A DNA stretch of 64,000 bases from Segatella copri (GTDB taxonomy: Bacteria; Bacteroidota; Bacteroidia; Bacteroidales; Bacteroidaceae), in NCBI RefSeq assembly GCF_949820605.1, contig NZ_CATKVU010000006.1, forward strand, positions 1,906,501-1,970,500, read 5' to 3'. This document shows positions 1 through 64,000 of the stretch, piece after piece; the first letter of the stretch is position 1, and each line of letters opens with the position of its first letter. A program made the position numbers and the translations under genes. The notes beneath the pieces were generated by a model. It ran no database searches. It worked only from the letters and a program-made list of their open reading frames with translations, and was not told where the DNA came from.

Positions 1-2
1 TA

Positions 3-2213
3 GACCAGCTCATCCTGCGCGATGCTGACGGAAACGCATACGGTTGGCTCGACAAGAGCAACAGCGCAGGCGGCTACGAAGGAAAGAATGCTGCAGTAAA
101 CTGGACCACAGTCAGCACCAAGCCACTGGGTGAGACCTACTGGCAGACCAAGGTCAACGCAACAGCCTTTACCGACATCAAGGTAAAGAGCAGCATGCTC
201 TACAATTATAACGCATACGAAACATATAATGTAGAATACTCACTCAACGGAACCGACTGGACCAAAGTAGGTGCCATCAATATGCCAGGAGCCAAAGCCT
301 GGACAGACGGAGAGTTTACTCTCCCATCCGATGCCAACAATAAGGCAGAAGTATACATCCGCTGGATTGCCGACAAGACTTCTTCTATCAAGGGAGCAAC
401 AGGCAACAACGACGGAATTGCAATAGCAGGTATCTACATCACAGGTACTGCCCAGCTCGTAAACGACGGCAAGGCACCTGTACTCGTAAACACCGTACCA
501 GCAGAAGGCGCAACCAACGCATCTGCCAACGGCAAGATTGTACTGACTTTTGATGAGAAGGTAAAACTCACCGACAACGCTGCAGCCACTCTCGGAACAG
601 CAAAGATAGAAGGAACAGTATCAGGCAAGACCATCACCTTTGCATACAAAGGTTTGAACTACGCTACGGCTTATACCTTCACACTCGCTGCAGGCTCGGT
701 AGCCGACCTGACAGACAATGCCACAGACCAGGCAATCGTTCTGAACTTCACTACCAAGACCAAGCCAGCTGTAACCAAGGCTCTCTACGACTTCATCATC
801 CCAACCGACGGCGATTTCAAGGCAGCACTTGCAGCAGCAGCCAAGCGCACAGATACCAGCAAGCGTTTCCGCATCTTCATCAAGCAGGGCGACTACAAGA
901 TTCCTGCAGATGAAAACAACAAGGTAACAGGCGGCGACGGTAAGAGTTATGCCAACCCAACCATTTATATGAATACGCCAAACGTATCTATTATCGGTGA
1001 GAGCATGGACAACACCTCTCTGACCAACACTGTTCCTAATACAGAATATAAGAACGAGAACAAGAAGACCCCAGCCAACGTATTGGAAGGTATCGGCAAG
1101 GGCGACGTACTCTGCCTGCAGAAGGAAGCTACGGGTACCTACTTCCAGGATCTGAAGATGTACAGCAGCATGGGCGACGACAAGGGTCGCGACATCGTAC
1201 TCAACGACCAGAGCAACAAGACCATCTGCAAGAACGTAAACCTCTGGGCTTACCAGGATACCTACGTATCAAACAACCAGAATGGTAAATTCTACTTCGA
1301 AGACGGAATCCTTCGTGGTCGTACCGACTACCTCTGCGGTAAGGGTGATGTATATTATAATAATGTAGAACTCTGGATCTGTGAAAAGGGAGGCTATCTC
1401 GCAGTTCCTTCTCAGCCTAAGAAGTATGGCTACATCTTCAAAGACTGTACTATCAAGGATGCTACTGAGGCAAAAGACCTGAATGGTAACTACACCTTAG
1501 GTCGTCCATGGGGCAAAGGCACACCTATTGCACTCTACATCGACACCAAGATGGAAGCTATCCCATCAGCAGCAGGATGGAACGAGATGAGTGGCGGTTA
1601 CCCTAAGCGTTTCGCAGAGTACAACTCTACCACATCAACAGGTAGTACAGTTGACCTCAAGGACAGAAAGAAAGTTTATGATGCCTACGACTCAAAGAAT
1701 GGTGACAATTATGTAAACCGTCGCAATGAAACAGCAGAAAGTCCTATCCTCGCAGCAGAGGAAGCTGCGTTCTACACTGTTGAAAACATAATGGGTCAGG
1801 ATGATGACTGGGATCCAACTGCAGCTACCGAGCAGGCATCAGCACCTAGCAAGGTTAAGCTGAACGGTACAACCCTCGCTTGGGACAACAACGACTACGC
1901 TCTTCTCTGGGCAGTATGCAAGAACGGCAAGGTAGTAGACTTCACCATCACTCCTAGCTATATCGTTGATGACGCCTCTGCAACATGGAGCGTACGTGCA
2001 GCCAACGAGATGGGCGGTTTGAGCGAAGCTACAGTTGTTGGTCAGGGCACCGGCATCCGCAACATCGCCGCTGCTACAGATGCAGCAGTCATCAAGACCG
2101 CCATTTATGCAGCCGACGGCACCCAGCTCTCAAATCTTCAGAAGGGTATCAACATCATTGTGAAGACCCTGGCAGATGGCAGCAAGAAGACAAGCAAGGT
2201 CACCGTAAAGTAA
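3..2213 (+). CDS. Pectinesterase (CE8), 5'-truncated by the window edge
   Basis: De-esterifies methylated homogalacturonan so polygalacturonases can cut it. The reading frame is open from base 3 with no stop, so the true start lies upstream; the first internal ATG is at 195. About 736 residues are visible. Order: a discoidin-like N-terminal part, a Big_5-type Ig-like domain (about bases 465-750), then a right-handed beta-helix pectinesterase domain (about 780-1640). CE8 residues are visible: QDT at base 1254, the Asp of GRTDYL near 1326, and LGRPW near 1498. The C-terminus has a short module (GIRNI then LQKGINIIVKTLADGSKK) resembling the C-terminal module of the GH28 at 16733, probably a secretion or anchoring module. 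A hairpin terminator follows. Its position beside two SusC/SusD pairs and a polygalacturonase supports a pectin role. Confidence 0.88.
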   Translation, partial: DQLILRDADGNAYGWLDKSNSAGGYEGKNAAVNWTTVSTKPLGETYWQTKVNATAFTDIKVKSSMLYNYNAYETYNVEYSLNGTDWTKVGAINMPGAKAWTDGEFTLPSDANNKAEVYIRWIADKTSSIKGATGNNDGIAIAGIYITGTAQLVNDGKAPVLVNTVPAEGATNASANGKIVLTFDEKVKLTDNAAATLGTAKIEGTVSGKTITFAYKGLNYATAYTFTLAAGSVADLTDNATDQAIVLNFTTKTKPAVTKALYDFIIPTDGDFKAALAAAAKRTDTSKRFRIFIKQGDYKIPADENNKVTGGDGKSYANPTIYMNTPNVSIIGESMDNTSLTNTVPNTEYKNENKKTPANVLEGIGKGDVLCLQKEATGTYFQDLKMYSSMGDDKGRDIVLNDQSNKTICKNVNLWAYQDTYVSNNQNGKFYFEDGILRGRTDYLCGKGDVYYNNVELWICEKGGYLAVPSQPKKYGYIFKDCTIKDATEAKDLNGNYTLGRPWGKGTPIALYIDTKMEAIPSAAGWNEMSGGYPKRFAEYNSTTSTGSTVDLKDRKKVYDAYDSKNGDNYVNRRNETAESPILAAEEAAFYTVENIMGQDDDWDPTAATEQASAPSKVKLNGTTLAWDNNDYALLWAVCKNGKVVDFTITPSYIVDDASATWSVRAANEMGGLSEATVVGQGTGIRNIAAATDAAVIKTAIYAADGTQLSNLQKGINIIVKTLADGSKKTSKVTVK

Positions 2214-2257
2214 AGAAGCAGAGACCATAAGTAATTAGATTGACAGATAACATTCGG

Positions 2258-2310
2258 AGTGCAATATCCCCATCCTCTTTCAGAAGGGTGCCGGATATTG
2301 CACTTTTTTT
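2258..2310 (+). terminator. Rho-independent terminator after the pectinesterase
   Basis: AGTGCAATATCC at 2258-2269 pairs with GGATATTGCACT at 2292-2303 and is followed by a run of seven T. The stem resembles the one at 9591-9624, so the loci share terminator sequence. Confidence 0.85.
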
Positions 2311-2399
2311 GTTCCCTCAGCTTCTGAAACAGCAGAAACGGGAACTGAGAAAACAGACCGTCGAAATGTAAAAAACAGAGTATTTACGCAAAAATCTGT

Positions 2400-2462
2400 A
2401 AACGTTTACGTAATTTTTTACCCCCAATATACCTATATTCTCATATTTTTTATATACTTTTG
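2400..2462 (+). promoter_or_regulatory. Promoter and candidate activator site for the first SusC operon
   Basis: AAACGTTTACGT at 2400-2411 lies inside the perfect palindrome GTAAACGTTTAC (2398-2409). A Bacteroidota -7 box TACTTTTG is at 2455-2462. The same element recurs before the second SusC and the GH28 at almost the same distance from the -7 box, which fits an activator. A further TTTACG half-site lies at 2383, 22 bp upstream of the one in the motif. No clear -33 TTTG is present, as expected of an activated promoter. The leader to the start codon is about 180 nt. Confidence 0.65.
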
Positions 2463-2511
2463 CAACAAGAAAACCAAGACTTAGCTATTGCTACGCATCT
2501 AGGTTGCCCCT

Positions 2512-2531
2512 TTGGAGCCTTCGGGTTCCAA
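2512..2531 (+). promoter_or_regulatory. UUCG-capped hairpin in the SusC leader
   Basis: TTGGAGCC (2512-2519), loop TTCG (2520-2523) and GGTTCCAA (2524-2531) form an 8-bp stem with one G-U pair. No T-run follows, so it is not an ordinary terminator. It sits about 45 nt into the predicted 5' leader and could affect mRNA stability or be a regulatory target. The rest of the gap to 2646 shows a weak hairpin (AGCA-TC-TGCT near 2554) and nothing else recognised. Confidence 0.5.
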
Positions 2532-2646
2532 GAGGAACATCCCTTCAGCAAGCATCTGCTCAGAACTGGAATTCTACTTAAAAACATTAAGAAAAAACAT
2601 TAGAATATTAGTAATTTAGAATAAGTTTTATCTAAACCTAAAGTGT

Positions 2647-5600
2647 ATGTCTGGTAATTTTAGAAAAAAGAAAATTGCTTTGGCAGGCGCACTGATGTTC
2701 GTAGTAACAAGTGTATCTGCACAAACAGTAAAAGGCGTTGTTACTGACAATACGGGCGAGCCAATCATCGGTGCATCTGTCATGGAGGTAGGTGTAGCTG
2801 GCAATGGTGGCGTGACCGACCTTGACGGTAACTTCACAGTAAACTTAAAAGGCAAAAGCAAGAAACTGAAGATTTCATACATTGGTATGAAAGCTAAGGA
2901 AGTAAGCGTTGCAGGTAAAGAAACGATCGATGTAAAGCTTGAGGATGACAACACCACCCTCAACGATGTCGTAGTAATCGGTTATGGTACTGTTAGAAAG
3001 AAAGACCTCACAGGTTCTGTATCTTCTATCAGCGACAAGCAGATTGCCAACATTCCTGTTTCTAACGTAAGCGAGGCGATGACCGGTAAGATGGCAGGTG
3101 TGAACATCACCACCACAGAGGGTTCACCAGATGCTGACGTGAAGATTCGTGTGCGTGGTGGTGGTTCTCTTTCACAGGACAACTCTCCTCTCTACATCGT
3201 TGATGGTTTCCCAGTTAGCTCAATCAGCGACATCGCTCCTAGTGAAATTCAGAGCATCGACGTATTGAAGGATGCTTCTTCTACAGCCATCTATGGTGCC
3301 CGTGGTGCCAATGGTGTTATCATCGTAACAACCAAGAGCGGTTCTGAGGGTAAGACTCAGGTAAACTTCAATGCTTCTCTCGGCTACAAGAAGGTTACAA
3401 AGTTGATCAAGACTCTTGATCCTTATAACTTTGCATACTCTCTTTATGAAGTTGGTGCAACAAACTATGGTAACTACAGCGACCTCGACATCTGGAAGTC
3501 TGTAGAAGGTACAGACTATCAGGACGAAGTCTTCGGTCGTACTGGTAACCAAAAGCAGTATAATGTAAGCGTTAGCGGTGGTACTAAGGATATCAAGTAT
3601 AACATTGGCTTCTCTCATAACGACGAGAAGAGTATCATGCTTGGTTCTGGTTATGCAAAGAACAACGTTAACGCAAAACTCAACGCCAACCTGAACAAGT
3701 GGTTGTCACTCGACTTCAATGCTCGTATGGCATTCACCAAACTTGATGGTCTGAATGGTGGTGCTGACACAAACGAAAGCAACGCAGCCAACTCTATCGT
3801 TGCCAATACCGTAAAGTTCTGGCCAGTATATCCTCTTACAGATAGCGATGAAGACGAGGAGAACTCAACATCAGTAGAACGCGATCCTATCGAGCGTATT
3901 TATGATTCTTATAAGTATCAGGAGCGTTTCCAGCAGAACTACAACGTAGGTTTGAACTGGAAGCCTTTCAAGAATATCACCTTACGCTCAGAATTTGGTT
4001 ATCGCTGGGATTATAACAATACCGATCAGGTTTGGGGTTCTAATGCCACAACCAATTCAAAGTACGGCTACAATGGTCAGCCACAAGCTGTGTTTACTAA
4101 GGTAAGCAAGAAGAACTGGCGCAATGCCAACACTATCACTTACGATAACAGCAAGCTTTTCGGAGGCCGTGACCATATCAACGTATTGTTGGGTCAGGAA
4201 TGGAGCAGCAGCGAGCAGACTACAAGAAATGCCATATCTGTTGCTTACCCAGCATCTTTTGGTATTGATGACGTTTTGTCAAATACTGGTGCAGGTACTG
4301 CCCTTCCAAACGAAGGAACTATCGCTGCCGATGAGAACATCCTCTCATACTTCGGTCGTATCAATTATACATTGAATGATAAGTATCTGGCAACATTCAC
4401 TATGCGTGCTGATGGCTCTAGTAAGTTTGGCAGCGGCAACCAGTGGGGCGTATTCCCATCTTTAGCTTTGGCATGGCGTATGTCTGACGAATCATTCCTG
4501 AAAGGTGCTTCTAAGTGGCTCTCTAACTTGAAAGCTCGCTTGAGTTTCGGTACTGCCGGTAACAACCGTATCAATTCCGGTTTGATTTCTACCGTATACT
4601 CTATGGCTAGCAACACATCAAAGGCTCCATTCTTTGATGAGAATCGTGGTTCAATGTTGGAGCATGGAACTTATCTCTATAACCCTAACCTGAAGTGGGA
4701 AACAACTGTTACCCGTAACTTCGGTATCGACTATGGTTTCTTTAACGGACGTATCAGCGGTACTTTGGATTTCTACTGGAATACCACTAAGGACCTCTTG
4801 ATGCAGACTTTGATTCCATCAAACACAGGTTATAGCTACCAGTTCCAGAACTTTGGTAAAACTTCTAACAAAGGTGTCGAGTTAGCACTCAATGCTGTCA
4901 TCGTAGACAAGAAGAAGTTTGGTTTAAACTTCAACTTCAATGTTTCTTACAACAAGAACAAGATTGACGAGTTGAATCTTGAGAATCCATGGCAGAGCAG
5001 TAACTGGAGTGGTTCAACCATCTCTAAGTATGAAGACTTCCGTGTAGAACAGGGCGGCCGACTTGGTGAGCTCTGGGGTTACAAGATGAATGGTTACTAT
5101 ACAGTATACGACCCAGCTACAGGCACTGGCGACTTGGTTCTCAATGCCAAGGGTAAGTGGGAATTGGCTGATGGAGTAAAAGACAAGAGCAAGGACATCT
5201 TCGGCGGTACCTACTACCCTGGTGGTCCTAAGGTACAGTGCGACGAAAACGGTAATCCTATCAAGCAGCGTCTTGGAAATACCGTTCCTACAACAACTGG
5301 CGGTTTCGGTTTCGATGGTCACGTAGGCAACTTCGACTTCAATGTGTTCTTCAACTACTCTCTTGGCAACAAGATTGTAAACGGAACCAAGCTGGCTAAC
5401 GCCTTCTATTCAGGTTCTAACAAGAAGTACAACCTTGTAGATGACTTTACCCTCGACAAACGTTACACATGGATTGACCCTAACAATGGTTTGAACCTTG
5501 GTAAGATTTCTACTTCAACCATCACAACATATGGTGGCACAGAAGAAGTTATGGCTCGCTTGAACGAGTTGAACCAAGGCAGGAGCATCTACAATCCAGC

Positions 5601-5892
5601 TGCCGTTACAGCCATGCAGTTGACTGATTATGCTGTAGAAGACGCTTCATTCCTGCGTTTGCAGAACGTAACTATTGGCTACACATTGCCAAAGACCTGG
5701 TTGAAGAACATCTTCATCAGCAACGTACGTATCTACTTCACTGGCTACAACTTGCTTTGCATGACAAGCTATAAGGGTTACGACCCTGAAGTTGACACAA
5801 GCAGCAAAAAGAATCCTATGACTCCAGGTATCGACTATGCAGCATACCCTAAGAGCCGTACATTTGTAGGTGGTATTAATGTAACATTCTAA
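2647..5892 (+). CDS. SusC/RagA-family TonB-dependent outer-membrane transporter
   Basis: Imports oligosaccharides through the outer membrane with the SusD partner encoded next. The 1081-residue product has a signal peptide (about 1-25, ending VSAQ), a carboxypeptidase-regulatory-like beta-sandwich domain (about 27-105), a plug domain starting near VVVIGYGTVRKKDLTGSVSS (the SusC/RagA signature region), and a long beta-barrel ending in an aromatic residue (GGINVTF). Length is normal for the family. The start at 2647 leaves a complete signal peptide. It begins a three-gene operon with 16 nt to the SusD gene. Neighbouring CE8 and GH28 genes imply pectin fragments as substrate; the exact ligand cannot be read from sequence. 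Confidence 0.95.
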   Translation: MSGNFRKKKIALAGALMFVVTSVSAQTVKGVVTDNTGEPIIGASVMEVGVAGNGGVTDLDGNFTVNLKGKSKKLKISYIGMKAKEVSVAGKETIDVKLEDDNTTLNDVVVIGYGTVRKKDLTGSVSSISDKQIANIPVSNVSEAMTGKMAGVNITTTEGSPDADVKIRVRGGGSLSQDNSPLYIVDGFPVSSISDIAPSEIQSIDVLKDASSTAIYGARGANGVIIVTTKSGSEGKTQVNFNASLGYKKVTKLIKTLDPYNFAYSLYEVGATNYGNYSDLDIWKSVEGTDYQDEVFGRTGNQKQYNVSVSGGTKDIKYNIGFSHNDEKSIMLGSGYAKNNVNAKLNANLNKWLSLDFNARMAFTKLDGLNGGADTNESNAANSIVANTVKFWPVYPLTDSDEDEENSTSVERDPIERIYDSYKYQERFQQNYNVGLNWKPFKNITLRSEFGYRWDYNNTDQVWGSNATTNSKYGYNGQPQAVFTKVSKKNWRNANTITYDNSKLFGGRDHINVLLGQEWSSSEQTTRNAISVAYPASFGIDDVLSNTGAGTALPNEGTIAADENILSYFGRINYTLNDKYLATFTMRADGSSKFGSGNQWGVFPSLALAWRMSDESFLKGASKWLSNLKARLSFGTAGNNRINSGLISTVYSMASNTSKAPFFDENRGSMLEHGTYLYNPNLKWETTVTRNFGIDYGFFNGRISGTLDFYWNTTKDLLMQTLIPSNTGYSYQFQNFGKTSNKGVELALNAVIVDKKKFGLNFNFNVSYNKNKIDELNLENPWQSSNWSGSTISKYEDFRVEQGGRLGELWGYKMNGYYTVYDPATGTGDLVLNAKGKWELADGVKDKSKDIFGGTYYPGGPKVQCDENGNPIKQRLGNTVPTTTGGFGFDGHVGNFDFNVFFNYSLGNKIVNGTKLANAFYSGSNKKYNLVDDFTLDKRYTWIDPNNGLNLGKISTSTITTYGGTEEVMARLNELNQGRSIYNPAAVTAMQLTDYAVEDASFLRLQNVTIGYTLPKTWLKNIFISNVRIYFTGYNLLCMTSYKGYDPEVDTSSKKNPMTPGIDYAAYPKSRTFVGGINVTF

Positions 5893-5908
5893 AAAAGTAA
5901 CAAAGAAC

Positions 5909-7843
5909 ATGAACAAGATATTTTCAAAAGTCTTGGTAGCTTTGGGAGCTGCAACATTGGTTTCTTGCTCAGACTTCCTTGATCAGAAGTCACCTTCTGA
6001 GTTGGAGAACTCTAATGTATATGGTTCTACCTACTACACAGGCTTACGAGTAAACAAGATATATGGCGGTTTGACTCAAGACCGTACATACTCTCAGGAT
6101 CTCGCCATCGTATGGAACCTGAACAGCGACATCGAATTGGTGGATGGTCTTGGAAGTGACGCTACTAACGCTACAAGTGAGCGTGGTAACATGAACTACA
6201 ATGCCGATCCAGGATGGTCTAAGATTTCTGGCGTGTGGGATGCACTCTATGGTGTAATTGAAGACGCAAACGACGTTGTTGATGGCGTAAATAACAGCGA
6301 CCTGTACCAGAATGGTAGCAAGTCAGACAAAGCAACAATGGGACGCTATCTCGGTGAGGCTTTAACACTCCGTGCACAGTGCTATCTCGACCTGGTACGT
6401 TTCTTCGGTGACGTACCTTTCAAGGCAGAGTCATCAAAATCAGACCTTTCCAATGCATACCTTTATAAAATGGATCGCGACAGCATCCTTGACAGCTTAA
6501 TGGTAAATCTTGATGAAGCCATCGAACTTCTTCCTTGGGCAGGTCAAGAAGGATACACTACAGAGCATGCAACCAAGGGTTATGCACATGGTCTCTTGGC
6601 ACAGATTGCCTTGACACGTGCAGGATATGCTATCCGCGAAAAAGCGAAGGAAGGCTACGAGACTGCAACTTACACAGACGCAACCTACCCTACACAGCGT
6701 CCAGGTGCCGCTAAGTGTAAGGAACTGTATGAGATTGCACTCAAGCATCTCAGTGCTATCATCAAGAGTGGTTCACACAAATTGAATCCATCATTCGAAA
6801 ATGAATGGTATCTCTTGAATCAGCTGACTCTCGACAAGACCTATCAGGAAAACCTCTTCGAGATACCTATGGGTAGCAATGTTACTGGTGAGTTGGGTTA
6901 TACAGTTGGTGTACGCTTGAATGGCGTTACTACAGAATATGGTTATGGTAATTCTTCTGGTAAATTGAAGTTGACAGCGCCTCTCCTCTACTCTTACGAC
7001 AAGGCAGACCAGCGTCGTGACGTTACAGTAGCAGCATTCGAGATTAAGCAGGATGGTAAGAAGACTGTAGAGAGCATGCTTGGCAACGCTCCATTTGGTC
7101 TTTACTGCGGTAAGTGGGATGCTCGCAAGATGAACGACAAGTGGTTGTCAGACAACTTGAAGGCAACAGCTAAGCACACCACAGGTATTAACCCTGTCGT
7201 GATGCGCTACTCTCAGATTCTGCTTTGGTACGCTGAGGTTATGAACGAGTTGGCTGGTCCTACAGGTCGTTATGATGGTGACGCAGGTATGACTGCACTT
7301 CAGGCTCTTGCAGAAGTACACGACCGTGCTTTCAGCGACAAGGCTTTGGCAAACCACTACATCAACAACATTCCTAAAACCAAGGAAGGTCTGTTCGAAG
7401 CAATCGTACAGGAGAACGCTTGGGAGTTTGCTGGAGAAGGTTACCGCAAATGGGATTTGATTCGCTGGAATCTCTTGGCTCAGAAGATTCAGGAGTTCAA
7501 GGATACTTATATCCAGGACTTGACTGACAAGAAATATCAGGAGAAGATTTACTTCAACTATACTGATGACACAAAGACCAAGATTGACATGAGCAGTGTA
7601 ACTTGGTATGGTCTCGCCGCAGACCAGTCTGAATCTGACTTCACTGGTAGTACAGATAGCTTTGGCAAGTCTAGCTTGACAAGCGGCAAGGATACTCAGG
7701 TAAACACTAACTTGCCTTCTATCAGCAGTGGTCTTGTAGGCGACAATGTACCTGTTAAGAACAGATACCTCATGCCTATTGCATCTACCACAATCTCTGC
7801 ATCAAATGGTCATTTGCACAATTCTTATGGCTATAACGATTAG
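5909..7843 (+). CDS. SusD/RagB-family surface glycan-binding lipoprotein
   Basis: Forms the lid of the SusC transporter and binds glycan at the cell surface. The 644-residue product has a lipoprotein signal with lipobox LVSC (Cys near residue 20), followed by SDFLDQKSPSE, typical of mature SusD N-termini. SusD features include the TPR-like region with RAQCYLDLVRFFGDVPF and a C-terminal stretch EFAGEGYRKWDLIRWNLL typical of RagB/SusD. It lies 16 nt after SusC and 26 nt before the next lipoprotein gene, so the three are co-transcribed. It is somewhat longer than a typical SusD. Confidence 0.94.
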   Translation: MNKIFSKVLVALGAATLVSCSDFLDQKSPSELENSNVYGSTYYTGLRVNKIYGGLTQDRTYSQDLAIVWNLNSDIELVDGLGSDATNATSERGNMNYNADPGWSKISGVWDALYGVIEDANDVVDGVNNSDLYQNGSKSDKATMGRYLGEALTLRAQCYLDLVRFFGDVPFKAESSKSDLSNAYLYKMDRDSILDSLMVNLDEAIELLPWAGQEGYTTEHATKGYAHGLLAQIALTRAGYAIREKAKEGYETATYTDATYPTQRPGAAKCKELYEIALKHLSAIIKSGSHKLNPSFENEWYLLNQLTLDKTYQENLFEIPMGSNVTGELGYTVGVRLNGVTTEYGYGNSSGKLKLTAPLLYSYDKADQRRDVTVAAFEIKQDGKKTVESMLGNAPFGLYCGKWDARKMNDKWLSDNLKATAKHTTGINPVVMRYSQILLWYAEVMNELAGPTGRYDGDAGMTALQALAEVHDRAFSDKALANHYINNIPKTKEGLFEAIVQENAWEFAGEGYRKWDLIRWNLLAQKIQEFKDTYIQDLTDKKYQEKIYFNYTDDTKTKIDMSSVTWYGLAADQSESDFTGSTDSFGKSSLTSGKDTQVNTNLPSISSGLVGDNVPVKNRYLMPIASTTISASNGHLHNSYGYND

Positions 7844-7869
7844 TACGAACTGTTAATAATAGAAATAAG

Positions 7870-9567
7870 ATGAAAATAAAGAATATATTTGGAATGTCAT
7901 TGGCCTTCTTGGCCATGACTCCAATGGTTTCTTGTACAGATAAGAACGACTGGGAAGTTGACAGTGCTCACGACCGCTTGTTTGGTGTCAAGAGTTCTGC
8001 TTTGTCTGTTGACACAGATGACGACCAACCAACCAAGATTGCAGTCAACTTCTCTGCTTATGACAAGAACACAGAATACTACATCGTAGAGTTGAGCACA
8101 GACTCTCTTTATGATGACGTACCTATGGGAGGTGAGAACGCAAGAATCTTCGGTGAAGACAAGAGTATCACATCTGCTCCTGTTGACATTAACAACCTGG
8201 AAGAATACACCAAGTACTACATGCGTGTAAAAGCTATGTCTTCAACCAAGGCTGAATCAAAATGGGTATATTATAAGGATGGCGACTCTTTCCGTACTCC
8301 AGGTATCCTTCACGATGTTTTGGAGAAAGACCGCTTGGACGATAACATCCGCTTGACATGGATTCCAGGTTCTAACGTAACCACTCTTCGCTATACTTAT
8401 AAGGATAGCGAGGGAGAAATCCAGACTGAGGACATCGCTCTGACAGATGCTGACCGCGAAGCTGGTGAGTATAAGATTACAGGTTTGAACTCAAATCGTT
8501 CATATACATTTAGCTTACTCAATGGAGAGAAAGTTCGTGGTTCCAAGACTGTGAAGACAGCCAAGGGATTACCATCTGCCGACTACATTGTAAAACTGAA
8601 TGAAGACCGTACTGTCATCACAAATGAGGACATCGAAGAGTGGGCTAATAAGGCATTCGAGAAGATGGAAGGTGCTTCTAATGTATCTATCACATTAGGT
8701 ATCCCTGCTGGTAAGACTATCGATTTGGGTACTTCAGAAAAAGCAATCAGCATCCCAGAGGGTGTTTCTATTTCATTCTTTGGTAGAGCTGGTGAAAAGG
8801 CAACACTGAATGTAAAGAAGGCTGTATCTGTAGCAGGAAATCATGGTTACATCAGCTTTGAACACGTAAATATTGATGGCCAATACGATGCAGACGCAGG
8901 TACAGGTTGCGATGATTTCCTTGCAGACAAGGCAGAATTCAATATTGACTCACTGGGTATTACTGAATGCGAAGTCAAGAACTTTAAGTCATCATTGATT
9001 CGTTGCCAAGGTTCGGCAGGTCAATCTTTCGGAACAATCGTAATAGACAACAGCATCTTGCATGATGTAACAACTAAAGCGAATGGTTTCATTCAGTTAG
9101 ATAAAGGTATGGAGAAATTGGATAGTATCAATATTACAAACTCTACTATCTACAATTGCAACTTGACCAATAAAGCCATGATAGCAATTGACAAAATCAA
9201 AGTTCCAACTACCATCAATATGGAATCTTGTACATTCTATAACATAATTGGTACAGGCGGTTATCTAATCGACAGAAACAAAACTGGACAAGATGTGACA
9301 TGGAATTGCAATAAAGTCATCTTAGCTAAAACCTTCGATCCAGCAAAGGCCAAGGGTGTTAGAGGTACTAAAAATAATAACATTTCCAACACCTATTATA
9401 CTACCGACTTTTTATTAGGCGGTGGAGAAACGAAGTTTACGAGTGACTTGACATCATGCGAAGCTGCATCAAGCTCAGCATTCAGCAAGCCTGCCGAAGG
9501 TCTATTCTATCTTAAGAACTCTATCTTGGAGAAGGAAAAGGTAGGTGACCCACGTTGGATTAAATAA
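7870..9567 (+). CDS. Surface lipoprotein with Fn3-like and beta-helix (DUF4957/DUF5123-type) regions
   Basis: Occupies the SusE/F position and probably binds pectic glycan at the cell surface. The 565-residue product has a lipobox MVSC (Cys near residue 22), two fibronectin type III-like segments (about 45-145 and 150-235), then a right-handed beta-helix-like region (about 265-540) with repeated short turns such as NITNSTIYNCNL and INMESCTFYNI. The same fold occurs in pectate lyases, but I see no catalytic motif, so a binding role is more likely than a lyase. The domain name is from memory of the family. A terminator follows. Confidence 0.75.
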   Translation: MKIKNIFGMSLAFLAMTPMVSCTDKNDWEVDSAHDRLFGVKSSALSVDTDDDQPTKIAVNFSAYDKNTEYYIVELSTDSLYDDVPMGGENARIFGEDKSITSAPVDINNLEEYTKYYMRVKAMSSTKAESKWVYYKDGDSFRTPGILHDVLEKDRLDDNIRLTWIPGSNVTTLRYTYKDSEGEIQTEDIALTDADREAGEYKITGLNSNRSYTFSLLNGEKVRGSKTVKTAKGLPSADYIVKLNEDRTVITNEDIEEWANKAFEKMEGASNVSITLGIPAGKTIDLGTSEKAISIPEGVSISFFGRAGEKATLNVKKAVSVAGNHGYISFEHVNIDGQYDADAGTGCDDFLADKAEFNIDSLGITECEVKNFKSSLIRCQGSAGQSFGTIVIDNSILHDVTTKANGFIQLDKGMEKLDSINITNSTIYNCNLTNKAMIAIDKIKVPTTINMESCTFYNIIGTGGYLIDRNKTGQDVTWNCNKVILAKTFDPAKAKGVRGTKNNNISNTYYTTDFLLGGGETKFTSDLTSCEAASSSAFSKPAEGLFYLKNSILEKEKVGDPRWIK

Positions 9568-9590
9568 ATTCAATCAAACTATCATATTAA

Positions 9591-9624
9591 AGTGCAATGC
9601 CCCTATCGGGCGTTGCACTTTTTT
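9591..9624 (+). terminator. Terminator of the first SusCD operon
   Basis: AGTGCAATGCCC at 9591-9602 pairs with GGGCGTTGCACT at 9608-9619 (one G-U pair), followed by TTTTT. Confidence 0.88.
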
Positions 9625-9674
9625 ATTTATCTCCTTCTCCCCTACCACCCACAAAAACTTTTTTAGTTAATTTC

Positions 9675-9705
9675 TTGGAAGTTACGAAAGAAAAGCGTAT
9701 CTTTG
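9675..9705 (+). promoter_or_regulatory. Promoter of the Rpn-type nuclease gene
   Basis: TTGG near 9675 and TATCTTTG at 9698-9705 fit the Bacteroidota -33/-7 pattern. The start codon is 26 nt downstream. It lacks the AAWCGTTTWCGT element of the pectin promoters, so this gene is probably not part of that regulon. Confidence 0.65.
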
Positions 9706-9731
9706 CAGCGTGAACACAAAATCGCAAAGAT

Positions 9732-10574
9732 ATGGCAAGATACATCAACCCATTCTCAGACTGGTCGTTCAAACGAATCTTCGGCCAGGAATACAGCAAA
9801 GACTTGCTGATTGAGTTCTTGAACCAGCTGCTCCTGGGAGAGCAGCATATCACAGATGTGAAGTTTAAGGACAAGGAGATGTTGCCAGAAACAAAAGACC
9901 AACGAGGTATCATCTACGACGTCTTTTGCGAAACTGACACAGGTGAGCACATTATCGTTGAAATGCAAAACAGGAGCCAGTCCTATTTCATCGACCGGTC
10001 TCTCTACTATGCATCGAAAACGATAGTAGACCAAGGCATAAAAGGACAATGGGATTATCATCTCACACCTGTTTATGTTATCTGTTTCATGAACTTTGAT
10101 GTAGATGAAAATACACCTAAAAAGTTCAGAACAGACGTTGTGCTGGCAGACAAGGATAGCGGAGAGGTTTATTCTAACAAAATCCGCTTCATCTACTTGG
10201 TAATGCCTCTTTTCAAGAAGAAAGAGGAAGAGTGTACTACGTTTTTAGATTGTTGGATTTATAATTTGAAGCATATGGAGACATTGGAAAAAATGCCTTT
10301 CGAGGCTCAGCATAAGATATTCAAGAGGTTGGCAGAAATCGCCGACTCCAAGAGCCTGACCAAAGAGGAACAGGAAAAATACGACAACAGCATGATGGTC
10401 ATGTGGGACAATTATGCGGTATATAAGCATGCTGAAGAGAAAGGAATAGAAAAAGGTATGGAAAAAGGTAGGAAAGAGATTGCTTTGAACCTATTGACAT
10501 ACAATACTCCAATAGACGTCATCGCAAAATCCACAGGATTATCTATCGAAGAAATCAAGAAATTGGAACAATAA
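9732..10574 (+). CDS. Rpn family / PD-(D/E)XK nuclease-family putative transposase
   Basis: A 280-residue member of the family annotated as Rpn recombination-promoting nuclease or PDDEXK_2 transposase. It opens MARYINPFSDWSFKRIFGQE, typical of these proteins. The nuclease motif is visible as YDVFCET (Asp near residue 63) followed by HIIVEMQNR, the E-x-Q part, near residue 77. The C-terminus has a charged EKGIEKGMEKGRKE helix and a small helical domain (DVIAKSTGLSIEEIKKLEQ). It has its own promoter and terminator and interrupts the pectin locus between two SusCD operons. The active site looks intact; the natural role of such proteins is unsettled. Confidence 0.85.
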   Translation: MARYINPFSDWSFKRIFGQEYSKDLLIEFLNQLLLGEQHITDVKFKDKEMLPETKDQRGIIYDVFCETDTGEHIIVEMQNRSQSYFIDRSLYYASKTIVDQGIKGQWDYHLTPVYVICFMNFDVDENTPKKFRTDVVLADKDSGEVYSNKIRFIYLVMPLFKKKEEECTTFLDCWIYNLKHMETLEKMPFEAQHKIFKRLAEIADSKSLTKEEQEKYDNSMMVMWDNYAVYKHAEEKGIEKGMEKGRKEIALNLLTYNTPIDVIAKSTGLSIEEIKKLEQ

Positions 10575-10592
10575 TACTATACGAATAATTGA

Positions 10593-10631
10593 GAGGGTGT
10601 GTCATAAGTGGGATGACATGCCCTCTTTTTT
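10593..10631 (+). terminator. Terminator hairpin, start of repeat element A
   Basis: GAGGGTGTGTCAT (10593-10605) pairs fully with ATGACATGCCCTC (10613-10625), allowing two G-U pairs, and TTTTTT follows. It can terminate the nuclease transcript. The 17 bases GAGGGTGTGTCATAAGT also occur inverted at 40686-40702 and as a 15/17 match at 40358-40374, in both cases next to a 22-bp array. Confidence 0.8.
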
Positions 10632-10846
10632 CGCTACTTCAGCCACTTCATTCTGCAAACTCAGCCACTTCATTCTGCAAACAAATCCGTCTCATTCTGC
10701 TTACGAATTCGAATCTTCGAGACAACGAAGTCATATCTTCAAGCCAGCGCAATCGAATCTTCAAGCCAGCGCAGTCGGATCTTTAAACCAGCGCAGTCGG
10801 ATGTATCGGCTCAATGAAACGTATGAACTTGCGCAATGAAGAACAT
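10627..10846 (+). repeat. 22-bp-period intergenic array A (about ten units)
   Basis: Consecutive 22-bp units begin at 10627, 10649, 10671, 10693, 10715, 10737, 10759, 10781, 10803 and 10825. Units at 10649, 10671 and 10693 share CATTCTGC at their start; those at 10715 to 10781 share CTTC or CTTT at their start, and the last three of these share CAGCGCA. From 10693 on every unit ends in AT. The sequence drifts between units but no base is gained or lost. Open frames across it are by-products of the repeat and I do not call a gene. Confidence 0.75.
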
Positions 10847-10962
10847 GGTTTCATCAGCTTACTTCAAAGGCCGAATTTATTGAAAGAAAAATTATTTTTC
10901 TCAAATCTAATACCACTAATATCACACTTAGACTTAACCATCTGATTATAAGCGAATAACGC

Positions 10963-11003
10963 GTGGCAATAAGGGACGTTTTTATTGTCACCTTATTGCC
11001 ACC
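10963..11003. repeat. Perfect 12-bp inverted repeat with 11-bp direct repeats
   Basis: GTGGCAATAAGG (10963-10974) and CCTTATTGCCAC (10991-11002) form a perfect stem. The right part also holds 11-bp direct repeats, TTATTGTCACC (10982-10992) and TTATTGCCACC (10993-11003), half of the 22-bp period seen on either side. Function unknown. Confidence 0.6.
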
Positions 11004-11050
11004 TGTTACCACGCCCCTGGTAAGCTGCTCCGCTTGCCCTGAGGCTGCTG

Positions 11051-11138
11051 AAATTACGTCACGACGTAGCAATCAGTGCGTCACGACGTAGCAATCAGTG
11101 CGTCACGACGTAGCAACAGATACGTCGTGATGTAATTT
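11051..11138. repeat. 22-bp-period array B inside an 18-bp inverted repeat
   Basis: Three 22-bp units start at 11057, 11079 and 11101; the first two are identical and contain CGTCACGACGTAGCAATCAG. The block is bounded by AAATTACGTCACGACGTA (11051-11068) and its inverted copy TACGTCGTGATGTAATTT (11121-11138), with one mismatch. Each unit also holds a near-palindrome around ACGTCACGACGT. Confidence 0.75.
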
Positions 11139-11192
11139 CTGCTAACTCCTGCCCCATCAAGTAAACCTCATCTGAACTTCAAAAAAGCCTCA

Positions 11193-11332
11193 GTAAACGT
11201 TACGTAAGGCTCACTTACCCGCCTGAATCAATACGACGAAAAGACAATATTGTAGAAACAACACTTCCGAAAACGTTTACGTTAGATTTTTCATTTATTT
11301 TATTCAACATTTAAAAATTTTAATTACCTTTG
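11193..11332 (+). promoter_or_regulatory. Promoter and candidate activator sites for the second SusC operon
   Basis: AAACGTTTACGT is at 11271-11282 and the -7 box TACCTTTG at 11325-11332, giving the same 54-bp offset as in the other two pectin promoters. A second, one-base-shorter variant, AAACGTTACGTAA, starts at 11195. The leader to the start codon is about 143 nt. Confidence 0.68.
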
Positions 11333-11479
11333 TAGCAGAAATCTAAGATTATAACCAAAAATCGAAGATTCCTTATGATCTATTGAGAATCAAACACGAC
11401 AACAACTAATCGCTAGTAAGTTCAATTAGACCAGAGAAACTTAACAAGATTAATAATAACCTACAAAACAAACATCGTT

Positions 11480-14400
11480 ATGTATCAACAACTGAAACGT
11501 GCCAGCATGGCACTGACCTTGAGTTCGGTTTGTTTCCTCGCCTTTGCGCAGAAAACAATCCAAGGTACCGTTAAGGATGCTAATGGCGACCCAATGATTG
11601 GTGTAACCATTACTGACCAGAATGGTAAAGCAGGTGGCATCACCGACCTTGACGGTAAGTTTACCATCCAGAACGCAGACCCTAATGCGGTCTTGACTTT
11701 CAGCTACATCGGCTGCAAGCCTAAGAAAGTTAAAGTAGGAAGTCAGAAAACATGGAACATCGTACTTGAAGATGACAACGCAGCCCTTGACGAGGTCGTT
11801 GTCGTTGGTTATGGTACTATGCGTAAACGCGACGTAACTGGTTCTATCGCATCTGTCAACTCAGAAAAGATAGCCGCTCGTGGTACTACCAATCTTGCTG
11901 AGTCTCTGCAGGGTTCTGTTCCTGGTGTCAACATCACCCAGTCTGGTAGCCGCGCAGGTGCAGGCTTCAATATTCAGGTTCGTGGACAGGCTTCTATCAA
12001 CAAGCAGGCACAGCCATTGTATGTTATCGATGGTGTAGTTTGCGACAACATGGACTTCCTCAATCCTGATGATATCGACCGCATCGACGTATTGAAAGAT
12101 GCATCTTCTACCGCCATCTATGGTTCCCGTGCCTCTGCCGGTGTCATCATGATTACCACCAAGGGCAGCAAGGGTGCAGACAAGGCACAGAAGGCTACCA
12201 TCTCTTATGACGGATATTATGGTATCAAGAAGTTGGCGCGCATGCCTGAGTTTATGGATGCCAACGAGTTTATGGATTATCGTTTTGCCAGATATACCAC
12301 GCTCGAAGGTAAGAACTACGATGGTTCTAGCCGCAAGGGTGTTGATGCCGAAGGACATCCACACTACATCATCAAGAATACCGACTTGAATTCTGCCTTC
12401 CTTGCCCGCAAGGGAGCAACCAGCTACAAAGACTCCAAAATTTATGAGCTGATGATGGATCCAAGTTTCGACGGTTACGACTGGAAGAAGATGGTTACCC
12501 GCACAGCCGCCCAGCAAAACCACTTCATCAGTGCTGCCGGTGCTACAGAAAAGGTAAACTACCGTGTAGGTATGGGTTATCAGGGCGAGGAAAACGTATT
12601 CAAAGGCAATGACTATGAGCGTTTCAACTTCAAGGGAGCAATGGATGCCAAGCTCTCCAAGATATTCGAGGCAGGTTTCTCTACCAACATGTCTATGAGC
12701 CGCACCCAGGACGTATGTACTGATGGTACTTATTCTCCATACGTGAATGCATTCTATTTTAACCCATTCGTATCTCCAACAGATGCAGATGGCAACCTGA
12801 TTCCTAACCCGGGAGCAAAGGCAGCCTTTGGTGCAGATGCAAATTTTACATCTACATATAACCCGCTCATCGATTTGAATGACGGCAACTACACCGACGA
12901 GACCAAGATGTACCGACTGATGGGTAACTTCTACCTGCGTGCCAACATTATCAAGGGATTGAAGTTTACAACCACCTTCTCTCCTAACTACTCTCACAAG
13001 CGCCAGGGAATCTTCTATGCAACAGGTCTGAACGAGGGTAATGACGTAGGTTCTACTTACTACCAGAAGAACAAGACCAACTTCGGATCCGTTGCCAATA
13101 CAACCCGTGTAGACTGGACGTGGGACAACCAGTTTGACTACAACCGCACATTTGGCGACCACACCGTTGGTGCCATGGCACTGTTCTCACTCTACAAGAG
13201 CAATACAGAATACCAGTATGAAGAAGGCAAGGGTATCGCCAGCGACCATACTACATTCCACAACCTGGGAACAGCCAGCGGCGACAAAACGCTCTCCTCT
13301 TCTTATACTGAGTCATCATTGGAGTCATTTGCTTTCCGTGCCAACTATTCCTACAAGGGTCGTTACATGGCTACAGCTACACTCCGTACCGATGGCAGTT
13401 CACGTTTCGCAGACGGCAACCGATGGGGCTGGTTCCCTTCTGTAGCTGCAGCATGGCGTATCTCAGATGAAGCTTGGATGAAGCAGTTCAACAACTGGCT
13501 TGATAATGCTAAACTCCGTATTTCATACGGTGTTACAGGTAACAACAATGTGGGTGACTATGTAACTATCGCTTCTGCTACAGGTCCATCTTATGTAACC
13601 ATTGACGGCAAAGAGGTACAGGGTTATCATCCTAACGGATTGATAAATACAAAACTCATCTGGGAGAAGGTAAAGGAATTTGATGTAGGTCTCGACCTGA
13701 GTTTCCTGAAAAACCGCATCAATGTAACAGCCGACTTCTACAACCGTCTTTCTGATGGTCAGATTATGTCACGTTCAGTGCCTATCGAAACTGGTGAGAA
13801 GACTTCAACCTTCAATGTAGGTTCTGTCCAGAATAGAGGTATTGAACTCGGTTTAAACTTTAACATCATCAACAAGAAAGACTTCTCCTGGAGTGCGAAC
13901 GTAAACTTCGCCCGCAACTGGAACAAGATTAAGGAGTTGAGTAATGGTAAGGTTGACGAGGTAGCCAACAACTGGTTTATCGGCGAACCACTGAATGTAC
14001 TCCGTGACTATACCCATACCGAAGTGATTACCGACAAGGGTGTAACCATGCACACCATGAATGGTGACAAGCACTATACCCTGAAGGAATTCTACGAGAA
14101 GTATGGCACTAAGTATAAGTGGTATGAAGGTCAGGTAGCCGTAAACGACTGGAACGATGACGGTAAGATTGACGACAACGATAAGCAGATTTATGGCTGC
14201 ACAGATCCTCGCTGGACCGGTAGTTTCTCTACCAATGTTTACTTCAAGGGTTTCGACTTCTCCATCATGTTCTATACCAAGAGCGGATTCTGGTCACGCA
14301 GCTACTTCCATGAGAAGTATATGAAGTATAGCGACCGTGGTAATGCCCACATGCAACTGGATTACTACATACCAAAGGGAGCACCAATCATCGATCATGC

Positions 14401-14755
14401 AACAGGTGAGATTACAACCGCCACAGAGACCCACTACGGAAAGTATCCTTATCCAAACAACAGCGATACATCTATGGGTGGTTACTTCGGCGACAAGGGT
14501 TCAGCCAAGGGAGAAGGCTTCCAGTATCAGAAGACCTCTTTCACCAAGGTTAAGAACATTACCCTGGGTTACACATTGCCTAAGAGCGTAGTTAGCAAGG
14601 CTGGTATCAGAAATCTCCGTGTTTATGTAAACGTTCTGAACCCATTCTGCTTCACCAACTACAAGGGCTTCGACCCAGAGTGGGCATCACAGAATCTGCA
14701 GAATGGCGGTCCATCATCTGTAACCTACCAGTTTGGTGTAAATCTTAAGTTCTAA
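11480..14755 (+). CDS. SusC/RagA-family TonB-dependent outer-membrane transporter (second copy)
   Basis: Second oligosaccharide importer of the pectin locus, 1091 residues. It has a signal peptide (about 1-23, ending AFAQ), a regulatory-like domain (about 25-105), a plug with VVVVGYGTMRKRDVTGSIAS and VIDGVVCDN, and a beta-barrel ending GVNLKF. It resembles the SusC at 2647 in layout but its barrel sequence is clearly different, so the two probably take different pectin fragments rather than being a recent duplication. The SusD gene follows after 24 nt. Its promoter carries the shared pectin element. Confidence 0.95.
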   Translation: MYQQLKRASMALTLSSVCFLAFAQKTIQGTVKDANGDPMIGVTITDQNGKAGGITDLDGKFTIQNADPNAVLTFSYIGCKPKKVKVGSQKTWNIVLEDDNAALDEVVVVGYGTMRKRDVTGSIASVNSEKIAARGTTNLAESLQGSVPGVNITQSGSRAGAGFNIQVRGQASINKQAQPLYVIDGVVCDNMDFLNPDDIDRIDVLKDASSTAIYGSRASAGVIMITTKGSKGADKAQKATISYDGYYGIKKLARMPEFMDANEFMDYRFARYTTLEGKNYDGSSRKGVDAEGHPHYIIKNTDLNSAFLARKGATSYKDSKIYELMMDPSFDGYDWKKMVTRTAAQQNHFISAAGATEKVNYRVGMGYQGEENVFKGNDYERFNFKGAMDAKLSKIFEAGFSTNMSMSRTQDVCTDGTYSPYVNAFYFNPFVSPTDADGNLIPNPGAKAAFGADANFTSTYNPLIDLNDGNYTDETKMYRLMGNFYLRANIIKGLKFTTTFSPNYSHKRQGIFYATGLNEGNDVGSTYYQKNKTNFGSVANTTRVDWTWDNQFDYNRTFGDHTVGAMALFSLYKSNTEYQYEEGKGIASDHTTFHNLGTASGDKTLSSSYTESSLESFAFRANYSYKGRYMATATLRTDGSSRFADGNRWGWFPSVAAAWRISDEAWMKQFNNWLDNAKLRISYGVTGNNNVGDYVTIASATGPSYVTIDGKEVQGYHPNGLINTKLIWEKVKEFDVGLDLSFLKNRINVTADFYNRLSDGQIMSRSVPIETGEKTSTFNVGSVQNRGIELGLNFNIINKKDFSWSANVNFARNWNKIKELSNGKVDEVANNWFIGEPLNVLRDYTHTEVITDKGVTMHTMNGDKHYTLKEFYEKYGTKYKWYEGQVAVNDWNDDGKIDDNDKQIYGCTDPRWTGSFSTNVYFKGFDFSIMFYTKSGFWSRSYFHEKYMKYSDRGNAHMQLDYYIPKGAPIIDHATGEITTATETHYGKYPYPNNSDTSMGGYFGDKGSAKGEGFQYQKTSFTKVKNITLGYTLPKSVVSKAGIRNLRVYVNVLNPFCFTNYKGFDPEWASQNLQNGGPSSVTYQFGVNLKF

Positions 14756-14779
14756 TCTCATTAAATGAAGTAAACAATT

Positions 14780-16489
14780 ATGAAAAAGATATTATATAGC
14801 GTAGCATTGGCGGCCTGCTGCATGGGAACCATGACAAGTTGCAGCGACTTCCTGGATGCGAGCAACAAGTCGAATGTAACTGCTAAACAGAGTTTTGCGA
14901 CAAAAGAGGGATTAAACAACCTCGTCAATGATGCCTATCAGCATCTGCAAAACGTTTATGCAGCTCCTCTGTTCACTAGCTGTTTCTCAGCAGGTACAGA
15001 CATGTATGCCGATGCCCGTAACAAGATGAACGAGGCATTGAACACTTACGAGACCTTGACTCCAGAAAATACGGATATCAAGAATCTCTATACTTACCTC
15101 TATTCAGGTATACGTGCAGCCAACTCCGTGTCATATTATGCACAGACAGCCCAAGTTGATGAAAAGACTAAGGGGCAGCTTGTAGGCGAAGCCCGTGTAT
15201 TGGCTGCTTACGAGTATTATCTCCTGGTAAACAACTTCGGTGGTGTTCCTATCATGAAGGACTTCCTCACCACAGCAGACACAGGATATCCTAAGTCTTC
15301 TGCTGCAGATGTATATGCCTATATCATCAGCGAGCTCGAAGATGTTATCAGTAAGAATGTGCTCCAAGCTTCTACAGCTACCAAGGGTGGCGGCAGAATC
15401 AGCCAGGAAACAGCCAAGGCGATCCTTGCCAAGACCTACCTTTCTGCAGCATGGGACCTCAACAAGCAGGAATACTTCTCCAAGGCTGCAGCTCTTGCCG
15501 ATGAGGTGATTGCAGGCAGAAAACTGACTACCCCATTTGCCAAGCTCTGGAAGGCAGACGGATCGGGCGATGACAACGAAGAGTTCCTTTGGGATGTGGA
15601 ATATGATTTGGCTACAGCCAACAATACAACATCAGGTGGTACAGAATGGAGCGGTTACTACTGCAACTATCTGGGTGGAAACGAGGATAACATCAAGGCT
15701 ACAACCTCCAGCTATGTACCAACCCTCTATGCCTTGCATTGTTTCAAGAAGGGAGACCAGCGTTACGATGCTACCTTCATGAAGGAATTGCCAGATATAA
15801 ACAAAGGAAATGCTGCAGGTACCGGTTACTGGACCTGGTACAAGAATGGTGAGAGTCTGGTAGGTAAGCCAGTAACCCGTTACTATTCTGCGTGGTATGA
15901 AACTGATGCCGACTTTGAAGCATGGAAGGCTATAGATCCAGCCAACAGAGCAAACACCTATCGCATTCCGATGGATTCACAGAGCAAGGAAGCCCAGAAT
16001 ATGGACGGCAGAGATATGGAATATTACGATAATCAGCAACTGGTATATGGTTCCAGTCCATGCAAGAAGTTTGACGACAGCAAGACTGCTAAGACAGAGA
16101 AGAACACCTGCTATCGCGACATCCATATCATCACTTTGCCAGAGATGTATCTCGTAGCAGCTGAGGCTTATCTGAAGGCTGGTGTTAATGATAAGGCATT
16201 AGCACGACTCAATGAGGTTCACCAGCGCGCTGGTCTTTCTGCACTTACAGGAACTATCACTATCGATGACATCCTTGATGAGAATGCATGCGAGAACTTC
16301 GGTAATGAGGCACGCTGGATGGATCTTCGAAGAACACAGACCCTGGTAACACGTTGCACCAAGTATAACCATGAGATGGGAGACAAGGCTGCCCAGTATA
16401 TCGGCAAGAAGCTTCTTCGCCCTATCCCACAGGCTGCAATTGATGCCAATGACCAACTGACATTAGCCGACCAGAATCCTGGTTACTAA
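14780..16489 (+). CDS. SusD/RagB-family surface glycan-binding lipoprotein (second copy)
   Basis: Partner of the SusC gene 24 nt upstream. The 569-residue product has a lipobox MTSC (Cys near residue 21) followed by SDFLDASNKS. RagB/SusD landmarks are VLAAYEYYLLVNNFGGVPI in the TPR region and ENFGNEARWMDLRRTQTL near the C-terminus. Length is typical. No SusE/F-type gene follows; the operon ends at the terminator 60 nt downstream. Confidence 0.94.
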   Translation: MKKILYSVALAACCMGTMTSCSDFLDASNKSNVTAKQSFATKEGLNNLVNDAYQHLQNVYAAPLFTSCFSAGTDMYADARNKMNEALNTYETLTPENTDIKNLYTYLYSGIRAANSVSYYAQTAQVDEKTKGQLVGEARVLAAYEYYLLVNNFGGVPIMKDFLTTADTGYPKSSAADVYAYIISELEDVISKNVLQASTATKGGGRISQETAKAILAKTYLSAAWDLNKQEYFSKAAALADEVIAGRKLTTPFAKLWKADGSGDDNEEFLWDVEYDLATANNTTSGGTEWSGYYCNYLGGNEDNIKATTSSYVPTLYALHCFKKGDQRYDATFMKELPDINKGNAAGTGYWTWYKNGESLVGKPVTRYYSAWYETDADFEAWKAIDPANRANTYRIPMDSQSKEAQNMDGRDMEYYDNQQLVYGSSPCKKFDDSKTAKTEKNTCYRDIHIITLPEMYLVAAEAYLKAGVNDKALARLNEVHQRAGLSALTGTITIDDILDENACENFGNEARWMDLRRTQTLVTRCTKYNHEMGDKAAQYIGKKLLRPIPQAAIDANDQLTLADQNPGY

Positions 16490-16546
16490 TCAAAGTCATT
16501 ATGTTGATAAGAAAACCTATCAGGACATACGTTAATCATTAGGTTT

Positions 16547-16595
16547 AAGACCGTATCCTAGGGAGATAATTCCTGATGGATACGGTCTTTCTTTT
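16547..16595 (+). terminator. Terminator of the second SusCD operon
   Basis: AAGACCGTATCC (16547-16558) pairs perfectly with GGATACGGTCTT (16578-16589), followed by TTCTTTT. Confidence 0.85.
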
Positions 16596-16618
16596 GGTTC
16601 TATCAGCAAGGTATACGT

Positions 16619-16680
16619 AATCGTTTTCGTAGTTTTTCGCCCACTATCTGCATGTGATAAGCAAAAATGTCGTAACTTTG
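16619..16680 (+). promoter_or_regulatory. Promoter and candidate activator site for the GH28-GH43 operon
   Basis: AATCGTTTTCGT (16619-16630) matches the AAACGTTTACGT element at 10 of 12 positions and stands 54 bp before the -7 box TAACTTTG (16673-16680), exactly as at the second SusC promoter. The leader to the start codon is about 48 nt. Confidence 0.6.
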
Positions 16681-16732
16681 CAGAAAATCTTATAGAATAC
16701 AAAAATAATAAAATAAATAAACCTAAGAAGAA

Positions 16733-18718
16733 ATGAAGAAATCAATCATTAAGACAGTCGTGCTTGCTGCGCTCATGGCTCTGCCAATGTTCGCTAAAGC
16801 ACAAACTTTCGCTGGTATCACAGCCGAGCAGAACGCACAGAAAACTCCTGAAGGATGGACTGCCGTAGAACTGCCACAGTTGCCTACCATCACTTCGGCA
16901 AACACATTTAATATCAAAGATTATGGTGCTTCTACTACGACAGAAGACAACACCAAGGCTATCCAAAAAGCACTTGATGCTGTGCCTACAACAGGTGGTA
17001 TGGTCGTGATTCCTGCCGGTACATGGATGTTTGGTAGTATAGACCAGATGACAAGCAAGACCGAAGTACTCAGCATCAAGTCGAAAACCGTTCTCCACCT
17101 TTGCGCAGGAGCAACCTTGAAGCTCGTGGAATATGGAAAGGCACCAAATAACGAAACAATCTTTATCGGTTGCAAGAACAAGAACCAGAGCGACATTGTC
17201 ATAGAGGGCGAAGGTGAAACTTCTATTATCGATGGTCAGGGTACTCGCTGGTGGAAGGCTCGCGACAATAAGGAGACATTCAATCCTGGAGCGATGATCC
17301 GTTTCGAGAAAGGCAGCCGATTCCTGATTCGCAGTCTCAAGGTACAGAATACTCCTGGTGTCAACATCACCTTGAGCAACAGCAATGGTGCCAGCAATGG
17401 TACTGTTCATGATGTAATCATCTATAACCCTTCTTCTGAAACCAAGACAGAGCAGCCTTCTCATAACACAGACGGTATCTCTATCTGGGGTCATCACATG
17501 AACATCTATAACTGCAACATCAGTACAGGTGATGATAACGTAGTTTGCGATGACAATGCACAGTATATCCATGTTTGGAACTGCGACTTCGGTACAGGAC
17601 ATGGTGCTTCTATCGGTAGCTACACCAAGAACATCAAGCATGTATGGTTCGACAACATCACCATGAACGGAACAACAGCAGGAATCCGCATGAAGACGGG
17701 TATCAATAGCAATGGTACGCTGCGTGGCGGTGGCGAGGAGGACTGGAAGTTCACCAACTTCACCATGACCAAGGTTAAGAACCCATTCTCTATCGACTGC
17801 TACTACGACAAGAACTACAACAGCGACCCTGCCGTAGATAAGGCAAACGCCAGAGCTCTTGATAGTACTACCCCAACCTACACCAACATTCTGCTTCAGA
17901 ACGTGAAGACAACAGATGTCTGCGAAGGTAACGCTATCTTCCTGATTGGCCGCCCTGAGAGCCACATCAAGAACGTGACACTCGACAACGTGCAGATTTC
18001 TGCCAAGAAAGGTATCGACATCCGTTTCGTAGATAATCTCGTGTTTAAGAATAATTCTAAGATTACCGTCAGCAGCGGTTCAATCTGGCTCAAGAAGTTT
18101 GCTTCTACTTGGACAGACGAATGTGATGCTACGTCTACAGGTTCAACCGTTACTGATACCAAGGGTCCTTTCACATTAAACTCAAAAACTTTGACGGATA
18201 AGACAGCCGGTTCTTTCAGCAACGGCTTCGCTATCAGCAATGAGAAGGGAAAGATATACGATACTGGTTCTGGTACCAACTATATCAAGTATAGCGCCAA
18301 TCAATACACCATCATCATTCCTGACGGCATAAAGATTGTCAAAATGGATATCGAGGGAAAAGACAATTACACAGATGCAGATGCCTATCTCGGCGAGATA
18401 AACGGCACAAGCTATGATGCTTCTACCTATGTTTTTCCAAAAGACAAAAGTCTGAAAAAATATACAGTAGAGTTTGATTCACCTGTAGAGCACACGCTTA
18501 CTTTCACTCCAAAGGTAAAGCAGTGCATCCTGCAGTTCACTCTCTATACAGAGACTTCTACAGGCATTCAGCCAATTGCTGCCATCGCCAAGGTAAACAA
18601 TAACAACATTTACGACCTCAGCGGTCGCATGGTAAAGCTCAATGCCAAGGCGGAAGACCTGCAAGGTCTCAAAAAAGGGATCTATATCTACAACAACAAG
18701 AAATACGTAGCTAAATAA
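16733..18718 (+). CDS. Polygalacturonase-type glycoside hydrolase family 28
   Basis: Hydrolyses alpha-1,4 bonds in polygalacturonan or related pectin. The 661-residue product has a signal peptide (about 1-23, ending AKAQ) and a right-handed beta-helix. All GH28 motifs are present: NTDG at residues 245-248, GDDN at 266-269, GHG at 289-291 and IRMKTG near 318, with the three catalytic Asp at 247, 267 and 268. The region after about 440 is additional: it contains a beta-rich segment and ends with IYDLSGRMVKL and a short LKKGIYIYNNKKY module like that of the pectinesterase. It is 21 nt before the GH43 gene and under the shared pectin element. Endo or exo action cannot be told from sequence. Confidence 0.92.
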   Translation: MKKSIIKTVVLAALMALPMFAKAQTFAGITAEQNAQKTPEGWTAVELPQLPTITSANTFNIKDYGASTTTEDNTKAIQKALDAVPTTGGMVVIPAGTWMFGSIDQMTSKTEVLSIKSKTVLHLCAGATLKLVEYGKAPNNETIFIGCKNKNQSDIVIEGEGETSIIDGQGTRWWKARDNKETFNPGAMIRFEKGSRFLIRSLKVQNTPGVNITLSNSNGASNGTVHDVIIYNPSSETKTEQPSHNTDGISIWGHHMNIYNCNISTGDDNVVCDDNAQYIHVWNCDFGTGHGASIGSYTKNIKHVWFDNITMNGTTAGIRMKTGINSNGTLRGGGEEDWKFTNFTMTKVKNPFSIDCYYDKNYNSDPAVDKANARALDSTTPTYTNILLQNVKTTDVCEGNAIFLIGRPESHIKNVTLDNVQISAKKGIDIRFVDNLVFKNNSKITVSSGSIWLKKFASTWTDECDATSTGSTVTDTKGPFTLNSKTLTDKTAGSFSNGFAISNEKGKIYDTGSGTNYIKYSANQYTIIIPDGIKIVKMDIEGKDNYTDADAYLGEINGTSYDASTYVFPKDKSLKKYTVEFDSPVEHTLTFTPKVKQCILQFTLYTETSTGIQPIAAIAKVNNNNIYDLSGRMVKLNAKAEDLQGLKKGIYIYNNKKYVAK

Positions 18719-18739
18719 TTCATTTAAACATCGGTAACA

Positions 18740-20530
18740 ATGAAAATAAAATCTCATTCACTCCTGTGCCTTCTCGCAACCATCGCTTTGAGTTCTCCGC
18801 TCTCTGCGGTGAGCGTGAATGCCCAGAAAGCGGTATCCAAGACATGGAATCCGAACCTGAAGAACGGAATGTACCGCAATCCGGTTATTGACGCCGACTA
18901 CTCAGACCCAGACGTATGCCGTGTGGGCAATGACTACTATATGACCTCCTCTTCTTTCCAGTGTTTCCCTGGTCTGCAGATTCTGCACAGTACCGACCTG
19001 GTAAACTGGGAGATTATAGGCGCTGCCCTACTCGATGACTATCCTGTTTTACCAGAATACCAGGGCACCGAACTGGATTGGCGCAAGAAGGTTCAGCATG
19101 GCAACTATGTGTGGGCACCCTCTATCCGCTACCATGACGGATGGTTCTACATCTACTGTGGCGATCCTGACCAGGGTCTCTTCATGACCAAGACACAAGA
19201 CCCTCGTGGTCCATGGGAACCTATCACTTGGGTGATGAAGGGAAAAGGTCTTATCGACTGCTGCCCTCTCTGGGATGAAGACGGCAAGGCTTATCTTTCG
19301 CATGGATGCGCCGGTTCAAGAGCCGGCATCAAGTCAGTGCTCTTCGTAGCTCCGATGTCACCAGACGGCACCAAGGTTATCGGTCCTTCACGCATCGTAT
19401 ATGATGGTCACGAAGACCAGCCTACCATCGAGGGTACCAAATTCTACAAGCGCAACGGATATTATTATATCATGAGTCCTGCGGGCGGAGTGAAGTATGG
19501 CTGGCAGGTAGAACTGCGTTCCAAGAATCCATACGGTCCTTACGAGGAGTATGTGGGTATGGCACAGGGAAAGAACAAGAAGGTAAACGGCCCTCACCAG
19601 GGTGCATGGGTAGATACCCAAAACGGCGAAGACTGGTTCCTCCACTTCCAGGATAAGCACGCTTATGGTCGTGTGGTTCATCTGCAACCAGCCAAATGGG
19701 TAAACGACTGGCTCGTTATCGGAGACGACAAGGATGGTGACGGCTGCGGTGACCCTGTTCAGCAATGGAAGAAGCCAAACCTGCCATCAAGCGGTAACTT
19801 CCAGCCTAAGGAATCGGATGATTTCAACAGCATAGATTTAGGTCTGCAATGGCAGTGGAACGGTCCTTACAGTCAGTACTGGTACTTCTGTGATGCCAAG
19901 AACTCCAAGTTGCGTCTCTATGGCGTGCAGCAGGCTGAAGATGTAAAGAACCTGTATGATTTGCCAAACCTCCTGCTCCAGAAACTCCCTACCGAGAACT
20001 TTACTGCTACTGCCAAGGTGAAGTTCATACCTAACCGCACCGAGGCTTACAAGGAGAAAGATAAGGTACTGGGCGAAAGCGCCGGCATGATCATGCAAGG
20101 CATGGACTATGCAGCACTCAAGTTTGTTGATACCAAGGAAGAGGGGGTTGTATTGCAATATGTAACCTGCGAGAAGGCAGAGAAGGGAAAGGCTGAGAAA
20201 GTGGTGAAGCAAGTGGCCGTCAAGACCAGCAAGCTGCCTCAACCTTACACCGTGAAGTATGCCGTAGATGATATTCCTTCATCTCGCATCGCTACCCAGG
20301 ATGTATGGCTCCGCGTGAAGGTTCATAGCGAAGGCATCGCCAACCAGATACAGGCTATCGCTGAATGGAGCTACAGTCTGGATGGCAAGAAATTCACCAA
20401 GATAGGCAATCCTTTCACTGTGCGTGAAGGCAAGTGGATAGGTGCCAAGCTCGGTTTCTTCAACACCCGCACAGCCAAGAAGAACGATGCAGCCTTCTTC
20501 GACGTAGACTGGATTCATTTCGAAAAATAA
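18740..20530 (+). CDS. Glycoside hydrolase family 43 with C-terminal beta-sandwich domain
   Basis: Likely an arabinofuranosidase or xylosidase removing side chains of pectin. The 596-residue product has a signal peptide (about 1-28), a five-bladed propeller (about 40-350) and a C-terminal concanavalin-like domain (about 365-594, starting DDFNSIDLGLQWQW). GH43 acidic residues are visible: DYSDPDVCRVGNDYYM near residue 52 (general base), CCPLWDEDGKAYLSHG near 175, and QPTIEGTKFYKRNG near 228 (general acid Glu). It follows the GH28 after 21 nt, so they are co-expressed. Subfamily and substrate are not certain. Confidence 0.88.
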   Translation: MKIKSHSLLCLLATIALSSPLSAVSVNAQKAVSKTWNPNLKNGMYRNPVIDADYSDPDVCRVGNDYYMTSSSFQCFPGLQILHSTDLVNWEIIGAALLDDYPVLPEYQGTELDWRKKVQHGNYVWAPSIRYHDGWFYIYCGDPDQGLFMTKTQDPRGPWEPITWVMKGKGLIDCCPLWDEDGKAYLSHGCAGSRAGIKSVLFVAPMSPDGTKVIGPSRIVYDGHEDQPTIEGTKFYKRNGYYYIMSPAGGVKYGWQVELRSKNPYGPYEEYVGMAQGKNKKVNGPHQGAWVDTQNGEDWFLHFQDKHAYGRVVHLQPAKWVNDWLVIGDDKDGDGCGDPVQQWKKPNLPSSGNFQPKESDDFNSIDLGLQWQWNGPYSQYWYFCDAKNSKLRLYGVQQAEDVKNLYDLPNLLLQKLPTENFTATAKVKFIPNRTEAYKEKDKVLGESAGMIMQGMDYAALKFVDTKEEGVVLQYVTCEKAEKGKAEKVVKQVAVKTSKLPQPYTVKYAVDDIPSSRIATQDVWLRVKVHSEGIANQIQAIAEWSYSLDGKKFTKIGNPFTVREGKWIGAKLGFFNTRTAKKNDAAFFDVDWIHFEK

Positions 20531-20554
20531 CGCTTTCCAGCTAACGCGTTATTT
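20525..20554 (+). terminator. Weak hairpin over the GH43 stop codon
   Basis: AAATAACGC (20525-20533) pairs with GCGTTATTT (20546-20554) and covers the stop codon at 20528. The T-run is short, so it may be an attenuating or stabilising hairpin rather than a full terminator. Confidence 0.45.
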
Positions 20555-20570
20555 CAGAGAATATTTTGGG

Positions 20571-20617
20571 AAACAAAAAAATCCCCCTCATTGCAAATCA
20601 ATGCAGCGAGGGGGATT
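20571..20617 (-). terminator. Terminator of the glycogen operon (possibly bidirectional)
   Basis: AATCCCCCTC (20580-20589) and GAGGGGGATT (20608-20617) form a strong stem with inner TTGCA/TGCA pairing. The T-run lies on the minus strand, so it mainly ends the GH57 transcript, and it separates that operon from the convergent GH43 gene. Confidence 0.82.
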
Positions 20618-20642
20618 AATCTTTATAAGTAATCTAAAAATT

Positions 20643-22076
20643 CTAATCTTTCTTTTCTTCTGTAGGCTCTGCCTTTGTTGTTTTCTTGGCAGATGCCTTC
20701 TTGGCTGCAGGCTTAGCTGCGGCCTTCTTGGCAGGAGCAGCCTTGGCAGGCTTCTCGCCATGGTGCTTCTCTGCCTCCTTCTCTATCTTTTCAATCTTAG
20801 CCTGAAGACGGACAATCTCCTTGTCCTTCATCTCAAGCTCTTCATCCTGATTCTTGATGGTAGTAAGCAGGCCCTCAAGCTGATCGTTATCAACATCAGC
20901 AGGATAGAGGTCGTTTACTCGGGTGATGAAGTCGCCAAGAATGTTCATATAGTTAGTGAAAGCATCGAAAGGACTTGAATAGATACCTCTGTCAAGACCC
21001 ACATTGCTTGGCTTGGTAGTCATGAAGCGGAAGTTGTTACTTGCCTGCAGGTAATCCCAGTCCTGATTGATACGTGGATCGTTGGCGATACGTACACGGT
21101 CTGCCACACTGTAAAGCTTGTTGAAAGCCTCACGCTGCATCGGGTTACCCAACCATGAACTTACATCACGCTCCTCGTCTACCCAACTCAAGGTATCAGG
21201 CACATTCACCTCGCCTACCGACTTGATCTTCTTGCAGATTTCACTAGGTGTAGAGAAGGTGATGCCACGGTCCTTGGCACACTGAGGCAAAGCCTTCATA
21301 AACTCGAGGATGTTGCTTGACAGAGGCTGGGCAATACCAAGAGCAGAAAGCTCCATGAAGATATTGATAACCTGCTCCTCCTCTGGGAAGGCAGCAATCC
21401 GGTTCATATAGTTGTCGGCAAAGAGTGGATAACCGTCCCAATCGCTGTTGCTGAAGCGCAGAGAGATATCATCGCTCAGGTTCACATCGCGCAAAAGGAG
21501 CTTCAACTTAGAGTTCAGGGCACAATGGTAAACATAGTGAGGAGACTTCCAGCCGAGCACGTGCTTGGCACCCTCGGTGAGCATACCAATGAATCCCATG
21601 TTGGCAACATCGTTACCGATATCATCGCTGTAGATGAGCGAAGAGTTGCGCAATACGGTAGGTTTCTTTCCGAAATATTCCTCAATCTTAGTACACTGGC
21701 GCATCACCTCATCCTTGAAACTTGCCTCATTAACCAGAGAAGCAAGTCCGTGAGAGTAAGGCTCAGCCAGGAACTCTACACAACCCGTATTGTTGAGCTG
21801 CTGAAGCTTCTCCAGTACCTGAGGAGCATGAAGTTCCAACTGCTCCATACCCACACCCGAAAGCGAGAAAGCTACCTTGAAATACTTGCCGTTCTTTTCA
21901 ATCATCTCCTGAAGGGCATTCAAGGCTGGCATATAAGATCGCTCAGCAATCTCGTTGATGCTACGGTCGTTCTCGTAGTCATCATAGTAATAATGGTCGG
22001 TACCGATGTCGAAGAAGCGGTAGCGTTTCAGATGGGTAATCTGATGTATCTCGAAATATAAACAAATTGTTTTCAT
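20643..22076 (-). CDS. Glycoside hydrolase family 57 with coiled coil and Ala/Lys-rich tail
   Basis: A cytoplasmic alpha-glucan-acting enzyme, probably in glycogen breakdown or remodelling. The 477-residue product has a GH57 catalytic region (about 1-300) opening MKTICLYFEIHQI, with the nucleophile-type stretch VEFLAEPYSHGLASL near residue 100. Residues about 385-430 form a coiled coil (QDEELEMKDKEIVRLQAKIE), and the last 35 or so residues are an Ala/Lys-rich, histone H1-like tail (KKAAAKPAAKKASAKK). No signal peptide. It is the last gene of an operon with a glycogen-synthase-like transferase and a debranching enzyme. The basic tail is unusual for the family. Confidence 0.86.
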   Translation of the reverse strand: MKTICLYFEIHQITHLKRYRFFDIGTDHYYYDDYENDRSINEIAERSYMPALNALQEMIEKNGKYFKVAFSLSGVGMEQLELHAPQVLEKLQQLNNTGCVEFLAEPYSHGLASLVNEASFKDEVMRQCTKIEEYFGKKPTVLRNSSLIYSDDIGNDVANMGFIGMLTEGAKHVLGWKSPHYVYHCALNSKLKLLLRDVNLSDDISLRFSNSDWDGYPLFADNYMNRIAAFPEEEQVINIFMELSALGIAQPLSSNILEFMKALPQCAKDRGITFSTPSEICKKIKSVGEVNVPDTLSWVDEERDVSSWLGNPMQREAFNKLYSVADRVRIANDPRINQDWDYLQASNNFRFMTTKPSNVGLDRGIYSSPFDAFTNYMNILGDFITRVNDLYPADVDNDQLEGLLTTIKNQDEELEMKDKEIVRLQAKIEKIEKEAEKHHGEKPAKAAPAKKAAAKPAAKKASAKKTTKAEPTEEKKD

Positions 22077-22161
22077 AAAAATTTGAAATTTGAACGTTTA
22101 ACTTGTAAGATGAGTAAAGCCTCAAAATTATTCATTCTTCGTTCTTCACTCTTCACTTAAC

Positions 22162-23430
22162 CTACTTCCACCCTAAGGTCTTGAGGTACAGGTCTTTGAT
22201 GCGGGCTCCCACTTTCTCCCAGGTAATCTGGTCTACTTCTTTCTTGCCTTCCTCTGAGAGATAATCGAAAAGACTCTCGTTGTGACAGATGCTGTAGATG
22301 GCATCGGCAAGGGCATGGATATCCCAGTAGTCTACCTTGATACAGTTGGACAGGATTTCTCCACATCCACTCTGCTTGGAGATAATGGTTGGTGTGCCGC
22401 ACTGCATAGCTTCCAAAGGTGAGATACCGAACGGCTCGCTCACAGATGGCATCACGTAAACATCACTATCTTTCAGGCACTCATAAACCTGTTTGCCGCG
22501 CATAAATCCAGGGAAGTGGAATCGGTCGGCAATGCCTCTTTCGGCAGCGAGATAAATCATCTGATCCATCATATCGCCCGAACCTGCCATACAGAAACGC
22601 ACATTGCGGGTACGGTGCAATACCATGTTGGCAGCCTCAACGAAATATTCAGGTCCCTTCTGCATGGTAAGACGTCCCAGGAAGGTTACTACCTTCTCCT
22701 TGCCCTTATGATTTGGGCGTGGAATATCCTGCCACTCCTGCTTCAATGGGTATACGGCATTGTGCATGGCGAAACACTTGCGTGGATCCTGGTGATACTG
22801 GTGAATCACCGTCTGGCGGGTCAGTTCGGATACACACATGATGCAGTCGGCATTATCCATACCGTCTTTCTCGATAGCGTAAACGGTAGGGTTCACCTTT
22901 CCACGACTACGGTCGAAATCAGTAGCATGAACGTGGATGCACAATGGTTTGCCACTCACGCGCTTGGCATGAATTCCGGCAGGGAATGTAAGCCAGTCGT
23001 GAGCATGGATAATATCAAATTCTTCTGAACGGGCTACAACTCCGGCAATGATGCTATAGTTGTTGATCTCGTCATGAAGATTTGACGGATAACCACCGGC
23101 AAATTCCATACAGCCGAGGTCATTTACATGCATATAGTTAAAATCGGCATAGATGTGGTCACGGTAGCGGAAATAATCGTCCGGATTCATGATATTGCCT
23201 ACGCGCTGCTGCACATAGTCGTGATTTACATCTCGCCAGGCGATAGGCACACTGTTCATTGCCACAATCTTGCAGGCACTGCGGTCCTCATCACCGAAAG
23301 GATGAGGCAGACACAATGTGATATCAACATCGCCCTGGGCATGAAGTCCCTGGGAGATACCAAAGTTGGCAGTTGCCAAACCACCAAATACGTGAGGAGG
23401 ATACTCCCATCCAAACATTAAAACTTTCAT
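22162..23430 (-). CDS. Glycosyltransferase family 4-like, glycogen-synthase type
   Basis: Probably transfers glucose from a nucleotide sugar to glycogen-like polymer. The 422-residue product opens MKVLMFGWEYPPHVFGGLA, the N-terminal nucleotide-sugar transferase signature, followed by a GT-B fold: the acceptor half has IHAHDWLTFPAGIHAKR and the donor half has FLGRLTMQKGPEYFVEAA and PSVSEPFGISPLEAMQCG, the E-x7-E motif region. Cytoplasmic. It lies 18 nt after the debranching enzyme and 85 nt before GH57, an arrangement known from other Bacteroidales. Confidence 0.87.
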   Translation of the reverse strand: MKVLMFGWEYPPHVFGGLATANFGISQGLHAQGDVDITLCLPHPFGDEDRSACKIVAMNSVPIAWRDVNHDYVQQRVGNIMNPDDYFRYRDHIYADFNYMHVNDLGCMEFAGGYPSNLHDEINNYSIIAGVVARSEEFDIIHAHDWLTFPAGIHAKRVSGKPLCIHVHATDFDRSRGKVNPTVYAIEKDGMDNADCIMCVSELTRQTVIHQYHQDPRKCFAMHNAVYPLKQEWQDIPRPNHKGKEKVVTFLGRLTMQKGPEYFVEAANMVLHRTRNVRFCMAGSGDMMDQMIYLAAERGIADRFHFPGFMRGKQVYECLKDSDVYVMPSVSEPFGISPLEAMQCGTPTIISKQSGCGEILSNCIKVDYWDIHALADAIYSICHNESLFDYLSEEGKKEVDQITWEKVGARIKDLYLKTLGWK

Positions 23431-23448
23431 ATAGCAGTCCTCCTATTA

Positions 23449-25392
23449 TTAATATTGATATTTTTCAAGTAACTCGAGCGCACGCAGAATCTCAGCCACA
23501 TTCATGGCGAAAGAGATGGCACCACGACCTGCGAATGGAGGGTTTCCATCGAAGAGTTCGCTGATGGTACCGAGACAGTGGGAAGACATTTCGTCCTCAT
23601 AACCTACCATCTGGCGTTCGATAAAGCTCAAACGGGTACGCTTATAGAGTTTCAGACTTGCCTCCATATAGAAGCCACCGAGCCATGGCCATGCCGTACC
23701 CTGATGGTAAGCATAATCGCGCTGGGTCTGCGGACCTACATAAACAGGATTATATCCACCGCTCTTTGGCGAGAGTGAACGCAATCCCTTAGGAGTAAGG
23801 AGTTCGCGTGTACAGATATCAAGAACCTGCTTCTTCTGGTCTTGCGACAATGGAGAATAGTCGAAAGCCACTGCAAATATCATGTTCGGGCGAACGCTCC
23901 AGTCCATCATATTTCCATCAACATAATCGTAGAGATAACCATATTCATTGAGGAAGGTATCGAGGAATGCCTGCTTGGTCAGCTCAGCCTGAGCCAGGAG
24001 TTTCTGCTGGCTGTCTTCTTCGCCAACTATTCCTGCGAGAGAAGCACAGAAGCACAAAGCGTTATACCACAAAGCATTAAACTCTACGATATATCCGGTA
24101 CGTGGAACCACTGGTCTGCCGTTGGCAGTAGAGTTCATCCAGGTAACAGCCTTGTCCTTACCATCGGTATAGAGCAATCCGTTCTCTTCGAGCTTCAGGT
24201 TCGGATGCTTGTTATCCTGGATAAAGCTGATAACATCCTTGATAAACTGTCCATACTTCTTGAAGCATTCTTCCTTGCTGGTTTCCTTGGCATACTGCTG
24301 CAAAGCCCAGATAGCCCACAATGGCACGTCAGGCTGCTCTATCTCAGCAATATGAACGCTGACCGGCTTACCTTCCATAAACTCGTAGTATCCCTTCATG
24401 GCAGTCTTCATCACCAGTTCGAAGTAGTCATCTTCCTCGATAGAGAGGGTAAGACCCGGAAGAGCGATGAATGTATCGCGGGCTCTGCACTTGAACCAAG
24501 GGTAACCTGCCAGGATATAACGGTCATCGTTCTTTTCACGACGATGGAACTGATGAGCCGCATTGACCAGACAGTGGAAGAAATTGTCACGAGGCGAACG
24601 CTCATCCACTTCCTTGTCGAAGAGCTTCTTCAGGCTGACCGCCTTGATTTCTGATGTAGAAGCAGCAAAGACGATGGTTTCTCCTTTCTTGATATCCATT
24701 TCAAAATAGCCAGGAACATAGAGGTCTTCGTTAGAAGCATAACCTCTCTCCTGCTCCTTTGGATATTCCACACCACGATACCAATCTGGACAGAATTTAA
24801 ACTCGTTCTTCTTGGAGAACTGCATATAGAGATCAGGATAACCTGCATACATACAGGTCTTGATGCCATGATCTACCTCAGCATAATCACGAGATGCGGT
24901 AGCATTCTCATGAGTAAACTGACGAACACTGCGGAAAGCCAGAAAAGGACGGAAACGAAGGGTTGTAGCCGAATGGCCGTCTACCAGCGTATAGCGAATC
25001 AGAATGCGATTCTCATAATGCTGGAATACAACTTCCTTTTTCAGGATAACACCACCTACGCGATAAAGGGTAGTTGGCACTTTATCACAATCAAACTCAC
25101 GAATGTACTTGTGGCCCATCGGACTGTAGTTGTTGCCCTGGTACTTGTGCAAGCCGAGGTTAAACTCTGCTCCATGCTGAATCACCGTAACATCCAGCGA
25201 ACTCAAGAGCACATGGTTCTCATCGTCCAGTTCTGGAACCGGCACGACAAGTAATCCGTGATACTTGCGGGTATTACAGTCTACAATCGTTGAGCACGAA
25301 TATGCACCCGAGCGATTTGTTCTCAACAACTCCTTAGGCAACGACTCTTGAAGATTCGTCATAAGGGCCTTTTCGAATTTTAGATAACTCAT
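23449..25392 (-). CDS. Glycogen debranching enzyme (amylo-alpha-1,6-glucosidase)
   Basis: Removes alpha-1,6 branch stubs from glycogen. The 647-residue product has an N-terminal GDE domain (about 15-260; NRSGAYSCSTIVDCNTRKYHGLLV) and a C-terminal (alpha/alpha)6 barrel (about 280-640; ILAGYPWFKCRARDTFIALPG and AYHQGTAWPWLGGFY). The RDTFIALPG stretch carries the conserved catalytic-region Asp. Length is normal. It is the first gene of the glycogen operon and is divergent from a Crp/Fnr gene; its promoter is at 25441-25471. Confidence 0.9.
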   Translation of the reverse strand: MSYLKFEKALMTNLQESLPKELLRTNRSGAYSCSTIVDCNTRKYHGLLVVPVPELDDENHVLLSSLDVTVIQHGAEFNLGLHKYQGNNYSPMGHKYIREFDCDKVPTTLYRVGGVILKKEVVFQHYENRILIRYTLVDGHSATTLRFRPFLAFRSVRQFTHENATASRDYAEVDHGIKTCMYAGYPDLYMQFSKKNEFKFCPDWYRGVEYPKEQERGYASNEDLYVPGYFEMDIKKGETIVFAASTSEIKAVSLKKLFDKEVDERSPRDNFFHCLVNAAHQFHRREKNDDRYILAGYPWFKCRARDTFIALPGLTLSIEEDDYFELVMKTAMKGYYEFMEGKPVSVHIAEIEQPDVPLWAIWALQQYAKETSKEECFKKYGQFIKDVISFIQDNKHPNLKLEENGLLYTDGKDKAVTWMNSTANGRPVVPRTGYIVEFNALWYNALCFCASLAGIVGEEDSQQKLLAQAELTKQAFLDTFLNEYGYLYDYVDGNMMDWSVRPNMIFAVAFDYSPLSQDQKKQVLDICTRELLTPKGLRSLSPKSGGYNPVYVGPQTQRDYAYHQGTAWPWLGGFYMEASLKLYKRTRLSFIERQMVGYEDEMSSHCLGTISELFDGNPPFAGRGAISFAMNVAEILRALELLEKYQY

Positions 25393-25440
25393 AGATCTAT
25401 ATTAAGGTTCTATATTTTTGTTGACTAAATTAATTGCTTT

Positions 25441-25471
25441 CAAAGGTAACACTTTTTTATGGTATAACAAA
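25441..25471 (-). promoter_or_regulatory. Promoter of the glycogen operon
   Basis: On the minus strand, -33 TTTG (25468-25471) and -7 TACCTTTG (25441-25448) are separated by 19 bp. The palindrome ATGTTTTAAAACAT at 25510-25523 lies 39 bp upstream of the -33 box and could serve this promoter as well as the Crp/Fnr one. Confidence 0.72.
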
Positions 25472-25509
25472 GTTTTTTGTATGCCATTTTTAGAAAAAAT
25501 TGCCTTTTT

Positions 25510-25572
25510 ATGTTTTAAAACATATTTTTAGACAAAAATGCTTGATTATTTCGAGAAAAAGCATTACTTTTG
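25510..25572 (+). promoter_or_regulatory. Promoter of the Crp/Fnr gene with upstream palindrome
   Basis: -33 TTG (25542-25544) and -7 TACTTTTG (25565-25572) are about 20 bp apart. The perfect 14-bp palindrome ATGTTTTAAAACAT (25510-25523) stands 42 bp before the -7 box, a typical activator or autoregulator position. Confidence 0.62.
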
Positions 25573-25604
25573 CACTCAGTTTTCAGTTTAAAAGATTTGT
25601 ACAC

Positions 25605-26309
25605 ATGGCAGCTAGAGGAAAATACGATAAAGAAAATATAGCAATGCTGATTGCTAAGCTATGGGGAGGCATCACTGATGACCAGTTCGATTTACTGAAA
25701 GAACATCTGGAAATCAAGAAGTATAAGAAGAACGAAATCATCTACAAGAACGAGGGTACTCCCGAATATGCACTATGTCTCATAGCGGGAAAAGTGAAGA
25801 TATACAAAGAAGGTATCGGTGGCAAGAGCCAGATTATCCGTGTTATCAAACCGATTGAATTTTTTGGTTTCAGAGCCTATTTTGCAGATGAGATATACAA
25901 GACGGCAGCCATGTCGCTGGAAAACTGCGTCGTTGCCCAGTTCCCGCTGGCAGTTCTCATGAAACTGCTCTCCAAGAGTTTCAACATCGGCTTCTTCTTT
26001 ATCAAATATCTCAGTGTAGAGATAGGTAAATCGGACGACCGTACCGTGAACCTCACCCAGAAACATATCCGTGCCCGACTTGCCGAGGGACTGATATTTC
26101 TGAAAGACTCTTATGGGTTAGAAAAAGACGGAAAAACTCTTGACATCCGATTGAGTCGTGAAGATCTGGCAAATCTCTGTAATATGACAACGAGCAATGC
26201 CATCCGTACGCTCTCAGCCTTTACGGCAGAAAAACTCATCAATACTGAAGGAAGGAAAATCAAAATCTTACAGGAAGAAGAAATCATAAAAATAGCAGAA
26301 CTCGGATAA
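25605..26309 (+). CDS. Crp/Fnr-family transcriptional regulator
   Basis: DNA-binding regulator, 234 residues from the start chosen here. An in-frame ATG at 25500 exists but would lie upstream of the promoter, so the ATG at 25605 (MAARGKYDKENIAML) is preferred. It has an N-terminal cyclic-nucleotide-binding-like beta-roll (about 25-135) and a C-terminal winged helix (about 150-225; REDLANLCNMTTSNAIRTLS is the recognition helix region). No Fe-S cysteine cluster of the Fnr type is visible. It is divergent from the glycogen operon, so control of glycogen metabolism is a reasonable inference, not shown. Confidence 0.85.
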   Translation: MAARGKYDKENIAMLIAKLWGGITDDQFDLLKEHLEIKKYKKNEIIYKNEGTPEYALCLIAGKVKIYKEGIGGKSQIIRVIKPIEFFGFRAYFADEIYKTAAMSLENCVVAQFPLAVLMKLLSKSFNIGFFFIKYLSVEIGKSDDRTVNLTQKHIRARLAEGLIFLKDSYGLEKDGKTLDIRLSREDLANLCNMTTSNAIRTLSAFTAEKLINTEGRKIKILQEEEIIKIAELG

Positions 26310-26325
26310 AGTTCTGCTATTTTTT
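26292..26325 (+). terminator. Terminator of the Crp/Fnr gene
   Basis: ATAGCAGAACT (26292-26302) pairs with AGTTCTGCTAT (26310-26320), followed by TTTTT. The stem overlaps the last codons and the stop at 26307. Confidence 0.85.
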
Positions 26326-26386
26326 ATTTATATGTTTTACATTATACGTTTTTCTTGATACATTTCACTTATTACGGGCATACTGG

Positions 26387-27316
26387 TTATACGGGTATCA
26401 GGAAGTTGATAACCTCCTGAATTACAGTAATCTGGAATGGGCCTACGGGTGTATTCATCAATCTGCCATCAATACCTATCAGGGCATGCTGGGCATCGAG
26501 CACCTCTACCTCTCGGGTACGGTAAGGATGCACACTCTTATGGTTGAGGAACTCACCTTTCACAAAAAGATAGATTCCCTCGAAGAGCTGGGTTGTCTTA
26601 GGATGAGATACCACCGACACATCGAGCAGTCCGTTATATGGCACAGCATTCGGAGTCTGTCCATATCCTGTTCCATTGCCTATACACATCGTCATCACTC
26701 TACGCTTGATAACATCCGAATTGATTTTCACATGCATCTTATAGTCCAGACGCTGGAATATCATCAGGATGAAGGAACAGAGAAACGACAGGGTACGTGA
26801 ACCGAAGATATGATGGGTTTTTCGTCTCAGGTTCATGATGGCGGCGATGAGTCCGATATTGATACAGTTGAGGAAATAGCGACGGCATTTCTCCCCCTTC
26901 TTGTTCACATAGCGGATACAACCGAGGTCAATCTTTCTGATACGACGTTTTTTCAGCGACACCACCGTCTTCTCAATATCGCTGTCGCTGAATCCCCAGA
27001 AGTGGGCAAAGTCGTTCATCAGTCCGTTAGGAATAACACCCAGTGCCACCTCTTCTCTTTCTTTCGGATCTATCTGCATCAGACAGTTTACGGCATCATT
27101 GAGCGCAGAATCTCCACCAACGATGACAATGGTCTTATAACCATTGTTGATAAACATTCTGATGAGCCGTTCTACGCTCTTCTGATTCTCGCTCTGCACA
27201 AAGTCGTAATCCACGCCCTGCTGCTTGAGCACCTTCTCTATTTTTTCCCAGCGCTTGTTACTTCGCCAGCCTCCTCTAGGGCAATAAAGCAGCCCCCATT
27301 TATTCTCGTTTACCAT
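26387..27316 (-). CDS. Diacylglycerol kinase-family lipid kinase
   Basis: Cytoplasmic/membrane-associated kinase of a lipid such as diacylglycerol. The 309-residue product shows the DAGK catalytic signature VGGDSALNDAVN near residue 64 and the following VIPNGLMNDFAHFWG (family form GTgNDfar) near 93, plus a C-terminal beta-sandwich (GIDGRLMNTPVGPFQI). The Gly-Thr of GTGNDF is replaced by Gly-Leu-Met-Asn-Asp, seen in some members. It lies downstream of miaA on the same strand with 107 nt between. Confidence 0.82.
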   Translation of the reverse strand: MVNENKWGLLYCPRGGWRSNKRWEKIEKVLKQQGVDYDFVQSENQKSVERLIRMFINNGYKTIVIVGGDSALNDAVNCLMQIDPKEREEVALGVIPNGLMNDFAHFWGFSDSDIEKTVVSLKKRRIRKIDLGCIRYVNKKGEKCRRYFLNCINIGLIAAIMNLRRKTHHIFGSRTLSFLCSFILMIFQRLDYKMHVKINSDVIKRRVMTMCIGNGTGYGQTPNAVPYNGLLDVSVVSHPKTTQLFEGIYLFVKGEFLNHKSVHPYRTREVEVLDAQHALIGIDGRLMNTPVGPFQITVIQEVINFLIPV

Positions 27317-27374
27317 TGTCTCTTCTTTGTAATTTGAAAGTTGTATAAAATATCACTTCCGCCCAGCCACCGTT

Positions 27375-27395
27375 GCATCCGATTCCATCGGATGC
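27375..27395. repeat. Perfect 9-bp hairpin between miaA and the lipid kinase
   Basis: GCATCCGAT (27375-27383), loop TCC, ATCGGATGC (27387-27395). No T-run follows on either strand, so it is probably not a terminator. Confidence 0.4.
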
Positions 27396-27423
27396 CAGCC
27401 CTTGCCAGATTCCAGGCCGCAGC

Positions 27424-28392
27424 CTAGCTTCTCATCAGCTCCAAAACCGTCTCCACCTTTTTCTCCATTGGCTGCAATGCATCTACCCAATGGATAGTAA
27501 AGCCTCTGCGCTCCATACCTCTGAACCACGTCATCTGCCTTTTGGCAAACTGATGGATTGCAATTTCCAGACCGCGATACATCTCATCGTATGAAGTCTT
27601 ACCGATCACATATTCTGTAATAAACTTATATTCCAAACCATAATAGATGAGATTTTCGGCAGGAATACCACGATCTAGCAGTCCCTTGATTTCATCTACC
27701 ATTCCCTCATCCAATCGCTGTTTCAGTCTCCGTGAAATTTTCTCCCTTCTTGCGTCCCGGTCTATGCTGACACCGATAATCAGCGAATCAACCGCAGGGA
27801 GTTCACGTTCGGGCATCGGATGCTCCAGATTATAGCTTTCAATCTCTATCGCCCGGATAGCTCGCTGTGCTGTATCCACGTCTGTGCGATTGTGCATATT
27901 AGAACCCGTTTTCGCCTTCAGCTCTTTCAGTATCAGCGTAAGTTCCTCTAAACTCTTATGAGCCAATGACTCACGGAGTTCCGGGTTCTGCGGAACAGGT
28001 GAGAGATGATAACCTTTCAGCACCGACTCAATATAGAGTCCTGTGCCTCCACATAATATCGGAAATGCCCCTCTCTTCTGAATATCCTGATAGGCATCAT
28101 AAAAATCCTGCTGATATTCAAAGAGATTATATTTCGTACCAGGCTCACAGATGTCAATGAGGTGATAAGGTATCTGCTTGCCATGAATGGTATAGTCAGC
28201 CAGATCCTTACCCGTACCTATATCCATGCCGCGATATACCTGCCGGCTGTCAGCACTAATGATTTCAGCGCCATTGGCAGGGGTACCCGACAAATGGGCA
28301 CCCAGGCTATTGATCCTGGCTGCAAGAGCGGCAGCAAGACTCGTCTTACCACTCGCCGTAGGTCCCAATATGGTTATCATCGAATATTTCAT
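27424..28392 (-). CDS. miaA: tRNA dimethylallyltransferase
   Basis: Adds a dimethylallyl group to A37 of tRNAs reading UNN codons. The 322-residue product has the P-loop GPTASGKT at residues 10-17, ISADSRQVYRGMDIGTGK near 45-62, and ILCGGTGLYIESVLKGY near 113. Length matches the family. The -7 box ends only 5 nt before the ATG at 28392, so the mRNA is predicted leaderless; an alternative start at residue 5 (28380) would leave a leader of about 12 nt. Confidence 0.95.
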   Translation of the reverse strand: MKYSMITILGPTASGKTSLAAALAARINSLGAHLSGTPANGAEIISADSRQVYRGMDIGTGKDLADYTIHGKQIPYHLIDICEPGTKYNLFEYQQDFYDAYQDIQKRGAFPILCGGTGLYIESVLKGYHLSPVPQNPELRESLAHKSLEELTLILKELKAKTGSNMHNRTDVDTAQRAIRAIEIESYNLEHPMPERELPAVDSLIIGVSIDRDARREKISRRLKQRLDEGMVDEIKGLLDRGIPAENLIYYGLEYKFITEYVIGKTSYDEMYRGLEIAIHQFAKRQMTWFRGMERRGFTIHWVDALQPMEKKVETVLELMRS

Positions 28393-28396
28393 GCCG

Positions 28397-28427
28397 CAAA
28401 GTTAAATGAAATTATTGAGAAAACAAA
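28397..28427 (-). promoter_or_regulatory. Promoter of miaA
   Basis: On the minus strand, -33 TTTG (28424-28427) and -7 TAACTTTG (28397-28404) are 19 bp apart. The expected start site is at or next to the first base of the start codon. Confidence 0.75.
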
Positions 28428-28454
28428 ATAAAATGAAAAGAAATTCTCACTTAT

Positions 28455-28496
28455 AAAAACAAAAAGCCGTCCAGCATTGAAAAAATGCTGGACGGC
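28455..28496 (-). terminator. Terminator of gapA
   Basis: GCCGTCCAGCAT (28466-28477) pairs perfectly with ATGCTGGACGGC (28485-28496); the minus strand then runs into a T-rich tract. Confidence 0.88.
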
Positions 28497-28525
28497 CATA
28501 TACTTAATCGTTAAGAGGCAACGAA

Positions 28526-29569
<1,044 letters not shown>

Positions 29570-29678
29570 TTAAATTAAAAGTTTAATAAAATTACCTTTT
29601 TACTGCTTTCAAGCGTTCATCCGATGCTGAAACATTCAAACTTTTACGCCTTAGAGCATTTTTTCTTCTTTTCGAGCG

Positions 29679-29706
29679 CAAAGTTACTAATTTTTTTCTA
29701 ACTTTG
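29679..29706. promoter_or_regulatory. Overlapping divergent promoters, gapA and possibly mscL
   Basis: On the minus strand -7 TAACTTTG is at 29679-29686, with a TTG at 29707-29709 in the -33 place, and serves gapA with a leader of about 115 nt. On the plus strand TAACTTTG is at 29699-29706 and would give mscL a leader of about 200 nt, but no plus-strand -33 TTTG is seen. The gap 29558-29909 otherwise shows nothing recognised. Confidence 0.6.
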
Positions 29707-29909
29707 CAACCAGAATGAGTATTAAATAAGTTAAAAAAGAATATTAGAGTTTTAATATTGGCATTATTTTCACTCATTACATGCCATACTGACAACTCCA
29801 TATTGCAAAAAGCAAAGGAAAAACTCAGCATCCTATACCTTATTATATACATAAGAAAAGAGAAAAAGAAAAACAATCAAACTATAGTTATAATTAAAAA
29901 GATAAAAGT

Positions 29910-30338
29910 ATGAGTAAATTTTTGAATGAATTCAAGGAATTCGCCATGCGTGGCAATGTGCTCGACATGGCTGTCGGTGTTATCATCGGTGGTGCCTTTG
30001 GCAAAATCGTAAGCTCTGTTGTTGATGACGTCATCATGCCTCCTATAGGATGGCTGATTGGCGGCGTGAATTTCGCCGACCTCAAACTCACCCTACCTAC
30101 CGTCAATGTAGCGGGTGAGGAACTGAAGGCGGCTACCATCAACTATGGCAACTTCCTCCAGACCTGTTTCGACTTCCTCATCGTTGCCTTCTGTATCTTC
30201 ATGCTCATCAAGGTGGTGAACAAGATTTCCAAGAAGAAGGAAGAGGAAAAACCGGCAGAAGCTCCTAAGGCTCCGGAGCCAAGCAATGAAGAAAAACTTC
30301 TCATGGAAATACGTGATCTCCTGAAGAACCAGAAATAA
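29910..30338 (+). CDS. mscL: Large-conductance mechanosensitive channel
   Basis: Opens under hypo-osmotic membrane tension. The 142-residue product has the MscL N-terminal helix ([20 protein letters not shown]), TM1 (about 18-45, [20 protein letters not shown]), a periplasmic loop, TM2 (about 78-100, [18 protein letters not shown]) and a charged C-terminal bundle with [15 protein letters not shown]. Length is normal. It is convergent with guaA and shares a terminator with it. Confidence 0.96.
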
Positions 30339-30343
30339 GAATA

Positions 30344-30380
30344 AAAAAAAAGTCACCCTCTTTGAAGGCGACTTTTTTAT
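30344..30380. terminator. Bidirectional terminator between mscL and guaA
   Basis: AAAAAAGTC-CC pairs with GG-GACTTTTTT around 30346-30377 with small internal bulges. A-run and T-run flank it, so it can act on both strands. Confidence 0.75.
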
Positions 30381-30385
30381 TCTGT

Positions 30386-31996
30386 TTATTCCCACTCAAT
30401 TGTCGAAGGTGGTTTTGAAGAGATGTCATAACATACACGGTTTACACCCTTCACCTTATTAATAATCTCATTACTTACCTTAGCCATGAAATCATAAGGA
30501 AGATGTGCCCAGTCAGCAGTCATCGCATCAGTACTGGTTACAGCACGCAAGGCAACCGGGTGCTCGTATGTACGCTCATCACCCATCACACCTACTGAAC
30601 GGACAGTAGAAAGCAATACGGTACCAGCCTGCCAGATCTGATCGTAGAGAGAAACCTCAATCTCACCATTCTGCATGTCAGCAGGAACACCGGCAGCCAG
30701 GACGCGGCGAGCTTCCTCACCACTCAACTTCACCTTGTACTCACGCAAGCCACGGATATAGATATCATCTGCATCCTGGAGAATGCGTACCTTCTCAGGG
30801 GTGATATCACCCAAGATACGGACAGCCAAACCAGGACCAGGGAATGGATGACGGGTAATCAGGTGCTCAGGCATACCCATAGAGCGACCTACACGGCGAA
30901 CCTCATCCTTGAACAACCACTTCAAAGGCTCACACAACTGAAGGTTCATCTCCTTAGGAAGACCACCTACGTTGTGATGACTCTTGATCACCTTACCGGT
31001 GATATTCAAGCTCTCGATACGGTCAGGATAGATGGTACCCTGAGCCAACCACTTGGCACCAGTTTGCTTTTTAGCCTCAGCATTGAAAACCTCCACGAAG
31101 TCGCGGCCGATAATCTTACGCTTCTTCTCAGGGTCAGTAACACCAGCCAGGTCAGCAAAGAACTTCTCTGATGCATCCACGCCGATTACATTCAAGCCCA
31201 AACACTTGTAGTCTTCCATCACGTCACGGAACTCATTCTTGCGCAACATACCATGATCTACGAAGATACAGGTAAGGTTCTTACCGATAGCCTTGTTCAG
31301 GAGAACGGCAGCCACACTGGAGTCAACACCGCCAGAAAGACCGAGGATAACCTTATCGTCGCCCAACTGTTCCTTCAACTCAGCAACTGTTGTCTCAACA
31401 AAAGAGTCAGCACTCCAGTCCTGCTTACTTCCGCAGATATCAACCACGAAGTTCTTCAAGAGCTGTGTACCCTGCAAAGAGTGGAACACCTCTGGGTGGA
31501 ACTGTACTGCCCATACAGGCTGTTTGGTAGAAGCATAAGCAGCATACTTCACATTAGCAGTAGAAGCGATGCACTTGTAATCATCAGGGATAGCAGTGAT
31601 GGTATCACCATGGCTCATCCAAACCTGAGAGTTCTCGATGAATCCCTTGAACAAAGGATTCTCCTTATCGAAATGCTCCAAGTTGGCACGACCATACTCA
31701 CGGCTGTCAGCAGCCTCCACCTTACCGCCCTGGGCGTAAGAGAGGAACTGAGCACCATAGCAGATGCCGAGTACAGGAATGCGACCGATAAACTGGCTCA
31801 GATCTACCTTGAAAGCTTCCGGATCATGAACGGAATAAGGGCTACCGCTCAAGATGACACCAATGACAGATGGGTCATCCTTCGGAAACTTGTTGTAAGG
31901 CATGATCTCGCAGAAGGTATCGAGTTCACGGACACGACGGCCGATGAGCTGTGTGGTCTGTGAACCGAAATCCAAAATAATAATCTTCTGTTGCAT
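30386..31996 (-). CDS. guaA: GMP synthase (glutamine-hydrolysing)
   Basis: Makes GMP from XMP using glutamine. The 536-residue product has a class I glutamine amidotransferase domain (about 1-190; nucleophile Cys in [11 protein letters not shown] near residue 79, HPEVFHS near 168), an ATP-pyrophosphatase domain ([10 protein letters not shown] near 222) and the C-terminal dimerisation domain ending PPSTIEWE. Slightly longer than E. coli GuaA (525). It follows the MurU-like gene on the same strand after 73 nt containing an A/T inverted repeat; no clear promoter was found in that gap. Confidence 0.97.
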
Positions 31997-32025
31997 AATA
32001 TCTAATTTTAATTTACAGTTTACAA

Positions 32026-32084
32026 TTTATAGTTTATAGTAATCTTGCTATACGGCATACCGCTATTAACTATAAACTATTAAC
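32026..32084. repeat. A/T-rich inverted repeat at the end of the MurU-like gene
   Basis: TAGTTTATAGTAAT near 32029 is nearly complementary to ATTAACTATAAACTA near 32065, with one extra base. It overlaps the stop codon of the upstream minus-strand gene and may be a processing or attenuation hairpin before guaA. Confidence 0.4.
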
Positions 32085-32819
32085 TAACGATTCCAGGAAT
32101 GCTTCCGCCTCTTTCAGCGTCTCCTGCTTTCCCACATCCATCAGCTTGAGGTCGTTCTTTACATATCCCTCTATGCGCACCTTGTCGCAATGCTTCAGAT
32201 AGAAGTCCATGATAGGGAACTTGTCCGGTTCCTCCTCCATCAATGGAAAGAGCGATGGGGCAACCATATGAATGCCCGAGAAAGCATACATCTTATAATC
32301 TTTGGGATTGAGATCAGGATAAGGACTCTTCACCTCGCCCGTTTCTATATTCGTCCATCCCACCAGTCGCATGCTGTCATCAAAGAGCAGATAACGCTTG
32401 GTCTTGCGTTCGCTCACCATCAGGCGGGCAGCAATCATATCCCTGCTCTCCATCTGGTAGAATTTCTTCAGATCTACATTACTCAGAATATCAACGTTGT
32501 GGATTAGAATAGGCTCTGACTGGTTGAAGAGCGGCCATGCCTTCCGGATACCTCCACCCGTTTCGAGCAGCTTTTCACTCTCATCACTGATACGGATGTC
32601 CATACCGAAGTTGTCATGTGCTCTGAGATAATCGATAATTTGTTGGGAGAAATGATGCACGTTCACTACAATGCGAGTGAAACCGGCATCCTTCAACTGA
32701 AAGATGACACGTTTGAGCAAAGGTTCTCCCCCGACACTTACCAGAGCCTTCGGAATGCGGTCGGTAAGTGGCTTAAGGCGAGTGCCCAAACCTGCTGCGA
32801 ATATCATTGCTTGCATCAT
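32070..32819 (-). CDS. Sugar-1-phosphate nucleotidyltransferase, MurU-like
   Basis: Probably uridylylates a sugar-1-phosphate; MurU makes UDP-MurNAc in cell-wall recycling. The 249-residue product has the nucleotidyltransferase signature AAGLGTRLKPLTDRIPKAL (residues 8-26), VNVHHFSQQI, and HNVDILSNVD (metal-binding Asp near 109). Alternative starts exist at residues 2 and 4. It lies 76 nt after a kinase-RapZ fusion gene on the same strand, the order expected for the AmgK-MurU anomeric-kinase route. It also has its own promoter at 32849-32880. The MurNAc substrate is inferred from this neighbour and not proved. Confidence 0.75.
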   Translation of the reverse strand: MMQAMIFAAGLGTRLKPLTDRIPKALVSVGGEPLLKRVIFQLKDAGFTRIVVNVHHFSQQIIDYLRAHDNFGMDIRISDESEKLLETGGGIRKAWPLFNQSEPILIHNVDILSNVDLKKFYQMESRDMIAARLMVSERKTKRYLLFDDSMRLVGWTNIETGEVKSPYPDLNPKDYKMYAFSGIHMVAPSLFPLMEEEPDKFPIMDFYLKHCDKVRIEGYVKNDLKLMDVGKQETLKEAEAFLESLVNSL

Positions 32820-32848
32820 TGCTAAATAGCTATTTTAAAATGTGCGTG

Positions 32849-32880
32849 CAAATTTACTAACTTTTTGCGAGATAGCCAAA
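32849..32880 (-). promoter_or_regulatory. Promoter of the MurU-like gene
   Basis: On the minus strand, -33 TTTG (32877-32880) and -7 TAAATTTG (32849-32856) are 20 bp apart, in the 76-nt gap downstream of the kinase-RapZ gene. Confidence 0.6.
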
Positions 32881-32895
32881 TTTGCACGCTATTTT

Positions 32896-34443
32896 CTATT
32901 GTTTTGCCGGCAAAACCTGTTCAATATGCTGTTCACGATGACAAATCTGCACTTCTACACCAAACTTCCGGTGAATATGTTCGGCAAGATGCTGCGCAGA
33001 ATATACACTGCGATGCTGACCGCCTGTACATCCGAAACAGAACATCAGAGAGGTGAAACCACGCTGCATGTAGCGGTTTACATGATGGTCGGCAAGTGCA
33101 TAGACATGATCCAGGAACTTCAATATCTCACCATCATCCTCCAGGAATCGGATAACAGGCTCATCCAGACCCGTCAACTTCTTATAAGGCTCGTATCTGC
33201 CAGGGTTATGGGTACTTCTGCAGTCGAAGACATAACCTCCACCATTGCCCGACGGATCCTCTGGAATGCCCTTACGGAAAGAAAAACTATACACTCTTAC
33301 CACCAGCGGTCCCTTACCATCATATTTAGAATAGGTGGCAGGTCCGTCCTGCGGATGCGCACGATAGATATTGTTGTCGGTAGTCTTATAGCCGTCTGCA
33401 CGACTCAGCGCCACACTCTCTATCACCTTGAACTGTGGCAATTCGGTCAGTCTTCTCAACATATCCATCATATAAGGATAAGGGAATACCTTGTCTCCCA
33501 TTTTCAGAAGATCGCGTAAATTCTGGATAGCCGGCGGAATGCTGTCAATGAAATGCTTCTTGCGCTCGAAATAACCACGGAATCCATAGGCACCCAACAC
33601 TTGCAAGGTACGGAAGAGCACAAAAAGACTCAACCGATTTACAAAATGTCGCACCGTAGGTACCTCGGTATAATGTTTCAATGACTGGTAGTATTCCCAA
33701 ACCAGTTCTCTGCGCAGTTTGAACGGATACTTAGCAGATGCCTGCCAGAGGAATGAGGCCAGATCATAATAAAATGGTCCCTTTCGGCCACCCTGAAAAT
33801 CAATAAAGTATGGATTTCCCTTATCATCCAGCATGATGTTGCGCGCCTGAAAATCGCGATAAAGGAAACAATCCATCGGTTCTGATGTCAGATCCTTGGC
33901 AAAAAGCCGGAAGTTGGCTTCGAGCTTCAGTTCGTGAAAATCCAAATCGGTAGGCTTCAGGAAACAATACTTGAAGTAGTTGAGGTCGAAGAGTACACTG
34001 TCTACATCGAATTCTGGCTGCGGATAGCAGTTCTGCCAATCCAATCCTCTTGCACCGCGAATCTGGATATTCGGAAGTTCACGAATGGTTTTCTTAAGGA
34101 GTTCCTTCTCTTTCTGATTGTAACGTCCGCCCGCATCTCGTCCGCCCTTGATGGCATCGAAAAGCGAAGTACCGCCAAGGTCTGTCTGAAGATAGCAGAG
34201 TTCATCATCGCTCACCGCCAGAATCTGGGGAACAGGCAACTGTCTGAGCTGGAAATGCTGAGCCAGATATACAAAGGCATGATCCTCATCACGACTGGTT
34301 CCTATCACACCAATTACCGTATCACCATCATGCCCAATGATACGGAAATACTGCCGGTTACTCCCCTGCCCTGCCAATTTTATGACATCCGCCGGTTCTT
34401 CACCCGCCCATTTTTTATATAAATCAATCAGCTTTTCCATCAT
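32896..34443 (-). CDS. Aminoglycoside-phosphotransferase-like sugar kinase fused to a RapZ C-terminal domain
   Basis: The 515-residue product joins two domains. Residues about 10-330 form an APH/choline-kinase fold like the anomeric sugar kinase AmgK: GQGSNRQYFRI (P-loop-like), CFLYRDFQARNIMLDD (catalytic Brenner motif, Asp near residue 205) and YFIDFQGGRKGPFYYDLAS (metal Asp). Residues about 380-510 match the RapZ C-terminal domain: VFDCRSTHNPGRYEPYKKL, TGLDEPVIRFLE and FGCTGGQHRSV (471-480). RapZ in enterobacteria senses glucosamine-6-phosphate; the RapZ N-terminal ATPase is missing here. The MurU-like gene is downstream and a small membrane protein gene overlaps the start by 20 nt. A role in amino-sugar or MurNAc recycling is inferred. 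Confidence 0.82.
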   Translation of the reverse strand: MMEKLIDLYKKWAGEEPADVIKLAGQGSNRQYFRIIGHDGDTVIGVIGTSRDEDHAFVYLAQHFQLRQLPVPQILAVSDDELCYLQTDLGGTSLFDAIKGGRDAGGRYNQKEKELLKKTIRELPNIQIRGARGLDWQNCYPQPEFDVDSVLFDLNYFKYCFLKPTDLDFHELKLEANFRLFAKDLTSEPMDCFLYRDFQARNIMLDDKGNPYFIDFQGGRKGPFYYDLASFLWQASAKYPFKLRRELVWEYYQSLKHYTEVPTVRHFVNRLSLFVLFRTLQVLGAYGFRGYFERKKHFIDSIPPAIQNLRDLLKMGDKVFPYPYMMDMLRRLTELPQFKVIESVALSRADGYKTTDNNIYRAHPQDGPATYSKYDGKGPLVVRVYSFSFRKGIPEDPSGNGGGYVFDCRSTHNPGRYEPYKKLTGLDEPVIRFLEDDGEILKFLDHVYALADHHVNRYMQRGFTSLMFCFGCTGGQHRSVYSAQHLAEHIHRKFGVEVQICHREQHIEQVLPAKQ

Positions 34444-34639
34444 TATTCAGTTTACGTCGTTTCCGATCATCATCAATCTTCTGTGCGAAGTTATCTCCGA
34501 TAAAGAGAAGCAATAAGATACCCAGCGTAGTAAGGAACGAGTTTGTAGTAGTCATTCCCAACTCTGCCTTTGTAATATAAATGAGTCCTCCGATAACAAT
34601 CAGAAAGACCACTGCTTTTTTCCAATCAATATTGTTCAT
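34424..34639 (-). CDS. Small two-helix membrane protein, function unknown
   Basis: A 71-residue product with two hydrophobic segments (about 9-24, AVVFLIVIGGLIYITK, and 33-50, NSFLTTLGILLLLFIGDN) and a charged basic tail (KIDDDRKRRKLNN). I do not recognise a family. It has its own promoter (34663-34693) and its last 20 nt overlap the start of the kinase-RapZ gene in another frame, which suggests translational coupling and a related job in the envelope. Confidence 0.65.
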   Translation of the reverse strand: MNNIDWKKAVVFLIVIGGLIYITKAELGMTTTNSFLTTLGILLLLFIGDNFAQKIDDDRKRRKLNNDGKAD

Positions 34640-34662
34640 GCTATGAATTTTCTATTATGCTG

Positions 34663-34693
34663 CAAAATTACACAATTAAATTGAGAAAACAAA
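34663..34693 (-). promoter_or_regulatory. Promoter of the small membrane protein / kinase-RapZ operon
   Basis: On the minus strand, -33 TTTG (34690-34693) and -7 TAATTTTG (34663-34670) are 19 bp apart; the start codon is 23 nt downstream. Confidence 0.7.
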
Positions 34694-34699
34694 ATAAAA

Positions 34700-34825
34700 A
34701 CAAAAAAAAATCGGATGTCTCACGACAACCGATTTCCAAAAACAAACTACTTAAAAACTAATCTACTAAAACAAATCAAAAAAATATCTTTGCCATCCCT
34801 TCGGATGATACTTTCTTTTATTTAC
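34700..34825 (-). ncRNA. Candidate small RNA with own promoter and terminator
   Basis: On the minus strand a promoter (-33 TTTG 34858-34861, -7 TAACTTTG 34830-34837, 20 bp apart) is followed after about 100 nt by a hairpin, AAATCGG / CCGATTT around 34709-34735, and a long T-run. In between there is a small hairpin CATCC-GAAG-GGATG (near 34797-34810) and no open frame of note. This arrangement fits a small RNA of about 110-125 nt; it could also be an attenuated leader of the membrane-protein operon downstream. Confidence 0.5.
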
Positions 34826-34829
34826 GATG

Positions 34830-34861
34830 CAAAGTTACAAAAAAAGATTATTCGAACCAAA
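34830..34861 (-). promoter_or_regulatory. Promoter of the candidate small RNA
   Basis: TTTG at 34858-34861 and TAACTTTG at 34830-34837 on the minus strand, 20 bp apart, in a gap with no other gene start within 190 nt. Confidence 0.6.
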
Positions 34862-34892
34862 TAATTTTGCTATTTTTTGCATCTTTATGACT

Positions 34893-34939
34893 AAAAAAAC
34901 AAAAAAATAGGGATAATTCGCTGAGAATCACCCCTATTT
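34893..34939 (-). terminator. Terminator of groEL
   Basis: AAATAGGG (34905-34912) pairs with CCCTATTT (34932-34939), with inner pairing of ATAATTC and GAATCAC; the minus strand continues into TTTTTTTG. Confidence 0.82.
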
Positions 34940-35004
34940 GATATTTTCGCTTTGCAAACTCGCTGTCTTACGATGTGCTTTGTTTGCTCAAATTATTCAT
35001 CTAA

Positions 35005-36645
<1,641 letters not shown>

Positions 36646-36711
36646 CTAATAATGTTTAAATAAATATCAGCAAAAAGTTTTTTTACCTTTTTACTTTTTT
36701 ACCTTTAAGAA

Positions 36712-36984
36712 TTACTCTTCTACTACAGCGAGTACATCGCTCTGACGCATCATGATATATTTAGTACCATCGAATTCGAGTTCTGTGCCAGCATACTTAC
36801 CATAGAGTACGGTATCACCTTCTTTGAGAATCATCTCTTCGTCTTTCGTACCCTTACCTGTAGCAACGACCTTACCACGCTGTGGTTTCTCTTTTGCTGT
36901 ATCAGGGATAATAATTCCACCTACTTTTTCTTCAGCTGGTGCAGGAAGTACCAGCACTCTGTCTGCTAATGGTTTAATGTTCAT
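36712..36984 (-). CDS. groES: Co-chaperonin GroES (Hsp10)
   Basis: Caps the GroEL chamber. The 90-residue product begins [20 protein letters not shown], contains the mobile loop ([17 protein letters not shown]) and ends [16 protein letters not shown]. First gene of the groES-groEL operon. The promoter is not clear: between the upstream terminator and the start (36985-37055) no TAnnTTTG box is visible, so a heat-shock-type promoter of other sequence is likely. No CIRCE inverted repeat was seen. Confidence 0.97.
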
Positions 36985-37059
36985 GATTCTATAATATTTT
37001 AATTGTTATACATTTATTTTGCCAACAGGTATTGCTACCCGTCACTCCGACGATATACG

Positions 37060-37101
37060 AAAAACGTGCCAAAGCATCCATACTGACACTTTGACACGTT
37101 T
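37060..37101 (-). terminator. Terminator between the guanylyltransferase gene and groES
   Basis: On the minus strand AAACGTGTCAAAG (from 37101 down) pairs with CTTTGGCACGTTT (one G-U pair), followed by TT. It separates manC transcription from groES. Confidence 0.7.
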
Positions 37102-37134
37102 AAATACTGACATTATATCACAAAAACTTGTGTT

Positions 37135-38478
37135 TTATTTCATTTTCCACTGATAATCGAATCTTTCAATATCCTCCTCAACCAGTGGATTACCATTCTG
37201 AACTTCGATGAAAGTCAGCTGTGTAATCGCCTTGATGGCATGATAATGCTCCAGAGGAATCACCACGGTATCACCAGCCTTCACATGTTTCTCCTCACCA
37301 TCAAGTACAAAGATGCCCTCACCTTCTACGAATGTCCACACCTCTGAACGATGGTGATGAAGCTGATAACTGATATTCTTACCTGGCTTCAAGGTAATAC
37401 TCTTGGTGAGCGAATGATTGCCGTCAGCATACTCAGAATCGTCAATCACCCGATAAGTACCCCACCTTCTTTCCTCATACATCGGACGCGGAGTAAGATG
37501 TTCTACCGCCTTCTTGATGTCCTCGGAATATTTCTTTGCACAGACGAAGATGCCATCAGGACTCGCTGCAACAACAGCATCCTTCAAGCCATCCACATAC
37601 AGAGGCAACTGGAGTTCGTTGATGACATGCGTATTCTCGCAATGACTTCCCATCACCGCATTACCAATGCTGGCATGGTGCAGCTCATCAGTGAGTGTAT
37701 TCCAGGTACCCAGGTCCTTCCATTCACCATTAAACGGTACTACCGCTACCGATTCAGCCTTCTCCGCCACCTCGTAGTCGAAAGAGATTTTTGGAAATTC
37801 GCTATATCTTGCACGAGTATCTTCAAAGTTCTCACTCTGCATATACTTACGTACAATCTGCATCATATAGCCCAAACGGAAAGCGAAGACACCACCATTC
37901 CAGTAAGCACCCTCCTCCAGGAGTTTCTCTGCTGTAGGCACATCCGGTTTCTCGGTAAATCTCTTCACTATCTGATACTTCTCTCCTTCAGCAAAAGGAA
38001 CCACATAACCATATTTTGCACTTGGATAAGTAGGTTTGATACCCATCAGCACGAGGTCGGCGACGTTTTTCTCCACACATTCCACCATACGGGCTATGGT
38101 ATGGAAATATTCCAACTCGGTATAAGGATCACAAGGCATAATAACCACAACCTCATCATCCTCACATTTCTTCTTCAGTTTCAGATAACTTGCAGCTAAA
38201 GCGATAGCAGGGAAAGTATCACGCCTCTCCGGTTCGGTAACCACAGAAACCCGCTCTCCCAGCTGGTTCTGGATGATATCCAGCTGACTGGCGTTTGTAG
38301 CAAGCGTAATATCGTTGGTCAGATTTGCTTCCTGAGCCTGACGTACCACGCGCTGAACCATACTTTCCATCTCCCCATTCTCCTTTTCGAGCAATGGCAA
38401 GAACTGTTTGCTTCTAGCATTATTGCTAAGTGGCCAGAGCCTTTTACCCGAGCCACCCGATAATAAAATTAATTGCAT
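37135..38478 (-). CDS. Mannose-1-phosphate guanylyltransferase with cupin (mannose-6-phosphate isomerase type II) domain
   Basis: Makes GDP-mannose for surface polysaccharides; the cupin may also give isomerase activity. The 447-residue product opens with LLSGGSGKRLWPLSNNARSK (nucleotide-binding signature), has EKPDVPTAEKLLEEG and WNGGVFAFR of the transferase domain (about 1-280), then a cupin domain (about 330-435; LHHHRSEVWTFVEGEG and AGDTVVIPLEHYHAI). It is divergent from the exopolysaccharide priming transferase at 38911, which supports a shared role. Promoter at 38613-38643. Confidence 0.9.
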   Translation of the reverse strand: MQLILLSGGSGKRLWPLSNNARSKQFLPLLEKENGEMESMVQRVVRQAQEANLTNDITLATNASQLDIIQNQLGERVSVVTEPERRDTFPAIALAASYLKLKKKCEDDEVVVIMPCDPYTELEYFHTIARMVECVEKNVADLVLMGIKPTYPSAKYGYVVPFAEGEKYQIVKRFTEKPDVPTAEKLLEEGAYWNGGVFAFRLGYMMQIVRKYMQSENFEDTRARYSEFPKISFDYEVAEKAESVAVVPFNGEWKDLGTWNTLTDELHHASIGNAVMGSHCENTHVINELQLPLYVDGLKDAVVAASPDGIFVCAKKYSEDIKKAVEHLTPRPMYEERRWGTYRVIDDSEYADGNHSLTKSITLKPGKNISYQLHHHRSEVWTFVEGEGIFVLDGEEKHVKAGDTVVIPLEHYHAIKAITQLTFIEVQNGNPLVEEDIERFDYQWKMK

Positions 38479-38612
38479 ATTATTACTATCTAAATCGTTT
38501 ATTGTTCATACTTGAGATTTCACAAATTAACAGTGAGAGACTGCATCACATCAGGAGTTTACCCCCAGTACCAACAGGTCTCAAAGAAGATTCATCCGTG
38601 ATAATCCGGCTG

Positions 38613-38643
38613 CAAAAGTACGTTTTTCTTTTGAGACCACCAA
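38613..38643 (-). promoter_or_regulatory. Promoter of the guanylyltransferase gene
   Basis: On the minus strand -7 TACTTTTG is at 38613-38620 with a TTG at 38641-38643, 20 bp upstream. The leader is about 130 nt. Confidence 0.65.
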
Positions 38644-38747
38644 GCAATTTCTAAAAAAACTACCTATTTCATATAAAAATACCTAGATATACGCAAGAAA
38701 GTAAAAAGGAAGAAAAAACATCATTTAAACAGATTAAAAACAAGAAA

Positions 38748-38777
38748 AGCTGGTTCAAGCTGGTTCATGTTGGTCTA
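38748..38777. repeat. Tandem 10-bp repeat in the polysaccharide intergenic region
   Basis: AGCTGGTTCA occurs at 38748-38757 and 38758-38767, followed by the degenerate third copy TGTTGGTCTA (38768-38777). It stands 49 bp before the -7 box of the downstream gene, TACCTTTG at 38826-38833, a good place for an activator. The rest of 38479-38910 shows only A/T-rich sequence and the two promoters. Confidence 0.5.
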
Positions 38778-38910
38778 TTTCGATATTTTTTTGCTGATTT
38801 ATTTCCGATTTTCAACTATTATTATTACCTTTGCGACCAAATATCATTTAAGCATACCTCAAACAACTTAAAGATATATAAATAACTAGGAGTATAATAA
38901 ACATAAGCAA

Positions 38911-40338
38911 ATGACGAACAAGCATTATAAAGGAAATGAAATGATAAGGAGACTGGTGATAGGTGCCGATTTCGTTATTCTCAACATCGTACTGTTGTTC
39001 TATACCCAATATGGTCAAGAACTCATACCCGCGTATTTCGACAAAGCAACAAAGATCACCTTTTTTGTTGCCAATGCTGCCTTGTTCCTAGGCGAATACT
39101 TCTATTCCACCATCATTCATGTCAGAAAGATCGGGTTCCTGCAGGTTACAAGGCGTACTTTTTATCTGGCTGCAGCAACAACATTTTGTTTCTTTACCTT
39201 CTCAAGACTACTCGGTCACGGGGGAAAGATGTTCTCCTTCAGCATTATCTTCGGCATAACATTCTATCTGTCTCTCATCATAAGCCGACTCTGCGAGCTC
39301 AAATTACTAAAGTATTTCCGCTCTAAGGGCCGCAACTCACGCACCGTCGTCTTTGTAGGTAACGATCCTGCCGTGAGCGAGATGTACAAGACGATGACAG
39401 AAGATCCCTCGGCAGGTTATATCGTAAAAGGATATTATGCAGATGAAGACATCACTGATAATCCGGAAGGGTTGAAAAGAATAGGAAACATGAAACAGCT
39501 CAAAGAGATTATCTCTTCTACCATGAATGATACCATCAATGGTGAACCTTCCAATATTGACGAGGTTTTCTGCTGCCTGTCGCATAAAGATCCTGAGATC
39601 ATCAACATCATACACTTCTGTGATAAAAATGTGATACACTTCTACTACCTGCCACGTGTGTTTGGTGAGTACAAATTGCATCTTGATGCCCAGAATTTCA
39701 TGGGAAGGACGGTATATTCAAACCGCATAGAACCCCTAACAAGCACGTCAAACCGCATTATCAAGCGTAGCTTTGACATCGTGGTGAGCGGGCTTGCATG
39801 TTTGTGCATTCTACCATTCATTCCATTCATAGCTCTCATCATCAAGATTCAGAGTCCTGGTCCAATTTTCTTCAAACAGGCAAGAACGGGTCTGAATGGT
39901 GATACCTTCTACTGTCTTAAATTCCGTTCCATGCATGTAAACAAGGATGCAGACAAGGCACAGGCAACAAAGAACGACCCACGTAAATTTGCTTTCGGCA
40001 ACTTTATGAGAAAGACGAACATAGATGAGTTTCCTCAATTCTTCAATGTTCTTAAGGGAGACATGAGTATTGTGGGTCCGCGCCCTCACATGCTGCATCA
40101 TACAGAGGTATATGGAAGCCTGATAGATAAGTATATGGTTCGCCACTTCTCCAAGCCGGGTATCACAGGTTGGGCTCAGGTTACCGGGTTCCGTGGTGAG
40201 ACCAAGGAGCTCTGGCAGATGGAGGAACGTATCCGCCGTGATATCTGGTATATAGAGAACTGGTCGTTCTGGCTTGATATCAAGATTATCTTCATGACAG
40301 CCAAGAGCATTATCTGCCCTGACAAGAATGCTTATTAG
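38911..40338 (+). CDS. Exopolysaccharide priming glycosyl-1-phosphate transferase (polyprenyl-phosphate type)
   Basis: Starts surface polysaccharide synthesis by moving a sugar-phosphate to undecaprenyl phosphate. The 475-residue product has four or five N-terminal TM helices (about 12-135), a central Rossmann-like domain (TVVFVGNDPAVSEMY near 148), one more TM helix (about 290-312) and the C-terminal bacterial sugar transferase domain (KRSFDIVVSGLACLC, FKQARTGLNGDTFYCLKFRS, GDMSIVGPRPHM, KPGITGWAQVTGFRGET). WcaJ/WbaP type. -7 box TACCTTTG at 38826-38833. It is the only such gene here, with no other glycosyltransferases following. Confidence 0.9.
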   Translation: MTNKHYKGNEMIRRLVIGADFVILNIVLLFYTQYGQELIPAYFDKATKITFFVANAALFLGEYFYSTIIHVRKIGFLQVTRRTFYLAAATTFCFFTFSRLLGHGGKMFSFSIIFGITFYLSLIISRLCELKLLKYFRSKGRNSRTVVFVGNDPAVSEMYKTMTEDPSAGYIVKGYYADEDITDNPEGLKRIGNMKQLKEIISSTMNDTINGEPSNIDEVFCCLSHKDPEIINIIHFCDKNVIHFYYLPRVFGEYKLHLDAQNFMGRTVYSNRIEPLTSTSNRIIKRSFDIVVSGLACLCILPFIPFIALIIKIQSPGPIFFKQARTGLNGDTFYCLKFRSMHVNKDADKAQATKNDPRKFAFGNFMRKTNIDEFPQFFNVLKGDMSIVGPRPHMLHHTEVYGSLIDKYMVRHFSKPGITGWAQVTGFRGETKELWQMEERIRRDIWYIENWSFWLDIKIIFMTAKSIICPDKNAY

Positions 40339-40357
40339 GAGTATATAAAAAGAAAAA

Positions 40358-40374
40358 GAGGATGTGCCATAAGT
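40358..40374 (+). repeat. Left boundary copy of the 17-bp repeat element
   Basis: GAGGATGTGCCATAAGT matches GAGGGTGTGTCATAAGT (10593-10609) at 15 of 17 bases and is inverted relative to the copy at 40686-40702, so the 22-bp array between them is flanked by inverted repeats. Confidence 0.65.
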
Positions 40375-40396
40375 TTGGAAAATAGTTGGCGCATAA

Positions 40397-40669
40397 CAGT
40401 TGGCCACCGCATGCACATCAGCTGTTGTGCATGCGCATATCAGCTGTTATGCAAGCGCACAACAGCTGTTGTGCGACCGGAGATACTAACTGTCACAACA
40501 ACATATACTAACTTTTCCACCAACATATACTAGATATACTAGCTCTTTCAACAACATATACTAGCTCTTCCAACAACATATCCTAGCTCTTCCAACAACA
40601 TATTCTAGCTCTTCCAACAACATATCCTAGCTCTTTCAACAACATATCCTAGTTTTTCCAACAACAAGA
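40397..40669 (+). repeat. 22-bp-period intergenic array C with a change of repeat sequence
   Basis: Units start at 40397, 40419, 40441, 40463, 40485 and 40507, then after a 9-bp partial unit (ACTAGATAT, 40529-40537) at 40538, 40560, 40582, 40604, 40626 and 40648. The first four units carry CAGTTG or CAGCTGTT with TGC-rich palindromes; the later ones share CTAGCTCTTCCAACAACA. Four of the 22-mers (40560-40647) are near identical. The phase is unbroken where the motif changes at 40485. It is noncoding. Confidence 0.85.
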
Positions 40670-40670
40670 A

Positions 40671-40707
40671 GAGGGTGTATCATTAACTTATGACACACCC
40701 TCTTTTT
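40671..40707 (+). terminator. Terminator hairpin closing repeat element C
   Basis: GAGGGTGTATCAT (40671-40683) pairs with ATGACACACCCTC (40690-40702) with one mismatch, followed by TTTTT. Its right arm with the loop is the inverted copy of the 17-bp sequence at 10593-10609. It may end plus-strand transcripts from the priming transferase gene. Confidence 0.75.
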
Positions 40708-40734
40708 AGGTATTCTCTTTACTTATTACTTAGA

Positions 40735-41556
40735 TTACTTAGACGGAAGCCTGTTGAGCCAACAGGTAAGGTCATTCAACATTTGGTCGTGATACGGGAA
40801 GCCATGAGCGGCATCGCGGAACCCCCATCCATGTCCGGCAGTCGGATAGATGTGCATGGTACACTCGTTGCCCGCCTTGCTCATGGCAGAATAATAGGCT
40901 ACGCCATTGGTTACAGGAGGAACAACCTTATCATCAAAAGACATCAGTATGATGGCACGAGGGGTAAGATTAGGACGAACAGCCTTGTCATTAGACCACT
41001 CTTCTACCAGTTTCTTATCGGTATTACGCTCTTCACCCAAGAAATTCACACATGATCCCTTATGAGAGATACGCTCATCCATTGAAATCACAGGATAGAA
41101 AAGAATCGAGAAATCAGGTCGCACAGCCGCCTCTGCATGAGTACTGACGGAAGAAGCTAAATGTCCACCGGCAGAAAAGCCCATGATACCAACATCTTCC
41201 TTATTTATTCTCCATACTGCAGAACTGTCACGAACGGTTCGCATCGCCTGATAGGCATCACTCAACGGAATATTGCGGTTTCCCTTAGGCATACGGTATT
41301 TCAAGACGAAGAAAGCGATACCCTGTTTGTTGAAATATTCTGCCCACTGATGTCCCTCATGGTCCATTGCAAGATGAGAATACCCACCTCCAGGACAATC
41401 TACTACGGCTCTTCCAGAGGGTTTCTTAGGAAGATAACAGGTAAGTTCACTCTGTCCATCGCTGCTGTTCTTCAATACGAACTTGCGAGCTGTGGATTGC
41501 GCTGATGCTGATATTGCTGTCAGCATCAGAAGAAAAAAAATCATTGTCTTTTTCAT
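40735..41556 (-). CDS. Secreted alpha/beta hydrolase, esterase type
   Basis: Probable carbohydrate esterase or lipase-like esterase exported from the cytoplasm. The 273-residue product has a signal peptide (about 1-20, ending ASAQ), an oxyanion-type CPGGGYSHLAMDHEG near residue 55, the nucleophile elbow GFSAGGH (Ser near 130), an acidic residue in SFDDKVVPP near 215 and the His in AGHGWGFRD near 245. This matches the BD-FAE-like esterases. Single gene with its own -7 box at 41610-41617. Substrate unknown; an acetyl or feruloyl ester of plant glycans is possible given the pectin genes in the window. Confidence 0.8.
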   Translation of the reverse strand: MKKTMIFFLLMLTAISASAQSTARKFVLKNSSDGQSELTCYLPKKPSGRAVVDCPGGGYSHLAMDHEGHQWAEYFNKQGIAFFVLKYRMPKGNRNIPLSDAYQAMRTVRDSSAVWRINKEDVGIMGFSAGGHLASSVSTHAEAAVRPDFSILFYPVISMDERISHKGSCVNFLGEERNTDKKLVEEWSNDKAVRPNLTPRAIILMSFDDKVVPPVTNGVAYYSAMSKAGNECTMHIYPTAGHGWGFRDAAHGFPYHDQMLNDLTCWLNRLPSK

Positions 41557-41680
41557 TTTTCTGTTTTGTTTTGTTGTTTATATCTTTATTCTGTTTTGCT
41601 AAGATAATGCAAAGATAGGCATTTTTTCGTTAACCCTATGTTATTTTTTCTTCTTTTTTTGGTGTTTTTGTTCCAATCGC

Positions 41681-41711
41681 TTTGATTATTGGTTCTTTTT
41701 TGCTATATTTG
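41681..41711 (+). promoter_or_regulatory. Promoter of the sppA-lpxK-pnp-thiL operon
   Basis: -33 TTTG (41681-41684) and -7 TATATTTG (41704-41711) are 19 bp apart; leader about 92 nt. A minus-strand -7 box TATCTTTG at 41610-41617 serves the divergent esterase. Confidence 0.72.
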
Positions 41712-41808
41712 CAGAAAAATTGCTGTAAACGGCAATCGGAGAAAACATCTCTCTTCTGCCGCTGGCATTTATTTAGGAGTCTCACTTATAAAATATTGAC
41801 ATAGAATA

Positions 41809-43593
41809 ATGAAGGATTTTTTCAAGAACGTGGCAGCTACTATCGTAGGATTGTTTGCCTTCGGGCTGATTATGACCATCCTGGGATTCATCTGTATCAT
41901 CGGAATGGTGGCATCGAGCAACAGTAAACCGGCACTGAAAGACAATGCGGTGATGGTAATGAAACTACAAGGACAGATTGAAGACCGTACTGAAGACAAC
42001 TGGCTCGGCGAACTGACAGGCGAGCAGTTTAACAACATAGGCATGAACAGGATTCTCTCTTCTATCCGCAAGGCAAAGAATGAGGATAAAGTGAAGGGCA
42101 TCTATCTGGAAACAGGTATCTTGGAGACAGATTATGCCACTTTGCAGGAAATCAGAAATGCACTTGCCGATTTCAAGAAGAGCGGCAAATGGATTATCGC
42201 ATATGGTGATGCTCTCTCACAGGGTGGATATTATCTGGCTTCGGTTGCCAACAAGGTATATGTAAACCCAGAAGGCAATGTGGACTGGCATGGTATTGCA
42301 TCGCAGCCACAATATATCAAAGATGTAGCAGCCAAATTTGGCGTTCACTTTACGGTAGTGAAGGTAGGCAAATACAAAAGCTATACTGAAACATACACCG
42401 AAGACAAAATGTCGGATGTCAACAGAGAGCAGGTTTCACGCTATATTAGTGGACTCTGGCTACAGATGTTGGGAGATGTGAGCAAAAGCAGAAACATCAG
42501 CAAGGATTCACTGAACCGCTATGCTGACGGGCTGATGGTGTTTGATGATACCAAACTACTGAAATCTCGAAAGATGGTAGATGGATTCTGCTATTATGAT
42601 GAAATCAGAGACGTGGTAAAGAAACAGTTAGGACTGAAGGCAGACGAGACCATCAATCAGGTTGACTATAACGACGTAGATATGACTATAGACGACTCGA
42701 ATCTGATGGGCGAAGAGATTGCCGTATACTACTGTCAGGGGTCCATTGTCAGGATGGAGACTCCTAGCATCTATGATTCAGAGCAACAGATAGTAAGTAC
42801 AAAGGTCATCAAGGACCTTCAGGAACTTGCAGATAACAGTCAGGTAAAGGCCGTAGTTCTGCGTATCAATTCGGGCGGTGGCGATGCCTATGCTTCGGAA
42901 CAGATCTGGAGAGCAGTTAAAGAATTAAATAAAAAGAAGCCGGTAGTGGTTTCGATGGGTGGTATGGCAGCATCGGGTGCTTATTATATGAGTATGGGTG
43001 CCCAATATATCATGGCACAACCTACAACATTGACCGGCAGCATCGGCATCTTTGGAGCCATGCCAGATTTCAGTGACCTGATGACAAAGAAGTTAGGCTT
43101 CAAGTATGATGAAGTGAAGACCAACCGCAACAGTACCTATGCCTCTGCAGGCATGTCACGCCCATGGAGTGCAGAAGAGATTGCCACCATGCAAAACTAT
43201 GTGAACCGTGGATATAGCCTCTTCCGCAATCGTGTGGCTGAGGGCAGAAAAATGAGTACCGAACAGGTTGAGAAGATTGCTCAAGGAAGAGTATGGCTGG
43301 GTACAGACGCCAAGAAGATCAAGTTAATTGATGGATTCGGCGGCTTGAGCGACGCCATCGACAAGGCTGCAGAATTGGCTCATCTCAGCAGTTATCAGGC
43401 GGTAGAATATCCGGCATTGGCTGGATGGATGGAACAGTTGCTGGATATGGCGGGCGGAAACAAGGGAACCTACCTCGACGAACAGTTGCGTCTGGCATTG
43501 GGTGATCTCTACCAGCCATTCATCATGATACGCAATATGAAGGAGAAAGAGCCTATACAGGCTGCACTTCCTTACGTACTGAACATACAATAA
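41809..43593 (+). CDS. sppA: Signal peptide peptidase SppA, 67K type
   Basis: Membrane protease that degrades leftover signal peptides. The 594-residue product has one N-terminal TM helix (about 7-35) and two tandem S49 domains. The catalytic Lys is K190 in KVGKYKSYTE of the first domain, and the nucleophile is Ser389 in GGMAASGAYYMS of the second, as in the E. coli enzyme; LRINSGGGDAYASEQ precedes it. Length matches the long form. First gene of a plus-strand operon with lpxK 65 nt downstream. Confidence 0.95.
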   Translation: MKDFFKNVAATIVGLFAFGLIMTILGFICIIGMVASSNSKPALKDNAVMVMKLQGQIEDRTEDNWLGELTGEQFNNIGMNRILSSIRKAKNEDKVKGIYLETGILETDYATLQEIRNALADFKKSGKWIIAYGDALSQGGYYLASVANKVYVNPEGNVDWHGIASQPQYIKDVAAKFGVHFTVVKVGKYKSYTETYTEDKMSDVNREQVSRYISGLWLQMLGDVSKSRNISKDSLNRYADGLMVFDDTKLLKSRKMVDGFCYYDEIRDVVKKQLGLKADETINQVDYNDVDMTIDDSNLMGEEIAVYYCQGSIVRMETPSIYDSEQQIVSTKVIKDLQELADNSQVKAVVLRINSGGGDAYASEQIWRAVKELNKKKPVVVSMGGMAASGAYYMSMGAQYIMAQPTTLTGSIGIFGAMPDFSDLMTKKLGFKYDEVKTNRNSTYASAGMSRPWSAEEIATMQNYVNRGYSLFRNRVAEGRKMSTEQVEKIAQGRVWLGTDAKKIKLIDGFGGLSDAIDKAAELAHLSSYQAVEYPALAGWMEQLLDMAGGNKGTYLDEQLRLALGDLYQPFIMIRNMKEKEPIQAALPYVLNIQ

Positions 43594-43658
43594 CATTTAT
43601 AATAAGGTATGCGTACATTAATATATAGACATACCGAATTAAGAGAAAGGAAACAGAC

Positions 43659-44834
43659 ATGAGAACAGAAGGCGATCTTATCAAGATCAACGACTGGCTG
43701 CTACCACTGAGTTGGATTTATGGCGGCATGGTCAGATTTCGCAATTGGCTCTTCGATATCGGACTGAAAAAGAGTCAGTCATTCTCAATCCCGATCATTT
43801 CTGTGGGTAACATCACGGTGGGCGGATCGGGCAAGACTCCCCATGTGGAGTATCTGATACGCTTGTTGCATGACAAGGTAAAGATAGCTGTGCTATCACG
43901 TGGTTACAAAAGAAAGACCAGTGGCTATGTGCTGGCAGATAAAGATACGACAATGTCAGAGATTGGCGATGAACCCTTCCAGATGCACAGCAAGTTTGAC
44001 GATATCTATGTAGCCGTAGACGCTAAGCGTGTGAGAGGAATCGAAAAGTTGCAGAATGAAGAACCAACCAAGGATGTAGATGTAGTATTACTGGATGATG
44101 CCTTTCAGCATCGCTATGTGAAGCCAGGTATCAACATTCTGCTGGTAGATTACCACCGTCTGATCATCTATGACAAGATGTTGCCAGCAGGAAGACTGAG
44201 AGAACCTCTAAGCGGTAAGAACCGTGCAGACATTGTGATTATCACTAAATGTCCAAAGGACCTGAAGCCAATGGAATTTCGAGTACTCACCAAGGCTATG
44301 AACCTTTACCCTTTCCAGAAGCTCTACTTCACCTGCATCAACTATGATACGCCAAAGGGAGTTTTCGAAGACCAGCAGATAGCCAAGAAGGAGTTGAAAA
44401 ACTACCATGTTCTGCTGGTTACTGGTATCGCATCGCCTAAGCAGATGGAACACGACCTGAAGCCAATGGTCAAGAGTATGCAGTCGCTGAGTTTCGGTGA
44501 TCACCATCGCTTCAAGAATAAAGACATCACACGCATCAACGAGGCGTTTGAACAGATGCCAGAACCCCGTCTGATTATCACGACAGAGAAAGATGCCGTG
44601 AGACTAAAAGAGACAGAGGGACTCTATGAAATAGTAAAGAAAAGCATATACGAACTGCCTATCAAGGTAAGTTTCATGCTGGAACAAGAAGATATTTTTA
44701 ACGACAAAATCATTAGCTATGTACGAAAAAATTCAAGAAACAGCATCCTGGCTAAAAGAAAGGATGACAACAAGTCCGAAGACAGCAATCATACTGGGAA
44801 CCGGTCTCGGACAATTAGCTTCAGAAATAACTGA
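43659..44834 (+). CDS. lpxK: Tetraacyldisaccharide 4'-kinase (lipid A)
   Basis: Phosphorylates the lipid A precursor at the 4' position at the inner membrane. The 391-residue product has a membrane-associated N-terminus, the P-loop VGNITVGGSGKTPHVE near residues 47-62, DVVLLDDAFQHRYVK near 145, and FGDHHRFKNKDI near 280. Its last 38 codons or so overlap the pnp start in another frame, and that stretch (RKDDNKSEDSNHTGNRSR) is charged and low in structure. The kinase core is complete before the overlap. Confidence 0.95.
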   Translation: MRTEGDLIKINDWLLPLSWIYGGMVRFRNWLFDIGLKKSQSFSIPIISVGNITVGGSGKTPHVEYLIRLLHDKVKIAVLSRGYKRKTSGYVLADKDTTMSEIGDEPFQMHSKFDDIYVAVDAKRVRGIEKLQNEEPTKDVDVVLLDDAFQHRYVKPGINILLVDYHRLIIYDKMLPAGRLREPLSGKNRADIVIITKCPKDLKPMEFRVLTKAMNLYPFQKLYFTCINYDTPKGVFEDQQIAKKELKNYHVLLVTGIASPKQMEHDLKPMVKSMQSLSFGDHHRFKNKDITRINEAFEQMPEPRLIITTEKDAVRLKETEGLYEIVKKSIYELPIKVSFMLEQEDIFNDKIISYVRKNSRNSILAKRKDDNKSEDSNHTGNRSRTISFRNN

Positions 44835-45528
44835 CAGTTATGAATTTCCATATAGTGAAATACCAAACTTCCCGGTATCTACCGTTCAAGGTCATGCAGG
44901 CAAACTGATTTTCGGTAAGTTAGGAGGTAAAGACATCATGGCTATGGAAGGAAGATTCCATTACTATGAAGGATATGACATGAAGGCTGTAACCTTCCCA
45001 GAACGTGTGATGTACGAGTTGGGCATTGAAACCCTCTTTGTAAGCAACGCTTCGGGCGGTATGAATCCGGAATTCCAGATTGGAGACCTAATGATTATCG
45101 ATGATCACATCAACTTCTTCCCAGAACATCCATTGCGCGGAAAGAACTTCCCTACCGGTCCACGTTTCCCGGATATGCACGAAGCATACGACAAGAAACT
45201 CCGCGACCTTGCCGACGATATCGCTAAGGAGAAGGGAATTGATGCAAAGCATGGTGTATATGTTGGCGTGCAGGGACCTACCTTCGAGACACCGGCAGAG
45301 TATCGCATGTATCGTGTATTGGGTGGTGACGCTGTAGGTATGAGTACTGTACCTGAAGTGATTGTTGCCCGCCATTGTGGAATCAAGGTTTTCGGCATCA
45401 GCATCATCACCGATCTTGGCGGTTTCGATGTACCTGTAGAAGTCAGTCATGAGGAAGTGCAGATTGCAGCCAATGCCGCACAGCCTAAGATGACAGAGAT
45501 TATGCGAGAAATCATCCGCAGATCTTAA
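44719..45528 (+). CDS. Purine nucleoside phosphorylase, type I
   Basis: Cleaves purine nucleosides with phosphate for salvage. The 269-residue product has AIILGTGLGQLASEI near residue 23, VQGHAGKLIFG near 55, GRFHYYEGY near 75, VSNASGGMNPEFQIGDLMII (113-132), and GDAVGMSTVPEVIVARHCG near 200. It begins inside lpxK, overlapping by 116 nt, and no later Met fits the conserved N-terminus, so the overlap appears genuine. thiL follows after 26 nt. Confidence 0.95.
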   Translation: MYEKIQETASWLKERMTTSPKTAIILGTGLGQLASEITDSYEFPYSEIPNFPVSTVQGHAGKLIFGKLGGKDIMAMEGRFHYYEGYDMKAVTFPERVMYELGIETLFVSNASGGMNPEFQIGDLMIIDDHINFFPEHPLRGKNFPTGPRFPDMHEAYDKKLRDLADDIAKEKGIDAKHGVYVGVQGPTFETPAEYRMYRVLGGDAVGMSTVPEVIVARHCGIKVFGISIITDLGGFDVPVEVSHEEVQIAANAAQPKMTEIMREIIRRS

Positions 45529-45554
45529 GTATAAATTATAAACTATTATTTATT

Positions 45555-46664
45555 TTGGATATCTCAAAGTTAGGTGAATTCGGTCTTATAAACCATCTCA
45601 CCAAAGGTTATGAAAAGAAAAACGAGTCTACCGTTTATGGTGTAGGCGACGATTGTGCCGTGATGCATTATCCAGACAAGGAGGTGCTCATGACTACAGA
45701 TATGCTGATGGAGGGCGTACATTTCGACCTTACCTATATTGACATGGTTCACTTGGGTTACAAGAGTGCAATGGTAAACATCAGTGATATCTTTGCTATG
45801 AACGGAACCCCACGCCAGATGGTAGTAAGCATAGCATTGAGTAAACGATTCAAAGTAGAAGACATTGATGAATTCTATAAGGGTCTTCGAATGGCATGCG
45901 ACAAATGGGGAGTAGATATCGTGGGAGGTGATACTACCTCTTCTCTCACCGGTTTAGCCATCAGTATTACTTGTATCGGAGAAGCAGCAAAAGAAGAAAT
46001 CGTATACCGCAACGGAGCCAAGGAAACAGACCTGATCTGTGTGTCGGGTGACTTGGGCGGTGCCTATATGGGACTTCAACTGCTGGAACGCGAAAAGGCT
46101 GTATACTACGGACAGATAGAAGATATCCGAAAGAAGATGGCTGAGGCTAAAGCAAATGGTGATAACGAGAAACTGGCTCTTCTGAACAGAGACTTAGAGA
46201 ATATGCGCAACTTCCAGCCAGATTTCGCCGGCAAGGAATATCTCTTGGAAAGACAACTGCAGCCTGAGGCACGCGGAGATGTGATAGCACAACTGCGTGA
46301 GGCAGGTATCCGTCCTACCGCCATGATGGATGTGAGCGATGGTCTGAGCAGTGAATTGATGCATATCTGCGAACAGAGTCATTGCGGATGCAGAGTATAT
46401 GAGAAGAACATACCTATCGACTACCAGACAGCCGTGCAGGCAGAAGAATTCAATATGAACCTTACCACCTGTGCTATGAATGGTGGCGAAGATTATGAAC
46501 TTCTCTTTACCGTACCTATCGGTGACCACGAGAAGATTGAGACCATGGAGGGTGTAAGGCAGATTGGCTACATCACCAAAGAAAATCTGGGCAAGTTCCT
46601 CATTACCAGAGACGGACAGGAATTTGAACTGAAAGCACAAGGTTGGAATCCGCTGAAAGATTAA
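45555..46664 (+). CDS. thiL: Thiamine-monophosphate kinase
   Basis: Makes thiamine diphosphate from thiamine monophosphate. The 369-residue product begins at a TTG codon (MDISKLGEFGLINHL), the normal ThiL N-terminus, with no in-frame ATG that preserves it. AIR-synthase-type motifs include GVGDDCAVM near residue 27, TTDMLMEGVHFDL near 46, VGGDTTSS near 122, VSGDLGGAYMGL near 163 and MMDVSDGLSSELMHI near 257. Last gene of its operon. thiD and thiE homologues lie about 6 kb downstream, so thiamine genes are split over two nearby operons. Confidence 0.95.
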   Translation: MDISKLGEFGLINHLTKGYEKKNESTVYGVGDDCAVMHYPDKEVLMTTDMLMEGVHFDLTYIDMVHLGYKSAMVNISDIFAMNGTPRQMVVSIALSKRFKVEDIDEFYKGLRMACDKWGVDIVGGDTTSSLTGLAISITCIGEAAKEEIVYRNGAKETDLICVSGDLGGAYMGLQLLEREKAVYYGQIEDIRKKMAEAKANGDNEKLALLNRDLENMRNFQPDFAGKEYLLERQLQPEARGDVIAQLREAGIRPTAMMDVSDGLSSELMHICEQSHCGCRVYEKNIPIDYQTAVQAEEFNMNLTTCAMNGGEDYELLFTVPIGDHEKIETMEGVRQIGYITKENLGKFLITRDGQEFELKAQGWNPLKD

Positions 46665-46699
46665 TTTCAAACAACGCGGTATTTAGTTAATAAACATTA

Positions 46700-46730
46700 A
46701 GCAAGAGAAAATATTTCGTTTTCTCTTGCT
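46700..46730 (+). terminator. Inverted repeat after thiL overlapping the tRNA-Phe -33 box
   Basis: AGCAAGAGAAAA (46700-46711) and TTTTCTCTTGCT (46719-46730) are perfectly complementary over 12 bp. The T-run is missing after the stem, but the position fits a terminator for the sppA-thiL operon. Its right arm contains the TTG used as -33 for tRNA-Phe. Confidence 0.6.
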
Positions 46731-46756
46731 CAATTAAAATATTTATTGTACCTTTG
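46726..46756 (+). promoter_or_regulatory. Promoter of tRNA-Phe
   Basis: TTG (46726-46728) and -7 TACCTTTG (46749-46756), about 20 bp apart. Followed by GCAACCGC, the same bases that follow the -7 box of tRNA-Ser. Confidence 0.7.
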
Positions 46757-46775
46757 CAACCGCAAAAAGCAAGAT

Positions 46776-46848
46776 GGTGCCATAGCTCAGTTGGTAGAGC
46801 AAAGGACTGAAAATCCTTGTGTCCCCGGTTCGATTCCTGGTGGTACCA
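46776..46848 (+). tRNA. tRNA-Phe (anticodon GAA)
   Basis: Acceptor GGTGCCA pairs with TGGTACC; D arm TAGCTCAGTTGGTAGAGC, anticodon stem AAGGA/TCCTT with loop CTGAAAA giving anticodon GAA, and T arm with GGTTCGATTCC. 73 nt, CCA not encoded. It is followed by a terminator and then a GH28 gene. Confidence 0.97.
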
Positions 46849-46865
46849 CTCCTCCTTTCATAAAA

Positions 46866-46902
46866 GGCGGTTACTAACTGTGGTTAGGGCCGTCTTTTTT
46901 TT
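46866..46902 (+). terminator. Terminator of tRNA-Phe
   Basis: GGCGG (46866-46870) pairs with CCGTC (46890-46894, one G-U), with inner CTAAC/GTTAG, followed by eight T. Confidence 0.78.
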
Positions 46903-46982
46903 ATATCCACACCTTAAGGTAACAGATATTACAAACAAGACAAAGTATAGAATTTATTAAACAAACTAAACTTAAAAAGCTT

Positions 46983-48386
46983 ATGAAGAAGATTTTAATA
47001 GCTCTATTGGTCTGTTTCTCATTTGTGACAGCCAATGCCAAAGATTACAGTAAGTATTATCAGAACTTACCAGTTCAGATGCAGCAACCAACATTGCCTA
47101 GCATCCCAGACAATCATGTCAGTATCTTGGAATGTGGCGGTAATGGTGACGGACTCACCATGAATACCCAGGCATTCGCCAAAGCCATCAGCAAACTGAA
47201 CAAGATGGGCGGCGGTCATCTTAATGTGCCTGCAGGTATCTACCTCACCGGTCTCATCTCACTGAAGGACAATATTGACCTGCATCTGGAAAAGAATGCC
47301 ATCATCGTTCTTTCAGAAGACAAGAACGACCACTTCAAGATAGACGAGACTACGGGAAAGAAAGAAAACCGTGCAACTCCAGCCATCAATGCCAGCAAGA
47401 GAAAGAACATCTCTATCACAGGCGAGGGCACCATTGACGGAAACGGAGAATGGTGGAGACCGGTAAAGCGCAGTAAGGTTAGTGACGTAGAATGGAAAGA
47501 ATTCCAGGCTATGGGCGGAACACTGAATGAGAAGGGTGACATCTGGTATCCATTCAATCTGAAACATCAACCTAACGTGGCAGAGAATATGGATACACAG
47601 GAGAAAACCCGAACACACATGATCAGATTCACCAGTTGCGAGAATGTGCTCGTACAGGGTGTTACACTTCTGAATAGTCCTAAATTCCATATCATCCCTA
47701 CCCGATGCAAGAATGTGACTATCGACGGAATCACCGTAAAATGCCCTTGGAATGCCCAAAATGGTGATGCGATTGATATCTCCAGCTGTAAGGATGTACT
47801 CATCGTAAACAATGTGATTGATGCCGGTGATGATGGTATCTGCATGAAGGGTGGCGCCGGCGCAGCAGGTGTGGCTGCAGGTCCTTGTGAAAACATCAAT
47901 ATCCAGGACAACACCGTATACCATGCCCATGGAGGTTTTGTTATCGGCAGCGAGTTCTCTGGCGGCATGAAGAATATTGTTGTTCGCAACAATACTTTCC
48001 AGGGAACAGATACCGGTTTACGTTTTAAGAGTGCTGTGAAGAGAGGCGGAACATCAGAGAACATCTATATCGACCATATCTACATGACCGATATCAAGGA
48101 TGCAGCCATCACCTTTGAGACCACCTATTTTGATAACCACGTAGGTGCCAAGAAACAGACCGCTCCTGTAAAACAGGAATTCCTGCCAAACTTTCAGGAT
48201 ATCCACATGAGCAACATCTACGTACGAGGTTGCAAAACAGGTATTGAAGCACATGGTGCAGAAGGTATGGTACACGATATCACCATCAAAAACTCCAATA
48301 TCTTCTACACCAAGGAAGCCAAGAATATCGATGCTGCCTGCAAAATTCTGTTGGAAAACGTACGTTTTGAAAGTTTCGCAAAGTAA
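46983..48386 (+). CDS. Glycoside hydrolase family 28 (second copy, outside the main pectin locus)
   Basis: Probable exo-polygalacturonase or rhamnogalacturonan-type hydrolase. The 467-residue product has a signal peptide (about 1-19, ending ANAK) and a beta-helix. GH28 motifs: NGDAID at 260-265 (Asp262), GDDGI at 282-286 (Asp283, Asp284), HGG at 316-318 and GLRFKS near 344. The NGDAID form and the length match exo-acting or periplasmic members better than the NTDG-type enzyme at 16733. It stands alone between tRNA-Phe and trmO, with no SusCD genes and no AAWCGTTTWCGT element. No clear promoter is seen in the 80 nt after the tRNA terminator. Confidence 0.9.
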   Translation: MKKILIALLVCFSFVTANAKDYSKYYQNLPVQMQQPTLPSIPDNHVSILECGGNGDGLTMNTQAFAKAISKLNKMGGGHLNVPAGIYLTGLISLKDNIDLHLEKNAIIVLSEDKNDHFKIDETTGKKENRATPAINASKRKNISITGEGTIDGNGEWWRPVKRSKVSDVEWKEFQAMGGTLNEKGDIWYPFNLKHQPNVAENMDTQEKTRTHMIRFTSCENVLVQGVTLLNSPKFHIIPTRCKNVTIDGITVKCPWNAQNGDAIDISSCKDVLIVNNVIDAGDDGICMKGGAGAAGVAAGPCENINIQDNTVYHAHGGFVIGSEFSGGMKNIVVRNNTFQGTDTGLRFKSAVKRGGTSENIYIDHIYMTDIKDAAITFETTYFDNHVGAKKQTAPVKQEFLPNFQDIHMSNIYVRGCKTGIEAHGAEGMVHDITIKNSNIFYTKEAKNIDAACKILLENVRFESFAK

Positions 48387-48411
48387 ATTTTCGACTCAAC
48401 ATTCAAGAAAT

Positions 48412-49092
48412 CTACTTGACAACAGTAAGCGTATGATTGCAAACCGTAAAATGAATATCAAGACCCTCATAAGGCATTCCATAGACCTTATGAGGGTCTT
48501 TCTGGTAATGCGGACGGGGATCTTGGGCAAGTACCTCTTTCAATATTTCAATCTTTTCTGCATTCAATCCCTGCAGACGCAGATGCCTGTCTACATCTCC
48601 AGAAATCTCTACATCAAGTTTCTGCCATTTGCGGTCATCAACAAAACCGCTCCTTGCCCCAGGATGAGAATCGGCATACACCACATACGGCTTGATGTCA
48701 AATATCGGTGTTTTGTCCATAAGATCAGCTCCCTTAACATGAATGACAGGACCATGAGGAGTCTCCCATTCGATATGAGAAATTTTTACCGATGAAAGAC
48801 CTATATTATTGGGACGGAAAGGACTTCGAGTGGCAAAGACACCCACTTTCTCATTGCCTCCCAACACAGGAGGACGAACAACCGGACTGTGCGCTTTGTG
48901 CCTATTGGCTGAAAATTCCCAAATCAGCCAAAGATAATCAAAGCCCTCCATGCCACGCAGCGCATCAGGGTTACGAAATTCGGGTTCAAAAACAATCTGT
49001 CCTTCCAGTTCTGCTACCAATCCAGCCTGTTTGGGTATGCCAAACTTGCTACTGAAGGGAGAACGAAAATATGCTATTGGTTTTATCTCCAT
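48412..49092 (-). CDS. tRNA (N6-threonylcarbamoyladenosine-N6)-methyltransferase TrmO
   Basis: Methylates t6A37 of tRNA using SAM. The 226-residue product has the TrmO/UPF0066 barrel with FRSPFSSKFGIPKQAGL near residue 10, FATRSPFRPNNIGLS (85-99; the family signature RPNxIG region) and KPYVVYADSHPGA near 147. Length is usual. It is convergent with the GH28 gene, with 25 nt between stop codons. A perfect 15-bp inverted repeat lies inside its 3' part (48460-48500). Confidence 0.92.
   Translation of the reverse strand: MEIKPIAYFRSPFSSKFGIPKQAGLVAELEGQIVFEPEFRNPDALRGMEGFDYLWLIWEFSANRHKAHSPVVRPPVLGGNEKVGVFATRSPFRPNNIGLSSVKISHIEWETPHGPVIHVKGADLMDKTPIFDIKPYVVYADSHPGARSGFVDDRKWQKLDVEISGDVDRHLRLQGLNAEKIEILKEVLAQDPRPHYQKDPHKVYGMPYEGLDIHFTVCNHTLTVVK
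48460..48500. repeat. Perfect 15-bp inverted repeat inside trmO
   Basis: AAGACCCTCATAAGG (48460-48474) and CCTTATGAGGGTCTT (48486-48500) with an 11-nt loop. On the plus strand it could act as the end of the convergent GH28 transcript, which has no other terminator. Confidence 0.65.
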
Positions 49093-49147
49093 ATTTACTA
49101 ATTATTACACCTTAATTATATATAAGACGAAAAAAGGCATGAATTAT

Positions 49148-49178
49148 TTTGCCGTATGCACAAAATAATGTACCTTTG
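49148..49178 (+). promoter_or_regulatory. Promoter of thyX
   Basis: -33 TTTG (49148-49151) and -7 TACCTTTG (49171-49178), 19 bp apart, placing the start site after the ATG at 49156 and before that at 49204. Confidence 0.78.
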
Positions 49179-49203
49179 CAGACAGAACAAAAAACAAAAA
49201 GAA

Positions 49204-50079
49204 ATGAAAATACAAAGACCATCGTATGAAATCTGGTTACAGAAACCAGGTGAGCTCGGTATCTACCAGCAGATAGAACGAGCAGGAAGAGTATGCTATA
49301 AAAGTGAGAATAATACCACTGTGAATTCTGCCAAACCTTTCGTGGATCGGATGGTGCAGAGTGAACACTTTGCCATGCTGGAACATGGAACCGTATATCT
49401 GGTATGCAAACATGGAGAGTTGCCGCTTTATACCCACAACAAGTTCTCACGTCTGAAAACTTTAGACGGCAAAGACTATATTACAACCAATCTCCGAGTA
49501 TTGGCAGAAAACAAGGCGATGGATGATTTGAAATACCTCAGCAACTATGAAGAAGGTAAGCACGAACTCCGTATTACCGTTCATTTTACTACTCAGATTT
49601 CCATAACCCGAGAATATAACCGTCATCGTGCCAACTCTATGGCAGAGCAGAGTACCCGATACTGCAACTATTCGAAGAATAAGTTTGATAACGAGATTAC
49701 CATCAACCTGCCTACATGGGTAGAAGCAGAAGGCTTCGATGGTTCACAAGATCCCAGCGACTACCGAATAGAAGATATGTGTGCTGACATTGCAGAAGGA
49801 AGAACTGCAGAATGGAGTAAACTCACAACTTGGATATTCGCCAATCAGGCTGCCGAATATGCCTACATGAAACTGATAGAGGCAGGTTGCAAACCACAGG
49901 AAGCACGAGCCATCCTACCATTGGACTGCAACACAGAACTGGTTCATACCGCTTTCGTGAGTGACTGGAAACATTTCTTCGACCTTCGCGCATTAGGTAC
50001 TACCGGTGCACCACATCCTGATGCCAAGATTTTAGCCTTGCCACTGATGGAAGAGTTTAAGCAGAAAGGTTACCTATAA
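49204..50079 (+). CDS. thyX: Flavin-dependent thymidylate synthase ThyX
   Basis: Makes dTMP from dUMP using FAD and methylene-tetrahydrofolate. The start at 49204 (MKIQRPSYEIW) is chosen because the earlier ATG at 49156 is inside the promoter. The 291-residue product has the ThyX motif RHR-x7-S as RHRANSMAEQSTRY (from residue 140), plus the C-terminal ARAILPLDCNTELVHT (R-x3-LP region). The dCMP deaminase at 62931 supplies dUMP in the same pathway. No ThyA is in this window. Confidence 0.95.
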   Translation: MKIQRPSYEIWLQKPGELGIYQQIERAGRVCYKSENNTTVNSAKPFVDRMVQSEHFAMLEHGTVYLVCKHGELPLYTHNKFSRLKTLDGKDYITTNLRVLAENKAMDDLKYLSNYEEGKHELRITVHFTTQISITREYNRHRANSMAEQSTRYCNYSKNKFDNEITINLPTWVEAEGFDGSQDPSDYRIEDMCADIAEGRTAEWSKLTTWIFANQAAEYAYMKLIEAGCKPQEARAILPLDCNTELVHTAFVSDWKHFFDLRALGTTGAPHPDAKILALPLMEEFKQKGYL

Positions 50080-50155
50080 GGTTTAAAAAAGATTAAAGCA
50101 CCCTTTCAAAATACAGATTTTCTATTCTTTTGACATAACGAATAGATATATTTTG

Positions 50156-50232
50156 TATTTTTGCAGTGTGTTTTTCATAGTATTAGATTTAAGGTTATCA
50201 AGATTGGGGCTACGGCGGTAGCCCTTTTTTAT
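50156..50232 (+). ncRNA. Candidate very short transcript (about 62 nt) with terminator
   Basis: -7 box TATTTTTG at 50156-50163 is followed by a hairpin GGGCTAC-GGCG-GTAGCCC (50207-50224) and TTTTTT (50225-50230). A TTTG at 50129-50132 is a little far (23 bp) for -33. The unit contains no ORF. The hairpin may instead be the thyX terminator. The rest of the gap 50080-50412 holds only the tRNA-Ser promoter. Confidence 0.4.
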
Positions 50233-50334
50233 TGTCTTTTTCAGCCTTACCTCTCTATTTTTTGCCGATTTTGCCACTTATTAGTCCCCAAAACGCATTT
50301 TTTTGAAGAAAAACAAAAAAAAGTTGGCAAAAAA

Positions 50335-50366
50335 TTTGGTGGAACCAGAAAATAGTAGTACCTTTG
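50335..50366 (+). promoter_or_regulatory. Promoter of tRNA-Ser
   Basis: -33 TTTG (50335-50338) and -7 TACCTTTG (50359-50366), 20 bp apart. Confidence 0.75.
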
Positions 50367-50412
50367 CAACCGCTTAAGAAAACCAAGCTATAGTCATCCA
50401 GACTAAAACAAT

Positions 50413-50497
50413 GGAGAGATGGTAGAGTGGTCGATTACAACGGTCTTGAAAACCGTCGTACCGAGAGGTACCGGGGGTTCGAATCCCTCTCTCTCCG
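50413..50497 (+). tRNA. tRNA-Ser (anticodon TGA)
   Basis: Acceptor GGAGAGA pairs with TCTCTCC; anticodon stem ACGGT/ACCGT with loop CTTGAAA gives TGA; a long class II variable arm (GTACCGAGAGGTAC) and a T arm with GGTTCGAATCC are present. 85 nt, discriminator G, CCA not encoded. Confidence 0.97.
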
Positions 50498-50501
50498 CAA
50501 G

Positions 50502-50535
50502 AGCCTTCTGAAAGAAATTTCAGAAGGCTTTTTTT
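50502..50535 (+). terminator. Terminator of tRNA-Ser
   Basis: AGCCTTCTGAAA (50502-50513), loop GAAA, TTTCAGAAGGCT (50518-50529), then a T-run. Perfect 12-bp stem. Confidence 0.92.
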
Positions 50536-50616
50536 ATTTTCGTATTTGTATATTTCCTTCATATTCATTCACTATCCACGACAAGAAGACTTCAAATGCA
50601 AAATTATGCTATATTA

Positions 50617-50648
50617 TTTGGTCATATCAAAGAAAACATGTAACTTTG
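50617..50648 (+). promoter_or_regulatory. Promoter of the radical SAM-thiD-thiE operon
   Basis: -33 TTTG (50617-50620) and -7 TAACTTTG (50641-50648), 20 bp apart. The leader is only about 30 nt, so there is no room for a TPP riboswitch. Confidence 0.78.
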
Positions 50649-50684
50649 CTAAAAAGTAAGCTATATGCAAGAAAAGACAAGACA

Positions 50685-51581
50685 ATGATAGATCGCTGTT
50701 ACATAGAAATCACTAATACATGTAATCTCAACTGCCACTTCTGTCCAAAACATACAAGAAAGAAAAGACAGTTGAGTGCTGAGGAATTCGACCTGCTCAC
50801 CGACAAGATACGCGGGAAGGTCTGTTTCCTATATTTCCACATTATGGGCGAACCCCTACTACACCCTCTTCTACCCGAATTTATCAATATGGCAAGAGAG
50901 AAAGGTTTCAAAACCGTACTTACATCCAACGGCACTCTGCTACCCAAAGCTATGGATCTCCTTTATACACTTCCCCACAAAATACAGCTCTCGCTCCACT
51001 CACACGAGAGTAATGCCAAGGGAGAGCTTGCCAGTTACATGAACGAGGTAATGACTTTTTCAACCCAAGCAGCAGAGAAAGAAACCTGCATAGTTCTCAG
51101 ACTTTGGAACCAAGGAGGAAAAGACCGGGAAAATGAAGAAGTAATGGAGCACATCGAAAAATTTGTTCCCAAACCCTGGAAAGAACGACCTGACGGTTAC
51201 AGACTTACCAATAATCTCTATCTGGAGTTTGACAGGAAATTCGAATGGCCCAACTTTGATAACCATATCGAAGAAAAGGAAATGATAAAAGAAAATCAGA
51301 AATCAGGTATCAGAGAAGAAAAAAGAGAAGTTTTCTGTAAAGCCCTACTCAAGCAGATAGGCGTATTGGCAGACGGAACATTGGTACCCTGCTGCTTGGA
51401 CCACAACGGAGATGTAGCACTTGGGAACCTGCTTGAACAATCGCTGGAAGAAATTCTGGCTTCACCCCGTGCCCAAGCCATGATAGAAGGTTTCAAGCAC
51501 CATCAAGCCACAGAACATCTCTGTGAGACCTGTGAATCAGCCCTGGTAAGAAACAGTTTTAGAGGAAAAGCAAGAAGTTAA
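50685..51581 (+). CDS. Radical SAM/SPASM domain protein
   Basis: Fe-S radical enzyme, substrate unknown. The start at 50685 (MIDRCYIEITNTCNL) lies just after the promoter; a longer open frame running back into tRNA-Ser is not used. The 298-residue product has the CxxxCxxC cluster motif CNLNCHFC (Cys13, 17, 20) and a C-terminal SPASM-type cysteine region (FCKALLKQIGVLADGTLVPC then CCLDHNGDVALGNL and HLCETCESALVRN). It is 8 nt before thiD, so it is co-transcribed with thiamine genes; that link does not prove a thiamine role. It is not ThiC or ThiH by sequence. Confidence 0.85.
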   Translation: MIDRCYIEITNTCNLNCHFCPKHTRKKRQLSAEEFDLLTDKIRGKVCFLYFHIMGEPLLHPLLPEFINMAREKGFKTVLTSNGTLLPKAMDLLYTLPHKIQLSLHSHESNAKGELASYMNEVMTFSTQAAEKETCIVLRLWNQGGKDRENEEVMEHIEKFVPKPWKERPDGYRLTNNLYLEFDRKFEWPNFDNHIEEKEMIKENQKSGIREEKREVFCKALLKQIGVLADGTLVPCCLDHNGDVALGNLLEQSLEEILASPRAQAMIEGFKHHQATEHLCETCESALVRNSFRGKARS

Positions 51582-51589
51582 TAGGAATT

Positions 51590-52411
51590 ATGAAATATTA
51601 TACAGCAATGACAATAGCTGGCTCAGACAGTTGCGGAGGAGCCGGCGTACAAGCTGACATCAAGACAATGTCAGCACTAGGCGTATATGCCGCATCGGCC
51701 ATTACAGCCATTACCGTACAGAACACCCTGGGAGTTTATGCCATCCAAGACATCAACCCCGAAATAGTAAAGGGCCAGATAGAAGCTGTGATGGACGACA
51801 TCCACCCAGATGCCATCAAAGTAGGTATGGTTAACGACCGTACCACTATCCAGGCTATTGCTGAAGCCCTGAAAAGATACCAAGGGGAATACCAGCATCT
51901 CATCATTGACCCAGTGATGGTTTCCACCAGTGGTTGCAGACTCATGCAGGAGGACGCTCTCAGCATTTTCATACAGGAGTTATTACCACTAGCTACCCTG
52001 CTAACACCTAACATCCCGGAAGCAGAGATACTGGCAGGAATGAAGATACAGAATAAGGAAGACATCCAGAACGCAGCTTTAGCCATCAGTAAGTTAGGCT
52101 GTAAATATGTACTCATCAAAGGCGGCCATTTCCAGGGAGCAGAAAAGATTGATTACCTCTTCGAAGACGGAAAACCTATTACCAGTTATCGAGGCCTTAG
52201 CGTAAACACACGCAATACCCACGGTACAGGTTGCACCCTATCCTCAGCCATCACTTCTTATCTGGCAAGAGAAATGGATATGAATACAGCTATCGCCATG
52301 GCAAAAACCTATCTTTCAGGCGCAATTCTGGCAGGAAAAGATGTACAGATAGGAAAAGGTCATGGTCCGGTGAATCATTTCTATGAACCCAAGGCACTGT
52401 TTATCAAATAA
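51590..52411 (+). CDS. thiD: Hydroxymethylpyrimidine (phosphate) kinase
   Basis: Phosphorylates the HMP half of thiamine in two steps. The 273-residue product has TIAGSDSCGGAGVQADIK near residue 8, DPVMVSTSGCRLM near 107, PNIPEAEILAG near 143 and the anion-hole NTHGTGCTLSSAI (205-217). Usual length. Second gene of the operon; thiE-like gene follows after 41 nt. Confidence 0.95.
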   Translation: MKYYTAMTIAGSDSCGGAGVQADIKTMSALGVYAASAITAITVQNTLGVYAIQDINPEIVKGQIEAVMDDIHPDAIKVGMVNDRTTIQAIAEALKRYQGEYQHLIIDPVMVSTSGCRLMQEDALSIFIQELLPLATLLTPNIPEAEILAGMKIQNKEDIQNAALAISKLGCKYVLIKGGHFQGAEKIDYLFEDGKPITSYRGLSVNTRNTHGTGCTLSSAITSYLAREMDMNTAIAMAKTYLSGAILAGKDVQIGKGHGPVNHFYEPKALFIK

Positions 52412-52452
52412 CAGCCAACACCTTTATATAAAGAAATAAAATCACAACGAAT

Positions 52453-53133
52453 ATGAAATGGATAGTAATCACTCTGCCCGATTTTATAGAGAATGAATCA
52501 ACCTATATCAACCAACTCTTTAAAGCAGGTACAGACCTGCTACATCTGCGCAAACCAGAATCAAATATAGAGGAGTGTAGGCAACTGATACAGGAAATCG
52601 ACAAGAAATGGCATAAAAAGATCGTAGTACACGATCACTTCGAACTATGTCAGGAATTTCATCTTCATGGTATTCACCTTAACAGAAGAAACCACGAGAT
52701 TCCAAAAGGCTTTCAAGGAAGCATCTCACAATCCTGCCATAGTTTTAAGGAAGTAGAACAAGCTCTCCAGACTATATCACCCAAGAACAAAGACGAAAAG
52801 AGCGCGATTCTCAAACCTGCCTGCCATTATGTTTTCCTCAGTCCAATCTTTGACAGCATTTCAAAAAAAGGCTACAAACATTCCTTCTCTAACAAAGACT
52901 TAGAGGAAGCAGGCATCAATGGAATCATCAATGAGCGAGTAGTTGCATTGGGAGGTGTCACCCCTGAATATATTCCACAATTGAGAGCATGGAACTTTGG
53001 CGGAGGTGCTTTTTTAGGCGACGTCTGGAACAGAAGAACTGATGCAAAATGGACGGAATATCTTGCCATAATTAAGCAGAAACTTACACCCGGAAATGCC
53101 AAGAATACGCTTAACAGTTCAAACATTTGGTAG
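52453..53133 (+). CDS. Thiamine phosphate synthase-family protein
   Basis: ThiE joins the pyrimidine and thiazole halves of thiamine. The 226-residue product keeps the (beta/alpha)8 landmarks: LLHLRKPE near residue 32, VVHDHFELCQEFHLHGIHL near 58, SQSCHSFKEVEQA near 92, VFLSPIFDSISKKGY near 127 and VVALGGVTPE near 164. It is more divergent than canonical ThiE (for example HLRKPE in place of QLRxK), as in TenI-like proteins. In B. subtilis the TenI form is a thiazole tautomerase, so either role is possible; next to thiD a thiamine function is likely. Confidence 0.78.
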   Translation: MKWIVITLPDFIENESTYINQLFKAGTDLLHLRKPESNIEECRQLIQEIDKKWHKKIVVHDHFELCQEFHLHGIHLNRRNHEIPKGFQGSISQSCHSFKEVEQALQTISPKNKDEKSAILKPACHYVFLSPIFDSISKKGYKHSFSNKDLEEAGINGIINERVVALGGVTPEYIPQLRAWNFGGGAFLGDVWNRRTDAKWTEYLAIIKQKLTPGNAKNTLNSSNIW

Positions 53134-53203
53134 AGAGAAATACACTACTTTCTAATAAGACAGGCCGAATCTCAACAATAAAAATAAAAAAATGCTTTTT
53201 TAT

Positions 53204-53234
53204 TTTGTATTGTCTTCGATTTGCACTACCTTTG
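53204..53234 (+). promoter_or_regulatory. Promoter of mutS2
   Basis: -33 TTTG (53204-53207) and -7 TACCTTTG (53227-53234), 19 bp apart. The ATG at 53240 begins 6 nt after the -7 box, so the mRNA is predicted leaderless. Confidence 0.75.
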
Positions 53235-53239
53235 CACCC

Positions 53240-55813
53240 ATGATATATCCAGATAATTTTGAAAATAAGATAGGATTCAATGAAATCCGCAAGATGCTGC
53301 GCGAAAGATGCCTCTCTCCACTCGGAAAGGAACAGGTAGACAAGATGGCATTCAGCAGCGATGCAGAACAAGTTAACGAATGGCTCATGCAGGTGCGTGA
53401 GTTCCGCAGACTGATGGAGGAAGTAGAAGACTTTCCCCTACAATATTTCTATGATGTAAGGGAGAGCATCCTCCGTATCCGTGTAGAAAACAGTCACCTG
53501 GAGGAGGACGAACTGTTTGACTTGCGACGCTCACTGTCTACCATAGCAGATATGGTGAAAATATTGAATCACAGCGATGACGATGACGAGCCGGAAGACG
53601 GATGGAAAAGAGAGAAAAAATATCCCTACCCAGCCCTACATCGCCTTTCACAGGATGTAGTTACTTTTCCACAACTGATTCAGCGCATCGACCAGATACT
53701 TGACAAATTCGGCAAGATAAGAGATAATGCAACCCCTGAACTTCTTCAGATTCGCAGAGAACTGGCAAAGACAGAGGGCAGCATCTCACGTACCTTATAT
53801 AGTATATTGCGCTCGGCACAAAGTGAAGGCATCGTAGAAAAAGACGTAACCCCAACCCTGCGTGACGGCAGACTGGTTATTCCCGTCATCCCTACTCTGA
53901 AGCGCAAAATCAAAGGTATCGTACACGATGAGAGTGCCACAGGTAAAACAGTCTTTATAGAACCTACCGAGGTGGTAGAGGCAAACAACCGTGTACGTGA
54001 ACTGGAGGGTGAAGAGAGAAAAGAAATCATCCGCATCCTCACCGACTTTACCAACAAGGTACGCCCATATTCCAAGGAAATTCTGGACAGCTACCGCTTT
54101 CTTGCCATCATTGACCTGATACAAGCCAAGCAAAAACTGGCTGATATCTTCAAAGCCATAGAACCCGAGGTAGAAGACCACCCACACATAGACTGGACCC
54201 GTGCGATACACCCATTATTGCAGCTATCTCTACAGAAAAAAAACGAGAAAGTAGTTCCGTTGGATATCATGCTTACACAGGACAAACGCATTCTTATCAT
54301 CTCCGGTCCAAATGCAGGCGGCAAATCTGTCTGTCTGAAAACCGTCGGATTATTACAGTATATGCTGCAATGCGGTTTGAGCATCCCTGTAAGTGAGCGT
54401 TCAAAGACAGGTGTTTTCCAGAACATCATGATTGATATCGGTGACGAACAGAGTCTGGAGAATGACTTGAGTACCTACTCGTCTCATCTTCTGAACATGA
54501 AGAATATGATGAAGGCAGCCAATGGCGAGACCATCATTCTGATAGATGAGTTTGGTACAGGTACAGAGCCAGGCATCGGAGGTGCTATCGCCGAAGCTGT
54601 ACTCGACAAGTTCTGCAAGCAGCAAGCTTATGGTGTGATTACCACCCACTATCAGAACCTGAAGCATTTTGCCGACAGCCATGAAGGAGTGGTTAACGGC
54701 GCCATGCTCTACGACCGCCATGAGATGAAAGCCCTCTTCCAATTAGCTATCGGCAGACCAGGTTCTTCTTTCGCTATCGAAATTGCAAGAAAGATAGGAT
54801 TACCCGAAGAAGTAATCAAGGAAGCATCAGATATCGTTGGTTCTGAATACATTCAAAGCGACAAGTATCTTCAGGATATTGTTCGTGACAAGCGATATTG
54901 GGAAAACAAACGCCAGAATATCCATCAGCGTGAAAAAGACATGGAGAAAACAATCTCCAAGTACGAAAACGACATAGAGGATATTGAGCGAAGCAGAAAG
55001 GCAATTCTCAAAAAGGCAAAAGAAGAAGCCGCAGAACTTCTGAAAGAAAGTAACAAGAGAATCGAAAACGCCATCCGGGAAATCAAAGAAAGCCAGGCTG
55101 AAAAAGAAGAAACCCGCCGTATCCGTCAGGAACTTGATACCTTCAAGCAAGAAGTTCAAGAAATTGATACCAAGGAGACCGATGACAAAATTGCCCGCAA
55201 GATAGCCCAGATTCAACAACGCAAAGAACGCCATGCCAAGCGCCAGGCTGAAAAGAAAGAGAATCAGGAAAAGGCTGCAGCAGCACTGAGGAATGCACAG
55301 AACAAGACTCAAGCAGATAGTAAACGTGATATTCAGATTGGCGATACGGTGCGCATCAAGGGACTGACTACTGTCGGAAAGATAGAAAACATTACTGGAG
55401 ATACAGCAACTGCCGTATTTGGAGGAATGAGAACTAAGATGCGCCTGAACCGTCTGGAGCATGCCACAACTCCTATTGAAAATGCAGACAAGACAGAAGA
55501 GCGCAAGGAAAATCTGGCTTCATACGGTATCAGTAAGGAAACCAGAAAGACCATTGACTCACATAAATCCAACTTCCACCAGGATCTGGACGTTCGCGGA
55601 ATGCGAGGCGATGAAGCACTTAATGCGGTACAATACTTCATCGATGACGCTATCCTGGTAGGAATGCCAAGAGTCAGAATCCTTCACGGAAAGGGAAATG
55701 GCATCCTAAGACAGCTCATTCGCCAATATCTGAGTAGTGTGCCTAATGTGACCCATTATGCAGATGAACACGTACAATTTGGCGGATCAGGCATTACGGT
55801 AGTCGATTTTTAG
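53240..55813 (+). CDS. mutS2: Endonuclease MutS2 with Smr domain
   Basis: MutS-like ATPase acting on branched DNA or on collided ribosomes in species studied. The start at 53240 (MIYPDNFENKIGFNEIR) matches the family N-terminus; an ATG at 53192 lies upstream of the promoter. The 857-residue product has the core and lever (about 1-300), Walker A GPNAGGKS (356-363), Walker B IILIDEFGTGTEPGIGG near 433, a long coiled coil (about 540-690, rich in K and E), a KOW-like segment (IQIGDTVRIKG) and the C-terminal Smr domain (LDVRGMRGDEAL, ILHGKGNGILR). Confidence 0.95.
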   Translation: MIYPDNFENKIGFNEIRKMLRERCLSPLGKEQVDKMAFSSDAEQVNEWLMQVREFRRLMEEVEDFPLQYFYDVRESILRIRVENSHLEEDELFDLRRSLSTIADMVKILNHSDDDDEPEDGWKREKKYPYPALHRLSQDVVTFPQLIQRIDQILDKFGKIRDNATPELLQIRRELAKTEGSISRTLYSILRSAQSEGIVEKDVTPTLRDGRLVIPVIPTLKRKIKGIVHDESATGKTVFIEPTEVVEANNRVRELEGEERKEIIRILTDFTNKVRPYSKEILDSYRFLAIIDLIQAKQKLADIFKAIEPEVEDHPHIDWTRAIHPLLQLSLQKKNEKVVPLDIMLTQDKRILIISGPNAGGKSVCLKTVGLLQYMLQCGLSIPVSERSKTGVFQNIMIDIGDEQSLENDLSTYSSHLLNMKNMMKAANGETIILIDEFGTGTEPGIGGAIAEAVLDKFCKQQAYGVITTHYQNLKHFADSHEGVVNGAMLYDRHEMKALFQLAIGRPGSSFAIEIARKIGLPEEVIKEASDIVGSEYIQSDKYLQDIVRDKRYWENKRQNIHQREKDMEKTISKYENDIEDIERSRKAILKKAKEEAAELLKESNKRIENAIREIKESQAEKEETRRIRQELDTFKQEVQEIDTKETDDKIARKIAQIQQRKERHAKRQAEKKENQEKAAAALRNAQNKTQADSKRDIQIGDTVRIKGLTTVGKIENITGDTATAVFGGMRTKMRLNRLEHATTPIENADKTEERKENLASYGISKETRKTIDSHKSNFHQDLDVRGMRGDEALNAVQYFIDDAILVGMPRVRILHGKGNGILRQLIRQYLSSVPNVTHYADEHVQFGGSGITVVDF

Positions 55814-55852
55814 CAAACAAACGTTAAACAACTGAAGTTTTTCGGCAAAACA

Positions 55853-55884
55853 TTTGGCGGGTTCAAAGAAAAACCGTACCTTTG
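55853..55884 (+). promoter_or_regulatory. Promoter of the SRP RNA-tRNA-Thr unit
   Basis: -33 TTTG (55853-55856) and -7 TACCTTTG (55877-55884), 20 bp apart; followed by GCACCCGC. Confidence 0.78.
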
Positions 55885-55900
55885 CACCCGCTTAAAAATT

Positions 55901-56003
55901 GAGACGGACAAGTCTCATACGACCAGCTCCCTCGGAATCCCCCAGGATGGGAACATAGCAAGGGTACTTGGTTGTAGCGGTGCGATATGAATCGCTTGTC
56001 CAC
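55901..56003 (+). ncRNA. ffs: Signal recognition particle RNA, small bacterial type
   Basis: RNA core of the SRP that targets membrane proteins with Ffh. The closing stem GGACAAG (55906-55912) pairs with CTTGTCC (55995-56001). The apical part reads CCAGGATGGGAACATAGCAA, with a GGAA tetraloop (55950-55953) closed by G-C and flanked by internal loops, the Ffh-binding hairpin. Size, about 100 nt, is right. Ends are approximate. tRNA-Thr begins within three bases. Confidence 0.88.
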
Positions 56004-56005
56004 CC

Positions 56006-56079
56006 GCCTCTTTAGCTCAGTTGGCCAGAGCACGTGATTTGTAATCTCGGGGTCGTTGGTTCGAATCCGACAAGAGGCT
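56006..56079 (+). tRNA. tRNA-Thr (anticodon TGT)
   Basis: Acceptor GCCTCTT pairs with AAGAGGC; D arm TAGCTCAGTTGGCCAGAGC; anticodon loop TTTGTAA gives TGT; T arm with GGTTCGAATCC. The anticodon stem CGTGA/TCTCG has a T-T mismatch in the middle. 74 nt, no encoded CCA. Confidence 0.95.
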
Positions 56080-56083
56080 CAAA

Positions 56084-56115
56084 AAGGAATCTTCTTTTAG
56101 AAGGTTCCTTTTTTT
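56084..56115 (+). terminator. Terminator of the SRP RNA-tRNA-Thr unit
   Basis: AAGGAATCTTCT (56084-56095) pairs with AGAAGGTTCCTT (56099-56110; one G-U pair), followed by TTTTT. Confidence 0.88.
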
Positions 56116-56238
56116 ATTTACATACATTTTGCTTCTATATTTCATAACATTACAGTTGAAACCTCTATTTCACGAGGATCTATCTTTAATTATATATAAA
56201 TATTTCCACCCTTTACACCTTATATAATAAAAAAGTTG

Positions 56239-56246
56239 TATTTTTG
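56239..56246 (+). promoter_or_regulatory. -7 box of the DUF4199-GT2 operon
   Basis: TATTTTTG at 56239-56246; no clear -33 TTTG about 20 bp upstream. It places transcription start downstream of the ATG at 56236 and so supports the start at 56287. Confidence 0.6.
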
Positions 56247-56286
56247 CAAATTGATATGTTACATCCGTAGAAATACAATAAAAACA

Positions 56287-56901
56287 ATGAATACAGAAAA
56301 TAACGAGAATCAGGAAGAAAAGAAAACAAACCAGCAAATGCATAAGGTTAAAACGATTATCATCGACACAGGCAAGATAAGACAAACCAAAGCATTTGCC
56401 CGGCAAGATGGTGCCATCCTCGGAGCTGTCTGGATCGTCAGTTTCGTATGTACCATGCTGGCAGTAGACCCGCAATACCAGATGCTGGGATTCATTTCCA
56501 ACATTCTCATCATAGCAACCCCATTTGTTGTGGCCAAGCGACTGAAGGCATTCCGTGACTATGCAAGAGACGGACATATCTCTTTCCGTCATGCATTCTA
56601 CTATTGCATCCAGACATTCTTCAATGCAACCCTTCTGCTTACCCTTGTGCAATATCTTTGGTTCCGTTTTATGGATACGGGGCTATTCATGAACCAACTG
56701 CAAACCAACTATCAGATTGTAGCACAAGCGTATCAGTTAACTGCAGGGGAATCTAAAGTCCTTCTTGATGCCGTCAGTATGATGAAACCGATAGCCTGGG
56801 CTTCCATGTTTATGATTACCGACCTGGTAGCAGGTGCTGTACTCAGTCCGATTATTGCTGCTGTAATGGCAAAGAAGGATAAACAACAGCATACAAAATA
56901 A
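56287..56901 (+). CDS. DUF4199-family membrane protein
   Basis: Function unknown. From the start at 56287 the product has 204 residues, an N-terminal charged region (about 1-45), and four hydrophobic segments: about 46-62 (AILGAVWIVSFVCTMLA), 68-85, 105-125 and 170-195, the usual DUF4199 layout with a long loop before the last helix. It stands 35 nt before a GT2 gene, an association I recall from many Bacteroidales, and may help that transferase in the membrane. Confidence 0.78.
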   Translation: MNTENNENQEEKKTNQQMHKVKTIIIDTGKIRQTKAFARQDGAILGAVWIVSFVCTMLAVDPQYQMLGFISNILIIATPFVVAKRLKAFRDYARDGHISFRHAFYYCIQTFFNATLLLTLVQYLWFRFMDTGLFMNQLQTNYQIVAQAYQLTAGESKVLLDAVSMMKPIAWASMFMITDLVAGAVLSPIIAAVMAKKDKQQHTK

Positions 56902-56936
56902 CAATAAATAAGAAACAAACAGATAAATACAAGATA

Positions 56937-57908
56937 ATGGATATTTCAGTAATAATTCCTCTTTTCAATGAGGAAGAGTCGTTACAAGAGCTCTTCGCCT
57001 GGATAAAGCGAGTAATGGACTCAAACGATTTTACTTATGAAGTCATCTTTGTGAACGACGGTTCTACCGACCGTTCATGGAACGTCATAGAAGAACTTGC
57101 TGAGAAGAACGAGCAAGTAAAGGGTATCAAATTCCGCAGAAACTATGGAAAGAGCCCAGCACTCTTCTGTGGTTTCAAAGAAGCGCAGGGCGATGTTGTC
57201 ATCACCATGGATGCCGATCTACAGGATTCTCCAGACGAGATTCCGGGACTCTACCAGATGATTATGAAAGAGGGATACGACCTCGTGTCAGGTTACAAGC
57301 AGAACCGTAAAGAAGGAGATCCTCTAAGCAAGACCATCCCTACCAAACTCTTCAATGCTACTGCACGCAAAGTAAGCGGCATTCACAATCTGCACGACTT
57401 CAACTGCGGTTTGAAAGCTTATCGCCTCGACGTAGTTAAGAATATCGAGGTATATGGTGAGATGCATCGTTATATCCCATATCTAGCCAAGAATGCAGGT
57501 TTTGCCAAGATAGGCGAAAAGCCTGTTCATCATCAGGCAAGAAAGTTCGGCAAATCAAAGTTTATGGGATGGAACCGCTTTGTAAATGGTTATCTTGACC
57601 TGATGACTCTCTGGTTCCTGAGCAATTTTGGCAAAAAGCCCATGCACGTATTCGGCTTCCTGGGTAGCGTCGTATTCTTCGTAGCCTTTCTATCGCTCAT
57701 CGGCCTAGGTATAGACAAGGCCATCGACCTGCACAACGGCATCTACGGACATCTCATTACCGATTCACCTTACTTCTTCATTGCTCTTGTAGCGATGGTT
57801 TTGGGTAGTCAGCTGTTCCTTGCCGGATTCCTGGGCGACCTTATCAGCCGCCAGAACCCAAACCGTAACGATTATCAAATAGAAAAAGAAATAAGATGCG
57901 GAAAATAA
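56937..57908 (+). CDS. Glycosyltransferase family 2, polyprenyl-phosphate glycosyltransferase type
   Basis: Moves a sugar from a nucleotide sugar to polyprenyl phosphate. The 323-residue product has the GT-A domain with VIIPLFNEEESLQELF at the start, VNDGSTDRSW near residue 39, MDADLQDSPDEI near 89 (DXD-type metal site) and FNCGLKAYR near 157. Two C-terminal TM helices (about 233-258 and 275-300) match DPMS/GtrB-like enzymes. It overlaps the next gene by 13 nt. Confidence 0.9.
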   Translation: MDISVIIPLFNEEESLQELFAWIKRVMDSNDFTYEVIFVNDGSTDRSWNVIEELAEKNEQVKGIKFRRNYGKSPALFCGFKEAQGDVVITMDADLQDSPDEIPGLYQMIMKEGYDLVSGYKQNRKEGDPLSKTIPTKLFNATARKVSGIHNLHDFNCGLKAYRLDVVKNIEVYGEMHRYIPYLAKNAGFAKIGEKPVHHQARKFGKSKFMGWNRFVNGYLDLMTLWFLSNFGKKPMHVFGFLGSVVFFVAFLSLIGLGIDKAIDLHNGIYGHLITDSPYFFIALVAMVLGSQLFLAGFLGDLISRQNPNRNDYQIEKEIRCGK

Positions 57909-58375
57909 TACCTTTCGTCGTTTTCATGGTTCTAGCCATGATGGGATGTACATCTCTCGACTGCCCACTCAACAATACTGTATATACCAAATACAAGTTG
58001 ATGGGCGACAATAAAACGCTAAAAGACACGCTAACGATTTCTACGAAAAAGATAGCAGGAACAGATAGTGTGCTGATCAATAAGGATGTAAACGTAGACA
58101 GTTTCAGTCTGCCTATGAGTTACAGCCTGAATGAAGACATATTGTTTTTCGAGATACATACCCTATCGAAGCAAGTATTCAAGGACACCGTGACTGTATC
58201 AAAGGAAAACCGCTCTCATTTTGAGTCGGTAGACTGCAGTCCATCGTTCTTCCATACGATAACCGATGTTAAGACTACTCACAATTACATTGACTCAATA
58301 GTCATCAATCAAAAAGAGGTAAATTATGATGCATCCAAAGCACATTTCTACATATATTTTGGCAGCCGCAACTAG
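57896..58375 (+). CDS. DUF6452-family lipoprotein
   Basis: Function unknown. The 159-residue product has a lipobox MMGC (Cys near residue 18), then CTSLDCPLNNTVYTKYKL typical of the family, and a beta-rich remainder. It overlaps the GT2 gene upstream by 13 nt and the DUF6048 gene downstream by 50 nt. The tight pairing with DUF6048 suggests a two-part envelope system. Family names are from memory. Confidence 0.75.
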   Translation: MRKIIPFVVFMVLAMMGCTSLDCPLNNTVYTKYKLMGDNKTLKDTLTISTKKIAGTDSVLINKDVNVDSFSLPMSYSLNEDILFFEIHTLSKQVFKDTVTVSKENRSHFESVDCSPSFFHTITDVKTTHNYIDSIVINQKEVNYDASKAHFYIYFGSRN

Positions 58376-59021
58376 TATGCTATCCCTATTTGCTGTTCTC
58401 CCCTGTCAGGCCCAAAGCAAGAAGAAGATCATAGAGCAGCAGCCTGACACCATACCTTTTTTTAGAGGTATGTCTGTGGGAGTTGACCTGATAGGTCCCG
58501 TACAGTTGATAGTTAGCGACTATGGGCAGTACGAAGCATCTCTCCGTATCAATCTGAAAGACAAGTATTATCCTGTTTTCGAATTGGGTTATGGAAAGGC
58601 AGATGCCAGCGATGAGGCAACCCAAATCACCTACAAGACCAGCGCTCCCTATTTCAGATTAGGTGTAGACTGGAATCTTCTGAAGAACAAACACGACGAC
58701 TACCGGCTGTTTGGCGGTTTCCGTTATGCCTGCACCTATTATGAATATGACCTGAGCGCCCCACCCGTTACAGACCCAGTATGGGGCGGCGAAACGTCCT
58801 ATGGAGGTAACGGCATTTCCTGCAACTATCATTGGCTGGAAGGTGTAATAGGTATTGATGCCAAAATCTGGGGTCCCGTCCGTATGGGCTGGAGTTTCAG
58901 ATACAAACGCCGCCTCTTCAAGAACGATGGAGAATTAGGCAACACCTGGTATGTGCCAGGCTACGGTAAACAGGGAGGTTCACGCCTTGGCGGAACATTC
59001 AATGTAACCCTAGAGATTTAA
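58326..59021 (+). CDS. DUF6048-family predicted outer-membrane beta-barrel protein
   Basis: Function unknown. The 231-residue product has a signal peptide (about 1-29, ending CQAQ) and alternating beta-strand pattern with SVGVDLIGPVQLIVSDYGQY, YYPVFELGYGKADAS and a C-terminal strand GGTFNVTLEI, as in small outer-membrane barrels. It overlaps the DUF6452 gene by 50 nt. The start may also be the ATG one codon later (58329). ApbE follows after 21 nt. Confidence 0.75.
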   Translation: MMHPKHISTYILAAATSMLSLFAVLPCQAQSKKKIIEQQPDTIPFFRGMSVGVDLIGPVQLIVSDYGQYEASLRINLKDKYYPVFELGYGKADASDEATQITYKTSAPYFRLGVDWNLLKNKHDDYRLFGGFRYACTYYEYDLSAPPVTDPVWGGETSYGGNGISCNYHWLEGVIGIDAKIWGPVRMGWSFRYKRRLFKNDGELGNTWYVPGYGKQGGSRLGGTFNVTLEI

Positions 59022-59042
59022 AGACTTAATAATGTGTAAAGA

Positions 59043-60062
59043 ATGAAAAAAAAGAAACTTATCTGGCAAATTCCATTTCTGTTGATACTTATCGTTGGTA
59101 CCATCATTATCATACGTCAGCAGCATAATACGCCCTATCAGAAAGATACCGGCTTTATCTTTGGTACCATCTATCACATTACCTATCAGAGTGATACCAA
59201 CTACCAGCAAGAGATAGAAACAGAACTCAAGAAAGTAGACCAATCCTTGTCTCCTTTCAATAAGACCTCTGTCATCACACAGGTAAACCAAGGTAAAGAT
59301 ATTGAGGTAGACGAAATGTTTACCGAAGTATTCCGCATGGCAGAAAGCATCTCAAAAGATACCAATGGAGCCTTTGACATCACGGTTGCCCCAATGGTAA
59401 ACCTCTGGGGCTTTGGATTCAAGCAGGGGGTATCTCCTACGAAAGCCAAGATAGACAGTATCAAAACGCTGGTTGGTTATGAGAAAGTAGCCCTGGAAAA
59501 GGGACGCATCATCAAGCAAAACCCTAAGATCATGCTTGACTGTTCTGCTATCGCCAAAGGATATGGCAGCGACATTGTTGCCAGATTCCTGAAAAAGAAA
59601 GGTATCAGCAACTTTATGGTTGAGATTGGTGGAGAAATTGTAGTAAACGGTGTTAGCGAGAAACAAGTGCCTTGGCATATTGGTATCAACAAGCCAACTG
59701 ACGATTCTACCAATACAAGTCAGGAAATTCAGGATGTACTTGATATTACCGACATAGCCATGGCTACGAGTGGTAACTACAGAAACTTCTATTATAAAAA
59801 CGGCAAGAAGTATGCACATACCATAGATCCCAAAACAGGCTATCCTGTACAGCATAACATCTTATCTGCAACGGTTTTAGCCAAGAACTGTGCTACAGCA
59901 GATGCCTATGCAACCTCGTTTATGGTAATGGGAATGGAGGGCGCAAAACAGATTCTGAAAAAGCATCCGGACCTCTGTGCATATCTCATCTATGCTGACG
60001 AGAAAGGACAAAACAAGATATGGTATTCACCATCTCTCAAAAACAAGATATTAAATAAATAA
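59043..60062 (+). CDS. apbE: FAD:protein FMN transferase (ApbE)
   Basis: Attaches FMN to Thr or Ser residues of exported redox proteins such as NqrB/C and RnfG. The 339-residue product has an N-terminal TM anchor (about 9-26) and periplasmic ApbE domain: DQSLSPFNKTSVITQVN near residue 70, GAFDITVAPMVNLWGFG near 109, LDCSAIAKGYGSDIV near 170, VEIGGEIVVNG near 196 and HTIDPKTGYPV (the metal-site region) near 260. The partner flavoprotein is not in the window. A Crp/Fnr gene follows after 6 nt. Confidence 0.93.
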   Translation: MKKKKLIWQIPFLLILIVGTIIIIRQQHNTPYQKDTGFIFGTIYHITYQSDTNYQQEIETELKKVDQSLSPFNKTSVITQVNQGKDIEVDEMFTEVFRMAESISKDTNGAFDITVAPMVNLWGFGFKQGVSPTKAKIDSIKTLVGYEKVALEKGRIIKQNPKIMLDCSAIAKGYGSDIVARFLKKKGISNFMVEIGGEIVVNGVSEKQVPWHIGINKPTDDSTNTSQEIQDVLDITDIAMATSGNYRNFYYKNGKKYAHTIDPKTGYPVQHNILSATVLAKNCATADAYATSFMVMGMEGAKQILKKHPDLCAYLIYADEKGQNKIWYSPSLKNKILNK

Positions 60063-60068
60063 ACTTAC

Positions 60069-60743
60069 ATGTCAACCAATAGACTATACAACAGTTTATT
60101 ATCACTCCCATTATTCCTGGGAATGACTCGCTATGACTTCCAAAATGTAGCTGGTAAAACCCGTTTTGACTTTCAAAAACTGGAAGCGGGTAAAACTATA
60201 GTTGAAGAAGGCACCAGTTGTACACGTCTATATTATTTAATCAGTGGAGATATTACGGTGATAACCCAGGCAGATGACTACGGCTATCAGGTAGAAGAAG
60301 ACATTTCGGCACCGGAATCATTCCAGCTGGAACGACTTTTCGGTCTTACCCAGCGCTTCACCCACACTTATGTGGCAAAGAACAACTGCAGCATCATGTC
60401 AGTCAGCAAGCAAGAGATCATGAAGTTATCCGATGAATATGAAATATTCCGCATCAATCTTCTGAACTTGGTCTGCACCCAATCCCAGAAGAACAACCGC
60501 AGACTGTTCAGAGTTCCTGCCAAGACACTGAGTGAGCGTCTGATTCGTTTTTTCGAGAGCCACAGCGTCCGCCCGGCAGGCGAGAAAATCTTTCATATCA
60601 AGATGACCCGTTTAGCAGAAGAGATGAATGTAAAGCGCATCTATGTATCCAAAGCCCTCAACGAACTACAGTCAGAAGGACTTATCCAGCTAGAACGAGG
60701 CAGAATCCATATCCCTGCACTGGAAAATCTCATCAAACGCTAA
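60069..60743 (+). CDS. Crp/Fnr-family transcriptional regulator (second)
   Basis: DNA-binding regulator of 224 residues with an N-terminal cyclic-nucleotide-like beta-roll (about 20-125; EEGTSCTRLYYLISGDITV) and a C-terminal winged helix (about 150-218; MTRLAEEMNVKRIYVSKALN). No Fnr-type cysteines. It is 6 nt after apbE and is probably in the same operon; target genes unknown. Confidence 0.85.
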   Translation: MSTNRLYNSLLSLPLFLGMTRYDFQNVAGKTRFDFQKLEAGKTIVEEGTSCTRLYYLISGDITVITQADDYGYQVEEDISAPESFQLERLFGLTQRFTHTYVAKNNCSIMSVSKQEIMKLSDEYEIFRINLLNLVCTQSQKNNRRLFRVPAKTLSERLIRFFESHSVRPAGEKIFHIKMTRLAEEMNVKRIYVSKALNELQSEGLIQLERGRIHIPALENLIKR

Positions 60744-60812
60744 AGAAAATATAACGACCGATAAATATAAGTTAAAAACGTTTATTATCAAGGCAATAAA
60801 GCATTTTTTTGC

Positions 60813-60820
60813 TAACTTTG
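60813..60820 (+). promoter_or_regulatory. -7 box of the M3 peptidase gene
   Basis: TAACTTTG at 60813-60820, 19 nt before the start at 60839. No strong -33. The ATG at 60809 is upstream of this promoter and not used. Confidence 0.65.
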
Positions 60821-60838
60821 CAGCTAAAAAGTAACAAT

Positions 60839-62926
60839 ATGCAAGACAATATAATACAAAATAGAACCAACCCATTCTTCGTGCCTTACAATACACCGCA
60901 CGATACAGTACCATTCGAACGAATCCGTCTCGAAGATTATGAGCCAGCATTCATGGAGGGAATCCGCCGTGATGACGAGGCTACAGACAAGATTGTAAAC
61001 GATCCGGCAGAACCAACCTTTGAGAATACCATTGCAAGAGTTGATCCCGATAAGGGCGAACACTATTACGACCTCTTGAGCCGTGTATCTAACGTTTTCT
61101 CTTGCATGATGAGTGCTGAAACCTGCGATGAGATGGAAGAGATTGCGCAGAAGATGAGTCCGATTCTCACAAAGCACGCAAATGACATCACGCTGAACAA
61201 GAAACTCTTTGAGCGCATCAAGTTTGTTCACGATCATCCAAACAGAGAACTGACACCAGAAGAGAAAATGCTCCTGGACACCAGCTATGACGGATTCGTA
61301 CGCAGCGGTGCACTCTTAGATGAAGAAGGTAAAGAGAAACTTCGCAAACTTACAGAAGAAGCCAGTATGCTCACTCTGCAGTTCTCACAGAATCTCTTAA
61401 AAGAAAACAAGGCTTTTACACTCCATATCACAGACGAAGCTCAGCTCGACGGACTTCCTGAAACAGCAAAAGCTGCCGCTGCGCATACCGCCAAAGAGCA
61501 GGAAAAAGAAGGCTGGATCTTTACACTCGATTATCCAAGTTATTCTCCATTTATGACCTACTCTACCCAGCGTGAGCTCCGCAAACAGATGTATATGGCA
61601 CGCAATACGGTATGTACCCATGATAACGAGCAGAACAACCTGGAAATCTGCAAACGACTGGTAAACCTGCGCAGAGAACTCGCTCAGTTGCTCGGTTTCG
61701 AAACCTATGCCGACTATGTTCTTCGCCACCGTATGGCAAGCAATACAGAACATGTATATAAACTTCTCAACGACCTGATAGAGGCTTATAAGCCAACGGC
61801 AGAAAAGGAAGTGGAAGAAGTGGAAGCCCTTGCCAAGAAATTGGAGGGTGAAGATTTCGAAATGGAGCCATGGGATTTCGGCTTCTATTCTCATAAACTC
61901 CAGATGGAGAAATATAATCTCGATGCAGAAATGCTTCGCCCTTATTTCCAGCTGGACAAAGTGATAGGCGGTGTGTTTGGCCTCGCCAACAAGCTGTATG
62001 GCATCACCTTTAAGGAGAACAAAGAGATACCGGTATACCATCCAGACGTCAAGGCATACGAGGTATTTGATAAAGACGGAAGCTATCTGGCTGTATTCTA
62101 TGCCGACTTCTTCCCTCGCAAGGGTAAGCAAGGAGGTGCCTGGATGACAGAGTTCCAGGGACAGTGGATAGACCATAAGGGCAACAACATACGTCCTCAC
62201 GTAAGTGTGGTAATGAACTTTACCAAGCCAACAGAGGAAAAACCTGCTCTCTTGACATTAGGAGAAGTAGAAACCTTCCTCCATGAGTTTGGTCACAGTC
62301 TTCACGGCATGTTTGCCAATACCCGCTTCGAGAGTCTTTCGGGAACCAACGTATGGTGGGACTTCGTTGAATTGCCATCACAGTTTATGGAGAATTATGC
62401 AATAGAGAAAGATTTTCTCCGTACATTTGCCTTCCACTATCAGACAGGTGAACCATTGCCAGATGAGCTCATAGAGCGCATCATGAAGAGTCGCAACTTC
62501 ATGGCAGCCTACGGTTGCCTGCGCCAGGTAAGTTTCGGATTGCTTGACATGGCATACTACACCCAGAAGAAAGAATTTACTGCCGACATCATGCCTTATG
62601 AAAAGGAAGCCTGGAAAAAGGCGATGATATTGCCACAGTTGCAGGAAACCTGTATGACCGTACAGTTCTCCCACATCATGGCAGGAGGTTATGCCGCAGG
62701 ATATTATAGCTACAAATGGGCAGAAGTATTGGATGCTGATGCTTTCAGTGTATTCAAGAAGAATGGAATCTTCGACCAGAAGACTGCTCAAAGTTTCCGT
62801 GACAACGTACTCTCTAAGGGTGGAACAGAGCATCCTATGGTTCTCTACAAACGGTTCCGTGGACAAGAGCCAACCATCGATGCACTGCTGGAACGTAACG
62901 AAATCAAGGTACAACATAAAGGATAA
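60839..62926 (+). CDS. M3-family metallopeptidase (oligopeptidase A / Dcp type)
   Basis: Cytoplasmic zinc peptidase degrading oligopeptides. From 60839 the product has 695 residues (MQDNIIQNRTNPFFVPYNTP). The thermolysin-like metal site HEFGH is at 482-486 (LHEFGHSLHGMF), with the third ligand in the following helix. An all-helical domain surrounds the channel. No signal peptide. Length fits peptidyl-dipeptidase Dcp/OpdA. It is 4 nt before the dCMP deaminase gene, probably co-transcribed. Confidence 0.93.
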   Translation: MQDNIIQNRTNPFFVPYNTPHDTVPFERIRLEDYEPAFMEGIRRDDEATDKIVNDPAEPTFENTIARVDPDKGEHYYDLLSRVSNVFSCMMSAETCDEMEEIAQKMSPILTKHANDITLNKKLFERIKFVHDHPNRELTPEEKMLLDTSYDGFVRSGALLDEEGKEKLRKLTEEASMLTLQFSQNLLKENKAFTLHITDEAQLDGLPETAKAAAAHTAKEQEKEGWIFTLDYPSYSPFMTYSTQRELRKQMYMARNTVCTHDNEQNNLEICKRLVNLRRELAQLLGFETYADYVLRHRMASNTEHVYKLLNDLIEAYKPTAEKEVEEVEALAKKLEGEDFEMEPWDFGFYSHKLQMEKYNLDAEMLRPYFQLDKVIGGVFGLANKLYGITFKENKEIPVYHPDVKAYEVFDKDGSYLAVFYADFFPRKGKQGGAWMTEFQGQWIDHKGNNIRPHVSVVMNFTKPTEEKPALLTLGEVETFLHEFGHSLHGMFANTRFESLSGTNVWWDFVELPSQFMENYAIEKDFLRTFAFHYQTGEPLPDELIERIMKSRNFMAAYGCLRQVSFGLLDMAYYTQKKEFTADIMPYEKEAWKKAMILPQLQETCMTVQFSHIMAGGYAAGYYSYKWAEVLDADAFSVFKKNGIFDQKTAQSFRDNVLSKGGTEHPMVLYKRFRGQEPTIDALLERNEIKVQHKG

Positions 62927-62930
62927 GAGG

Positions 62931-63383
62931 ATGGCAAACGAACTTTCCAAACAAACCAAGCTCGACCTTCGCTATTTGCGAATGGCACGTATATGGGCTG
63001 AAAACAGCTATTGCAAACGCCGACAGGTAGGTGCACTGGTTGTAAAAGATAAAATGATTATCAGTGATGGCTACAATGGTACACCGAGCGGATTTGAAAA
63101 TGTCTGTGAGGATAACAACGTAACCAAGCCATACGTTCTCCACGCGGAGGCTAATGCTATTACGAAATTGGCCCGCAGCAGCAATAACAGTGAGGGAAGT
63201 ACGCTTTACGTCACCGCCTCTCCATGTATAGAATGTGCCAAACTGATCATACAGTCGGGCATCAAGCGTGTTGTATATGCAGAGAAATACCGTCTGGACG
63301 ATGGTATCAAACTGATGCAACGAGCAGGAATCAAGGTAGAATGCCTCAATCCTGATGAAAAGACATCTTCTGTAGAAGATTAG
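62931..63383 (+). CDS. dCMP deaminase
   Basis: Converts dCMP to dUMP, the ThyX substrate. The start MANELSKQTKLDLRYL at 62931 is chosen over a longer frame inside the M3 gene. The 150-residue product has the zinc motif HAEANA (His71, Glu73) and PCIEC (Cys99, Cys102), and QVGALVVKDKMIISDGYNG near residue 28. Usual length for ComEB-type enzymes. Confidence 0.93.
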   Translation: MANELSKQTKLDLRYLRMARIWAENSYCKRRQVGALVVKDKMIISDGYNGTPSGFENVCEDNNVTKPYVLHAEANAITKLARSSNNSEGSTLYVTASPCIECAKLIIQSGIKRVVYAEKYRLDDGIKLMQRAGIKVECLNPDEKTSSVED

Positions 63384-63422
63384 AGATAAGATAGATAAAA
63401 CGTTAGTAAAAAGAGAATTGTT

Positions 63423-64000
63423 ATGAACATGAGTAAGAATAAGACCAACCGCTTTATGCCATTCATCATGGCATTCTGTGTTGTGATAGGTATCATCATC
63501 GGAACATTCTTTTCCAACCATTTCTCAGGAAATCGCCTCAACGTTATCAATAGTGGAAGCAACCGTCTGAACAACCTGCTCCATCTTATTGATGACCAAT
63601 ATGTAGATCCCGTGAACATCGACTCGCTGGTAGATAAGGCAATTCCACAGATTTTAGCAGAACTGGATCCACATTCCGTATATATCAGTGCTAAAGACGC
63701 AGCTCAGGCCACCGACGATCTGAAAGGCTCGTTCTCGGGTGTAGGCGTAGAGTTTGTCATCCGCCAAGATACAATACATATACAGAATGTGATACAGAAT
63801 GGACCTGCCGAGAAAGCCGGACTTTTGGCAGGAGATAAGATTGTAGCCGTAGACGGCAAGCCTTTTGTAGGCAAGATTGTAACCAATCAGGAGGCAATGC
63901 ATCGCCTGAAGGGTCCAAAGGATACCAAGGTGAAAATCGGAGTTATACGATATGGAAGCAAGAAGGTTCAGACCTTTACCGTAACCCGAGGTGAAATACC
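63423..64000 (+). CDS. S41-family C-terminal processing protease, 3' end outside the window
   Basis: Periplasmic protease cutting exported proteins near the C-terminus. 192 codons are visible. One N-terminal TM segment (about 12-32, FMPFIMAFCVVIGIIIGTFF), an N-terminal helical part (NLLHLIDDQYVDPVNIDSLV), LDPHSVYIS near residue 81, and a PDZ domain (about 100-185; FSGVGVEFVI, GPAEKAGLLAGDKIVAVDG). The Ser/Lys catalytic part lies beyond base 64000. It follows dCMP deaminase after 39 nt. Confidence 0.92.
   Translation, partial: MNMSKNKTNRFMPFIMAFCVVIGIIIGTFFSNHFSGNRLNVINSGSNRLNNLLHLIDDQYVDPVNIDSLVDKAIPQILAELDPHSVYISAKDAAQATDDLKGSFSGVGVEFVIRQDTIHIQNVIQNGPAEKAGLLAGDKIVAVDGKPFVGKIVTNQEAMHRLKGPKDTKVKIGVIRYGSKKVQTFTVTRGEI

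What the first reader, a model, noticed from the sequence alone, without database searches (positions are those of the whole stretch)
40397..40669. Array that keeps a strict 22-bp phase while its repeat sequence changes
Twelve 22-bp units and one 9-bp partial unit fill 40397-40669. The first four are CAGCTGTT/TGC-rich; from 40485 on the units become CTAGCTCTTCCAACAACA-like. The change occurs exactly on the 22-bp grid. Simple slippage of one unit gives identical copies and does not explain two different motifs on one ruler. Either length (about two helical turns) is under selection, or the array grew by a process that copies length more than sequence.
Basis: seen in the sequence. Interest (0 to 1): 0.78.

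Follow-up and report, generated by a model that had tools for sequence, protein, structure and literature searches.

The report
Mobile element carrying 22-bp repeat ruler
A gut bacterium of the Prevotella/Segatella group carries a small dispersed DNA element filled with 22-base repeats, and unrelated repeat arrays in its relatives favour the same 22-base step even though their letters differ, so spacing seems to outlast sequence.

Summary
The array is real but is one part of a dispersed composite element. Window 40355-40705 has inverted ends (AAAGAGGATGTGCCATAAGTT / AACTTATGACACACCCTCTTT), a terminator-like hairpin at one end, a block A of 22-bp units and a fixed block B of palindromic 22-bp units. 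The nearest held genome (G001) carries at least ten copies. The 'motif change' is the A/B boundary, inherited with the element. Of 12 copies with hairpin and core, 8 hairpin-to-core distances agree modulo 22 (4-7 steps); core to right end is 98-99 bp in 11 of 12. The phase is not strict: the window copy holds one 9-bp insertion. With G001 and the window the 76 arrays form 52 sequence clusters. In the G001, order and phylum samples 22 is not the mode. I read this as a MITE with an internal minisatellite, close to BrickBuilt of Porphyromonas gingivalis (23 nt), whose period persists through neighbour-copying while sequence drifts. Whether 22 bp is selected is open; duplication statistics hint that it is.

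The parts
38911..40338 (+). upstream gene, sugar-transferase-like (WcaJ-type, name recalled); the element follows its stop codon
   Evidence: ORF list; 98.8% DNA identity over 734 bp with G001
40355..40375 (+). left terminal inverted repeat AAAGAGGATGTGCCATAAGTT
   Evidence: 0 matches in 100 shuffles
40391..40478 (+). block B: four 22-bp units, palindromic GCACAACAGCTGTTGTGC type; fixed-length module
   Evidence: inverted repeats; same module in G001, G163 and L031
40479..40667 (+). block A: 22-bp units (ACATATCCTAGCTCTTCCAACA type), number varies between copies; includes the tandem pair ATATACTAG at 40525-40542 that shifts the phase by 9 bp
   Evidence: 31-bp step at 40503-40564; copy-length comparison
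40666..40707 (+). terminator-like hairpin AAGAAGAGGGTGTATCAT...ATGACACACCCTCTTTTT; its 3' arm is the right inverted repeat
   Evidence: inverted repeat I5; similar solitary hairpins beside genes in G001
40685..40705 (-). right terminal inverted repeat AAAGAGGGTGTGTCATAAGTT
10590..10631 (+). second copy of the hairpin (GAGAGGGTGTGTCATAAGTGGGATGACATGCCCTCTTTTTT)
10632..10828 (+). second 22-bp array with drifting units (TCAGCCACTTCATTCTGCAAAC, then TTCAAGCCAGCGCAGTCGAATC)
   Evidence: G001 orthologue keeps the grid with other units
11052..11137 (+). third 22-bp array, palindrome ACGTCnnGACGT, four units
   Evidence: four units also in the G001 orthologue, with other inner bases

Best explanation
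The feature is a non-autonomous, MITE-like composite element with an internal minisatellite. SHOWN: inverted ends; a hairpin that looks like an intrinsic terminator; a constant palindromic 22-bp module (B); a module (A) whose length changes mostly in 22-bp steps; many dispersed copies in one genome; related B arrays without these ends beside them in a second species. SHOWN for the wider class, in the samples taken: noncoding arrays in this family favour exactly 22 bp although their units fall into 52 sequence clusters, and in seven arrays examined units resemble near neighbours more than distant ones. INFERRED: arrays grow and are rewritten by copying of adjacent units (slippage or unequal exchange at one-unit offset). 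That keeps the register automatically while mutation changes the letters, and the element then carries the mosaic to new sites. INFERRED, less sure: the 22-bp step, two helical turns, is kept by selection at the DNA level, for instance because palindromic units are spaced sites for a DNA-binding dimer. No protein was identified.
For: Ends and hairpin. Dispersal: G001 has 36 matches to the end sequence with up to 2 mismatches, reversed control 0, and 32 BLAST pieces of the element on both strands (pieces, not copies). Twelve copies with hairpin and core (10 of G001, L031, the window): 8 of 12 hairpin-to-core distances are 18 mod 22 (106 five times, 128, 150, 172), two more are 15 mod 22 and 22 apart, L023 is 9 mod 22, the window is 18 mod 22 plus 9; core to right end 98-99 bp in 11 of 12 (binomial 8e-9 for 8 of 12, which ignores common descent). 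Step change at one orthologous site: window 9 steps plus 9 bp, G001 6, flanks 98.8% and 96.4% identical. Decay of in-phase identity (window: 0.74, 0.64, 0.53, 0.44 at 22, 44, 66, 88) in 7 arrays. Period peak. Isolated two-copy duplications are not biased to 22 (1 of 19, periods 12 and above) while those with a further unit are (20 of 42), Fisher 0.001, which speaks for retention rather than birth bias. 32 of 76 arrays are more palindromic than column permutations at p<0.05. No G-U excess on the transcribed strand of co-directional palindromic arrays (37 G-T vs 56 A-C), so symmetry looks DNA-level.
Against: No transposase with these ends was found (one 2.6-kb stretch examined, L308, only short ORFs) and no constant target duplication or clean empty site. 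Four of 12 copies leave the main 22-bp series. 44 of 76 arrays are not clearly palindromic, compensatory change inside arrays is weak (excess 33.6 vs 8.5 sd 11.1 in 27 palindromic arrays; 58.3 vs 41.2 sd 13.7 in all 54), and palindromes of unlike sequence are not placed at 22-bp spacing clearly above background. In the G001 sample 21-bp arrays are as common as 22. 10 of 32 arrays at lag 21 are also palindromic, so symmetry is not special to 22. Of 18 lag-22 pairs masked as coding, 5 lie in ORFs of 172-410 aa, so some may sit in genes.
Confidence: 0.72

Rival explanations
1. Selection for length: the arrays are spaced sites (two helical turns) for DNA-binding proteins or a nucleoid protein, and sequence is free or species-specific.
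For: Sharp peak at 22 across 52 sequence clusters; palindromic units enriched; no G-U asymmetry; isolated duplications not biased to 22.
Against: No matching peak at 11 or 33 bp (8 and 4 arrays, against 63 at 22), which plain helical phasing would allow; several unrelated unit types within one genome, so no single sequence-specific protein fits; only a weak common profile (information 4.19 vs null 3.89 sd 0.10); weak covariation.
Confidence: 0.35
2. Pure descent: the 22-bp arrays come from an old satellite that seeds new sites and drifts beyond recognition; length is conserved because only unit-length exchanges keep register, with no function.
For: G163 and G001 share block B, while the attached units differ and stay on the grid; decay of identity with distance; orthologous arrays of window and G001 are rewritten on the same grid.
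Against: Almost no residual common profile; families with 23, 21 and 40-44 bp also exist.
Confidence: 0.35
3. Mutational birth bias: an enzyme in these bacteria makes tandem duplications of 22 bp.
For: Exact full-unit tandem repeats also peak at 22 (6 of 17 noncoding); 5 of 18 lag-22 pairs masked as coding lie in ORFs of 172-410 aa.
Against: Isolated two-copy duplications show 1 of 19 at 22 bp; 13 of the 18 pairs masked as coding lie in ORFs of at most 136 aa, which may be spurious.
Confidence: 0.12
4. RNA-level function: hairpin arrays in transcripts (3' stabilisers or small RNAs), mobilised by a REP-associated Y1 transposase.
For: Both strands of the element fold better than shuffles (z -8.4 and -6.3); arrays are over-represented between convergent genes (22 vs 13.1 expected of 61 placed).
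Against: No G-U excess; arrays occur between divergent genes at about the expected rate (11 vs 13.4); G145 and G147 have 22-bp arrays but no Y1_Tnp match; all 15 Rfam matches are below gathering scores.
Confidence: 0.12

Closest known systems
BrickBuilt MITE of Porphyromonas gingivalis (Klein et al. 2015, PMC4596501; abstract, section 5, part 1 of section 7 and section 8 read)
   Same: Short intergenic element with inverted ends, internal tandem minisatellite of about two helical turns (23 nt), variable unit number, 19 dispersed copies, neighbouring terminators, long predicted stem-loops; same order Bacteroidales (recalled).
   Different: Unit 22 bp and different sequence; ends GAGGGTGTGTCATAAGT versus GAGACCTTTGCA; here a second, fixed palindromic module lies on the same grid; no parent IS found here, whereas BrickBuilt ends match IS5-family ISPg elements.
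MITE464/PgRS of P. gingivalis (41-nt repeats; as described in PMC4596501)
   Same: MITE with internal tandem repeats; arrays of 40, 41 and 44 bp were also seen here in G137.
   Different: Unit length and sequence; flanks of its repeats are themselves repetitive.
22, 23 and 41 nt direct repeats of P. gingivalis W83 (cited in PMC4596501; the original genome paper was not read)
   Same: Same unit length reported in the same order.
   Different: Sequence and locations were not given in what I read, so no comparison was possible.
PINSR, 188-bp repeat of Prevotella intermedia (PMC4755523, section 3.4 and passages read)
   Same: Dispersed intergenic repeat in Prevotella.
   Different: No terminal inverted repeats; no internal 22-bp tandem structure is mentioned there.
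BOX elements of Streptococcus pneumoniae (recalled; passages in review PMC10969869)
   Same: Modular element with a repeated inner module of variable number (recalled).
   Different: Inner unit about 45 bp (recalled), unrelated sequence and phylum.

Membership tests
MITE (miniature inverted-repeat transposable element) | terminal inverted repeats | tested here: met
   23-nt arms, 91% complementary; recurrent pair in G001
MITE (miniature inverted-repeat transposable element) | short, no transposase inside, many dispersed copies | tested here: met
   about 350 bp, no ORF of 60 aa or more lies within it; ten G001 sites with hairpin and core
MITE (miniature inverted-repeat transposable element) | cognate full-length IS with the same ends | tested here: inconclusive
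   only L308 (2.6 kb) examined: none; whole genome not scanned for it
MITE (miniature inverted-repeat transposable element) | target-site duplication or empty site | tested here: inconclusive
   no constant duplication seen by eye in the flanks; no clean empty site
BrickBuilt | 23-nt unit and GAGACCTTTGCA ends | tested here: not met
   22-bp units and different ends (PMC4596501 Table 2)
CRISPR | repeats separated by unique spacers | tested here: not met
   units are contiguous
REP element mobilised by RAYT | Y1 transposase in the genomes that carry the arrays | tested here: not met
   G145 and G147 carry 22-bp arrays without a PF01797 match; 17 of 26 genomes match overall, G001 among them
Known Rfam RNA family | score above gathering threshold | tested here: not met
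   15 matches up to E 5, all below gathering

The most novel reading that the evidence does not exclude
Prevotella-type genomes maintain a class of intergenic, satellite-like DNA in which unit length (22 bp, two turns) is selected while sequence is free and often palindromic: a bacterial counterpart of eukaryotic satellites whose monomer length outlives their sequence, presumably read by a protein that measures spacing.
Probability: 0.3. Interest if true: 0.82.

Novelty: new variant of a known kind. Interest (0 to 1): 0.6.

Why it matters
Bacterial minisatellites are usually catalogued by sequence. Here the conserved property across species appears to be the repeat step, not the letters. If selection holds it, there is an unknown spacing-reading factor in abundant gut bacteria; if descent holds it, these arrays are a fast-evolving, register-keeping satellite useful for strain typing and for measuring tandem-array turnover. 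Either way the question can be tested with strain collections already sequenced.

Tried and rejected
Local origin of the motif switch: rejected, the same two-part array recurs at other loci. RAYT/REP system: not required. RNA hairpin selection: no G-U excess. Rfam family: none above gathering. A hidden common consensus of the 22-bp arrays: only slightly above permuted columns. Palindromes of unlike sequence placed independently on the grid: no clear excess at 22; the peak at 33 in that test is a geometric consequence of symmetric 22-bp arrays. Coding repeats: of 18 lag-22 pairs first masked as coding, 13 lie in ORFs of at most 136 aa and 5 in ORFs of 172-410 aa; the latter were not followed up. 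Plasmid collection: no match. Parent IS at 3076900-3079500 of G001: not found. Empty site: the region after the wcaJ-like gene in L031-L035 and the hydrolase gene in 60 genomes (table only, the returned loci were not read) gave no clean orthologous site besides G001. The first Fisher test used totals of 18 and 41; the right totals are 19 and 42, rerun with p 0.001 again. One search printed nothing because the search condition was wrong; redone.

Full report
OBSERVATION. The array exists. TRF reports period 22 at 40413-40474, 40483-40532 and 40534-40666, and the unit table agrees. One detail is wrong: TRF also gives a 31-bp step at 40503-40564. The word ATATACTAG stands twice at 40525-40542, so the later units stand 9 bp off the first ones. 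One shuffle per set of the noncoding DNA gave nothing at lags 10-60.

ANATOMY. The array lies between a 23-nt pair of inverted repeats, 40353-40375 and 40685-40707, 91% complementary; the right one also forms a hairpin with 40666-40683, followed on the + strand by a T run. The end sequence occurs three times in the window and in none of 100 shuffles: the two ends here and one at 10590, which opens a second 22-bp array (10632-10828). A third array at 11052-11137 has the palindrome ACGTCnnGACGT. Block B (40391-40478) is made of palindromes such as CGCACAACAGCTGTTGTGCG; block A is not palindromic.

DISPERSED COPIES. The window's own assembly is not held. The nearest genome, G001, shares 52% of sampled 31-mers and has 36 matches to the end sequence with up to two mismatches, against 0 for the reversed pattern. 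Thirty loci read out on a 22-bp grid show, at several sites, the same hairpin, block A, block B and far end; other sites have the hairpin alone beside a gene, a different 22-bp array (L027; L017 by eye) or CGCCCTGAAAGGGC-type repeats (L003/L011, L016). In 60 genomes of the genus, 6 match the element: G001 with 32 pieces, G163 with 21, and four (G135, G140, G147, G157) only in the hairpin end.

STEP LENGTH. In 12 copies holding hairpin and core (ten of G001, L031, the window), the hairpin-to-core distance is 106 five times, and 128, 150, 172 once each, all 18 mod 22. L007 and L172 are 103 and 125 (15 mod 22), L023 is 119 (9 mod 22), the window 225, that is 18 mod 22 plus the 9-bp insertion. A thirteenth copy (L180) has no hairpin within 450 bp. 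Core to right end is 98 in nine, 99 in two, not found in one. So A changes mostly by whole units and B is fixed. At the orthologous site G001 has 6 steps and the window 9 plus 9 bp, with flanks 98.8% (734 bp) and 96.4% (860 bp) identical.

ANOTHER SPECIES. Of twelve G163 loci given, ten sites were laid on the grid (L171 and L179 were not printed). All ten have block B. Six (L161, L163, L165, L167, L169, L173) share one long mosaic of about 10-14 units; four differ in the outer units. The end sequence, with up to 3 mismatches, does not stand beside these arrays; among the twelve loci it occurs once, in L163, about 800 bp away. The units beside B differ from those of G001, yet stay on the 22-bp grid. 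The orthologue of window 10590-11140 in G001 is also rewritten on the same ruler, with a 23-bp run of TTGTACAAC units beside it.

IS 22 SPECIAL? TRF (score 50 and above) on noncoding DNA, periods 12-60: other genomes of the genus 21 of 39 arrays at 22 (15 of 33 sequence families); 80 wcaJ-type loci, mostly titled Prevotella or Prevotellaceae, 14 of 35 (12 of 30); 20 genomes of the family 4 of 7 (3 of 6); window 4 of 4; G001 sample 7 of 43 (4 of 29); order 2 of 12; phylum 0 of 1. A lag scan with two-unit windows gives, for lags 20/21/22/23/24: genus 4/10/35/5/0, wcaJ-type loci 4/7/19/0/2, family 1/5/9/0/0, G001 6/12/10/3/4, window 0/0/3/0/0, order 2/2/2/2/0, phylum 0/1/0/0/0, E. coli 50 kb none. 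Outside G001 and the window, with one window size for each lag: 11 bp 8, 21 bp 21, 22 bp 63, 23 bp 5, 33 bp 4, 44 bp 35 (the doubled step), and 14 bp 18. Against an even spread over lags 20-24 the excess at 22 has p 1e-12, 1e-6, 8e-4, 0.15 and 0.5 for genus, loci, family, G001 and order; arrays of one family in one genome are not independent, so these overstate. The 76 arrays of the five Prevotella-type sets fall into 52 clusters. The samples are first-contig or evenly spaced stretches; the order and phylum samples are small, and more could not be had.

HOW IT COULD WORK. In-phase identity falls with distance along seven arrays examined, as expected if units are copied from neighbours and then mutate; such copying keeps the register whatever the letters become. 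It does not by itself say why unrelated arrays share 22. Isolated two-copy duplications show no bias (1 of 19), while those with a further unit do (20 of 42), so 22 seems favoured at retention or growth, not at birth; counts are small and not independent. Symmetry points to DNA: 32 of 76 arrays are palindromic at p<0.05 (3.8 expected), as are 10 of 32 at lag 21, and mismatches in the stems of co-directional palindromic arrays are G-T 37, A-C 56 on the transcribed strand. Compensatory change is weak and palindromes of unlike sequence are not clearly set at 22 bp. Of 61 placed arrays, 22 lie between convergent genes (13.1 expected), 11 between divergent (13.4), 28 between co-directional ones (34.5).

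KNOWN RELATIVES. The nearest described thing is BrickBuilt, a MITE with a 23-nt minisatellite in Porphyromonas gingivalis (PMC4596501; abstract, section 5, part 1 of section 7, section 8 read). That paper also mentions 41, 23 and 22 nt repeats in strain W83. The element here fits that kind but differs in ends, unit and its fixed second module. Nine paper searches listed no paper on 22-bp arrays in Prevotella; two of them had far more hits than were listed (409 with 20 shown, 2,481 with 15 shown), and the library is open-access only, so this is weak evidence of absence.

VERDICT. The array is a new member, with a modular twist, of the MITE-plus-minisatellite kind. The family-wide preference for 22 bp across unrelated sequences is the part worth following.

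Noticed in passing
window 10590-10631 and 40666-40707; G001 loci L001, L002, L004, L008, L010, L013, L019, L022, L024, L028, L030: Similar terminator-like hairpins (GAGGGTGTGTCATAAGT...CACCCTC plus T-rich tail) stand alone near genes, as if terminators spread by copying.
   Followed up: partly
L003/L011 (one site) and L016 in G001: Elements with the same ends but with CGCCCTGAAAGGGC-type palindromes inside instead of 22-bp arrays.
   Followed up: no
L296 reverse complement, about 600-810, and L031 7156-7244: A 23-bp array of TTGTACAAC palindromes next to 22-bp arrays; same step as BrickBuilt.
   Followed up: no
window 11055-11137 and L296 reverse complement about 1396-1475: Orthologous four-unit palindrome arrays: partly homogenised in the window, diverse in G001 (inner bases AC, CC, GC, GT), a possible case of unit homogenisation.
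   Followed up: no
L187-L189, L268-L273 (G137): A species-specific family with TGACGCAAATTAC-type units on a 22-bp step, plus 40-41 bp arrays.
   Followed up: no
window about 12054-12185: A stretch of about 100 bp has many diverged DNA matches in G001, G145, G163 and G137, probably a common domain or gene family.
   Followed up: no
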